Of a DNA stretch of 64,000 bases, positions 1 through 64,000 are shown in pieces (position 1 is the first letter of the stretch; each line of letters starts with the position of its first letter). The notes beneath the pieces are model-generated. The model ran no database searches. It saw only the letters and a list, made by a program, of their open reading frames with translations, and was not told where the DNA came from. Position numbers and translations under genes: made by a program. The stretch is from Hydractinia symbiolongicarpus (lineage: Eukaryota > Cnidaria > Hydrozoa > Anthoathecata > Hydractiniidae). The DNA lies in assembly GCF_029227915.1 (NCBI RefSeq), contig NC_079879.1, forward strand, positions 18,910,001 through 18,974,000. Direction: 5' to 3'.

Positions 1-1914
1 GCCACTTACATATCTTTAGGCCACGTTGAAGAAGTAGAGGAAAACCACATTGATGCAATGTCTTCACTGATGGGTTGTAGCATTGCATGGTTTGATATGA
101 TCATCGAAGCTATGTCCGATGGTGGCGTTAAAAATGGCGTGCCAAGGAAGATTTCCTATACGCTAGCCGCCAAAGCTATGGAAGGGGCGGCTAAACTGTT
201 TCTACAAAGTGGAAAGCATGCTGGTCAGGTGGGTTTCTTTCTCTAACAGTAGCGTTTATTTATGCCTCATCCTGAAGATGCTATGGTAGTTTCGGGTTTT
301 CAAAAGTAGGCGGGGTGGGGGTGGAATAAAGGGAAGTTGGACAATCGAGTGCGAAGGGGGGGGGGGGGTAAATGGGACTGGATTAGAAGAAAATTAGACA
401 ATTTCCTAAGCATAATATTGGGATGGAGGCATTTTCCGAAATATTATTAATATGAGGGGGGAGGGGTTAGAATTTTTTTTTAATGTTTTAATGGAAAGGT
501 GGGGGTGGACTGGAAACACTTGAGATCTTTAAAATTAGTGTGAACAGCATCGTGAATGGTTCAAACATAACAATACTCATACAGCAATATCAATTTCCTA
601 CTATTTATGTCAACAGGCCGCATTTAAAAAACCGAGATTATCTTGCGTGGCTAAAACTTAGTAGGTGCGTATGTGAGATAAGAAAGTCCTGGCTAAAAAT
701 ATTTTCAAAAATAAATAGTGCGTGTATGGGGGATGCACTATCGGAGACTTCAGAGTAGTTGAGTTTCCAAAGTGAGCCACCTAAAGATCAATAAAAGTCA
801 ATAGCAATATGGAGATTTATCGAGTCTTGTGATGATAGTTTTCTCTGCGACAAAGTCAGAACTCTCTGTATTAACAAAAAAAAGGGAAATGTAATATAAG
901 ACGTCATCAGTTACAAAACTATCTTATTTTTTCATACTTGTGTGTCATTCACACACACGTTGGTGAATTCGGTTGCGCTCTAATAGGTATTAGGTAGAAA
1001 ATACTGGGTTTGTTGTCTTCAGGAGTACTGGCAAATTTAGTAAACACCTTAAGGGAAGAAGTTTTTGTGGGAAAAAATTTACAATTCACGAAATTAAATT
1101 CTCGCCAAAAAATTGATTTTTTTACGTTCGTAAATATAAATTTTCCTGAAAAATCTTTTTTGTTAAACGCGAAATGAAACTCCCTTGAAAATTTCTTCCC
1201 TTGAGCCGCATTCACATGTACGAAAATTTTACGTAAGAGATCTCTTCATACGTGAGGTTTTGTTCACAGGCTACATAAAGTTCTGTTAACATGCGTAAGT
1301 CTCTTACGTAACTCACGTAAATTTACTTCTTGTTTTTTTGTTGGTTATTCAAAATTGCAGCAATCAACAAATATCATGTTTTAACTGCTCTTTTTGTGTT
1401 AAGACGGAGACCTCGCTGTGGTCAAACAAAAGGAAGTGAAACACGACTTAAAAATAGTTCATGGCTACACTCACAAATCTTAATAGAAATCTGCGTGTCT
1501 TGTGAAAAGAACAGTGTATTTAAAAACACAAAAACAACCCAGCTTCAACAATTTGATTATATTTTGTTTTCGTTTTATTGAATTTTTTAAATTATAAACG
1601 TTTGACATGTCACATGTACGTAAAGATTTTGAACGAACACCAGACATTCCGTAAGCCTTTACGTAGAAATTTGCGTTCATGAGAATGCGGCTAAGGTATT
1701 TTATATATGGTATTTTAAAATGATTTTAGGATTTAAAAACTGAGAATTTATTTCTTAAAAAAATTATTTTTAGTTGAAGGACGAAGTGACGTCACCAGGG
1801 GGGTCGACGATATGCGGTTTGTATGAGTTAGAACAAGCAGGTATGAGAGGGATATTTATGCGAGCAGTGGATGCTGCCACAAACAGAAATAAAGAACTCG
1901 GAAAACAAAAGTAA
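1..1914 (+). CDS. Pyrroline-5-carboxylate reductase, 3' part (partial)
   Basis: This is the C-terminal part of the enzyme that reduces pyrroline-5-carboxylate to proline with NAD(P)H, usually in mitochondria. The gene runs in from the left edge. One exon covers 1-228 in frame 1, with a donor at 229, and the last exon is 1774-1914 after a TTTTTAG acceptor. Phase is 0 at the junction and the stop is TAA. The first exon carries [11 protein letters not shown], then [11 protein letters not shown]; the last carries [13 protein letters not shown], which fits the P5CR family signature, followed by AVDAATNRN. The normally conserved GSGPAY stretch reads GCSIAW here, so this may be a divergent paralogue. 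The 1.5-kb intron holds a G-run near 357-368 and a MITE. A second copy of the last exon lies at 2945-3085. Family identity is secure; activity is uncertain because of the altered motif. Confidence 0.85.
1205..1691. mobile_element. MITE with GCCGCATTC terminal inverted repeats
   Basis: The left end reads GCCGCATTCACATGTACG and the reverse complement of the right end reads GCCGCATTCTCATGAACG, followed on both sides by a similar ACGTAA-rich stretch. No transposase is encoded. It lies in the intron of the P5CR gene, and its right half is repeated at about 2745-2856 as part of the local duplication. I could not define a target-site duplication. Confidence 0.55.
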
Positions 1915-3460
1915 CTATGGAATGAAAATGTTTTTATACAAAATCGAGTTTTAGATCGACCTGATAACTAAGACAATATTTCGATTTGTAATTTTTTTTA
2001 ACTTTTATAAAAAACCTTGCTTTATAACTGTGTTTGGATTGTCAAATATCTTGTTAAAAGCACCCTGCCCCCTCCCCCCACCCACCCCCCCCCTAAAGTG
2101 AAAACAAGTAAATGCCCAATCATGATACCCAAATGTCTATAATTTGGGTTGTTTTTCACAGTTGCAAAAACTTGTACTGTTTTGTGAGAAAGAAAATGAG
2201 ATCCTATAAAATGGCCTGTGTCCGTGCGTCCGTCCGTTGCTAGCTTTTCTCAGAATTGGACCATTGGTTTTATGTGATTGATTGCACTAAGATAGAGAAC
2301 AATGTAATCACAAATGCGACACAGGGTCACTTTTTTTTAAAAAAAAAATTTATTGCCTCCAAAATGGCGAATTTATGAGCAATATGAGAACAAACGTTCC
2401 AAAAAATCCGGTTATTACGACATATCTCAGAATTGAACAATTTAGTTTGTTCTAATTTTTTTGCACAAAAAAAAAACAGTTGACCATCAAATGTGACACG
2501 AAGTCAGTTTTTGAGAATTTTTATATTTCGGTCCAAAAATAACAAACTTGTGGGCAAGATGAGTTAAAATACCGGTTTTCAAACTTTTGAGGATTATATT
2601 ATTAGTTTTTTAAATATTTTAAATCCAGATAGGTCGATAGAAAAAAGTTTATCTTGTTTGGCTTATGTACAGTTTTTTTACAAACAAAAGTTTTGTACGT
2701 AGGAGAATATGTAAACACTTCGACGTAAGGGTTTACGTACTAATCCGTTAAACATGTCACATCTACGTAATGACATTACGTAGCGTAAAAGACTGAATAA
2801 ATATCAGCCAATCAATTAGTCCTTATGTAGAAATTTACGTTCATGAGAATGCGGCCTATTGCAAACTATATATGATAGTATTTCATGTATTTAAGGTTTT
2901 TAAAATAACTAACAATTTATCTGCTAAAAAATATATATTTTTAGTTAAAGGACGAATCGACATCACCAGAGGGGTCGACGATATGCGGTTTGTATGAGTT
3001 ACAACAAGCAGGTATGAGAGGGATATTTATGCGAGCAGTGGATGCTGCTACAAACAGAAATAAAGAACTCGGAAAACAAAAGTAACTATAGAATAAAAAT
3101 GTTTTTATACAAAATCGAGTTTTAGATCGACCTGATAACTAAGACAATATTTCGATTTGTAATTTTTTTTTAACTTTCACAGAAATTTAAATATACTAAG
3201 TAATGCATAAAAAAATCTTGCTTTATAACTGTGTTTGGATTGTCAAATATCTTGTTAAAAGCACTTTGAACACGCTCATCCTCGGTAGAATCTAAATATG
3301 CCACATTTTTAACATTCTTTTTTATCATAACAAGTTTAAAAAGTTTTCGAACATCGTTTTTACTGTATTCGAATTAATTTTTTTTCTATGCGCTCTCGCG
3401 ATGCGCAGAAGCCCCTCTAAAGTGAAAACAAATAAACGCCCTATCATGATACCTGTAATC
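1592..3460 (+). repeat. Imperfect tandem duplication spanning the P5CR last exon
   Basis: Sequence around 1592-2150 recurs at about 2745-3460. The shared parts include the right half of a MITE (ending at GAATGCGGC), the terminal exon, the downstream stretch with ATCGACCTGATAACTAAGAC, and a CTAAAGTGAAAACAA block. The copies have diverged by substitutions and indels. Between them lies about 600 bp with no gene that I recognise. Boundaries are approximate. Confidence 0.7.
2945..3085 (+). pseudogene. Duplicated last exon of the P5C reductase gene
   Basis: This is a second copy of the 47-codon terminal exon, again preceded by a TTTTTAG acceptor and ending in TAA at the same place. It differs from the first copy by three residues near its start: V to S, G to E and E to Q. 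The G to E change falls on a normally Gly/Ala/Asn position of the P5CR signature (SPGGST becomes SPEGST). It could serve as an alternative last exon, since phase and acceptor are intact, but loss of the signature glycine suggests it is drifting. Confidence 0.7.
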
Positions 3461-4260
3461 CCTCACGTTAAAATATGCAACTAACCCCATTTGCTGCTAG
3501 GAAAATTGGCCAAAATATTTTGTAAGCGATTGTAGTTCCACGTGGGATTTTCTCGGGGGAAACTAAATGATTTTCGCCAGGGAAATTCCATTATTTTTTT
3601 GGCGAATAACCCTGCATGAAGAGCCATTTTTGTCAAGAAGTATCGTTATATGATTTATAACCCTCAACCTGGAAGTTCGTATGTACTTGTGCTCATGATA
3701 CATGACACCCCTATGCGCATATGCATGTAGCTCCCCTTACTTCCATATTGCTTGTGCCGCTAAACAAATTTTATGTTTCAGCAGAATACGTCCTTGTAAT
3801 CAAAGCAAATTATTTGTTAATTTTAGTCAAAATTCTCGAAAAATACGAATTTTTTTTTTATATATTTTTGTTGTAAATTCGCAAAAAAAGTTGAGTTTTT
3901 TTAATTTAAAAAGCATACATGTTCGGCCGTGTTTAGTTGCTAGAAATTTGTCGGTAGAACAACACCCGCGAAAATACATACGTTTGAGGAGGTAATAAAC
4001 ACCACAAAAACATTCCGCAAGCCGAACCCAACCATACGCACTTGTTTTTTCATTCTCTTTTTACATAATGCAGAAAATGAGCTGTTCTACAGAATAGGTG
4101 TTGATAATGCTTAATGTGAGCAATGTTTCACTATGTTTTGTACGTTTTGTATAGCAAAGAGATTCTGAATCAATAACAAAAGCTGTTCCAATGTATTTCA
4201 TCTCATTTTATCAGAGATTCCTCGAAATGCTTGTATAAGCACTTGTTTGCAATTAAGGTC
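3086..4260. other. Intergenic stretch upstream of the transporter gene
   Basis: No protein-like ORF is recognisable here. A good splice acceptor (TTTTATCAG, ending at 4214) lies 46 bp before the transporter ATG, so a non-coding first exon or a trans-spliced leader could join there. A three-codon upstream ORF starts at 4227. The rest is AT-rich sequence, including the tail of the P5CR duplication. Confidence 0.4.
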
Positions 4261-5877
4261 ATGAATCAAAACGAGAAAATTTTAAACCAACTGGAGATAT
4301 CTAGCGACGAAAATGAGATAAATAATGGAAGAGAAGTTACGAATGGCGTTACAAGCTGTTCAAGTTCTTTAAACAACGATACAGCTAGAAGTGATTTTAT
4401 TTGTGATGCAGATGAAGTTAACTTTGAAAGTTGTGAAAAACAAGGGCTTAATGTTAAAAATCATGCTGAATATTCGTTGCACAAAAGTGAAACAGAAAAG
4501 AGAGAAAAAAAGGAAAAGGAAGGGGAAAATTTTGATGAGATAGATTATCCAACTTGCTCCACCTTAAATATAAAAGAAGAAAGTGCACAGGAGGAAAATA
4601 TATATAAAATCTACAGTTACAGATGGTTAATTTTATTCATATTTTCAATGAATACAATGATAAACGGAGTGTTATTCACTGGCTTAAGTCCTGTCACTAA
4701 CATAGCGAGTAATTATTATAATGTATCCTCGGTAATAATTGACTGGTTATCTAATTCTTTTATGATTGTGTATGTTTTCGTCGCACTACCGGCAGCTTAT
4801 CTCATGTTTATATTCGGTTTAAGACCATTATTGACTGCCATTTCATGCATGCATTCTCTTGCAATGCTTTTGAGATACATCGGTCACGAAAATGAAAGAT
4901 TCTCGTACATTTTAGCTGGACAGTGCTTGGGTGCTATATCATTTGGAATGCTTTTGCAAATTCCAGGCCAGCTATCTTCCGTATGGTTTCCTGAAAATGA
5001 AAGATCTAAGGCTACATCAATTGGAGTTGCGATGAATTTATTTGGGGTTGGAATTGCTTTTTTGCAAACAACAAGTTTTGTGAAAAATTCAACAGATCAG
5101 CGTATCGTCCAGAGTGGATTTGAAGCTTTGTTTGTGACGCAACTGGCTTTTTCTGTTGTTATATTTTTACTAACGATTGTGGCTTACAAGGAGAAACCAG
5201 AGACGTCTCCATCACACATTGTAAATGTTGAAGAGCTCCAATTTACAGCGTCGTTAAAACATTTATCCAAAAGTAAAGATTTCCTCTTTATGTCGCAGTC
5301 ATATGCCATTTATTACGCGTTGCTCGTATGTTTTACTATACTCCTGAATGTTATGGTCACAACTTATTACCCAGAAGGTTATGAAAGAAAAATTGGCTGG
5401 ATGGGTTTCACTGGTTACGTCGTTAGTATCTGCAGCTGCGTACTTGTTGGATTGTGGCTGGACAAATTTCACGCTCATCAATTGGTTGCAATGTTTTTAA
5501 ATGGACTTTCTGCAGTGACTTGGTTGCTGTTTGTTTTTTTATTAACACAAACAAAAAATTTTATTTCTTTGTTTATTTACTTCAGTGTCGTGGCATCAGT
5601 TGCTGTGCCGAATTTTGCAACTGGCATTGAACAAGCAGCAGAAATGACTTATCCTGTCCCGGTCATCATTTCCAGTTCCGTCATTTTAGTACTCAGTAAT
5701 CTGTATGCTTTTATTTTATTGTTGTGTTTTGGTTTATTAGCTGAGGCTGGATTTATTCAGATTGTTTGCTACACGATGTTTGGTTTTTACTTGGTATCAA
5801 CACTGTTGTCATGTTTAGCACGGACTGAATTGAAGAGAGGACAAGCGGAGGAGGAAGCATTAAACAATTCCAATTAA
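4261..5877 (+). CDS. FLVCR/SLC49-type major facilitator transporter
   Basis: This encodes a 538-residue membrane transporter of the FLVCR-like (SLC49) branch of the major facilitator superfamily. Characterised members move heme, choline or ethanolamine across plasma or mitochondrial membranes; the substrate here cannot be told. I chose the ATG at 4261, since no earlier in-frame ATG lies nearby. The first ~115 residues are hydrophilic and acidic, then YRWLILF opens the first of about twelve hydrophobic segments. Family-like stretches are IDWLSNSFM near the second helix, GQCLGAIS, and SVWFPENERSKATSI between helices 4 and 5 (the SVWF loop motif). The C-terminus ends in a charged tail. The gene has no intron, unlike its neighbours, so it may derive from a retrocopy. 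A possible AATAAA signal lies near 6288. Confidence 0.85.
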   Translation: MNQNEKILNQLEISSDENEINNGREVTNGVTSCSSSLNNDTARSDFICDADEVNFESCEKQGLNVKNHAEYSLHKSETEKREKKEKEGENFDEIDYPTCSTLNIKEESAQEENIYKIYSYRWLILFIFSMNTMINGVLFTGLSPVTNIASNYYNVSSVIIDWLSNSFMIVYVFVALPAAYLMFIFGLRPLLTAISCMHSLAMLLRYIGHENERFSYILAGQCLGAISFGMLLQIPGQLSSVWFPENERSKATSIGVAMNLFGVGIAFLQTTSFVKNSTDQRIVQSGFEALFVTQLAFSVVIFLLTIVAYKEKPETSPSHIVNVEELQFTASLKHLSKSKDFLFMSQSYAIYYALLVCFTILLNVMVTTYYPEGYERKIGWMGFTGYVVSICSCVLVGLWLDKFHAHQLVAMFLNGLSAVTWLLFVFLLTQTKNFISLFIYFSVVASVAVPNFATGIEQAAEMTYPVPVIISSSVILVLSNLYAFILLLCFGLLAEAGFIQIVCYTMFGFYLVSTLLSCLARTELKRGQAEEEALNNSN

Positions 5878-7719
5878 AACTGTTGGACAGAAAACAGAAT
5901 ATGTACCCTACGACTGGTTTGGTATTTGGTATTTTTAACCAGACGTATATCTAGAGAGCTCTTTGTAAAAGTGTATAAACATGCATTGTAATACTTTTTT
6001 AGTTAGTTGGTTTAGTTACCCGGAAAAACTAAAACAAATTATATTCAACACAGACAAATATCAAAATACTTTATTTACGGTTAATTTGGGGTAGTTAGGC
6101 GCTGTCTAACATAAAATCAACTGACATTTGAAATTAATCTGTTATCAGGTTATAGTTTATCTATAAAAAAAAAACAAATTAGGGAAATGTGGATTTTCTA
6201 ATTTAAAGGCCAATTCGTGTTTGTATAGGAAATTGAGTCGGCGTTCAGAAAAAGCAAATTTTGTATCAACCAATTGAAATTGTGACAATAAAAAAATTCC
6301 TTAACATGTAAAAATTTTTTTGCATGTATTTAATATTTTAAAAAACCCGAGAAATACGTTGGTAAATTTAGTCCAAAAAAAGTGAGTAATATTTGTGCAA
6401 GTAATTAATACTTTCACAACTAAAAGTTTTCGCCGTTTTTTTCACCAATAAGATAATTATAAAAAAACAGGATACATTATTACACATTATTACTTTTAAA
6501 ATTAGTATGTACAACTTAAGAAAATTATATAAAACTACATTCTCCATACGCATCATACATGTCGTCATTCAATGCGAGAATACAAAAGTACGAACTTTCA
6601 CCGACAGTGTAACGAACTCCTATCGGCAATAGAAACGATGTACGATTTCTTACCGAGAACAGTCATGCATGATGCTTGCTTACTTTCTAAATATAATTGA
6701 TGTGCTAAGTCATAGTTTCAAATAAAATAAAACATTTTTTTTTATAAATACACGTACACAAGTGCAGGTTACAGGAGTCGACTCTGTGCTACGTTTCAAA
6801 TACAGTGTTACTTTTTTAATTATTGAATTTGTACATCAATAGATATCTACAGCTTCCAAAGCTTTTTATATTTTGAAGATTTTTTTAATTGTTGGAGGAT
6901 TTAAACAAAAAAAGAGATTCAAATAAACAAGATAAATAATTTTTAATTAATTTTATTACAAAATTTCTGTGAGACCTATTTTAGGTTCAGTACATTTTGC
7001 GACTTATTTTTATGATCAGGAAAATGTTTCAGTTCTGTGAAAGGACAAAAAATTTGGATTTGCGAATTTTAATTTTAACTGATGACGTTACAAGCGAGCT
7101 GAACATATAATTATACAAAGTAAAAATAGCGAGTAAATCTGTTGTTATAAGCAACTTAAATTTTTGATCATTTGTAGTCAATACCTAGAAATGAAGTTGC
7201 TTAATGATTGCTTTCTTATATTTAGCCAATTCTCATAATTTTGGTGAAAAAAAAGAAAAACGTCGCACGGCGGAAATACGGAATCCGATTAAGTACGGTC
7301 GAACCCGTGAATTTCTCCATAGGCGACCGACTAGCTTAACGAGTTGCTTATAAAAACATTGTGTAATAATAACTCTAAAAAAGAAAAATAGTAAATACCA
7401 AAAAATTAATACAGAACTCAGTATAAAAAAATAAAATAAATACAAAAAATCCTTTATTCTTCGTCATTTTGCAATAGTGAAAATTGTTTGCTGTTTGTTG
7501 ACTTTTATATACTGTAAAAAAAATTATATACATTGTTATATACAAATGGAAATATTTAATTCATAGACCAGATTTGTAATGACTCATTCTAGTTCAGATA
7601 AGCTCTTATTCAGATAAGCTTCTTGTTTTCAGTGATTATACATAATTTAAGGTATATAAAAAAAAGAGATATGAAAATATTTACTTTAAAATTAAAAAAC
7701 AAAAATGCTTCCCTCTATT
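5878..7719. other. AT-rich intergenic stretch between convergent genes
   Basis: This lies between the convergent 3' ends of the transporter and the receptor gene, and no coding exon is recognisable. At 7290-7334 there is a decayed Helitron-like terminus: a degenerate hairpin (CCCGTGAATTTCTCC), then CGACTAG. A TTTATT at about 7451 would read as AATAAA on the minus strand and could be the poly(A) signal of the receptor gene. Confidence 0.4.
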
Positions 7720-10700
7720 TCAGCAATTTGTTTCTTCGTTTAGATTATTTTTCTTGAAAGTTTTGTCTTCTTCCTCTTGATCAGGTCGAAATTGATTGAC
7801 ACTGGGTCCCCTCAAGATAGGACGCTCATATCGCACGGAATTCTGCGTTTGCTTTTTTTCATCATCTATCTCTTTTATATTAGTGTACTCGTTGTTTAGA
7901 TCAACTGTGTCCATCTTACTACCATTTTCTTCTTTCACGACAGTATACTCGTTGCTCAGCTCGACCGTGTCGCACTTACCAACATTTATTTCTTTTACAC
8001 TAGTGTACTCGTTACTTGGATTAACCCTTTCAATCTTTTCGTCTGTAGCATCTTTCTCTTTGTCAGTGTCAACAGACAAAGCTGCACTATCATATACACC
8101 CTTTTTTGCATTCGATTCTTCATACAGCGGGTTTTTACCAGATTTTCCAATCGACGCATAAATATGGGATTTATCTTCAGGTACTCCCGATTTGTCATCT
8201 TCAATGTAGGCATTATTGGTTGCGGAGCGGGCACGGTATGTAGGATTAGGCACATCGAATATATTAACACTAGGTTGATGGTTAGGAGAGAAGATGGCAT
8301 TGTCAAATACCTGCAAAAGAAAGGTGTTTCCATTGTTATTTTTTACTAGATTACGTTTATTGTTGTGTACAAAAAACAAGAACAAAGATCTTTGAATATT
8401 TTATTAAGTACAAAACACTGTTTTGGATTGGTGGTCCTAAAATGCTTCATATTGCGAATATATATTTGTGAATGTCAACTACAACTTACAAAAATTAACA
8501 GCATTAATTTTTGAGGATGCCGAAGATTTAGTAGTTTTAGTAGTACCAAAATGAATATTTTGTTGAACATACAGCTTTTAGAAGTAAAGTTATTCTTAAA
8601 TAAACAACGCATGACTCAATGCTTTGGGTCCTACAAAAACCGACGTCTGAAATCAAAGATATTGCGGTAAGACGTATGAAATATTGCGTAAAGGATTGTT
8701 ACAGATAAAAGAATTATAAAACTTTGCGGAATGAATTTTATGGCACTAAATCTTAAAATTTTTGCGAAACATACTTTTACGGATTTTAGTTACATCCACT
8801 TCAATACAACCTTTTGCGTTTTAAATGTTATCTGCGCTACTAGGCTGCCAGTGGGTTAACGGTCTACGAAATAACACTTCTAAAAAGTGTAAAATATAAG
8901 CAACTCACAGTGATGTCAGTTTTTTGTTTCAAAGCTTCAATCTCTCTCATCGTTTGATTGTTGTTCAACGGCCTCTTTACCGGACTTTCACTTGAGACTG
9001 GCGAATAATTTACATGATTGGAATGACTACTGACCATGATGTTTTCGGGAACCATCTGTTGTAGACAAAAAAAAGAAGTGATGAGGAAATGATAAAAAAA
9101 TAAGAAATAGGAAATATAATAAAAGATTGGAAAGGTGAGCTATTGAAGATAGATAGATAGATAGATGTGCATATTTTACATGGCTAGCCTCACAAATATC
9201 GAGGGATATACCCTGTCTATTATTTCCAGGAGGGGCCATGGCGTAGATGAAGAGTCCTAGAGTATTTAATGCTCATTTTAAGCTACGCAGACCCAATTAG
9301 AGCCCGCGCTCTACTAGACAACTCCCGGCAACATCCAACGGCCCACACAGTGTGCCATCTTCCCAATTTCCCTCACATGGCTTGGGTTAACCCGGGGCTA
9401 TGGTAACATTCACTCGCCCATGTTGAATCGCCGTCAAGAGGAATCGAACCCCGGTCTCCCGCACAGAGTACGAGAGCTATAACCACTAATCTACGGCTTA
9501 ATTTGAGCTCTTATCTATATTATAATACCCGCATACGTCTGTCTGTCTGTCACGCAAAATGGTAGCTTAGCTGCGCAAGTAGCGAGAAGCACGCAATGCG
9601 GTATAAAAAAGACGGGCGAACCCGTGGATTTCTCCACGGGCTAACAACTAGTTATTTAATATTATTATTCCTTTGTGACGACACCAGGATTATAATTTTT
9701 TTTCTGGAGATTAAAAAAGGATAAAAATTCTGGATAAAAACCGACTTACTGCTTTTTTGTGCCTCCTGTAAAAAACGAATGCAACAGCTATAAGGACGAT
9801 CACTACACTCAAAACAACAGGAGTAGAATACGTCCATGGCGCTGGTGCTCCGTTGTCATTCTTTACTTCCTTCCGTGTGTCAGTAGTAACATCGAAGCTG
9901 TAAGGACATACGATGCCGAAAGACACAAGAATTTTGCAATCCTCTTCAGTGAGGCATCGCATGGAAGTGTCTTTCAATCGTGGACATAATTTCTCTCCCG
10001 TAAGAAGTGCAAAGTTTTCTTTCTCGTCAGTAGGTAAGAATCTCACATATGAATATGAAAAGGTTTTACTTTGAATGCGTGTTGCGCCTGCAGCTTCGAT
10101 GTATATCCTTTCTTCCGATGATCGCCGTTTTCGTGTCACAACTGCAACAGTAAAAATGAAAAACGCTGATTAATTTTAAGTTAAATTCTATCAGTATTCT
10201 TTAAAAATATTCAAAAGTAAACAAAGCCTTCGCTTTTTTAGAAACACTGAATGAGATCAAATAACGAAAGTCCCTTGCTATGATTTATTATTTTATTTCA
10301 TATGATCACATGGAAGAAGAAATTGGGATTTGGTTCAAAAAAAGAAAGAGCACTTCACTCATCAAACAAAGGTCTTTATCCACGAAAAAAATATCAGTAA
10401 AAAGACTTCGCTTGTTGATTTTAATTTGTTCTTTAAAAGCTCTAAAAGTTGTGATATCACATTCAATGAAAGTTATCGGAAGGATATTGTTTGTTTTTTC
10501 TTACTATTAAGAAAAGCTCACCACTGAAATATCGTTTTTGTAGCGATTTCATAGGGCAATATTTTAATGCGTACACGAAACACAAAATTTCAATCAAGAA
10601 ATTGCAGAGAAATTCTCAAGGGACGAGCATGCGCAGTGACAACTTATGTCGAAAAAAATATTAATAATAAATTAAATTGAATCTTCTACTGGTTGAAAAG

Positions 10701-13700
10701 AACAGACAGTGCTATATTTTCTATTACATTTTTTTAAAAAATACAAAAAGTTGCCATACCATTATTTACATTCTCCAAATTTTTCTTCATGTTCTCCTCT
10801 TCATTCTCTTGATTATATTTGTCAAAAGAAAGCTTCAACAAAACCGGTAACTGATTGGCTACTGGAATACATCTAAAAATACAAAACAATCGTTTAACCT
10901 TACCTTTAATGCAATGATCAATTTTCGCATGGTTGAGTAAAACATTTTAAGAAGACTGGGCTCTAATCTTTGTTTCCCTTACATATAATGTTCGATTACA
11001 TATGCCGTAATAACTCCAACAATCCATCTTGTGCCATTTATTATCCCTTTCCAAATATAACCCATTCATTTACTACTAGAGAAGCGAATTGCCATTAATA
11101 TAAGCCTATATAAGCATTTCAGGGTTATACCACATAAATATAAGAAACCTGTAGAACAAGAAAAACCATCCAGTTTGATCACAAGATAGTGAAAAACTAG
11201 TTAATGATTCTAGTTTGAACTGTGGTTTTGATGAGATAGCAGTTTTAGTAACCTAATATATCAATTGTAGATTGCCATGGAAAACGAGCATTCTTAGGAG
11301 TCTATTTTCCTTTGATATTCATCTCGTGTAGAACCTGGGTATCTTAAAAAAAAATTTTTCTCTATTTTACAAATATGAATCACGAATCACGACATATCTT
11401 TTTCTTACCTTGTAGGACTGTATATAAAAGTGGAACAGGCTTCGTTCTTCTTACATTGATCTTTTCTGCAGAGAGACATGTTGCGGTCGCAATTTTTACC
11501 AGACAGTCTATTCACACACAAGCATTTAAAACCAGCCACTCGATAAAATTGTTTAGGACAGGAAAATGAAGCTAAAGAAAAGAACAAAACGTTTATAACT
11601 CAAAAATGAATTTTAAACTACACCTACTTCAATAGGCAGTGGAAACTACGTTTGAGACATAAAACATACAGATGAAGGCCGAACAAATGATGTGAACCAT
11701 TCGGTATTCTATTAGGAATTTTCGGGGGTGACAGGGGTTATTGGAGGTGGCAGGGGGCCATTGCACGGTTTAGTATTACCCGTTAATTTTATAGTAAATA
11801 TGTAATGAAGTGCTGCAGAAAAATTATTACAACAAAAAAGAGTTTACAAGCACATAACCAATCCAAACGCTCTTTTACCTGTTACATAGATGGGAATACT
11901 TCTGGTTATGGACAAAGGTATGAAACCGTTATCTTGGCAGGATATAGTAACATTGTACACACTTTGATTAGCATGGTCTAACTTCCGACCAGCCCTTAAA
12001 ACAATGTTAAATGCTCTTAATTTGAATGGACTGTGTGCGTCGAGGATTGAGCAGTTATGTGTTGAGTCAGCATCAACATCTAGAACCTGAAGAAGAAAAA
12101 TATTCAAATAATACCGATCTAAAACAACAGAAAGACTAGAATGCTAATGACATCATTATCACTTTCAGTTCAAAGCTCGTTTTTTAGAATGTTAGAGTAG
12201 TTTCATTTATTATTAGACAATTACATCACTATCGGACTAATCTCACTTCAGCTTTTAAATTTCCTTGACAATTGATCCGACATAAGTTTTAAGCACAACT
12301 TGCCGTAAAGTATAGTTCTCTCTCTCTTCTTAATACAAATTCTTATTTGGATGCATTTTGCATAAACTGAAAGGATTTAGGTGTATTTAATTGTTTAAAT
12401 TGCAAACATTTATCGCCTTATACTACAAAAATAATTAACTGTAATTCTACTCCTCAAAAACGAAACCAATGCTGGTCTTTTAACTTTAATAATACTTCTA
12501 ATGATAAGGACATCTAACTTTATAAAAAATTATATAAACACTTAAATACTTAAATATACATACCTCTAATTCACCTGCTAACGTATCTTTTTCACTACCC
12601 TCGTCAATTTTGTTGAGTCTAACCTTGATGTTATAAGGTGGTTCGTTTACATCCACAACTTTTAGCAAAAACCGTTTTACGTCGTATTCTCCTTTCGCAT
12701 CAGTTGCTTTCAACGCCAAATCGTACTGGTTTGCTGTTTCGTAGTCCAGTTTTTGCATCAACACTAAAGGTTATACCGCTCTAATTCAACAAACACATCA
12801 AACAGACAACATAGGTTGTTTATTAAAGAGTATAGATATTACCATGTCATGAACAAGCGAGTTTATTATAGGCTACATTTTGACAGCTACAGCTACAGGT
12901 GTCATTGACGGGAAATAACCTTAATCATCTTTGGCGATTCCGATCATTGCTCATCGATGACAGCTGTGGCCATCGAAACGTAGCCTACATTAAACTCGCT
13001 TGTTCGTTACACGATGTATATTAATATTAATAATATATTAATAATATGTATATTATTCAATGACAGTGAATGAAAAGTCTGTTTGAGGTGTTTTGTGACA
13101 GTGGTGACAATGATAATACTGACAACAATAAATCAAGCCTCTAGTATTTTATTACAATAAGGCAAGACAAAATATTATTTCTAAAATTTAGCTGATCATT
13201 GTAAAAACCACATCAATTAAAAATCTTCTTACCTATTTCAGCGTCACACTGCATTTTACCATTTCCAATGCCCTTACAGTCTGTTTTACCGAAGTTGAAA
13301 ATTTTATTTAACGATATGTTCTCAAACACTATTGTATCGTTATCATTGTCTGTTGCAGTGACTGTTCCAATAACAGAACCTGTAGGTGTGTTCTCAGAAA
13401 CAGGTTTTATGTTAATCACAATATTTACTGGTGGTGAATTCAAGTTTTTTCTTTCTATAAACAATTCTTTTACCGTTGAGGCTGGCATTGTGTCTTTATC
13501 AGTACACACAATAGACACTTTGTGAAAAGAGTCTGGCCCTTCTGGAAATTTTTTTGTCAGTACTAACAAACTGCCATTCGATATGGTAAAGTGTTGATTT
13601 ACTAGAGAATCTTTCAAGGTCCATACAAACATAGTAGAAGATCTCACAGGCGGCAGGATATCATAATCGATTGCTGACAGATTGCCAATAACACTTCCAA

Positions 13701-16700
13701 CAGGAGTTAAATCGGTGAAAATGTAAGAAGATATCTCAATATCTTTGGGAGGATCATTTACATTCAAAATTTTAATAGTAAACAAAGCTTCTGTGTTCAA
13801 CTTTGGGTCAGTTGCATCTGTTGCTCTAATTTTCACATCGATTGTAGTATCACTCAAAGATTTAATGGTGAACACCTTTGAATTTTGTAGGAAATTTCGA
13901 TTTACTATAAAGCTGTTTACTCCTTCTGAGCTCTCTATACTGAATACTACAGTTGATGGATACACTGCAGATAATAATCCCACATTACTGTGAATAGGGG
14001 AATGTTCTAGGATGCTGCTATTAGAGATCTGTAAATTCTTGGGCGGGTCTTTAAATCGACGACAATAATAGGTTTGATATACACTGCTATGAACGTCCCA
14101 TTTTCCAGATCCATTAAAAATGCACTTAATTTCTAATTCAACGTTGTTAAAATTAACTGATTGCAAACTTTCACCAAATTTTTCATTCGCTACACTATTA
14201 ATCGTGGCTAAACCATATCCTGATGGGCACTGAAAACGACAACTTTGATTAAAGAAACTGCCTTTTGGACAAGAAACAGTAACATTATTACAAACAGCTC
14301 CAAGGTGGTCAATGTAAGTATTAGCAGGACATTTTGCAAGTACAAGATCTTGACAAGGGTAGGGGATGCATGTTTTACCATCTGAATCTAAGTAATAACC
14401 TTCACGGCACCGGCAGTCGTAACTACCTAACGTATTTGTGCATATCTGACTACAGCCGCCAATGTTCAAAGCACATTCATCAATATCGTGGCAAAACTTT
14501 CCACTTGCTAAAAAAGATTAATTAAAATTAAACTTATTTTGCAATAGAGTTAATATGATGATCAGTAGACGTGGGACCAGGTTTAGACTGTGACAAAAGT
14601 AGCATATAGTTAATCATGAGTAAAAACTTTAAAAAGCTTTTATTTGTTAACAACAGTGAAACAACATAATTTACACAATTTGCTACATTTTATCTCACTT
14701 ATTAGCAACCATTACACATCATTTAATTGCATTAGCAGCATGGTTAGTTTTCAGCTCAGGCTCATCGTCATTTCGACGTTGTTTTTTAAGTGGCTTAAAA
14801 CAATTACTTTTAAACGTACTATATTGACAAACTGCGGAAAAATGTGCAAATTTGATTGATCTCTTATTTTAACCTTGCCATAAATTATTCATGATAATAT
14901 AGTAATTTTGTTTTTACACACAACTACTACAACTACTTATCACTCATAAAAAAAGTTTGAACCACAAACATTAATTTTTTTAAAAGCTTCCATTCGCAAA
15001 AATAAGACCCCATTTTGCAAAAAACCCTTTAAATAGGAAAAAATTGGTTATGCAGAGAAAATATATTCAGACATATTTTCTTCCCTTATAATAAAACTAC
15101 ATGAAAATCACATATTTCAAAAAAATGACTGAAGTCAGCTCATAGCTCCCTCCAGTAAATTTATACACACTGTTAAAGTCATATGATCACAACAAAATGC
15201 AATGAGAACACCTTTTACTGAACATGTTAAAATTAATCAAGTATCCAAAGACACACAGGCTCCGTCCATACATTAAAAATCATTTATTCTTTTCTTACCT
15301 GCATCTAAGTTATATCCTTTGTCACATGAGCAGCTCCCATCTCTGCTATTACAGGTTTGTTCACAATCGTTTTTCAGTTTTCCACACTCTTTTGTTTGAC
15401 AACTATTTGGATATAGGTCACAGTTATTACATCGGGAACAAAAAATATTATTATATTCCCGATGTCTTGTTATGAAGCCAGTTACGCATAAGTTTGCATT
15501 GTTGCATGGTGAAAACTCACCCCACTTATTCCACTTGTCTAAAAGTTAAAAATATAAGACTGTTGATTACTAGTGGTAGGAGATTTTCGGAATTTTATGA
15601 CATCAGCACTGCTTATTCAAAAATATATTTTTAGAAATTTGGTGAACTGTTGCATCTATTGTTCACAGCTTGAAACTCTGACCAAAATAATGTATAGGAT
15701 CACGTGGGTTTTTTTCAATGAATGGTTAAGGTTTTAATTTTTTCGCTGACTGCAGCAAAAACCCACTAACGTTTAAAAAATATTTTGTTTAGAAATTCAC
15801 CAACCTTGTTATGTGAAGCTTAAAGCACTGATCAAGAAAATGTACAGCACCATGTCCTTTCAAAGAACTTTTACAAAGATATAGAGGTTTAACAATTGTT
15901 TGATGACATTATCAACCTGTCATTTCCGAATTGGATGTGTTGACCAAGCTTTAGAAAAATTGGTCTTTTTTGGGTGGTCACTAGTTACTATCGGTGAGAA
16001 TATCTCAGTTATTTCCAGCCGTTTACAAATTATTTAGTGTCCATATTATTGACTGAGACAATAAAAAAAGAGACTGGTTGGACAGCAAGAAAAGTGAAAG
16101 AAATCATAAATAGTACAGAAAAGATTTTATTAGATTGCTGTGATCTGATTGGTTGATTTCAATCCTCTTATTATCTCCACAACTAAAAAAGTCAAAGATG
16201 ATTACAATTGCCCGTTGATGAAAGCTTTTGCTGGTGAAATTTAGCCTAGAATAAACTTGCTTGTTCATGACATTAAATATTGCACACAAAAAATTTCCAA
16301 AGAGAGAGAAATGTCTTACTACCTTTGTTGCCCAAATTAGATGTGCCTAAAATTGATATATTGATATCTAAATTGTCCAGGATCAGCCTTTGGTAAAATT
16401 AAGAAGGAACAATTTTTTTCTTTCCTCGTGACAATAATGAATCTGATAAAAACTTCTTTGTACCGGGCGTATAAAAATATTTGTGTGCACCAGAACTTTT
16501 TAGGTAATGATAATATTTACCAGCTTTCTATAATTGTACATTTTTTTATTTTATTTAACATTGTTGAAGGAAATAATCTTAGTAACCCCTTTTTTAGCCA
16601 TTCAAGCAGATGGATCTTTTAGGTAATATTTGGCAATTTTTTTTTGTATACTTAATATAATCCCTTTTTTTGACATTTTATAAATTCAGAGCACAAAAAA

Positions 16701-19090
16701 TTAGGGTGAAGGTTATTAACCCTATTATACCTGACCATTTTTGGCCCTTGTAACCCTGGGGGGGCACAAAGTGCCCACAGGTCATAGATCCTGAACCACT
16801 TATGCTTAGGTGATGAAACCTGGCACAGTTGTATAATGTCTTAGTACAAACTCATTCCAAATAAAAAAAATTGATGACGTCATAAGGATTAGATATGATG
16901 TCATATATATGACTAATTTTCTGGTCCTGATAATATAAAATTTGTGGTCTGCATTAGATACACGTTGTGGTTTGTATCCTTGGTAACACAAAAACATTCA
17001 TTAGCACATATAAAACTATTTTAAAACAAAACAACGCAACAAAACTGTTTTATATTGACTTGCTGAAAAAAATTCTAAAAAAAACAAACATGTTATCAAA
17101 AATGGTGGGAAATTCCAGGAAATTGAAATTTCTCTTAAAAATTTTTTTTGCCGGAGTCTATAATAAAAGTTACGAAAAGTCACCAAATTTCAACATTCAA
17201 TGTCATGCACAAAAAAAGATATGCCCAATTGAAATTGCCCTAGGTATAATAGAGTTAGTTCGTAGGTAGGTATAATAGTTTGTTCATCCTTAAACTATTA
17301 AAAAACATCAAAGAAGAAGACAAGAAAGTTTAATAAATATATTTTATAAAAAAAAAAGAAAATTAAGAAGTATTATTTTTTCGAATTAAAATAACAAAAT
17401 TTTATGAATTTACTATTTATTACAAGAACTAATATATCAATAACACAGAATAACACAGACATATATGTCATAGGAATAAACAGTTCCTAATAAAATTGCC
17501 CTATTATAATGAGATAATTCTGTATGTCTGTCTGTGACATTTACAAGAGAATGTTTTTACATCTCATTTTTCTATCCACAAATTAGCACCTTGTTCACGT
17601 TAATACAATAGTTTGACGTCAGTGACTTAATTATGGTTATTTTATTTATAGGTGTTTTAAGCTTTATATGATAGAGAAAATAGGTTAAAGAATTTCTATA
17701 AAAACTATTTGGACAATAAAAGGCAAATTTTCAAACCCTTATATCTCCTCAACCATTTAGATGCTACATGAGTTAACAAATTTCTGAAAATAATTTTTAT
17801 GTATATAAACATAAATTCAAATGATGAATCTTTTCCATTCGAATTTTCCTAGTGGATTTTTCCACAGGATTAGCAACTAGCAATAAAATAAAGCAAACAA
17901 CTATAATCTCCACATGTTTGAGGATGAACAAACTGATAGCTTTATGGACAGTTTACATAGTAATATGTAATTTTTTTTCATGAAAAATACAAATTGCACC
18001 AGGATACCTATGTAACTAGAAAATAATAGACTACAGATAAGTAAAAATTAAGAAGTCAAAATTGCTAACGAGGCAAATTCTACGTAAATAAAATAATTTA
18101 TGATACAAGAAGGTATATGTTTAGATTTTACAATATCTAACGCTTGACTGCACAGCATTCATAACAAGACTAAAGGTATAACAATAATGGATGCAACTAC
18201 TCACATTTTATAAGAATATATATATATCGAAAATGGAGAAATTGGTTTAAAACTAAAAAACAGTATTTCGTTTCACAAATTGTACATTCTGAGCTGCATA
18301 TTCAAACCCAGACAGATTATTAATGTTCATAGATACATGCACTGTTATGTTGAACCTATTTTGTGTTGCTTTGTAACTTTTGGAAAGCTAAATTTAAAAC
18401 AAACATTGAATTGTTCTTTGTCCTTTGAATATGATGTAATTTGCAAATACCTACAATCACCTTTAGGCGGATTGAATTTTATAAATTTGAATTCTACAAC
18501 AGTTTTTTTTTTAAGGAATCAAGAAATCCTAGCTACATTTTTTGTTTAAAATCTCTGACATCATTTCTTCAGCTATTTCAGGTTGGTACAAATAAGTTTG
18601 GATACCAAAAAATGTAAATTTCATACCAATGGTAAAGCAGACTGTAAGTTATATAATTCCCTTAAGGATCTTAATAAAATTTCTCACATTATTCCAACAG
18701 ACCTAAGAAATTTCTGAGAGTGACTCGATTCCATAGACGCAGTTCAGTACGACTTATCTGTACCACTGCAACCCAACTCGGTGACACACATAGTGTAACG
18801 GAAACATAAAGAAAAAAGTTACCAGGCTACAGAAAATGATATCTTTAAAAAAAAGTATGATTTTCCTGATCTTTTTTTATAGTTGGTCAACAGAATATTT
18901 TTAGTATGTATACAAATTAGGACATAGTATATAAATTAATCAATTTATTTAACAAAAATATGCTTAAAGAGATCAGCTAAAACAAAAACTTACCACTGTC
19001 TGAACTTGCACAGTCACATTGCTGACAACTATGAAAATCTCGTAGCAATATGTATATTGTCACACAATACCTCAATATACCAAGCATCAT
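7720..19090 (-). CDS. EGF/cadherin-repeat transmembrane receptor with phosphotyrosine-docking tail
   Basis: Ten exons join in one frame to 1141 residues: 18994-19090, 15299-15538, 13233-14507, 12564-12763, 11879-12086, 11409-11571, 10760-10872, 9750-10141, 8909-9055 and 7720-8310, all with GT-AG sites. Residues 1-20 look like a signal peptide. Then come a WGEFSPC thrombospondin-1-like start and a Cys-rich EGF-like segment, a calcium-binding EGF (DIDEC, about 119-160), a Cys-rich sushi-like region to about 261, and three to four cadherin-like repeats (NVNDPP at 361-366, DVNEPP in exon 4). A further EGF-like exon and a single helix near 871-889 follow. The tail has two NPxY sites (Y970, Y1008) and three NEYTxV/I motifs exactly 20 residues apart (Y1047, Y1067, Y1087). 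I infer an adhesion or signalling receptor that recruits PTB or SH2 proteins. I do not recognise a named orthologue. Small exons could be missing in the 3.4-kb first intron. Confidence 0.8.
9146..9497 (-). mobile_element. tRNA-derived SINE
   Basis: On the minus strand a tRNA-like head occupies 9497-9430. It has an A-box-like TAGATTAGTGGTTATAGC and a perfect B box, GGTTCGATTCC, and the acceptor ends GCCGT and ACGGC can pair. A body of about 260 bp follows, ending in an ATCT tetranucleotide tail at 9147-9166. That layout (pol III promoter head, unrelated body, simple repeat tail) is a tRNA-derived SINE. It sits in intron 8 of the receptor gene, in the same orientation. The exact 3' limit is approximate. 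Confidence 0.75.
9514..9651 (+). mobile_element. Short Helitron-like element, 138 bp
   Basis: The element begins TCTATATTATAATACCCG after an A. It ends with a perfect hairpin (CCCGTGGA, TTTC loop, TCCACGGG) about 8 nt before a terminal CTAG, followed by T. TC at the 5' end, a hairpin then CTRR at the 3' end, and insertion between A and T are the hallmarks of Helitrons. No coding sequence is present. Related copies occur at 63241-63389, 52895-53027 and, decayed, at 7290, 17500 and 37995. Confidence 0.75.
12843..13016. mobile_element. MITE with ~37-bp terminal inverted repeats
   Basis: The left arm 12843-12880 contains GAACAAGCGAGTTTATTATA and GGCTAC. The reverse complement of 12979-13016 contains GAACAAGCGAGTTTAATGTA and GGCTAC. 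There is no coding capacity. It lies in an intron of the receptor gene. A related partial copy with one arm lies at about 16230-16275 in another intron of the same gene. Confidence 0.65.
16720..17254. mobile_element. TTAA-flanked MITE, piggyBac-type, 535 bp
   Basis: The left end is TTAA then CCCTATTATACCT. The right end reads AGGTATAATAGAG followed by TTAG, a one-base change from TTAA. Termini beginning CCC at a TTAA target are typical of piggyBac-related elements. A GC palindrome (GGGGGGCACAAAGTGCCC) lies close to the left end. It has no transposase and sits in the first intron of the receptor gene. Confidence 0.6.
17500..17880 (+). mobile_element. Decayed Helitron-like element
   Basis: The left part (CTATTATAATGAG, then CTGTATGTCTGTCTGTGAC) resembles the 5' end of the short Helitron family. 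The right end has an imperfect hairpin (CCTAGTGGATTTTTCCACAGG) followed by ATTAGCAACTAG. The interior is longer than in the 138-bp copies, and the base after CTAG is C rather than T, so it is an old or modified copy. Confidence 0.45.
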
Positions 19091-21860
19091 TGTTTTAGTT
19101 ATTTATATACATATACTAAAAATATAAACGTACAATTTATATTCGAACACAATTTTCACTAGAGCACTCCCTCTTTTTTATGGAAAAAATCTTACGATAT
19201 TTTGGTTGTATAATATTAATTATTAACTAAAGAAATTAGAATTAGCACAATAGAGCTCACAGTTATACAAAAAAATGTAATAGCAACAACAAAACTAAAC
19301 AGCTGTACTTTTTTGTGAATGAAACTTCCTACTAGTGAGTAAGCCCTTTCTAGACATGTGCTATTAAAACAAAAGCTGAACATAAGATTTATATATACAA
19401 ATCTTTAAATATGTAATAATTTTTTAAGAGTAGCTATAAAGATGAATTTCAACTTAATTTATTCAATTTACAGATATTGACAAAATTCAATCTTTAAAAG
19501 GTATTATGCTTTGAATTAGGGGCTGGTATATTTTGTTCAAAATAATAGATTGAGTATCTTCAACTTTTTAAATCAGAAATTATTTGCTGTCGAAAGAGTA
19601 GTCTAAAACAAAAAGGAATTGAAATTGTTGCTAAAATCTTCAAATTTTCACAATTTCTACTCAAGTTGTCAACACATCGTTCACATAGACTACATTATAT
19701 AATATATGTTTTACTTTATTTTATCTCTATAATGAATTATATACTTAATGCTTGAAATGAAACGTTTAGTGCCAAATGGTTTATTCATTGGGATAATCAC
19801 AAAATTATTTACGTCAATGCTGTGATGTCATCTCCTGATAATATTCTTATACATAGTGAGAAAATTTTGTGTCACACACCATGTGACCATTTGGCATGTT
19901 TTATAGATGAAGATGTGAAATCTCTTACTTTCTTCATTTTTTACATGCTCTGTGCTCTTATATTTCCAAAGGCTTTTTACAGTTAACCTTTTAAAAAAAA
20001 TTACAAAACTTTCTTTATAATGATATAAAATAAAAAAAATAGTGTCACATAAGAAATTGAGTAAAAATATGTAAAAATAAAACAATAAGTTTTAAATTTC
20101 AAATTTCCACACACTAGTAATTATATATATCGGCTATATATATATTATACATAATTTTTAGGCAAATGGGTTTTGTTCAGCACTCAAAGTTGCTTAACCA
20201 TTATTTAAGATAAGAATTTATAGAATAAATAATAATAAGAATTTATATGATTTTTATCAGTGAAAATAGATGAAATTACAATTCTACATTTTTAAAAAAA
20301 CAGCTTTTAGTTGTTCCACATTGGTTGGTTGCTTATTTAAAAAGTGTAAGGCATTTAGAACTTGTTACTCTCAAGTCTCCAATAGTACTCCAAATGCTAA
20401 TTATTTTGTGTTATAAAACTTATACTTGCTATTGCTTGCTATTGCTTTAAAAATATTTTGTTAGCTTTAACCATTTAACAACATTTCCAATCCCCTTGAC
20501 TATTTCAACCCCTACAATTGACATTCCAGAAATTGTCCAACCCTCTGTTATTATGGAGGCTCAAAAATCTAATTCATTCCAGCACTTGGCAATTACCAAT
20601 TACAATGCTGGTTGATTAAAAAGGTAGGCAGGCAAATTGTGATCCAAGTTAGCAGAGTGTTAGCTAAAAAATTCAAATTGACATTGTCACAAGTTTTTCA
20701 GATAACAGCCTGTGGCAATTTCCAGAGAAAAAAATATAAAATTCTATTGTCTCAAATGTCGGGAAACAGCTCTGTTGGAGTTTGTAACACTAAACAAAAA
20801 TTTCAAGTCATTTTGTGTTTTCTAATTCAATCTGTTACCATTTTTAATTTTTAAATTGTCTGCTGCTGTACCTTTTTATTTTTTTAACTCACCTGCTTTT
20901 ATTTTAAAAATCCTTGCACACAACATACCTGATGTGACCAAGGCAAATAAAAGTAAAATCAAATGATCTACCTAGCCACACCAGGCATCAATATATAAAA
21001 TGATAAAAAGAACCAAACAAGATATAGTGAAGCCATGCAACAAAAGTCAATTATGGCTAAGTGTACTTTACTGTTACGTGCCTTGCAAATAAAAAATTAA
21101 AATTGACATGCAATGAATAAATTTGGGATGGCATTATCAGTTGAGCTTCAAGAAACAAACACATAAGGAATTGGCGTCTAACAGAAAAAATAAGACTAGC
21201 TAACACCCGGGCTAGATTCACAGCTTCAATATGCCAGCCGGCCCTTGTGTTCTCCAACATACCACCCTGAAGAAGGGATTGTTTTGATAGTTACATAAAA
21301 TTCACATATGAGGCTGCGATATCTAGTTTTATTACGACTTTTATGAGATATAGTTTGTTAGGCAAAGGAAAGGGTAGCTAGCTGAACAGATTTCCATTGT
21401 AGCCAAGTTTTTCTAAAAAAAACATTAAAATTTTCAATAATAAATTTACTTTTTTCCCTTTGCCAGCTAGTTAACTTCAGGGCTAAAGTAACCTATATAG
21501 CTAGTGTTATTATAGATAGAGAATAATCACCTCCTCTTCCCCTCCCCCTAAAAAATGCACCTAAAATAAATGATAACAGATATTGAACGAGTTGAATATA
21601 TTTTACAGGTTGTTATCAGACTATTATCTTATTTTGACTGTACATGTTAAGAACGTTAATCAGGTGCATTTTGTAAAGAAATGTTAGGTACCTCAAAAAA
21701 CAATTCCCGCCAGTGTTTTCAAATAAACTTGTGTTTGTTTATATTCTCCAGCCTGTTTCTAAGAACTTGGATAAAAAGCGGAATGAATGCTTGTATCTTT
21801 TCGGCGGCGAATATTTTTATAATTTACAGAACAATAAAATGACGTCACAATAACCAAACA
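19091..21860. other. Intergenic stretch between the receptor gene and the RAG1-like transposon
   Basis: No coding exon or RNA gene is recognisable. It would contain the promoter of the receptor gene near 19100-19400, but no strong core motif stands out. A CRE-like TGACGTCA occurs at about 21840, just outside the transposon. Confidence 0.4.
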
Positions 21861-21864
21861 TCGC

Positions 21865-21901
21865 CACGGCTGTTTCAGAGCGGAAACTAAGACTGCGCAT
21901 G
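21865..21901 (+). repeat. Left terminal inverted repeat of the RAG1-like transposon
   Basis: Block 1 (14 bp) is at 21865-21878, then a 2-bp spacer, then block 2 (21 bp, starting CGGAAACT and ending GCGCATG) at 21881-21901. TCGC at 21861-21864 is the target duplication. Confidence 0.8.
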
Positions 21902-22692
21902 CGTCAATAATTACGGCCACGTTGAGGCGCAAGATGGCGGGCGCAAATAAAAACAATCATGATAAATAAGTAACTAACTTTTTGAAATCGCTTTTGCATG
22001 ATAGAATCTATTTCAGTGGATTTAATTTAGTTTTTTAAAGCATTTCAACACGCTGGAAGCTAAATCTTTCTTTTACCTTTGCGACAAGCATGCTGTTGGA
22101 GTAATACTGTGGCAGTTTTGAAGGCATACTTTTTTTTGTTAAAATTAACATGGCAACTTGTTCCAACTAATTTTTGGTTTTGTGGACGTTGCGAAGTTAT
22201 GTGGCTGGTGTATTATATATTTTTGGAAAGCTGAAAGGCTCATCTACAAGGTAAGAAAAACGAAAAAACTGTATCAGTACTTCTGAAAGAATGCTAGAGC
22301 GCTGAATTCTGGCAATAAAAGTTAGTGTAAAACCTGAAAATTTTAACTCCCTCTTTGACATAATCTACTGTATGATTTATTGTAGGCATTAAAACTGTTG
22401 TAGTTTACTAAGCTAATATTTCACAGAATAACAACACTAAACAACATTCTATATAAACAATTCTGTAACTCTAAATAAGGTTTCTGCGTCTCATACACTA
22501 CTAACGTAAGCTCGACAAAAAGTCAAATAAAAATGAACTATGCATGTAGTAAGCTAATTAACTGTTCAATTCTTTTTCTTTCTAGACCAGCTGATCCACC
22601 TTTGAAATAATGCAAAGACTAAAGGAGCTTGCAAAGTAATGCTAATATGCAGTTAAAGATATAACTAGCTATCTAAGCTGTAAGTCTAAAAG

Positions 22693-25600
22693 TTATTCTT
22701 CACGTGCAATTTTTCTTTTTTTAATTTTTGGTTTTAATTGGCTCGATTCAGGATTTACATTAACAAAATGTTGCTTTAATGTATTTCGTAACCGCTCGAC
22801 TGGGTTTTTGATGCAGCTGTACCTGCTCGACATCCTGTTGATTTCATGATGCAAGCTTTCTCCACCTTAAAAATGTTATAATTTGACATTTAAGCTAGCT
22901 AGCTACACATTTTCTGAAAAATAACACATTTTGGTAAAAAACACAAATTTTGGTGTTACCAGGTTACAAATTTAAGTGGCTGTTTACCTTGTTCGCCATA
23001 AAACCCAAATCCAACATTCCATTTTGCTATGAACTCAGTGACATGATCTTCAAGCATATGCAGTTTTGGTGAAATATTAACTTTTGGCCAGTTAGTTCGC
23101 AGATGCATCATGAATTTATTAATTGAAATTTCTAGAATTATGTACTATATGTATATTATTCTTTCTTTTTGTTTTGTTTTTGGCACATGAAATTTTAAAA
23201 AAAACTTATTTATTATTAAAAAAAGGAACAAGTTTCTCACCTAAAGCCAGTATTTCCTCACATGACAGATATTTTGCCGAATTGTAAATGTTATGAACTT
23301 CTGCAAAGTAAGTAAATAACATGTCGTACTTATCCATTTCTAAATTCACACTGTGAATAAGCTGGTCATCATGCTTTTGTGCTGCAACAATCTCTTTAAT
23401 GCTGGATGTTAAATTTTGGATGTTTTCTTTCTATAAGAGCAAGATTGTTTTTTTAATTTTCTTTAAATATGTTATTTTTAAATTGCTACATTATTGTTAG
23501 TATTAACAAACCTTTAGCAATTTATGTACATGGTTGCCGATAAAACTTTGGCCATGGTAGGCCTGACGTTCAACACCCATTTTTTGCAGCGTTTTATCTA
23601 TTGAAGAAGCACAAGGACCAACACCTAAAATAAGATGAACAAACTATTAAACATAGCTTTAGATTGGAGAGAATATAAGGCTTGCATCATAAGATCAGAA
23701 TGAAAATTATAATTTTGGAAAGTTTTTTTTCGGGAATTAAATTTCTTGGAATTTCCAGACAAAAAAACATTTGCGAATATCACAAAAAATTACTTAGGTA
23801 ATAAAAATGATCATACCCACTAAAATTCTTTTGTTGTTTCCCAAGGTTGAGATTTCTAATTCTAATTCTGTGATTTTCTTCTCAGTTTTTATTATACTTT
23901 TCTCGTACGTCAGTATATTTCGTTGTAAGCCACCAGATATTACAAGCCAGTTTAACTGATCTTGCTGGTTTGCTAATTTGGCTTTTTCATCTTCCAGCTT
24001 TTGCTGCAAGTCATTTGTTTCTTTAAGGACTTCGATGTAGTCACCATAATCTGAATCCAGTTCATTGTCTTCTGTTGCCAACAGCAGAGCTATTTTTACA
24101 TCATAGTCTTGGCAAGAAGACTCAAACATTTTAAACATCTTTTGATATACACCCAAGGAAATATGAAGACCAGGAATACAGACCTAAAATTAGGTGTTTA
24201 TATAGATTTTATTTTGGGATTATTAAATCAACTTGCAGTGGAAAAGCATAAAAATATGATGTATACTTGATCAATAGGTATGTCAAAAAATATGTTGTCA
24301 ATGACATTATAAAATTCTTTCGCATTTTTAGGGCTCCCACCACTTTCACGGAAATCTGCTAAATTTTCTTCAAGTGTCGCCAGTGACCTTTTCTTAAATT
24401 TCTTGCGAGTAAACACTGGGATGTTCATTAGTTTTGAGGTAATGTTGCAAAACAAACAGCTGTGACGCCCTAAACACAAATGTTAAAGTATACATATTTT
24501 ATTAGAAACTTTTAAAAATAAACCATTTTTAACTATGCATTTCCCATATCTGCGTAGTAAAAACCCATTGTTAAACTACAGGAACTTTATGAAGTTGCAA
24601 AAAAAGTTCTGTAAAAATTAATTAATTTTGATTATCAACTAGCAACTTGCCCCAGATCTTAAGTAATTAATATTTACCATTTGCACCAGTTATACCATAC
24701 ATTGCACACAGAAATTCGTAGTCGCCATACATAAATACACGGAATATCGACTCTTTATATTTGACTTGTTGCAGCATTTTTATTTGTGGTCAAAAATTAA
24801 TTAATTTTGATTATCAACTAGCAACTTGCCCCAGATCTTAAGTAATTAATATTTACCATTTGCACCAGTTATACCATACATTGCACACAGAAATTCGTAG
24901 TCGCCATACATAAATACACGGAATATCGACTCTTTATATTTGACTTGTTGCAGCATTTTTATTTGTGGTCGAAACCGTTCAAGGCAGACTCTTAAGTTTG
25001 TTCTTGTGTCTTTCCCTAATTTAAAAAAAAAATATAAAAAATGTTTTGATTTCTACTTTAGATCACTTAGATCATTTCTACTTTAGATCACAATTAGACA
25101 TCACATGCATAGAATTTTGGAAATTCCAGTTTTAATTTTTTTTTTTTCATATTTGTAATATATTGCATTAATGTTTGTTACCTTCAAAAATGCTAAACAT
25201 TATTGTGTTTTCCTTCTTGTTTGGGTTTAGAACATTGCCTATTTGATATGCCATTTTAAAACTATTTCCTCCATGGTCTCCACCAATTTTAACATGGATC
25301 TCATTGTCAGGAATGAAACTATGTTTTACAAGTAAATTGTGACATTCTAGCTTTTTGAGTTGATACAGAATGTGGCCAACTACATTATACAGATACCCCC
25401 AGGGCCTAGGTATAACGGATACCCTGTTTCCAACTGATAATTTGGTGAGAGGAGCCAGCTCAACTCTCAGTCCTTGGCCTACCCATTCAGCAGCGACACT
25501 TCTTGCTTTTTTTTCTGATTCAATTTTTATGTTGAATGTTTTCAACCAACGTGATATTTCACGTAGTTGATTCCATGGCATGTTTAAATTTGATTTCATT

Positions 25601-27337
25601 GCTGTGATGTGATTGGCTGGAATAATGACTTCTGTACCCAAATTTTTAATGATAGTATTTCTGTCACTTTCTTCCATAGACTTTAGCAGTGCTGTGGTCT
25701 GTTTTGTGACAGATTGGGTTTCTTCACCAGACATCAGATGGATTAACTCCTTGGCTGTATTTGCTCTTTTCCGCACATTCCTTTCACATGTTTCATCAGA
25801 AGACTTGCGAGGAATTCTAATGGGTGTTATTGTCAATGGCTAAAATATGGAACATATGTTATTAATTTGTTTTATGTAAAATGTAATATTACTATTAAAA
25901 TTATCATATTGTTACAGACAATTATGTGTACATTATTTTTAATATAACATAGCATAGTTTTGTATTTTTGTATAAAGTAGTTATACACATTTTTTATATA
26001 AGATCACTTAACGATGTAGACGCCTTAGCATTTAGGGTGGGCACATCAAAATTTTAGTAAATCTCCTAATATATAGAATGGTTTTTATTGACCCCCAAAA
26101 CTTCCTATATTCTGTGACCCCTCTAGCCACTTACTTATATTTATTATTATTTTTAATTATTTACTCTGAACATTTTAAAATTTGTCTTGTTCTTATTATG
26201 GCTTGTTTTTTGTATAAAAAATGTGTATAAGAAACATTTCACTGGAATTGTAAAAAAATGATAACCTAGGTATGCACATATATAGACATATACAAAAGCA
26301 ACTTATTTTCAGTTTTGATTTCAGCCTTAAAATTGCTAAGATCAAAATTTTTTGCTTTATCAGCCGTTTGAAAATCAGTTGCTTGTTAAAAAAAGTCAAT
26401 GTCAAATCACTTTTACTGAGTCCACTCCATACATAAGTAATCTTACTTGTGAACTTCCACTGGGCAATTGGACAGTTTTATTCGGCAAGTTTGACTGCTG
26501 CATTTTTATTCCAACCACATGAGCAATGCATTCTTCTACCTTTTTCGGTACAGGCTTGGAAGGGCTCAACTGCATCATCTCTAGTGTTGTAAATGACAAT
26601 GCTGGAGAGCATGTGTGCGATTGTGCAGACAGCAGTTTAAATGAACAACCACATGTTCCCTTGACAACTCGTGTGTTTAAAATCCTGGAAATGCACAAAC
26701 CAGGCGAGACATCCCCGGGTGTTGTTGGGATGCTGCAGGTGGGACATCTATTTGAATTTTCCAACCAATTTGTTAAACACAAGGCACAAAACACGTGGTT
26801 ACATTGGTTTATCATTAATGGCCTTTTTAAAATATTGCTACACAAAGCACAAATCAGATGTTCCCAGTTGCCTTCACTGATATTTATGTCTGAGAGAACG
26901 TTTCCACTATAGTCAAAAAGTTCAGAGGTTTTTCTGTAAATTTTATTAAGTTCTAGGGGTGTCCAAGTTTTTTCTGCGGAATCCACAGCTTTGTGTGTTG
27001 GGTTACCACCGCCCCTTCTTTTCATAGGTTTGCCACCTCTCTTTTTTTGTGCACTTAATATGCATGTTTTGCACTCGGTGTCTTTATGTGTATACCATTT
27101 AACAGGCACAATAGCGGTAGCTGAGTCACGTTTTAGGACATTACTTATTGTAGCAAAGCACGAGTGACAGAATTTTTTTGGGTGAATGCCTGCCCGATCA
27201 GAATAAAAATCAGCTCTGAAAATACTGTCCAAGTTCTTTATGTGCTCTTGGACAATATGTGATCGTCCAGGCAGAGTGTTTCCACATATTCGACACAGCT
27301 TGTTCAACCGAGCTAGGTGTAAATCCCCAGTAGCCAT
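22693..27337 (-). CDS. Transposase with RAG1-like zinc/RING N-terminus (N-RAG-TP-like), 965 aa
   Basis: Nine exons splice in frame: 26447-27337, 25182-25839, 24857-25015, 24267-24469, 23817-24183, 23512-23624, 23241-23430, 22988-23131 and 22693-22865. Residues 15-92 have the order of the RAG1 zinc-binding dimerisation region (CRICG, IHPKKFCHSC, KWYTH, CKTC). Residues 163-201 form a C3HC4 RING (CALC, CNHVFCALC, CPTC). A Cys/His cluster follows at 229-243. The rest is unlike the RAG1 core: KIGGDHGG (D485), YGDYEFLCAMYG (D555), GRHSCLFC, a coiled-coil-like stretch in exon 5, VERQAYHGQSFIGNH, SPKLHMLEDHV, and GGESLHHEINR (E911 or E916) near the C-terminus. I infer D485, D555 and one of those glutamates as a DDE-type triad. 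The start is the first in-frame ATG after a stop-free leader. It should bind the element's ends and move it in the nucleus. Confidence 0.85.
24613..24970. repeat. Exact 179-bp tandem duplication inside the transposase gene
   Basis: Bases 24613-24791 and 24792-24970 appear identical by eye. Each copy holds the 3' half of transposase exon 3 with its donor site and part of the next intron. The copy at 24792-24970 is continuous with the intact exon and its acceptor at 25016-25017. The other lacks an acceptor and would lie in the intron, so the reading frame is not harmed. A collapsed or expanded assembly repeat is an alternative. Confidence 0.85.
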
Positions 27338-27770
27338 CTTGAACTTTAACAAAAATTTTGAAAAAAAAGTACCTAATGTTTGATACAATATCAATTCGTA
27401 ATGTACTGATACACCTACAGTTCTTTTTTTATTCGTATCTCGTAACTATCTTGGAATGATTTTTATAAAAATTATCTGTGGGATAACTTCGTATCTGAAA
27501 ATATTTTGCTTTAAGTTGGCATGGTGTCCACAGTCTTCAAAATGGAGGTTGAAAGTTTTTGTTTTGTTTTAGCTAGGCAACAAGCGAATAGCTTTGTATT
27601 TGAATTAATCTTATTGGTATAGGACTATATTTTATTTAAACCACTTAGTTTCCAGTCCTTAAGTTGGTTTATGTGATTAAAATGCCTATTAAACCTGGTG
27701 CTAGCTACCCTAAAATTTGTTTACTTTTAAGCGCAACTCGCCCCAGTCCTTATTTTAAATTTTTTTTTGA

Positions 27771-27817
27771 CATGCGCAGTCTGAGTTTCCGAAATCTCGC
27801 TAGCTGAAACAGCCGTG
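27771..27817 (-). repeat. Right terminal inverted repeat of the RAG1-like transposon
   Basis: Read inward on the minus strand, block 1 (27817-27804) is identical to that on the left. It is followed by a 12-bp spacer (27803-27792) and then block 2 (27791-27771), which differs from the left copy by a single base. The extra 10 bp of spacer is the only large difference between the ends. TCGC at 27818-27821 is the target duplication. Confidence 0.8.
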
Positions 27818-27821
27818 TCGC

Positions 27822-30254
27822 CTGTCAGTATTATTTTTTATTCGTATTTCATTTTTTGTCTCTGTGCCATCCTAAGTTTTCAATTTGGGCCAACATACTT
27901 TTCCTGTCTTTCACAATTCATATGTTATTAACACTAAATTAGTTATGCTTTTAATTAAAAAAGCGATCAACAAAACACTTATTTCTTAATGAGCATCCTG
28001 CGCACTATTGTTTCATATTTTTAATATGTATAAAATAGTATTTTTATTGATCTTTATTTAGAAGATAAGCTATTTAAACAGTGCTAGAGTGGGGAAAAAA
28101 TGCAATATATAAGAAACGTTAACAAGACACGCCCAATATTTTCTCTTTTAAAAATGATAAAACATACTTCCAAAGACTTGTTTTCTCTCGCCGACGCCAT
28201 GTTTATTGAAATATCTCTCGCCGTCTGATGCACAAAAAAAGACTGGGATTGAGGTTGTCATATCAGTATTTCTCTACTACTTTGTTAAGCTCGTGATTTT
28301 TAACGTGATTGCATCTATTGCCAGCTTTATTAATTAAAGCTTATTAAAAGATTAATGTAAAAAATTTTTTACCTACAATATATGTTGTATATATTATATA
28401 GTAGTAGTCACACTAAAAGCAGAACAAACACAGAACAACGAAAACAACAACAAAAATAACAACAAATAACAATAACAACAAAAATAATAACAAATAACAA
28501 CAAATGAAAGCAATAACAACAACAAGGAAAACAACAACAACAACAACAACATCTTAGTTAATTTAAAAAAAGGAAAAGTTCTTTCTTCTACTTTTACGTC
28601 AAAGTATAATTAGTTAATTTAAACCTTTACATACAGATAGAAAATAATAATAATACACAAAAATATTGGATAATTGCTATAAATGACTCACCTTAATTTA
28701 GTATACTCTTTTTTTTATTCGGCGGACAATTTTAATCAAATATAATCTACTGACTGTAAGAGTATATAGGTAACATAGTCGCTAAAAAATTCCCTTGATT
28801 TTATTTATAAAATAAATACTTCAGTTAATCCTGTCTTTGCTTAAACGTTCTAAGTAAATATATGTGACAATATTTATTCTACGAAAAAGTTTTAATATGT
28901 TTATAAATGTCGGCATTTCAAATTGGGGAGGTAAAAAATAAATTAACTTCCGTCATTTTCGTCGCCAGATCTTTGGCTGTTACATAAAGCACTCTTCGTA
29001 TAGCGAAACACTAAAAAGATGGGAGACTGGTAAATATCTTTCCACCAGACAATGATGATTTTAACAGGTATCTAAATATGTCTTTGAATTATAGAAAGAG
29101 AAAGAAAAACTTTCATCTTGTGTCAAAACAAACTACGTTGTATTAGTGAAACATGAAAAAAATCGTTATTTTTTATTAACTCCATAATTTTTAGAACATA
29201 ACACTGTCATAACGACCTTAAACGTGAGATGTCATATGTTTTAATATGAGGAAATTGTTCCGGAATGTGAGGTTCCTTCTCAGAACCTAACTCATGGGTA
29301 AGAGGTTGGCCGTTACATCATATTGATATTTTTTATATTTGATTGAAAAATAATCCCTTCTTTAGAATCCCTAAACATTCACAAAGTTTTTATTGACTGT
29401 CTCTCCCACCATAATTTTCTCGTTACAGAAAATGCGTATAACAGTGTAAAAACTACCCTAGCTTCAACACAAATCAGTTAGCTGTGAATCTATGACTGCA
29501 AATGCTGACGAAACGGTGCGATGACACTATCCAAGAATGCAAACTGGTGTAAAAGCACCCACAATGTTTAATTCAACTGACTAACAGAAAACTAAATTTT
29601 GTGGGGAAAAAAACTTCAAATAAAGCATGAGAATTTAACGTCTACGATAGGATACAACTTAAAATAAAATACCGAATCATTCAAGCAAAATTTAAAAACG
29701 AAAGTTTTTCTTTTTTGGATAATTCAACGATATTCTTTTATTACCTGTTGAAATGTTTGCCTAATTTCATCTTGAATATTCGTAGTGTGTACATAGTGGC
29801 GATGACAACCCGAACACGCTAATTTCCACATTAAAACTTTCGTATTTTCATATAATTAATTGTCTAGTGTACACTAACTTCACGTGTTCACTTTTTTTAT
29901 ATAGCCATCACTGGAACATAAATTGAAGTGAAAGGTTTTAAAATTATATTTATAGTAATGGGAATTACGCATTGTCCTTTATATAAAAAGTCCTGCGAAA
30001 GAGTTTTATCTAGCTCTCCTCCTTTAAATATGACAGCTCAGCTGACAAAAATTTCGTGGAAATTGAAGGTACTTTTTTACTGTGTTGATTCTTACTTAGT
30101 TTTTAGATTCTAGTGCCAATGTGAAAAAATAATTTGTTTTAAAATAAACAAACAACTAAAAAAATCAGCGCCTTTAAAAAAAAAAGATTGAAATAAATAC
30201 GTTTCATCAATTTTTTAGTTTGGACATTTGAGGAACAAGCTTTATGGAAACGAG
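27822..30254. other. Intergenic stretch, no gene recognised
   Basis: AT-rich sequence without recognisable exons. The only structured part is the AAC/AAT-rich tract at 28410-28552, listed separately. Confidence 0.4.
28410..28552. repeat. AAC-rich microsatellite
   Basis: An imperfect run of AAC and AAT triplets, purest at the right end (about seven AAC units at 28530-28550). Confidence 0.8.
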
Positions 30255-30276
30255 TTATAAAGTGTCGGGTTTCCAA

Positions 30277-30845
30277 TTATAGGTTCCACACTTTACATAA
30301 GTTACAATTTTTGGCGGGGAAAAAATAATCCAGGCAAACTTTCGGACGAACTTGAGTGTTTGAGCTTTGTTGGGTGAGAGGAGAGGGAGACAGAGTAGGG
30401 TTCGCCGACTTAACAAGCAAAAGCGGCGTTGACGACCTTTTGCCAAGGTCCTGCAGTGTTTTAAAATTTTGAGCTTTCAGGTTGAGAACTATTTTACGAA
30501 TTAGGAAAAGAAAGAGAAAGTAGATCACAACAACAACACTAAGCAAAACAAAAGCAACATTAAACCTGGCCTGAATAAAAAAATCGATAAACTTCGTTTC
30601 TGAAAAACGCGAATAAAAATAATGCAAACGTACTGTCATATCGTTTGACTTCAACTCTTCTTTTCCTTCAATGTTCTTGCAGTCTGACAATAAACCGTGA
30701 AAACGAAAACAATCTCAATCATTATGTCACACAGAAAAAATTTCCAAAGAAGTAAGCAAAACAAAAGTAAAAAAAAGGTCCTCAATTTTCCGTTTACATT
30801 GTGAGAAGTGCTAGACTCCTTCGCGATATAAGGTAAAGAAGCCAA
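30277..30845 (-). CDS. Possible small membrane protein gene (weak)
   Basis: Two overlapping minus-strand reading frames lie here. The upstream one starts at an ATG at 30845 (MASLPYIAKESS) and has one long hydrophobic stretch before a stop. The downstream one (30277 to about 30675) follows a good TTTATTGTCAG acceptor and encodes a helix (VAFVLLSVVVVIYFLFLFLI) and a Ser/Pro-rich tail. No clean donor links them in frame. I recognise no family, and this may be chance ORFs. Nearby features give no support. Confidence 0.2.
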
Positions 30846-31127
30846 AGTTTACAACTCTAGTTTAAGTTCGTTCTTACAAAAACCTCATGGATGGAGGCTT
30901 CAAAAAATTCTGATATGAAAACAATTGTTTAAATAACATATATAGACAATAATAGACAAAATCCTGTCAATATCAAGTTATAACATAACATATAACTGAT
31001 ATATGGTGAACGCGTTGGAATGAAAAAATATATTACGTAATAATGATATCATGAAAAGACGTGTATTTATTGGAATTTCGTTGATTATATGCATGTTTCA
31101 TTTTTATGATATATTAGCACAAGACAT

Positions 31128-31203
31128 CTCGTCCCCAGGGTTTGTTTCCCGGGGTCAAAGTCGCTGGCGTCGACGGCAAAAAGAAAGAAAACCTGGGGAC
31201 GAG
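31128..31203. mobile_element. Short hairpin MITE with CTCGTCCCCAGG ends
   Basis: CTCGTCCCCAGG at 31128-31139 is matched by its exact inverse CCTGGGGACGAG at 31192-31203. Related single ends occur near 33756, 34345, 37910 and 57695, so this is a dispersed family. It overlaps a 73-codon ATG ORF starting at 31051 with a signal-peptide-like start. I do not call that ORF a gene, because half of it is this repeat. Confidence 0.55.
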
Positions 31204-31272
31204 GTTGGGCAAAGGAAGCATCTTTCTAATTACTTAGTTCAAAGCAGCGATTACTCATTTATTACTTGTTAA

Positions 31273-32813
31273 ACGTAAGACGAAGAAAATAAAAGCATAC
31301 GGCACATGAGATAGCCAACCTCGTTTCCAGTAACTAAAACAAAAATTATTTGACAAATGGTCATTTATTAGCTTCCATTTACATGATCTATCTATAGTTG
31401 TATTAGACGTTCCACTGATAACTCGCTAAAAAAATAGTAGGAAACATAAGGAAAGTCTACTAACATATCGAAAAAAAACTCGCATCAGATACATTTTTTA
31501 ATCTTTTACCTGTTGTCAACGATATTACTAAAACTTGATTGATCTAAATTTTTGTTGATATTTGTAACTAGTTAACACAGACCATGATCCAGTTAGATGG
31601 CATGCCCTTTTAGGTAAAGGAGGGGGGCCTGCTATGGTGCAGTGGATTATTTCATAGGCGAACACGTGTTTATATGGATCCACTTATATATACACGCCAC
31701 CTAATAACCATCTGCGTGCATCGATAACATACTGCTGTACGTAGTATACACAATTTTATAAGAAACTATGTTATAAGAAACTGGAAAAAATTAAAAATTT
31801 AAGTAAGAAACTTTTTTCACACATTCAAAATTTTTGGAGTATATATTGGCGAAGGCAATGTCATTATTTATGAACTTCGTATGTAAATTATTTTTTTTAG
31901 TCCGCTCGTTTTTAAAGGTCGACTTTGCTTTTAACCAAGAACTTTTCATTGGCTGTATAAAGTATATTTTTTTTATCACGCTAGGCCTATAGAATCAAGG
32001 CACTTGATATGTTTAGATAGAAGGTTCCGAACAAATGGCTTTTATTCATGCAAGTCATTTTATAGGCACCTTTGCCTAATGTTGTGAAAACCAACAAAGA
32101 GTGCTTAATATTATCCGTACCTAGTTTGATCACCGATGCTTAATTCCGAACAATGCTAGATAACAAAGATTACTGGCTTAGTAAGCCGTTTGTTCTAACC
32201 ATATGGAGCTATAGAAAATCTAGTAGTTAACTACCAAAACATAAGAGAGGTATAAGCTTTCTATTTTCGTAATGGTTATCTCACTGGACTGAATTGCAGG
32301 AGTATCTTTTTATTAACAACTGATAAGCTGCAAACGCTTTTGTTTATATGGAAGTTTTTTAAATGAAACTGATGTTCACAAATAAACATAAGGCAAAAAA
32401 TTAGAAACAACAGTCCGCGAAGATAATAGAAGAAATCGAGTGGAAAAAGCTGGCGTTAAAATTAATAAATCAACAATTGCAACGGCTTCCATTCTTGTAT
32501 CTATATATTACGGAGTTTGATACTGCACAGGTCTGGGCACTAGAGAAACGGTTGTAGGGACAAATTTTTAGCTTGTTTATGTTGCACTCGATTACCCCTA
32601 TTGGTTTCCCGGTCAGTTGCTCATAAAGTTTATACAGTATGGGCGCAGTTAAGGCATAAATTGCTAATTTTAGCATATATTTTTTCCTTATAATTATACT
32701 TTTCTACAACATTAACTTACCTAAAACATGGTTAAATAGTTCTGCTCGTCATCCTTTTGCTATAATGACTTTCGAACACAAAATTTAAATGGAGAAAAGC
32801 TTATATTTTACAG
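31273..32813. other. Intergenic stretch, no convincing gene
   Basis: A 68-codon minus-strand ATG ORF at 32470-32676 begins with a hydrophobic stretch (MLKLAIYALTAPILYKLYE) and has several cysteines, but I see no family signature or flanking exons. Otherwise nothing is recognised. Confidence 0.35.
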
Positions 32814-33093
32814 ATTGTCAAGGACCAAGGATTTAGAAATGGAGTACCAAAAAATTATTAAAACTACTGCAGTTATTTGGAAAAACGGACACATATGTTG
32901 CGAACATTGGAGTACTGGTTATAAAATTAATGAAACTCTTCCTGATGTTACAGTACCCCAGTCACAAATTGTTGTTCTGCGATGCCATTTCTGCATTTGC
33001 TCAGTGCAAGATAGAGCTAAAAAATTTTCCTTTGCCTCGTACAAGTTTTTAAATAGAGAAGCAAGGCTAATGTATGGCAACATAAGCCACTAA
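32814..33093 (+). pseudogene. Fragment of a THAP-like, transposon-associated domain
   Basis: After a TTTTACAG acceptor the frame encodes a segment with WKNGHICCEHWSTGY and LPDVTVP, resembling the C-terminal half of a THAP-like zinc module seen in repetitive invertebrate proteins. No start codon or N-terminal zinc ligands (C2 pair) are present and the frame ends at 33093. It overlaps the opposite-strand fragment at 33067-33537, suggesting a rearranged mobile-element relic. Family assignment is from motif memory only. Confidence 0.35.
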
Positions 33094-33537
33094 CATCAAC
33101 AGGACATTCACAATAGACTTTAACTGGAATATGCTACTAAATAGAATAACTGTAAGTCTTGTTAATTCACCATATGATTTTTTAACAAGAGCTCTAACAA
33201 ATACATTATTATCACCTCCAACATGTGTTTTTACTGAAACTATTTTCCTGCTTGTCAACATGGCATAAGCTTTCTGTTGCTGACCTAAACTATCTTCTCT
33301 TTTTCAAGAACAGTAATCTTTAAATATAGATGCTGTAATTATTGGATACAATTCCCCTTTAGGACACCAATCTAATGTTGTACTAAAATTAAAATTTCTT
33401 TCTCGTTTGACTATCAATTTTTCCGCAAGTGATGGGTATAATTTGAATCGATTAACACGCATACTAAGCTCTTGTATTGTTCCTCCTGTGGACAGGCCAC
33501 GTTCTATAAGCCATTGTACACAATCTTTCTTTTCCAT
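33067..33537 (-). pseudogene. Broken ORF with SAP-like start and conserved GGDNNVFVRA block
   Basis: One minus-strand frame from ATG 33537 reads MEKKDCVQWLIERGLSTGGT and a SAP-like helix pair, then an in-frame TGA at 33304-33306. The same frame continues with GQQQKAYAMLTSRKIVSVK and THVGGDNNVFVRALVKKSYG. Similar paired segments occur in repetitive cnidarian proteins. The internal stop and lack of further exons point to a decayed copy. Function is not known to me. Confidence 0.35.
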
Positions 33538-35087
33538 TATTGCAAAAACAATACGTATAAGTGTTTAACAGCAATAACTATAATATAATAACTAGGAAGT
33601 GTGTACAAACGCTAGCTAAATGTTTACACTTCGCTCGGGCCCAGACTTGCGCGGTATGAATCTCCGTAATAAAACGCCAATTTTCTCTACGTTGTCCTCC
33701 TTTTCGTGCCTGTCATGGTGGGTGTACATGTATGTATACATGTAAGAGGTTAAATGACCTGAGAACGAGGTTGCATATGCAGACCTTCTGTTCACAATTC
33801 TCAACAATGAATAAGAACAGAAAAAAACAGTGTTGGAGTAATTTGGCATATTGATATGGTATTTGTAGTGGAACATCACAGGACATATTTTAGAAACATA
33901 TTTTATATTCGTCACAAATCTTTGTATTTGACATCGGGCAACTTGTGACCAGCAACTGGTAAAAACTTCTTCAGTATGCACAGTCAAATATGGATTGCGT
34001 ATTTTGTGCGTATTTTCCAAGAAAGAAAGCCAGGAAGCTGGTCACTTTACAGTGGTCGATGTCCGTCTCTTCTTCCCGCGCTAACATTTTCGTGATTATT
34101 TGCGCCGTTGGGGTACATAAAAAGAAAATTACAGTAATTAATATTAATGACAGTTATCGATGCTTCCACGCAACCAAAGACTGAGACTTGCCCGAGGAAA
34201 AGACACATGCATATAAACTATTCTGATGCGCATTCGCATAACTCGAAAAGTCGGGTTACATTGTGGTGCGGAATCAGAACAGAAAATTCGTTCCCCCACT
34301 TATCGCCGAACGCCGCAAACAGCATTTTGTACACATTCGCAACTCCATTCTCGTCCCCAGAGCTCTTTGGGATATCTTAAAGAGCCCTGCGATCAAGAAT
34401 GTCGCAATTCTTCTATTCACTAATATTATTCCGTGCTTTGATTAAACATATCTTTGTTTATTTTTTCATTTTTATTAACAACTTTCATGTCACCTTCGTT
34501 TCTAGGGCCTTTTCTCGCCCTTTGATATCAAAAAGCAAAAAAAGATCCTGAGAACAAGGCTGCTTTCATGCGATCATATGGATTGCCTGGGTTATTCTTA
34601 CAAAATAATTAATCTATACTGTAACACAGCTATTTCAATGTGATCTGAAGACTTCGATAACGCGTTTTTCACTTAAGCAATAAGAGTAAATAAAAAAAGA
34701 TTATAGTTAAACAGCTTCTATATTGAATATTTATTTTACAAACTCAAAAGATTTTTAAATTATCAGTCTTAAAATTAGTTACTACAAATGTCTGCAGTTT
34801 TTAGGTTAATTTTTGTCGTTGCAACCATAAGCAACTTTTTTAAAAATGTTAGTATTACATAAAAATAATTTAAAGTTTTAAATAGATAGCTAATAAATAA
34901 TAATTTAAAAACATACAGCTCTTTATTTCTCTTATAAGAAGAAACACAAAGACAAAACAAGCCGAGAGAACAGAATTTGTATCCTTAGAACATTCCCAAA
35001 ATGTTATGTAATAGTAGGTGACTCAACATAAAATATTTCGCGACTCAACATAAAACCATCGTAAACGCAAATTTTTGACACAAAATT
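33538..35087. other. Intergenic stretch downstream of the homeobox gene
   Basis: Several minus- and plus-strand ORFs of 60-134 codons occur, but none shows family motifs. Ends of the CTCGTCCCCAGG repeat family lie near 33756 and 34345. Confidence 0.35.
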
Positions 35088-36378
35088 TTACACGTGCGCG
35101 TTGACTGGAGGATAGTTCATGCCGTAATACTTCCTATAACATTCCAATTCTTCTTGAGTGATCTCTTTATGCATGAAAGGTATGCGACGTGCAAAGTTAT
35201 CGTACTTTCTATGTTCATCGTAAAATACTTCCGACGTATCGGAGGACACCGACATTGGTCGAGATGGCTCCGAACTTGCATCGGACGATCCCGATATCAT
35301 ACGAGGCGGACAATCAGGTACACAAGAAGCCGCTCGTTTTTTATATTTCATTCTTCGGTTTTGAAACCAAATTTTAATTTGACGTTCAGATAAACCCAAA
35401 ACTGCCGCCATTTCCATACGACGGTCTCTTGTTAAAAATTGACTGCAACGAAACTCCAGTTCGAGCTCTGTAAGCTGTTTACGCGTATACGCGGTTCGTT
35501 TACGTCTTTTCGACTCCAGCGCAGGTGATTTCTCTAGAAACAAAAACATTAAGTCATTTTACAAGAAAACCCTCTAATTTTGAATAGCTGATTTTAAAAC
35601 CTTACCGACTTTAAAAAAGCTACAAACAAAAGAACACAACATCTCAAGAACTTACCTGTTATGACGGGAGGAATTACCGATGGCGGTGACGGAATTGTAT
35701 TGTTGTTTATTTCATTGTTTAGAACTGGTTTATTCGTACTCCACCACATTTCTGCATTTTGAGATTTAGTCCAAGGTAACTGTTGATACATGCCGTGAGG
35801 AAAATGACCATGTGGTGGAGAATTATCATGATGTAATGTTGGTACATGTGAATAGATCTCCGGCGGCGGGAAATACGAGGGAAAGTAGGCTGGTGGTGTG
35901 GGAAAGCAGACAGCTAAATTTAGAGAATATTAAGGTTGAAAAAACAAAACATGGATGTTTAAAATTTGCAAAATATTGTTAAGTATTGACGATTTTTACC
36001 TGGTTCGGTCTCATTGCCAATGTATCCATTATTGTAATTATGCATTGAGTAGCATGGTGTAACAAACGACGGAACATCATTGTTTGAAGTATTTGTCAAA
36101 GACCTTCCTGTCGAATGCCAATGTTCACTTCCAACATAGGGGCTAGTTTTATACCGTTCAATATTAAAAGGTGACTGTATTGATCGCGTTGTATTTAAGA
36201 GGTTTCTTTCCTTGTAGTAGGTATCAAGCGGTGATGTTGATTTCGTTATAGCTTCAGAACTTGTTGGAATGAATTCTTGTTTTACCGAAGCTCCCCCATT
36301 TTCTGGATACACTGTTGTAATTGGAGATTGAGAGCATTCGTCTCCTTCAACTTCCTTGTTTTCAACAACTACACTCAT
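35088..36378 (-). CDS. Hox/ParaHox-like homeobox protein, 360 aa
   Basis: Three exons (36000-36378, 35656-35913, 35088-35533) join in frame from ATG 36378 to a stop at 35088. The homeodomain is residues 221-280, starts [12 protein letters not shown], and keeps W48, F49, Q50, N51 and R53 ([13 protein letters not shown]), so it should bind TAAT-type DNA in the nucleus. LPWTK in exon 2 resembles the hexapeptide by which Hox proteins contact PBC partners. The region before it is rich in Pro, His and Tyr. LTRDRR in helix 2 recalls posterior Hox proteins, whereas RMKYKK recalls anterior or central ones, so I do not assign a paralogy group. The second intron lies a few residues upstream of the homeodomain. 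The 80-residue tail is Ser-rich. Confidence 0.85.
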
Positions 36379-36950
36379 TATCAACTTTCTGATTACAATT
36401 TACTCAAATTACTAATCGTTAAAATTTTAATTCGATAATTTTGTACTAAATTTTTTTTTAATACACTTACAGTTTACAAGCCTCCGAAGTCGTTAGATTA
36501 TCCTATTTTACTGATTGCTGAGACGTAACGAGCATATTAACACTTTTTATTTTATTGTATTCTTAACATAAAGAATTAAAAGAAACACTTTATCAAGGGA
36601 GTTATTACTCATACAAAAGTTTCTTACGTATTTAAAATGTCAATTAAATATCCCGCGTGTATTTTTTAGCCAATAAGAATTCAGAGATTTCAATTTTTAG
36701 CGAATCAGAAACGGCTGTTTTTTGTCAAGAGATATCAATCAAAAGGGTCAACTTGTATGAAAGTAAAATTCTAATTCGAAGTTTCACACCGAGAATTTTG
36801 AAGTGTATATAGAAGGAATTGAAATGTACACAATTAAGTGCATCTTTTTATTTTTTAATCTGGCCAAAAATTTGTATATTAATGAGAATGTCCTGTTTTC
36901 TACGTTAAGAAGAAGAACATTATAAACTGATTTTATTTATATTTGAGTAT

Positions 36951-37035
36951 CAATAAAAAGAGATATCTCTATGACGCCTTAGAGTAAAGGAAGCTCCTTT
37001 ACTCTAAGGCGTCATAGAGATATCTCTTTTTATTG
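36951..37035. repeat. Perfect inverted repeat, 41-bp arms, 3-nt loop
   Basis: Arms 36951-36991 and 36995-37035 are exact reverse complements around the triplet at 36992-36994. A transcript would fold into an uninterrupted 41-bp hairpin. It lies about 570 bp upstream of the homeobox gene start. It may be a young foldback element, an endogenous siRNA or miRNA-like hairpin, or an assembly artefact. Confidence 0.85.
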
Positions 37036-39679
37036 CATCTCTATATATTTTGTATATTATCCACTAAGAACTTAGGACACAAAAAAAACTTGAGAACACA
37101 GAAGATAGTACAAGATATTCTTCGTTACCATAGTTATGAAAAAGACGAAATAAAAATGTGATGTTCCTCTCACAATATAAGTAAGGTGTTAACTTTTTTC
37201 TCTCTGTTGTTACTTTCACAACATCAAACAAATGTCAATTATTGCGGGTATTTATCAACATCTACGACTATGAATGCGAATTTAGGTTTTTCATTTGAGC
37301 TCTTCTTAATAGTTATCTTTGAGGTTGCTTAATTTCTTAATGATTCTTAATATTCGGATATATTTTTTTGCCCAATTTCAATGAGCCTTGATTCTATTCA
37401 ATTTCACTACCCTATGAAATAATCTATTTTTTCCCCAGAATACACACCCCATTCTCAATTCATCAACGTTCAAGTTACGTTTTATTATCAAAACACTCGA
37501 CAGAGGCAAATTGGGATAGAACTGAATGCAGTTACTAAAATTATTTTTTTTACAATAAACATATCTCCTCCAGCGTACATCAAATCAAATTCTTGTTAAA
37601 ACCAACTTTGCCCTAGATCCCTTATCGCGAACTAAATTTAAAATGGGGGCAAATTTTGAATAGGGCCGTTGTGTTGTTCGTTTAGTGTCGGAATCATGCA
37701 AAGCTTTAGACACATGTCATGATGTTCATGATATATTGTTTTTGTTATAATAGAGGGAGTTAGTTATAAGGAGTTCCTTAAGGTAGCTACAGAGATGAAA
37801 TTTTACCCCTGTCAGAAAGTCAAAAAGAGGTTCGAGAAATAAAAACTTAAGTTAGAGGCAGTCTGCTGTAAACTTTTTATAATATTTATGCTGATTGTGT
37901 CTTATGTCAACCTCGTACCCAGGGCTTCTACCTTTTTTTTGGTTGGTCTTATGCAGACAGGACAGAAAAACAAATACCGTTTTTATAATATGGACTAGTC
38001 GTTAACCCGTGAAAATATCCACGGAGTCATCCGTCTTTAAATTACACCCTATTCGCGTGCACGTTAGAAGAAAGAAATAACCGCTAAGAAATAAACGTTA
38101 CATGTGGATAAATTCCATGAACACTTTCAACGGCATCTACCGATAAATCAAATATGCTATTGAACTTTGAAAAAGACGACAGATCTCTTTCTTATATAAG
38201 CTCTTCAAACACAAGAACGGTACTAAACAAAAAATCTCATTTCTTCATTATTGACATGCCAATGGCGTAGTTAGTGACAAAAAAAAGAAGGAACGGGCAT
38301 TTGAAGAATGGATTGATTGCAAAAAGAGAGGATTCAATTCAAAGACAATATAAAAATAAGAAGAGATCACCAGATGAGTATTTCCTCCACTCCTAGTCCA
38401 GCCTTGGAGGAAAGAATACAGATTCTTTCCTCCAAGATCCAGCAGGATCATGCGTAGAATTTCAAAGCAAGACAAAAGTTATATATATTTCAACTTAAAA
38501 ATGCAAAAATGGTGCGTCGTGTTACTTTTGAGTTTAAATTGAAAGGCAAAGTTAACCTGAAAGAACAATGTAATATTGTTAACGTGGTCGTGATCGCGAT
38601 GGTGTGTGCTCATATTTTAGCAAAAACAAGAACAAGAGGAAATAATGCGTGTATTGAGTCACGGATTGTGAAAACGAAATTGCGGACCACAGCTGGAGAG
38701 ATATTCAACAAGAATCAAAAGAAGATCTTTGTCAAAGAATCTAGAACAACCGCTAGGAAGTTAAAAAAAAATCAACATGTATAGAATGTGACAAACTCAT
38801 AAAACAGCATTTCGTATCAACTTTCTTAGATTTCGTTACCAGCTCTCCAAAAAGCAGTTGCTTTTATACAGGCCCAGAAAATATTGATTACGGTAATTAA
38901 AATCCTTGTTTCTGATTGGCTAATGATTTTTGATCTCCCGCATTTATAGAATAATAGCTGTCCAGCACTAGTTTGGTAAAACCTAATGGTTCGAAAAAGA
39001 AACGTCGCCTATTCAAGATTCAATAAGAGTAATTATAAATTATTATTTTGATCAAAACCTTTGCACAGTGGCTTAAATTAGATTCGTAGCTAAGGACTGG
39101 TTTTCAATCTAGCGTCCACTTTTTCACGAAGGTTTACATCTACTTGGCGGTGAAATAAGAATCTTATAACATTTAGTATATATTGCAGCTGTAAACAGAG
39201 TCGTTTCCTAGTAATCAAAAAATTAATTTTGTTATGAGATATTCGAGGTATGGATCACAAGCCACACGTGGACAGTGGTAATTTTGATGAGCGATGCGGC
39301 TACTATTTTGAATAGCGATGCGGCTACTATTTTGAACAAAATGCGGGAATTATTACAGACTAGTCCTTAGTCCATGTAAAAGAATCCACCCATTCCGGGT
39401 CCTCAGAATCGCGACACCGGTTCATTATTTCCGCATCAATATTCCTTACATTTGTGTCCGTATGTTAACATAAACTAATCAACCTACTCTACGGAAGGCA
39501 GGGGGCCTAAATGAAGCTGTGCACAAGCCTGTTGAAGAGGATATTGAAGATAATAACATCAAACCATAATATAATCCCTAATATCGACTGATGATTCTAA
39601 AATAGTAGTGTTAAAAAGTTATACTCAATACATCAAAGTTAACTCAATACATTGTTTAAGAGAAAAGAAATTGTGTTGG
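37036..39679. other. Intergenic stretch, no convincing gene
   Basis: A Helitron-like terminus (CTAG at 37995, degenerate hairpin) and a GAGGTTG-type repeat end near 37910 are present. A 91-codon Lys/Arg-rich ATG ORF at 38509-38784 lacks recognisable features. A 24-bp direct duplication containing GCGATGCGGCTACTATTTTG lies at about 39290-39343. Confidence 0.35.
37995..38035 (-). mobile_element. Helitron-like 3' end, truncated
   Basis: CTAG followed on the plus strand by TCGTTAACCCGTG, AAAATAT and CCACGG, an imperfect version of the family's terminal hairpin. The rest of the element is lost. Confidence 0.45.
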
Positions 39680-41754
39680 TCACATGTCAACAGACTGTAC
39701 ATTTCCAAATAAATCACGATCCAATTTTTCATACATTCTTTTCAACTGTCGACCGGCTCCTACTTCATATATATTTTCGACATCACCTGACATGTATTTT
39801 TGACGTATTTTGTCTAATATCGTATTCCATAACATAGGTTCCGCAATTTGACGTGCCATTAATTCCACAACATCATCTTTGTTTGTATATTTTTCCGCCG
39901 TAACGTTCGAAATAACCGTAGTATCGTTAGGAGTGATGTTTACGCTGCAAAGTGCGTCGTAAAACTCTTCTATCGCAGGATTCATGTATGGCGTATGGAA
40001 TGCTCCACTCACGAATACTTTTGATACCACCACTTTTGCAGGATCCTTAAGCTAAACAAAATAAAACTGTTCTTATCTACAAAATCAATTAACAAGTTCT
40101 TAAATAGTTTCTTGCCAGCGGTATATAAATTGATTTTAATAATGTTAACAAGATGTATTAATTACACTCTCGTCCGTTACACTCGCCGCTGTACGAAGGA
40201 GTGCACTGGTTTAGACGTTTTTCTCTGTTCCTCTATGACAAAAAATGCCGGTGAGTTTGATATTATTTATGACACGTCCCTTTAGCATGTAGTTTTACAT
40301 GCGTATAAATCTTTGCGCAAGAACAACCAAAGATGCACCTTGCATATTATCGCACTCAAAATAGGATAGTAAACTATAGGTAATACTTACAAAAAAATGT
40401 TCTCGGTTTAGTACTTTCTGGACCAAATCTTTAGAACCACCCAAACATACACTGTTATAGAATCGCTCAACTGCTACCGAAATATGCTTCTTTGGGTCGA
40501 CAGCGCCTTTCGTTATATCTTCACACATTCCTTTCGCATCATCACAATCTAGTCCATGCACAGCAACCATTGCAGACTCTGCAATATTTACAGCTCTTTC
40601 CATGGCTTTCGATCTTGCTTTTATAAGATACAATGCTAAAAAAAAAAATAAAAATATTTCAGCTTTGCTATACTTTTTATTGCTACTTGATAGTCACTCA
40701 TTTGACCAATAAAAGTTCTGCTAAAGTTTACCCCTAAAGGAATACACAAGGGAGCACATTGTATTGGTAAAAAACATTATAAAAATATGAAAATTACCAT
40801 CTTCAAAGGTGATCCAGTTTGCGATACATAATGCAGAAACTTCTCCCACGCTATTCCCAATAACAAATCCGGCCTAAAAATTAATGCGGTTATTTTTTAC
40901 TATTGTTAATTTAAAGATAAGCATGAGTGCAGTTTATTCTACAAGAAACGACATTTCTCAACGTACATTAAAATCTTTCACATCGTGTTTTTGCCGCAGT
41001 ATATTTTTTAGCTTATAGTACCCAAGTATGGACGCTACCATTACAGCTGGTTGGGTATGTAAGGTTCTAAAGTAAAATCACACACTAACTAAATAGCTTA
41101 AAATGTGAATACAAAATTTTTAGACTTTGAATATAAAATGTATATTAGAATCAACTAATCAATCTTTTTTATCCGCGTTAACGATCACAACTAATATTTT
41201 GTAATACATAATTTGCATTGTTTTTGCTCGTATAAACTCTTGAATTTGAAAATTTGTTTTGGGGCTAAACATGGTATTAAAGATACTAAAATTTGCCCTA
41301 AGAAAAATTACTTTGTTCGGGGTTGTAGCAGGAGGTTGAAGACTTTCTTTTGAATTGACATATAATAGAGCCAAAACCTCGACGACTCACAAAATGTGGC
41401 AATATTTTACGTCAGGTTTAATAATCCTGCATCTCTAGAAAATTTGATCGCTTTAAATCTTTATACAAATCATTCTCACCTGTCTAGAACTTCCTTTGGT
41501 CCATTCTGACAAATCTCCACTAAATCATAACCCAGTATATCTGATGTCATTTCGCGCAAAGGTTCTTCAATAGCAGGGCTTAGATTTTGTAACATACCAA
41601 CGTATTGTGCGCCTTGACCAGGACATAATATGACAGTTCTTTCTTCTCGGAAAGTTGGCAACGATGCATTTACGGCTACCGAGACATAATTACGAAGCCA
41701 AGGAGTTTTTAAAAAGCATTTAGCTTTGGAGAGGGCAGAAACAATCCCTTTCAT
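39680..41754 (-). CDS. Mcat: Malonyl-CoA:acyl carrier protein transacylase, mitochondrial
   Basis: Five exons (41480-41754, 40967-41066, 40798-40873, 40391-40635, 39680-40051) join in frame to 355 residues. The enzyme moves malonyl from CoA to acyl carrier protein for mitochondrial type II fatty acid synthesis. The first ~30 residues are Lys/Arg-containing and look like a mitochondrial presequence. Diagnostic motifs are PGQGAQYVGM (45-54), GNSVGE around the nucleophile Ser133, SGAFHTPYM with catalytic His251, and YEVGAGRQL near the C-terminus. The family usually has GHSxGE, so His to Asn next to the nucleophile is a deviation. The length agrees with animal MCAT. The start is the ATG at 41754. 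Confidence 0.9.
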
Positions 41755-42814
41755 TTTCTGTTACGCAAAAATAAACAAAGAACACTAAGTTAATTTGCAT
41801 AAGAAGAATGACTCATTTTATTTCAATTCTCAAAAATCATTTTAAGTTATTATAATAATTTTTATTTATCGTTTAAGTTAAACGAATATCTGAATATGTT
41901 AAACTTTAATGCTATTCACATTTGTCAAATAGAATTGTCAGTAGCTACAAAAAAATTGCATCATTTTATTTTGCCAAAATTCTCCCTTTAAAAAGATACT
42001 TTACCAGGGTTTGGTGCGTCTTAGAGTAGAAAGGAAAATATATTATAGCTATTCTCTTCATTATTACTATAAAATTGTCTTGAATATATAAATAAATAAG
42101 TGTACGTATCTCTGAGCTTTTTAACTAGAGATTATCTACTTTTTCACCTACCTTATCAATCTCTGTCAGAATGTAATAAATTTTGAAATGGTATAAATGA
42201 AAGTAATAGTACCAGGTCGACAACCAGCGCTAAGGTGGTTGGGTTTGCTTCATATGCTTCAAAGCAACTTATGATGAATTTGACTACTTTTGATTAAATT
42301 CGCGCTTTTTATGTATGTAAAGAAAGCTAGTATGGGAGGTCAGGTATTCTTTTTTGATTGGCTAAAAATTAGCTACTTAATCCATGACAATTAAAGATTT
42401 TTCAAAGCGCCGATGGAGCTGTTCGATCACGTGTTGAAATGTAATTATTTGAGATACGGACAATAAGACTGCGGGGGAGTCGCGAAACTGGCTCCCAGGT
42501 CTTTTTGTACGGTTGTTCTACTTGTGAAAGATTAGGAAAAAAATTAGGTTTTTCACTTGATTCCTCCATGTTCATTGGTCAAAAACACTTAGCGGTTTAT
42601 CGTAGCCTTCGAAATAATGTGTATCCATAATTTTGAATAGGATCAGTTGGAGAGTAAGCTCTGAATTGATTTCGGTTATGGGATATAATCAATTTGTCGA
42701 GTTTTTGTCGAGTTTTGAAGGAAGATAATCATAAGAGGCGGAGAGGATGCAAATCGAAAAAGTCCTAAAATTTAAAAAGGGAAAAAGGGAAACAAATAAG
42801 TAAAATAACATTAA

Positions 42815-43556
42815 CCCTATTCGGTCCGGGGTTTTTCGAACATACTATGACCGGGGGGGGGGGCGGATTCCGCCCCCCCTCAATAACTTTTTATAGGGTT
42901 GTTCAAATTGAATCAAACTTGGCACACTTATAGTACGTCAAAAAAGGAACAAAATGGCGCCAAAAAATATTTGCTTGCGTCAGCACATTTTCTGTGACGT
43001 CATCAAAAGCTTGAAAATTGTTAAAAATGCCACTATCTGCTTAAAATATAATTACTTTTGTTCTAGAGCGAATTTTTACATTCTGTTTGAAGTTTCTGAA
43101 AGCTAAATAAAAGTTATTTAACATATCTTCCGGTTTTTACATGGATCGGATGAAAAATTGCCAAAAATTGCCCGAAAATCCGGGTTTTTCCGATTTTCGG
43201 GTAAAATCCGACAAAATCGGGAAATCGGATTAGTCACGTGTTCAAATAATTCAAAATGATTCTTCTTAATGAAACAAAGTTGTGTTGCAAGTTTCAAGTT
43301 CTAAGGATAATCCTACCAGGAGTTATTATATTTTCCCCATTATAAGGATTTCATAGAGATTTTTAGGGGTAGTTTCGAGTAATGGCCAATATCAAAGCCT
43401 CTGAAAGGTATGGGACCTAAAAAATTAGCATGCAGGTGTCTAATAGATAAATGTTGAAACTCAGTAAGTATCATAGCCATATAACAAAGCAATCAGGAGT
43501 TATTAAAAAAAAACCCTCAGGGGGGGCGGAATCCGCCCCCCCCGGACCGAATAGGG
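42815..43556. mobile_element. TTAA-flanked MITE, piggyBac-type, 742 bp
   Basis: It is bounded by TTAA at 42811-42814 and 43557-43560. The left end is CCCTATTCGGTCCGGG and the right end is its inverse. Just inside each end lies a GC palindrome (GGCGGATTCCGCC or its inverse). No transposase is present. It shares its design, but not its sequence beyond CCCTATT, with the element at 16720-17254. Confidence 0.75.
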
Positions 43557-43844
43557 TTAAAATAACAATAAAATAAAAGCGAACATAAATTATACAATGG
43601 CATGAAAATGATGACTTGTGAATATATGCAAATACAACGAAAGGTTTATTTTGGCATTCAATGGAAACAATCGTCAGTAAAGTGTTACGAGCAGATATAA
43701 AACCAAGAATTTTTTGGTAAGGTCTCTTTTCTTTTGATTGCTTCCAACGATAGTTTACGAAGTACGCCATTTAATTATTCCGAAGTCATCTTATTAAAAC
43801 TGAGCTCTTTGTCGTCACAAGAGGGGGCGACTTGTACAACCGAA

Positions 43845-45254
43845 AGCTGGACAATTTGGCATACATATAAGATACACAATTATTGACCAAATATTTACTA
43901 ACTCTCTTTTTGAAAGCCACATCACGTCAGGTATCATAAAAACAGATGTTTCTGACCACTTTCCAGTTTTTTTTACATGCAATGCTGCTAACGACACTCC
44001 AATCCATGCAGCAAAAAAAGATTATTTACAAAAAAAAGTTTTTCTAAACCAGCAATGTAGAAATTTAGGCTGGCTGGCAAATTGGGAGCAAGTAGAAAAC
44101 GGGTAAAGTGTTAATGACGCGTACAATAAATTTATAAAGATCTTCTCTGACCATTATTAACCAATGCAAAAAGAACGTGGCAAATGATAAAAGAAGTTAT
44201 AGGTAAAAACAAAATGTGCAATATTGTCTTCCAGACAAGATCACATTAACAACAATATTATCAAAAATGATACTGAAATAGGTAACACATTTAACGATTT
44301 TTTTGTAAATGTAGGACCAAATCTGGCTTCAAATATTACAAGCAATATGAACTATAAAAACTACATACCGAAATGTAAATTTAAAATACTAAATGATGAA
44401 CTTCAATTAGAGAAATTAGAAATGCATTCAAAGGCCTAAAAAAGAGTAAAGCTCCAGGTTACGAAAATGTTAGAAGTCATATAGTAATAAATTGTTTCCA
44501 ATCGATTAAACACATCATATATCATATTTTTCGCCAATCATATTTCCATAGCTACTTAAACTGTTAAAGTAATTCCATTACACAAATCAGGCGATACTGA
44601 ATCGGTCTCAAATAACAGCCCAATCTCATTATTGCCAGTATTTTCGAAGCTGTTGGAAAGAATTATGTATAACAGGGTTTTCAATTACTTTGCTAAAAAC
44701 TTTGTCAACAGCACTCGACAGAACATGCCATTATGCAACTTGTGGTAGATTTATACAATTCATTTTTAAGCGGTAAATATACCCTGAGTGTATTTATTGA
44801 CCTTTCAAAAACTTTTGACACTGTTAGTCATAAGATTTTATTAGAAAAACTACATGCTTATGGTATAGATGGAATTACGCAAGTGGTTTGACAGTTATTT
44901 ATCTAATCGTACACAGTTTGTCAATGTTGGGAATGGCAAAAAACAAAGAAGCTGTTGATAAAATGGGGAGTCCTTCAAGGCATTATACTTAGGCCTCTCC
45001 TGTTTTTGATTTACATTAATGATCTTAAATATTCCACTTAAGTTCTAAATCCCATTATGTTTGCAGATGATACTAACCTTTTCTATTCTCATGAAGATCT
45101 CAAAACACTCTACAGAACTGTAAACAACGAACTTAAAAAACTTGATAGACTGGTTTAAGGCAAATAAATTATCTCTAAATGTTAAAAAGACTAAATATGC
45201 ATTATTCCACCGAGCACATAAATGAAACAAACTACTAAGAATATTAATTAATTT
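43845..45254 (+). mobile_element. Decayed non-LTR retrotransposon (LINE), 5' fragment
   Basis: Broken frames encode the end of an endonuclease (TDVSDHFPVFF) and a reverse transcriptase in order: [56 protein letters not shown] and WFKANKLSLNVKKTKY. Frameshifts and stops make it inactive. The style is jockey/CR1-like. The element continues at 50036 after a large insertion. Confidence 0.75.
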
Positions 45255-46093
45255 TTAACTCCCCTAGTTAAAAAAACTAGTAAATAATAAACTCCCCAGT
45301 CATAATAAACTAGTGAATTGTTACCCCCTAGAGTCCACATTTCCTAGGAAATAATACCCCCCCGTACAAAGTCGGTTCAGTTACTAAATTTTATATGTCC
45401 AAAATTTTGCTTCAACTAAAAAATTTGTCAGCAAACTCTTTTTGCATTTTTTGACTTAAATTTGTGCTTTGAACTAAAAGAAAAAATAGAAGATTTAAAA
45501 TGATTTGAAAGATTTAGTAGAATTTAACAATCTTCAAGTTAATCGGCGGGAAGTGACAAAACTTGTTGTAAAAAACACATGACTACAGAATATGAAGTAC
45601 AGCAGAATTTTTTTTTTGAAATTCTAGCAAAGTTACAAAATATTAAAAATAGGAAATAATAAAGATAAGGTAAAAATAAGGTGCGTTTTATTCATAAATG
45701 CCAAAATACGTCAAAAATTGATAGAAATAGTAGAAAACGTAACAAAGGTTTTTAAAATGAGGCTAAGATCAACAGGGGCGGATTTAGACTTCGGCCACTT
45801 CAGCACTCGCCTAAGGAGAAATTTTGCCAATGAGAAAATCATGTGTATCTAAATGTAGAAATTGATTTAAAGCAACGTATAATGTTTAATAAGATTCCTT
45901 TGCGCCCAGGATCCGAGGTAATATTCTTATCTCCACTCAGGAGTCTTTGCCGAGGCTCAACTCTCCTTCGATGTGCTTTGCCGAAGTAATGTGGTTCTTA
46001 CGGTAGTCGAACTACATTTTGCTGCATTTTGCTGAATTTGTTTCTCTCGATTCCTTTGTTTTCTGCCGTAAAAACAGTCAACTTTGGCGGCCG

Positions 46094-46262
46094 CCGAGGT
46101 GTGGACTTTTGGATTCACTTAAACAAAAGAAAAACAAAAGAATTATGACGTCGAGAAAAATCTCGCCGAGGTGTGGACTTTTGGACTCTGGTTAAAACAA
46201 AAGAATTTGTGACGTAAAAAGAATCTCGCAGAAGTGTGGACTTTTGGACTCTCTTTAGTCGA
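46094..46262. repeat. Three subterminal tandem repeats of 63-73 bp in the hAT element
   Basis: Units begin near 46094, 46167 and 46230 with GCCGAGGTGTGGACTTTTGG (the last with two changes) and contain AAACAAAAGAA and GTGACGT-like parts. The third unit is truncated. Confidence 0.7.
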
Positions 46263-46925
46263 AATTTACGGTGAAAGAAAGATTGATATAAGGGGATGGG
46301 TGCGTAGGAATAATTTACTCTTCCTATTGTTATTGCCTTGCAGTAGCCGGTCTGTTTAATGGGTTCGGCCAACTTCGACCAACTGCAATTATGAAGTTCT
46401 TTCTGATCCAACATGTTTTCTGATGGGAGCTTGCGGGATCGGGTTGTGCTTGCTGTAAAAAGCAATGATATTTGCGAATGTAAAAGTCTTTATAAGATAT
46501 TGAAAGATAAAATAACAGAGTTTCCTGATTTTGGAACATTAGATCATTGGAGAAAGATTGAGAAAAAGTTTGTTAAGCAGAAATTTCAGTGTTGAACATT
46601 TTATTCCTGGGTATGCAAAAGAGAAAGCATTCGTCGCTTTGAGGTAACTATCTATTTTTACTTTTGTTTATAATCCCTAAGGAATGTTTTCAAATAAATT
46701 ATTTGTATTGTGGTGCCAAAGCGCTATTAAGCTTTTAAACAATAAACAAAAGGGGGTTCACTACAATAAACAAAAAGTTTCTATTTGGGTCATCGAGACT
46801 ATTTAATGACAAAAATGGAGCCAGCTGTTATAATAATTTAGCCTCCGATCGTAAGTATTCAAATGAGATTCGGCTTCCGTAAATTTCCTCTTTCGATTTC
46901 GTAAACAAATGTAGACGGACGCGAA

Positions 46926-47170
46926 GTGCTGCTAACAATGGATAACACTTCAGCAGTAGCCTGTGTAAACAAAATGGGTAGCGTAAAATCTATCCCAATG
47001 GATAAGATTACACATAGCATTTGGGAATGGGCAATAAGCAAAAATAATTGGATAGTCGCTACACATCTCCCTGGCATTCTTAACGTAGAAGCAGACAGAG
47101 AGTCGCGACAACAGGAGACAAGAACAGAATGGATGTTAAACAAATCAACATTCCGCTATGCACTGAACGG
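46926..47170 (+). pseudogene. DIRS-type retrotransposon RNase H fragment
   Basis: The frame encodes MDNTSAVACVNKMGS, a conserved HSIWEWA and THLPGILNVEADRESR, which match the RNase H part of DIRS-like retrotransposons (aspartate in MDNT, final D in EADRESR). The DIRS-like similarity fades by about 47170, although the same frame stays open to about 47297. It lies inside the hAT boundaries, so it was either inserted or captured there. Confidence 0.6.
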
Positions 47171-47539
47171 AACTTTTTCTCTTCCCAAATTTTTATTCCA
47201 ATCATCCTCTATTTTCTTCCATCTTTCAAGAGCAGAGAGGTTCTTTCAGTTCTCTGAAAAATATTCTATTTTTCTGTGTTTCCCATGTTGCTTGTGACAG
47301 CAATAAAGAGGGAGAAGAGCTTATAAAAGAGGAAGCTGTCTTAAATTTAAGTGACAAAAACTGGTCAAGTTTCCTTTGCCTTTTAGCTTTGTCCTCAGTT
47401 ACAGGGAGAATTATATTCTGCTCATATTACCCTGATATTGGAGAGGAAAAGTTTAAGGTTTGCATGAACCAAAAAATAATTCCCCGTAAGCAATTTCAAT
47501 GAAGGCTGATCTACACATAATGTTTTGCTATGAAGGCCT

Positions 47540-48531
47540 ATGTTATCTTCAAAATTTCAGTCCAACCATTTCGTGCCTCTCGTTCATTCTTCTTTAAAAC
47601 GAAAGACTGATCAATCACGTAAATTATATTTTCCTAAAAAAGTGTTTACTGACGGTAATATGTGTGTAGGTGGTAAATTACAGACAAAACTTAATTTCTT
47701 AACAAAACCTATAGTTAAAACATATGAATCACCTGCTATAACTTCCAGTATTAGCACAATTTCCAAAAATTGTTCCACTGTTGATAGCACAGAACCTGAA
47801 ATGGTTTATGTTTGTGAAAATGATGTTGATGTTGAAAATGATCTTTTCGATAAAAAGTTGCTAAATTAAAGGAAAGTGATATTCATAAACTTATTACAAA
47901 TTTATTCATTCCGGATAACACTTACAATTTCCCTGTCAGTAACATGAAATTTCAGTCTACGGTCCGTGTGCAAGAAAATAGACCTAGAGTTTGTTCTTGG
48001 CAGGTACATGGAATCAATGTATCAGCTGATACTTTATCTAGTTACTACCTGCGCAATTTAACAATTCCAATTCTAGATCACCTAAGCACTGAACTTAGTA
48101 AACGATTTGAACCTAGTTCTTTAGCAGCTTATGCTGGTCTTGCAGTAATTCCATCCAACATGATTTCTCTTCTTTACCATCACCATCACCAAAAATCTGG
48201 GAAGGATAACTTCAGAAATTTTGTTCAGTTTTACGAAGAAGACATGCCTAATTCTTTAGCTATTGAAACTGAAATGGACTTGTGGGAAGAATATTGGACT
48301 TGGTACAAATTTGATGCACCAGATAATGTTTTCTCTACACTTAAATTAATTCATTTTCCTGCCTTTGAAAATATAACTGTGGGCCTAAGAATTTTAGGCA
48401 CATTACCAGTCACGTCATGTGAATATGAAAGGTCCTTTTCTGCACTACGACGATTAAAAATTTATAACCGCAGTACTATGTCTAACGATAGACTAAATGG
48501 CTTAGCTCTTCTCCAAAGAAATAAATATTGA
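47540..48531 (+). pseudogene. Broken hAT transposase, C-terminal part
   Basis: Two frames, joined by a frameshift near 47850, give a low-complexity N-terminal piece and then a block with WQVHGINVSADTLSSYY. The block ends in the hAT dimerisation signature PVTSCEYERSFSALRRLK followed by DRLNGLALL. The central catalytic region with the first acidic residues is missing, so the protein is not functional. A run of four His codons at about 48178-48189 is chance. Confidence 0.7.
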
Positions 48532-49527
48532 TATAAATGAAGTTATAAATAAATTTTCCATTGATAACAGAAGACTAAAATTTTAAGACATGACAAGTTT
48601 TCAGATATATAACTAATGATAAAGAAATGTTAATAGATAGTACTTACCATGTTAACCCCACCCCCCCCCCCCTTCCCCCCGTTATCTTTTTTACCTCTCT
48701 GCTCTTTTTCTCTCTCTCCCCTTCGCCCTTTTTCTTTTCATCTGATTGTTAATTTTTTTAGATGTGATTGATAAGATTTAGGCTATTTTCATAAATTCTG
48801 TATACATCCATGATAGTAGTATAAATAATATTCAGTTAATAAGGTTACCAAAAAGCTAGCTGCGATGATAATACTTGCCTAAAGACGGTTATACTTTAAG
48901 TTAACGTAACAAAACAGCTAGCTGCAATGGTAATACTTGTCTTAAGTCAGCCTGGTGGGTGCGAGTATTCCCCTAACACAATGATAATAGTAAGTAGGAA
49001 AGGGAAGTAGGTAAGTAAGTTGGTATATAAGGGAGTATGTTTTTTTATGCTTCATGTTGACCTGGTGTACTGAAACTTAGTTTAAAATTTTCAGTTTTGA
49101 TTGTTGTTCATTCATTCATTCATTGGTTGGTTTTGACAATTGATCAATTTTACTCATTTCATGACAGATTCATTTTGTTCATGGTTGGTTATATTACCTG
49201 TTGTGCAAGCTGGAAGAAAGAAGAAAGAAGATTTTGAATGAAGAAAGAAGATTTTGACTGGATTATTAATTCAATCCTCTAATCTTTAAAAAATTTTATT
49301 TTTGGATTTCATTTATCTGGATGTGAATCTGGAAGAAAGAAGAAGTTTTGCTGGCTATCTAATTTTAGCCTTAATTTTTCTGAAAACATTATTTGGCTTT
49401 TATTTATGAATTTTATGGTTGTTTTTTTTCCAATAACATATTAGAAATAGACATGTGAAGGTTCTGTCTGCTTCATTTTTGAGTGCCGAAATAAATAAAT
49501 AAGCCCAAGACCCCCAGCTGTTTTATC

Positions 49528-49560
49528 ACGCGCAATTTTTGCTACGCAAAAATTGCGCGT
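49528..49560. repeat. Perfect 15-bp-arm hairpin near the hAT right end
   Basis: ACGCGCAATTTTTGC and its inverse flank the triplet TAC. Subterminal hairpins of this sort are common in hAT elements. Confidence 0.8.
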
Positions 49561-50035
49561 TGGCTTCACTTCGCTTCGCAAATCCGCCTAAGGAGGAAAA
49601 AATCCTGTATCCGCCCCTGATCAAATTGAAAAAAAATCTCTTGATAATTTGTGACGACTTTTATGAAAGAGTTGTTTAGTGTGTATTTTTAGTATAAAAG
49701 TAATATGAGAAAAATCCTTCAGTTTGCTTACTTTCAATGACATGAAAAAGCTTTTTTCTGATAAAAAGAAAACAAAAAATGTCGTAGAATACAAAAGAAT
49801 AAAATCTTCAAACCTGCTCATAGAAATAGAAACTGAAATAACGTCAAAATGGGTTAACCCTAAGGAAAAATTAATTTCCATCTGGATATTTTTGATTTTA
49901 AATATACTTTAATTTCACTAAATGGCTTTACCTTTAAACTTCTCTTTGGAAAATAAGGGGAGTGATTATTAACTAGGGGAGTCATTATTTACTAGTTTAT
50001 TTTGACCCCGGGAGTTATCTTTCACAGGGAGTTAA

Positions 50036-50235
50036 GATAATCTGCTACATCGGAATTAAAAATCGGAGATTTCACAATATCATGTGAAAAACAGACACGA
50101 AGTTCCTGCGAGTTATACCTAATAAAAATCTTACCTGGCGGAAACACATTGAAACTGTAAGTATAAAACTTTTAAAATCTATTGGTGTTCTTTAGAAAGC
50201 TCGACATCTCTTATAAACACTGTCGAACTGGTTAT
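50036..50235 (+). mobile_element. Continuation of the split LINE
   Basis: Frames here resume the reverse transcriptase C-terminus: a FTISCEKQ-like segment, a changed form of the usual LGVILDENLTWRKH block, then KLLKSIGVL. Together with 43845-45254 this shows the LINE was interrupted by the TTAA element. Confidence 0.65.
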
Positions 50236-52504
50236 TTAAACCCGTGGAAGAATCCTCCTAAAATTATTGTGCTTCTTATTAATAATTTAGTTAAGAATGA
50301 TAAAATAACATTTTAAACGAAATCCCGTGTAAAATTCAAACACATTTAAATTTAATGTATGCTTCTTATCACAAAATTTGTTGTCTATTTCATTAAAAAA
50401 TGCTAAAAAATTAATTAAAACGAAATGAACAACAATAATATCAGCGTTAATTGTTAGTGACTTTACCCGTACAACAATTTATAACAAAGCACGGTAAATT
50501 TGAATTAGCATGCAATAAAATTCCCAACTAATAAAATCACTTTCTTTTATCACATGATTTTTTCTAGCCAATTAAAATCGTAAACAAAACGTTTACAAAA
50601 TACAGAACATTTTTATAGGGGATGTATTATAGACGCTTTTAAAATGTACTTTGTCTGTTATAGACAGACACATTCATACATAGACAATAAATTACGCAAA
50701 TATAGTTTGGGGCAGCACTAATTAATCTAAACTTGAATCGATATATAAACGTCAAAACACGCTGTAAGAACAATTCTTTTCCAAGGCAAATTTACGCATA
50801 GCAAACCACTACTACTGCAGTTTATAAAAGCTTTAAATATTTTCCAGATAAATATTTTTCAGAACGTATGCTTTATGTATAAAATGAAAAACAAATCTAT
50901 ACCCCCCATAATTTCTAACATGTTTTAAGCAAGAGAAAGTAAATATTCAACCAGGTGATTTGGTCAGCACTATCCACCATACAGAAAAACTAAGACCAGT
51001 CAGTTTCAACTTCATATCGTGGTCCATAATCTGGAATAGCATACACAAAATTGATAGATGAGAGAAATCCTTTAAATGTTTTCAAAATAAAGTCAAAACA
51101 TTTATATTACACAGATTGAACAACGAAGTTTTGTACTTTTAGATCTTTTTTTATCTTTGCAGGCATTCATTATATAATATTTAGCTTTTTTACGTAGGTT
51201 ATTTTAGTTCTCTTTTTCATGCATATTTTTGTATGTATGCAAGCCTCTTCGTATCAAGAGCATGATACGTTATTTCAACAGGTTCTTAATGATAAGACTA
51301 GTTTGTCTTCTGGGAGTTTCCTGATTTACAAGGGTGTTTAATTAGATATCATTATTACATATTTTTGATTTCCGCCAGCGATGGCGGAGTCTTTAAAATC
51401 GCCTGAGGAGATAGAGAGATAGATAGATAGAGACATCGCAGCTAGGCTGGACACCCGAAACTTATCCAGGCTAAAGCCTAAATTCCCGTTTTGACTGATT
51501 TTTTCTAAGAACGAGGCTAGAATGAGTTTAAAGCCAATGAAATCCTAACAGTGCAACAAGAACTATACCTTATTTAAGGTTTTATGCTATCGAAAGTTAA
51601 AGCTTGTGCAGTGTAGCATAATGAAGATCCTCCTAAATTTCTACATAATGCGCCATCTTTGATGTATCGTTTTCCTTCAATAATTACGTCATTCCCTTCT
51701 TTACAATTTCGCACGCACGTAGGCTAAAGCTATATTCTGCAGAACTAATTAATTACTAACTGAATACCTGTGGGAGAATCCACTGAATCTCTCATTAAAC
51801 CGATGTAAGGGATACCAAACAAAAACATACAACACAGTAATATGAATTTTTAAAAGTCACAATTTGTATTATTCTAGTTTATAACCACTGGAACAAAACG
51901 TCCAAAAAAATAAACAGGTGCAACATAAAAAAATAACAATAAAAGAGAAAAAAACCCTGGGATTGAAGTTGCTCACAATCTGCGTTATATTTGTACCCGC
52001 TGAAACAGAACGCTTAAAAATATAAGCATGTCCAGCAACAAATAAAAATGCAAAAAGTTTAACAAAATTGAAGGTGGCTAACAAATCTGTTAAAACTATA
52101 TACTTGCTTTGCCATACCCGAAATATAAAAGGGAAAATGGTATACCAGACATTAGAAAAAATCGATAAGTCACACAAATAAGGTTATTGCAAAGTTTCCA
52201 CAACGTACAGATTCTAATGCATCATACCAAATTAGCTATTTAGTCTATTGCATATAGCAACCTTCCCAATGCGCAAACGTGCAGTGCATGATAACAATGC
52301 AGTGTTTTCGAATTGAAGAATCGAATATTATTTTAAACGGTAACGTAACAGATGTAAACATTGATTTAACTTTGTTTACATTAAGGTTTATTATAACGAC
52401 ATCAACCACTTCGTAGCGTTAAAAACAGTAACAACGAAAATATACTTTTCTCAAAGTGTATATCTTCATTTTCCTTTGATGTTGCCGAAAAAAAATCTTT
52501 GATG
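50236..52504. other. Intergenic stretch with dispersed repeats only
   Basis: No gene recognised. There is an AGAT-type simple repeat near 51410-51432 and, at 51583-51665, a copy of a dispersed repeat that recurs inverted at 62773-62851. Confidence 0.4.
51583..51665 (-). repeat. Dispersed repeat, copy 1
   Basis: The reverse complement shares AAAGATGGCGCATTATGT, CATTATGCTACACTGCAC and a following GTTTTAACTTT-like part with 62773-62851. The family is unidentified. Confidence 0.65.
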
Positions 52505-52894
52505 TTGCCAAAAAAATATGTCTTCTTTGTCGTGAAAAGCCGCGAGTTTTGTGTGGTTTGTTAAATGAAGTTCTACCACAAAGTAACGGAAATTGTGTTT
52601 GCAAAAAAGATGGCTGTCCTTTTTAAGCATTTGTCTTCCCTTGCCTTCAAAATAAATCTTTAAAAAAGCATTTAAAAAGGGGCATGGTATATAAATGAAG
52701 TATAGAAAGGTTTCTGTAAGGTTTGTTTATGTTTTTTGAAGTTTTGATGATATTATTGATGCGAGACATGTTTGTTAGCTAGCATCAACCACACCAACAA
52801 CAACTAGCTAGGTAGCTAGGAATTTATAAATATGTAGCCATGTTCTTTATACCTAGCTAAGTCTCCAGTTTATATTTAAGTGACCAGCTATTAG

Positions 52895-53027
52895 CTAGTC
52901 GTTAGCCCGTGGAAAATCCTTTTTATACCGCATTGCGTGCTTCTAGCTACTTTCGCAGCTAAGCCACCATTTTGCGTGACAGACAGACAGGCAGACAGAC
53001 AGACGTATACGGGTATTATAATATAGA
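52895..53027 (-). mobile_element. Short Helitron-like element inside the long-TIR element
   Basis: Same family as 9514-9651: CTAG at 52895, CCCGTGGA, the ACCGCATTGCGTGCTTCT block and TATTATAATATAGA at the other end. The 3' hairpin has lost one arm, and the flanking bases are not the expected A and T, so this copy is degraded. Confidence 0.6.
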
Positions 53028-53029
53028 GA

Positions 53030-53230
53030 CTGTCATACTTTGTAGTATTCAGTAATACGCTGTAATACTTTGTAGTATTCAGTAATACACTGTAGTACTT
53101 ATTAATATACGGTAATACTTTGTAGTATTTGGTAATACAGTGTAATACCTTTTATGATATAGTAATACACTTTAGTACTTAGTAATATACGGTAATACAC
53201 TGTAATACCTTGCAATATTCAGTAATAGTC
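53030..53230. repeat. TAATAC/TAGTACT minisatellite
   Basis: About 190 bp of degenerate units built from GTAATACACTGTAATACTTT and TAGTATTCAGTAATAC. It directly abuts the Helitron end, where such expansions are common. Confidence 0.7.
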
Positions 53231-54803
53231 GATTAGGCCCAGGGAAAATCCACTTAGGCACAAAAACAATTGAAAAGTTCTGTCATTTGAATTTTGATGA
53301 CATCAGCAAATATTTCAGTATATTGAATATGCCTTTTACTAAAAAAAATAATCTGAAAATGCATAAAAAGAAAGTATATAAGTCATAATTTAACAAAAAA
53401 GTTCTTAAAATCTAACACAAAATATCAAATGTCAAATCGCATGAAATCCTCCCAACAAAACTTCAGACAAAATATGAAAAACAACGGCGTGCAAGGTGTA
53501 AAATCTAGTTAGTAGAAAGTTACAACATTGACAGTCACAACCCAGACAGTTACGACAACAATAATAATAATGTCAGAAATAACACATATCTGAAATATGT
53601 GTACATCTTATTATGTGATTATGTTGAAAACCTTCAATATTTTAATCTGAAGTGTCGAAAAGAAAGGCTTGCAACAGTAAGCACAGATCTATGAAAAAAG
53701 TTCTTTAAGCATTTTAAACATTGTCTTTTCCCTAAATGCTTATACAACAATACAACCTGAACAATATCAAAAAGCCAAACTTAAACAAACACAAAACACC
53801 TAAAAACAAAAAGTTAAACTTTGAAAAATCATTTATTCGGTTGCATACCATCCTCTCCCGTAAAAATATGCACAAAATGTAAAAATTAACCGGTTAACAA
53901 AACAATTTTTTGTCTAATGATCCGTACTGACTTTACCAAACATTTTAACCTGAAATGTCGAAAAAGCAATGAGCAAGGAGTAAATTTCAAATCAACAAAA
54001 ATCATTATTTTGAAAACATTGTATATATATATATGGTCCTTCCTCACAAAAGTTTACAATAAATGTAGAACACAAAGGTTTATGAGGAGAAAATCAAAAT
54101 ATGAACAAAAATCAGTTCAATTGGCATGTTCTATATTGTCTTCAGCCATAAAATCTTCCACAAAATTGATATGAAACCCATCAAATTCAACTCAGAAAAA
54201 GCAGTCATTTAAGTGCATACAAAAATACAACTTGTAGAATATCAAATTATTATTTTTAGTATATATAATTGCATATGGTCCTCCCTCACAACAGTTAAAT
54301 TTTTGCACTAAATTTGCAACACAAAATACAAATTCTAAATAATTCCTATGGTTTTCCTCATAAGTTTAATCAAAATATAAAAGATGAGAGGTGAACGACA
54401 AAATCAAAGCAGCTAATAACTGGTCACTTAAATATAAACTGGAGACTTAGCTAGGTATAAAGAACATGGCTACATATTTATAAATTCCTAGCTACCTAGC
54501 TAGTCGTTGTTGGTGTGGTTGATGCTAGCTAACAAACATGTCTCGCATCAATAATATCATCAAAACTTTAAAAAACATAAACAAACCTTACAGAAACCTT
54601 TCTATACTTCATTTATATACCATGCCCCTTTTTAAATGCTTTTGTAAAGATTTATTTTGAAGGCAAGAGAAGACATATGCTTAAAAAGGACAGCCATCTT
54701 TTTTGCAAACACAATTTCTGTTACTTTGTGCTAGAACTTCATTTAACAAACCACACAAAACTCGCGGCTTTTCACGACAAAGAAGACATATTTTTTTCGG
54801 CAA

Positions 54804-54978
54804 GATTCATAAATTTTGATTTAAAGAGGAATTGTTGAGGCTGAATATTTTTGGTGAAAATGTATTATACTGCTATAAAATCGAGACAAGTGTGTTATAA
54901 AAGAAAAAATATGAACACATAGTCTAAACATAACCTTTCGTAACTGCTTATGTAAAAAAAAATTGCTGCCACCTTAAA
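54804..54978 (+). repeat. Dispersed repeat R1, copy 1
   Basis: Shares AAAGAGGAATTGTTGAGG, GAATATTTTTGGTGAAA, ACAAGTGTGTTATAA and AACCTTTCGTAACT with the reverse complement of 62489-62673, ending in TGCTGCCACCTTAA. Confidence 0.7.
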
Positions 54979-55544
54979 AGATATTTTCCAAGTTGCTTTT
55001 CAGAGAAAATAGATAAATTTTCAGCCTTGCCGTTGTTCTTATTTTGTTTTTATTGTTCATCAATCTTCAGGTTTATTACTTTTCTTTTAAAATTGTTCTT
55101 ATAGAGAAATGAAGTTTATGTAAGTTTAGTTAGCTATGATTTACAGTTACAATAATATTAAAAAATTGAACTTCAAAATTTTAGAACATTCAATGATTTT
55201 GTTCCCCTGTGTTACTTAGTCCTCTTTAAAGTTCAATACTTTTTTAGATTATTGCTAATGGTTAATCTTGTAACAATCAAATTTAATTTACGAAAAACAA
55301 AAAATATCTATCTAAAATTGAACTTTTATGCACTTTTCAACGTTACAAACCATCTTCGGCCCAGTCTTTTTTTACAGAGTTAGGGGTAGAAATTTGTAGT
55401 TTTTTTTTGAAGTGATAAAGTTCGTATTTATGCCACTTTGGAGTCATATGAAACAGTAAGACTGCTTGAATTCGTTTTCTTATGGTAGTAGTAACAATGT
55501 ATCAAAAAATAATTTTTGTGTGTAGTTTCCCTTTAAGACAATTT

Positions 55545-55800
55545 CTACAATCTCAAGATAATTTTACGATTATAAGATCGTTTTACCATTTGAAGAAATT
55601 CTACGATCTTTGGATAATTTTTCGATCTGCAAATAATTTTAACGATATTAAGATAATTTTTCAAACCGCAGATATTTTCTGCGATCTTATATTTCTATCA
55701 GATCGCATGTTAAGATCGTAAAAATTAAATGCAGATCGTAGAGTTACCTTAAGATCAAAAATTATCTAAAGATGGTAGATTTATGAATTATCTCAAGATA
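55545..55800. repeat. Inverted array of AAGATAATTTTACGATCT-like units
   Basis: The left half repeats variants of AAGATAATTTTACGAT and the right half repeats its inverse (AGATCGTAAAAATTA). Both ends carry TCTCAAGATAAT. It is a degenerate array with hairpin potential and no coding content. Confidence 0.55.
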
Positions 55801-58800
55801 ATAAATAAAAAAATAAATATAAGTATAACATGTCCCTAATGGACTTCTGTAAATTTCAGTGTGGCTTTTGCTATTGAAGTAAATAAGAAATCATGACGTA
55901 AATACTGTGTACACGTCATTTATGCCACTTCACTACCGCCTAAAGTTAGAGAAAATTAACAAATTTAGCCAGGAATAGATATTTCATATTCAAGTACTGT
56001 GATATACACTATAGTCTTCTAAGTTTTGAAAATACTTACTTGTAGCTGCGTGCAGTTGTGAGCTGAAAATTCAACGAAGTGAGAGTTTTTGAAAATTATA
56101 GTTGAAGTTTCAGAAAAACTACAACCTTATTGATTATAACAAAGTCAGCCTCTCAGATTTAACGATGCGGATTTGAACCGTACCCTGGATTTTGTTTTAT
56201 TCATGCAGGCCACCAACTTGGTTTTGTTTTGGCAACATCAACTAAACATGGATATAACCACTATGTGTTTTACAACAAAATTTTAATGATTAAAATTATT
56301 GCTGACGTTTTCAACAAAATTTAATAAGCGATAAGGCATGTTTTGTTTAGGACCTCATACGCTGTAGGATATTTCACCAAATATACAATGGTTGTAAATG
56401 CAAATTAAAAAAGGACTGCTATTATTTTAAAGCATTCAGAGATCCGGATGGATTCCGGATGTTTTTAGACAAAGGATTGATTCTGATTTAGAAAGTGAAA
56501 AGTCAATTGCAAGTAAAAAAGGATACGAGTATGAATCAAGACACGTATACTTTTGCTCAGTTGGAATCTCCGCTTTTGTAGTGTAATTTAATAAAGATTT
56601 TATGCCGTAATTTTGCAGATAATAAAAATCAGTTTCCATTGAAATTCATAACTTTTGTGCAACATCTTGTGTGGTATTGCTGTGCAACATGTGTTTTTAA
56701 TAAAGTCGAAACGGAGACTATTTTTTATGCTAATCTGAGGAAAATAAATTATGGAAGCCAGTTGAAATCATAAGTTGACATAGTTCCGCATACTTCTTTA
56801 AAAAACAGATTAAACAACAATTTGGAAAATTATCTCACGTTGAGGCTTAAACAAGATTAAATATTTTATAACAAGAACTTTTGGTCTTTATCAGAACACA
56901 CGCACGACTTTGTTCAGAGTGTACTTAGCTCTATAATAATAGCTGCCTTCCTGGTTGTGACGGTGGTAAATCACGGACTAAATCTTGAAATCTTGAAATA
57001 ACTAGCAGAGTGTAATGAGCGAATTCTTGTGGATTTTCATGGATCAAAGAATATTCATAGTACTCGCTATCTGTCTGTTTGTCTCTATATCACCCTGTTG
57101 TACAATAGGCGATCTCTCCTGGGATTTTTCATGGGCTAGTTGATTATGAGTAAAAATAATCGTTTTAATTTTGATGGACTAGAGGTATTATTTTATGTGC
57201 CAATTTTTTATTGTAGTTAATTATTATTTAGTAAAAGTGCCAAAATTAAACTGGCACATCAAACGATAATGGCTATACTACCTCTTTCGATTTGCATTGG
57301 TACAAATCTTTTCCTTTTTAGACAAAAATATGCGCAAACAGAGTAAGCGAGACGCGAGACCAACACGACAGTGTTATCACTGTTTCATGTTTTTGCGTTA
57401 AAAACCATTTTACTCAAGTTTAGCCTGGGAAAGATACGCACACAGCCGGAGTAGGGCTGGGTCACGGGGTCAGATAGGACTTTAAATGTCGTTACGTTAC
57501 AGCAATCGGTTAAAAAATCTGTCGAAGAAAAGAAGAAGAAGAAGAAAAAGACCGCCCGTTTTAATAAGATCTCGGATGTTATCCGAAATCTTAATTATAA
57601 AGGTGACCTGTTGTCTTTTTTGTATATCGGACGGCGGAGACGAACACTTTTCGTCAAAACTATCAATTCACGCAGCGCCGATGAGAGACAAAAAGCCCTG
57701 GGAACGAGGTTGGTGCCAGCCCTTACTATATCGGATTATCTTATGTGATATTCTTGTTGTTCTTTCGCCTAATTAAATTAATTTGCTTAATTAAATGTTT
57801 TGATTTCAAAAAAACACTGAAACTTCCTTTCAAAACGAATTGTGACATGTTGCTTTTCCCTTTTGTCACGAACGCGGTTATGGGGCTGTATCCAATACAC
57901 TCAATACATTTTGGACTTGTCAATGCTTATAGTTAACTTAAAAATCGAAACTCTTGAAATGTGCTAATTATTGCTGATGTCAACGTGGCCATTCTGTGGC
58001 CACAAATTTCGTTGCATTTATGGATTATTTAGCCGTGTTGGCGTACAAACGAATGCGACTACGAAGCTTCAAACGCTCTATGCCTAGCCTACGTGCATAC
58101 ATGCGTGCCAATGTACCGACTTTACAGCCTGCCGCCTACAACGCATTGGCCGTTTGACGGTTTTGTGTTTATATTTGAAAAATGATGAAAAACTGCCTTT
58201 GTCCCAATATTTTTGACCTGGATTGTAGATGCGAATCCAATCATATTAAATGTTCATTTTACTAACTACAAAATTCTTCACAATTTTCCCGAAACACGAA
58301 AGCTGTTTTTTTTTTTTACTGTTTGTGCAGCGTCGATAAAAAGTTTATGGTAAAAGGGCTTTCCATTTAGCTGGTTTTAGCTGGTTCTAATGTTTTATAG
58401 TGATATGGTTTTAAACTGGAAAACGCTTGAAGCATTTGTCGAGCTATAAGATATTTTTGATATCAACAATTCCAAGTGGCCCTTTAATAGTTTTAACCAA
58501 TATTTCCCTATTATATTACGGGGACTACACGGCACAGGGCCGCGAAAAGTAAAAAAAATCCAGAGTACAAGTCAAACAGGAGAGCGTCAGTTGGGCCCTT
58601 TGTGAATTTAAATTTACAATCTTAATTCACGTCGCCGATTGGCTGAAATTCTAATTGTCGGCGTGAACAAAAAAATATAGATAAATTGTCGGTGAGGCAC
58701 GTTTAACCGACAAAAGGAAAGCAAAACGAAAGTTTTTTAATCAACCTAGACCCCAACGTTAGTTAACTTTATTTGTTTAAGTTGTCGAGAATTAAGTAAT

Positions 58801-61073
58801 AAGTTGTTCAACTGGTGCCGTCTAATTCGCATATGAGTAGACGGTAGCTGTTGATATGGTTCCATAATCATTAGCTGTTAGGGTGGTTTGTTTTTGCTTT
58901 TGATAAATAATTCTGTTTATTGTCATTTCTTTCATTCTTATGTCAGATTCCGTATTTTATAACTCTATTTTATTGCTTATAGAATGTTCATAAACACCCT
59001 ACCTCCTGTAAATAGCTCTCGTTAATTGAGTACAACTGAAATAAGAAAAATGATAAACACCAGGATTTTCCACAAGCTTTCTTTTTTACGTTCTTTGTGA
59101 CCTCACATGCTCACACGTACTATGAAAAACAACACGCTTATCTAATAAATTCTATCGTTATTCCATTGAATGATGTGACGTCATTATACACGCCGTAAAA
59201 AAAATAGCGACCTCTTTTCAGGCAAGTACCAACGAACTAATTAGTACAGTATGTTTCTACAAGGCAGTCATCGTCTAAATCCGTTAAAAAAAATTGGACG
59301 AAATAAATTGCTGGAATTGACGGGAAATTAAGAAACGACTATTTGGCGAATGATGTCAGATGGTCGTCAAATGACGCTTTTTAATACGTCATTGAACGTA
59401 CGGCTTCCTCATAACTTCTGCCCTATATCTGCAAATTTTACTGCAAAAACATAGTAGCCAGAAATCGCGGAAAATATAATATTTTGTTTTGAAGGAGACA
59501 TTTCTCTGCTTTGGAGCTGGATAGAACCATGGCAAAGTATTTTAAAGTGGATTTAGAAGGAATTATTTACTAAGAGCACACAAGGAACTTCATATTTCAA
59601 ATAATGACAAAAGGTACGAACTGTTTGCAATCACAGTTTGAAGCCACTATTTTCATGGATCAATTTTACTACCTGAACAGAAAGCGGTATACAAGAAAAA
59701 GTTCTGTGCGTCTGGACAAAGCCCTTGTTTCTTAGGCCATTTCTTTACCCGCACAAATTTCGTTCTCTACATACAATACTCCGAATCATCCACGGGAGAG
59801 GAGGGACAACCAATCCACATTTTACAGGGCGACAACAGAAATTCACAACACTCAAATGTAGGTAGATCATTTGCTATAATATAATAATAATTGAGGCCAG
59901 GTTGAATTTTAAATGTTTGACGACTGCTAAGGCTTCATATTACATAAGTTACTGTATTTAACAAAATCGACTGCTGTTATCTTAATGGTAAAATTCTGCT
60001 CGCATCTTTTTTATGCCAGCTACGTACTGAATTGATATAAAAAAATCCTAACCTAAGAAATAATAGATTCATAGCTTTTTAACTTGAGTATATTCCATTT
60101 CAAGGGGTTTGCAGGCGTGGCTTATTTTGCTTTGTAAATTATTAGACAGGTTTAACCCACAGTTTACCTTCTTAAACAATCCAAGAAAAGAAATGTAGAA
60201 CTCAGTTATATTTTGTGGTTAAAAATTGTCAAAGTAGCTAGCTAATTTTTATAATACCAGTACAACAGAAGTAAGTTGCGACATTTCAAAGAAAAAAAAG
60301 CCAAGGTTATTAAATTAAACTTAAAAATTAATTCACTAAACTATACATTAAAAGAGAATGCAACTTCATTTCAAAATTCTGTTATCGCTTTCTTCGTGAA
60401 CGACAAGATTTCTATATCAGTTGTAGCATGTAATCGTGATTGAAAATCATATTCGTATTTTCAAAATAAGGCTCCAGCAAAGTAATTGTTACAAATTCAT
60501 GTTTTATTGTACTACATCTCCGTATTTATCTCCGTTACGTTACATAAAAAACTGGGCCAAAATTCAGTCAAAAATAAAATTCAAAACAATTCGTTGAAAC
60601 GTTTTAATGATTTTGGGTGGCATGGATCGCAACCATTTCTCAAAAACAAATTGTCATTCTATTTCAAAAATAACGCATATCATGCCGGATTAATGTCATA
60701 ACTACTACGTGTCTGTTGGGATAGCATTGCACCGGTTACCGAAAAAGCACTGAACCGGCTACCGAAAAAGTAATTGAAAATTCGATTTCAAATTAACAGT
60801 TTTATGTATAAATATATCTGTACATTAAGCAATTCTTTAATGGCTACCGATGTAAAAATCGTCAAATACCTAAAAAAAAGCAAAGCAAAAATCGTTTTTC
60901 ATACACAGTCGTCATTAGCAACATCAGCATTACCATCAACAAAGATAACAAGAACAACATCAACAACAAACAACGAAAACGATGTGAAAGATATAAACAA
61001 AAAACACAGACAGCAACAGCGACGCAAAATCAACGCAGACAAACAACAAAAAACGTAGCAATGGGGTGCTTAC
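55801..61073. other. Gene-poor intergenic stretch
   Basis: No exon recognised with confidence. There is a decayed Helitron-like fragment around 57000-57145, a CCCTGGGAACGAGGTTGG repeat end at about 57694, and a CRE-like TGACGTCA at about 59177. The missing 3' exon of the succinyl-CoA ligase gene should lie here. One candidate is the minus-strand acceptor at 60379, opening a short frame NFEMKLHS and ending at a nearby stop, but the match to the family C-terminus is weak. Confidence 0.35.
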
Positions 61074-63971
<2,898 letters not shown>

Positions 63972-64000
63972 CTACAACAGAAAAAAATAACAGAAAAACT

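Follow-up and report, generated by a model that had tools for sequence, protein, structure and literature searches.

RAG1 is the protein that shuffles antibody genes. In the hydroid Hydractinia symbiolongicarpus, which is kept in laboratories, a first-pass annotation of one locus described an intact RAG1 N-terminus fused to a non-RAG transposase, and the question is what kind of element this is and whether it has moved recently. We analyzed the window (the whole stretch of DNA, 64,000 nucleotides) and related loci in the genome. The locus very probably holds an intact Chapaev-type DNA transposon that has moved very recently, and its one spliced gene codes for a 965-residue transposase with a RAG1-type N-terminal module and a DUF1280-type transposase part.

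Gene model and domains of the predicted protein

The nine exons proposed in the first-pass annotation (minus strand, 27337-22693) were confirmed to join into 2,898 nt that encode 965 residues without an internal stop, and all eight introns follow the GT-AG rule. Exon 1 (26447..27337) encodes residues 1-297 with the Chapa/RAG1 importin-binding zinc domain, a RING finger and a C/C/H/C cluster. Exon 2 (25182..25839) carries the DUF1280 match and KIGGDHGG with candidate catalytic D485, and exon 3 (24857..25015) carries YGDYEF with candidate catalytic D555. Exons 4 to 7 (24267..24469, 23817..24183, 23512..23624 and 23241..23430) are followed by exon 8 (22988..23131), which ends within GEQGGES and contains candidate catalytic E907, and by exon 9 (22693..22865), which holds the remainder of that motif with the alternative candidate E911 and the stop codon. 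All previously named motifs were present, namely CRICG (15), CHSC (57), CKTC (89), the C3HC4 RING (C163-C201), the C/C/H/C cluster (229, 231, 241, 243), KIGGDHGG, YGDYEF and GGESLHHEIN.

Junctions were ranked by a simple consensus score among the top five options each, in open segments picked by hand. Five of the eight junctions used ranked first; junctions 4, 5 and 7 (ranks 4, 4 and 2) were taken because they yield a joined protein that aligns with its relatives. Only one database protein is nearly identical (P0015, 99%); its sequence continues into intron 1 and terminates there, and it gives no evidence of splicing. P0006, from a eukaryote protein set, covers 99% of the query at 28% identity.

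We compared exon 1 with Pfam and with the sequences of solved structures. RAG1_imp_bd (PF12560) matched residues 38-103 (27029..27226, minus strand) at 6.1e-7, with 29.7 bits against a cut-off of 23.3. Several RING models matched this exon, including PF13923 (4.1e-12), the C3HC4 RING finger spanning residues 163-201 (26735..26851, minus strand). PF12560 appears to be the Chapa domain, as both are named as the N-terminal part of RAG1. Residues 38-229 were collinear with RAG1 156-357; the best score (1.4e-13) was common to RAG1 and a two-RING construct, and only RAG1 aligned over 38-229. The CRICG stretch also aligned with RAG1, that piece alone being non-significant. When residues 1-150, which exclude the RING, were used, RAG1 was matched at 1.1e-6 and nothing else fell below E = 0.2, the next matches being antibody chains at 0.25 and 0.89. 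The profile of a nine-row alignment (A4) matched only RAG1 at E ≤ 0.01, in three distinct sequences; in the longer two of these it covered RAG1 98-386, the RING part being loosely aligned. A protein search with residues 1-260 only gave no match among 533 candidates. The claim that the N-terminus follows the RAG1 non-core order is upheld by the collinear match, and the similarity goes beyond generic RING proteins, since the RAG1 match persists without the RING.

The transposase part gave a different picture from the N-terminus. DUF1280 (PF06918) was matched in exon 2 at 4.1e-12 and was found in all 14 scanned relatives, each at its own score. Invariant positions in an eight-row alignment include K481, GGDHG 483-487 with D485, N499, GDY 554-556 with D555, C574 and C577. 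E907, Q908, G909 and E911 are common to the five relatives covering that stretch, which P0003 and P0004 do not reach. From this conservation, D485, D555 and glutamate 907 or 911 are candidate catalytic residues. No match to the RAG1 core was obtained in this part by sequence or profile, in agreement with the first-pass annotation; the profile of 14 relatives reached RAG1 solely via its N-terminal part. Exon 2 alone had no match among solved structures up to E = 10. PF12940 (RAG1) found no match in the genome, where its control also matched nowhere.

Element ends, copies and age

The element ends, target duplications, copy number and a 179-bp tandem duplication are observations beyond the first-pass annotation. 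The whole transposon (21865..27817, minus strand; 5,953 bp) is delimited by the alignments of its copies, which stop at or no more than 2 bases from its ends, and is flanked on both sides by the target-site duplication TCGC (21861..21864 and 27818..27821). Its termini are CAC...GTG, with CACGGCTGTTTCAG at both ends. At the gene's 3' end (21865..21901, plus strand) the terminal repeat consists of CACGGCTGTTTCAG, a 2-bp spacer and CGGAAACTAAGACTGCGCATG, and at the gene's 5' end (27771..27817, minus strand) of CACGGCTGTTTCAG, a 12-bp spacer and CGGAAACTCAGACTGCGCATG. Each end thus has two blocks, CACGGCTGTTTCAG and CGGAAACTMAGACTGCGCATG, which are separated by 12 bp at the 5' end and by 2 bp at the 3' end.

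Perfect 4-bp target duplications flanked all 25 fetched two-ended copies (L009-L028, the window, L029, L031, L032 and L034), which represent 24 independent sites because L012 and L013 have common flanks. The 12/2 spacer asymmetry was likewise seen in 25 of 25, and L033 shows a 12-type end only. We scanned the genome for CACGGNTGNTTCA-(1 to 24)-GGAA and obtained 103 matches against 2 for the reversed control, a count that does not equal independent events, as matches are often related by descent. Among the 100 matches listed, 50 come from the window's family, 25 with the long and 25 with the short spacer. Another 19 mark 5' ends of a RING-less family, all with the long spacer and one of them (C8 at 24345995) without an exon match. 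The 31 others comprise 22 with exactly one of the two spacer lengths and 9 with neither. The spacer of the RING-less family shares 3 of 13 letters with that of the window's family, and its outer block 11 of 14. Another long-spacer match (C14:11752812) precedes a distant Chapa exon of 31% identity by about 0.46 kb. The long spacing was seen at the 5' end of the RING-less family; its 3' end was searched for and not found. For two RING-bearing relatives, L035 and L036, a simple scan gave no pair of terminal repeats with matching duplications, and the fetched pieces may not extend to both ends; a repeat search of them gave nothing convincing.

Spacer asymmetry outside V(D)J signals has been reported for some Transibs and for ProtoRAG in the excerpts available of PMC8355894. 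The parts of the Chapaev literature covered by our search, which was not aimed at this feature and did not extend to Repbase reports, do not mention it, and we do not claim novelty. A spacer difference near ten bases can be chance. We put forward, as a speculation that we consider improbable, that in the Chapaev lineage with the RAG1 module the two-block ends are asymmetric as well, their spacers (12 and 2 bp) differing by one helical turn. The transposase would in that case pair a long with a short end, by a 12/23-like rule predating or paralleling V(D)J recombination, and the inner block would be read by the RAG1-like N-terminus or a neighboring domain. The asymmetric ends offer a simple test for a V(D)J-like end-pairing rule outside the RAG/Transib line.

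The first-pass annotation had proposed counting near-identical copies, and we found at least 23 (L009-L028, L031, L032 and the window), the 25 two-ended copies including older ones. The mean pairwise divergence of the 23 young copies was 0.07% and the median 0.035%, gaps aside. Among 29 variable columns, ten form one cluster common to three copies, one column of which is also found in a fourth copy; the window copy agrees with the majority in all of the variable columns. An intact protein is encoded by 20 of the 23, counting L031, in which 12 nt are missing in frame; L019, L023 and L032 have coding-sequence deletions. These copies are the best matches, with 40 of 47 candidates scored, so that 23 is a minimum and intact copies are over-represented among them. 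Homogenisation in the course of assembly is a possible source of the near-identity, against which the flanks differ and private substitutions are present. The exact ends, the 4-bp duplications and the near-identical intact copies bear out the earlier proposal that the element is intact and make it look recently active. Four older copies (L029, L030, L033 and L034) have stretches 74-95% identical, mostly 85-92%; exon 1 contains stops in L029, L030 and L033, and L034 is internally deleted. Thus, the window's family was older in the genome, and either a recent burst or a re-entry followed, the two not being told apart.

A perfect 179-bp tandem duplication (24613..24970, units 24613-24791 and 24792-24970) repeats the 3' part of exon 3 and intron sequence. 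The donor of exon 3 would come from the first unit, and the extra unit, which brings no acceptor, would remain within intron 3. Among the 23 young copies, one unit was found in 5, two in 15, three in 2 and none in the deleted L019. As old L029 has one unit and young copies have one to three, the duplication probably dates from the recent burst.

RING-bearing and RING-less relatives

We searched the genome with the exon 1 protein and obtained 133 matches, with 132 of 187 candidates scored. At least 20 other loci have an open Chapa-RING exon, with an alignment from query residues 5-7 to 290-296 at 29-33% identity that is free of stops; at least five more such loci contain stops (one starts at residue 11; identities from 26%). 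In two of the 20, L035 and L036, both the RING cysteines and the transposase blocks were present. In a sister family of at least 19 loci, residues 10-114 are followed directly by 244-293 in one 171-codon open frame without a RING, and 18 of these loci have an equal score. Exon 1 was read in one member of this family, L037, and 81 bases in another, L038; agreement between the two loci begins exactly at CAC. The family is described here from exon 1 and the 5' end. The RING may be dispensable: the RING-less sister multiplied, so the RING would not be needed for movement, unless that family borrows the enzyme of another.

The core tree contained 17 rows and was rooted at the midpoint. The RING-bearing L035 and L036 branched together (95/95), beside an unstarred clade (84/93) of the window protein and P0001-P0004, in which the Chapa domain of P0001-P0004 runs straight to the transposase without a RING. 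The RING-bearing P0005 and P0006 fell outside both groups. The RING state must have changed at least twice, and three changes are needed on the tree as drawn. The simplest local reading is that the RING was lost in the lines of P0001-P0004 and in L037. Further out, P0007, P0009, P0010 and P0014 show no RING, which speaks against a RING at the root, so that separate gains, or one early gain with later losses, would fit as well; P0008 and P0011-P0013, whose N-termini are short or partial, are uninformative on this point.

The origin of the ubiquitin-ligase-like N-terminal module of RAG1 has been argued from domain orders in the portions available of PMC4411706 and PMC8355894, and RING loss was inferred for Transibs by Kapitonov and Koonin 2015 (PMC4411706). 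The first-pass annotation expected the element to show how RAG1 acquired its N-terminus. This expectation was addressed in part: RING loss fits the window's clade, and at deeper nodes the tree does not decide between gain, loss and transfer. RING-bearing families and a RING-less sister exon in one genome make the contribution of the RING to transposition directly askable.

Classification and comparison with known systems

Chapaev elements are described, in the text available of PMC4079192, by 3-4 bp duplications and 5'-CAC/GTG-3' ends, and the element has a 4-bp duplication and such ends. Kapitonov and Koonin 2015 (PMC4411706), citing Kapitonov and Jurka 2007, describe Chapa and RING in two Chapaev subgroups, and exon 1 contains PF12560 followed by PF13923. 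The first-pass annotation named N-RAG-TP elements, in which a RAG1-like N-terminus is paired with an unrelated transposase. Its description of a RAG1-like N-terminus on an enzyme without a detectable sequence match to the RAG1 core was retained, but a RING-bearing Chapaev is the better name for the window's family, given the printed hallmarks and the domain order. "Unrelated" is disputed: Chapaev was placed as a distant clade of the Transib superfamily (PMC4411706) or in the CMC group with Mirage and CACTA (PMC4079192), in the parts at hand of both papers.

Membership of the RAG/Transib (RAGL) family with a diverged RAG1 core, instead of Chapaev, would account for the RAG1-collinear N-terminus and the CAC ends and would be in line with the distant Transib placement of Chapaev. 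However, the duplications are 4 bp, while those of RAGL are nearly always 5 bp (PMC7204232, as far as available), and the 14-relative profile matches RAG1 in its N-terminal part only. The failure of exon 2 to match a solved structure points the same way, as does, weakly, the silence of PF12940 and its control. Judged by room and open frames, no RAG2-like partner was seen either: 828 and 480 bp lie outside the gene, and the longest other frame is 129 codons from stop to stop and is antisense to exon 1. On these grounds we rejected this reading, which we regard as very unlikely.

Less probable still is an artefact in which a generic RING protein was joined to a transposase by mis-splicing. The RING alone matches many E3 ligases, and the exon joins are predicted, but the RING-free residues 1-150 and the A4 profile single out RAG1, exon 1-like sequence is followed by transposase blocks in L035 and L036, and P0005 and P0006 have an equal order. 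This reading was rejected on the RAG1-specific match outside the RING and the repetition of the order at other loci. A domesticated host gene without a live transposon could explain an intact frame in an intron-rich gene, but its probability is close to nil: it was rejected as contradicted by the 25 two-ended copies with 4-bp duplications, 23 of them near-identical.

For the Chapaev transposon, the following mechanism is proposed. The transposase would bind the bipartite ends, cut the element out by DDE cut and paste and reinsert it with a 4-bp stagger. The N-terminal module may be an accessory for zinc-dependent nuclear import and for DNA or protein contact, and the RING, judging from its families, would probably be a ubiquitin ligase regulating the transposase or host partners.

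The architecture of Chapa, RING and transposase is already published (PMC4411706, in the portion available). The present analysis found the window's family and its young age, relatives with and without a RING in the same genome, and the 12/2 spacing of the ends. The family is young enough to be mobile now and has intact copies, which makes the use of a RAG1-type module easier to test.

Compared by description, the element and Chapaev with Chapa and RING are alike in the Chapa-RING-transposase order, the CAC/GTG ends and a duplication within the 3-4 bp range. According to the part of PMC4411706 at hand, Chapaev was found in the lancelet and the starlet sea anemone, and the tree of that paper lists Hydra among its species. 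The window's family differs from published Chapaev in its host, its extreme youth, its many intact copies, its 12/2 ends and the RING-less sister exon in the same genome. With the non-core region of vertebrate RAG1 (98-386) it shares a collinear importin-binding zinc domain, RING and then C/H cluster, whereas the core is undetectable by sequence, no RAG2 partner was seen and the duplications are 4 bp, not 5 bp. The Aplysia N-RAG-TP is likewise a mobile element coding for a RAG1 N-terminus-like protein; in contrast, as described in the available text of PMC8355894, it is made up wholly of such sequence. RAGL/ProtoRAG and Transib are alike in the CAC termini and, for RAGL, in RAG1-like N-terminal zinc motifs (PMC7204232, in the part available), and differ from the element in their RAG1 core, the RAG2L gene of RAGL and 5-bp duplications.

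Coding frames around the transposon

An open frame on the minus strand (window 35091-35558), about 7 kb from the Chapaev-type transposon, codes for a homeodomain (PF00046, 2e-21). A further open frame lies on the same strand at window 35959-36399 and could be an upstream exon of the homeodomain frame. The hAT transposase dimerisation region was matched on the plus strand at window 47854-48528 (PF05699, 1.2e-7); this stretch is probably a hAT element or a hAT-derived gene. The window also contains a 565-aa open frame resembling major facilitator transporters (4180-5877, plus strand; PF07690, 2.4e-22) and a single open frame matching EGF-type and cadherin domains (13216-14517, minus strand).

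Paired copies and a putative miniature derivative

Two young copies of the transposon, L012 and L013, are located about 15 kb apart on G000:C9. Each has three 179-bp units, and their 16-base flanks are identical; the duplication is either a local one or one that arose in the assembly. A 287-bp locus, G000:C12:24799082-24799368, known from its coordinates alone, carries one end of the short-spacer type and, turned towards it, one of the long-spacer type; it is probably a non-autonomous miniature derivative.

Clustered substitutions in intron 1

Ten clustered substitutions in intron 1 (window-equivalent 26347-26358) were common to the young copies L011, L015, and L026, and one of these ten columns was also found in L009. 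The cluster in the three copies resembles a small template switch or conversion.
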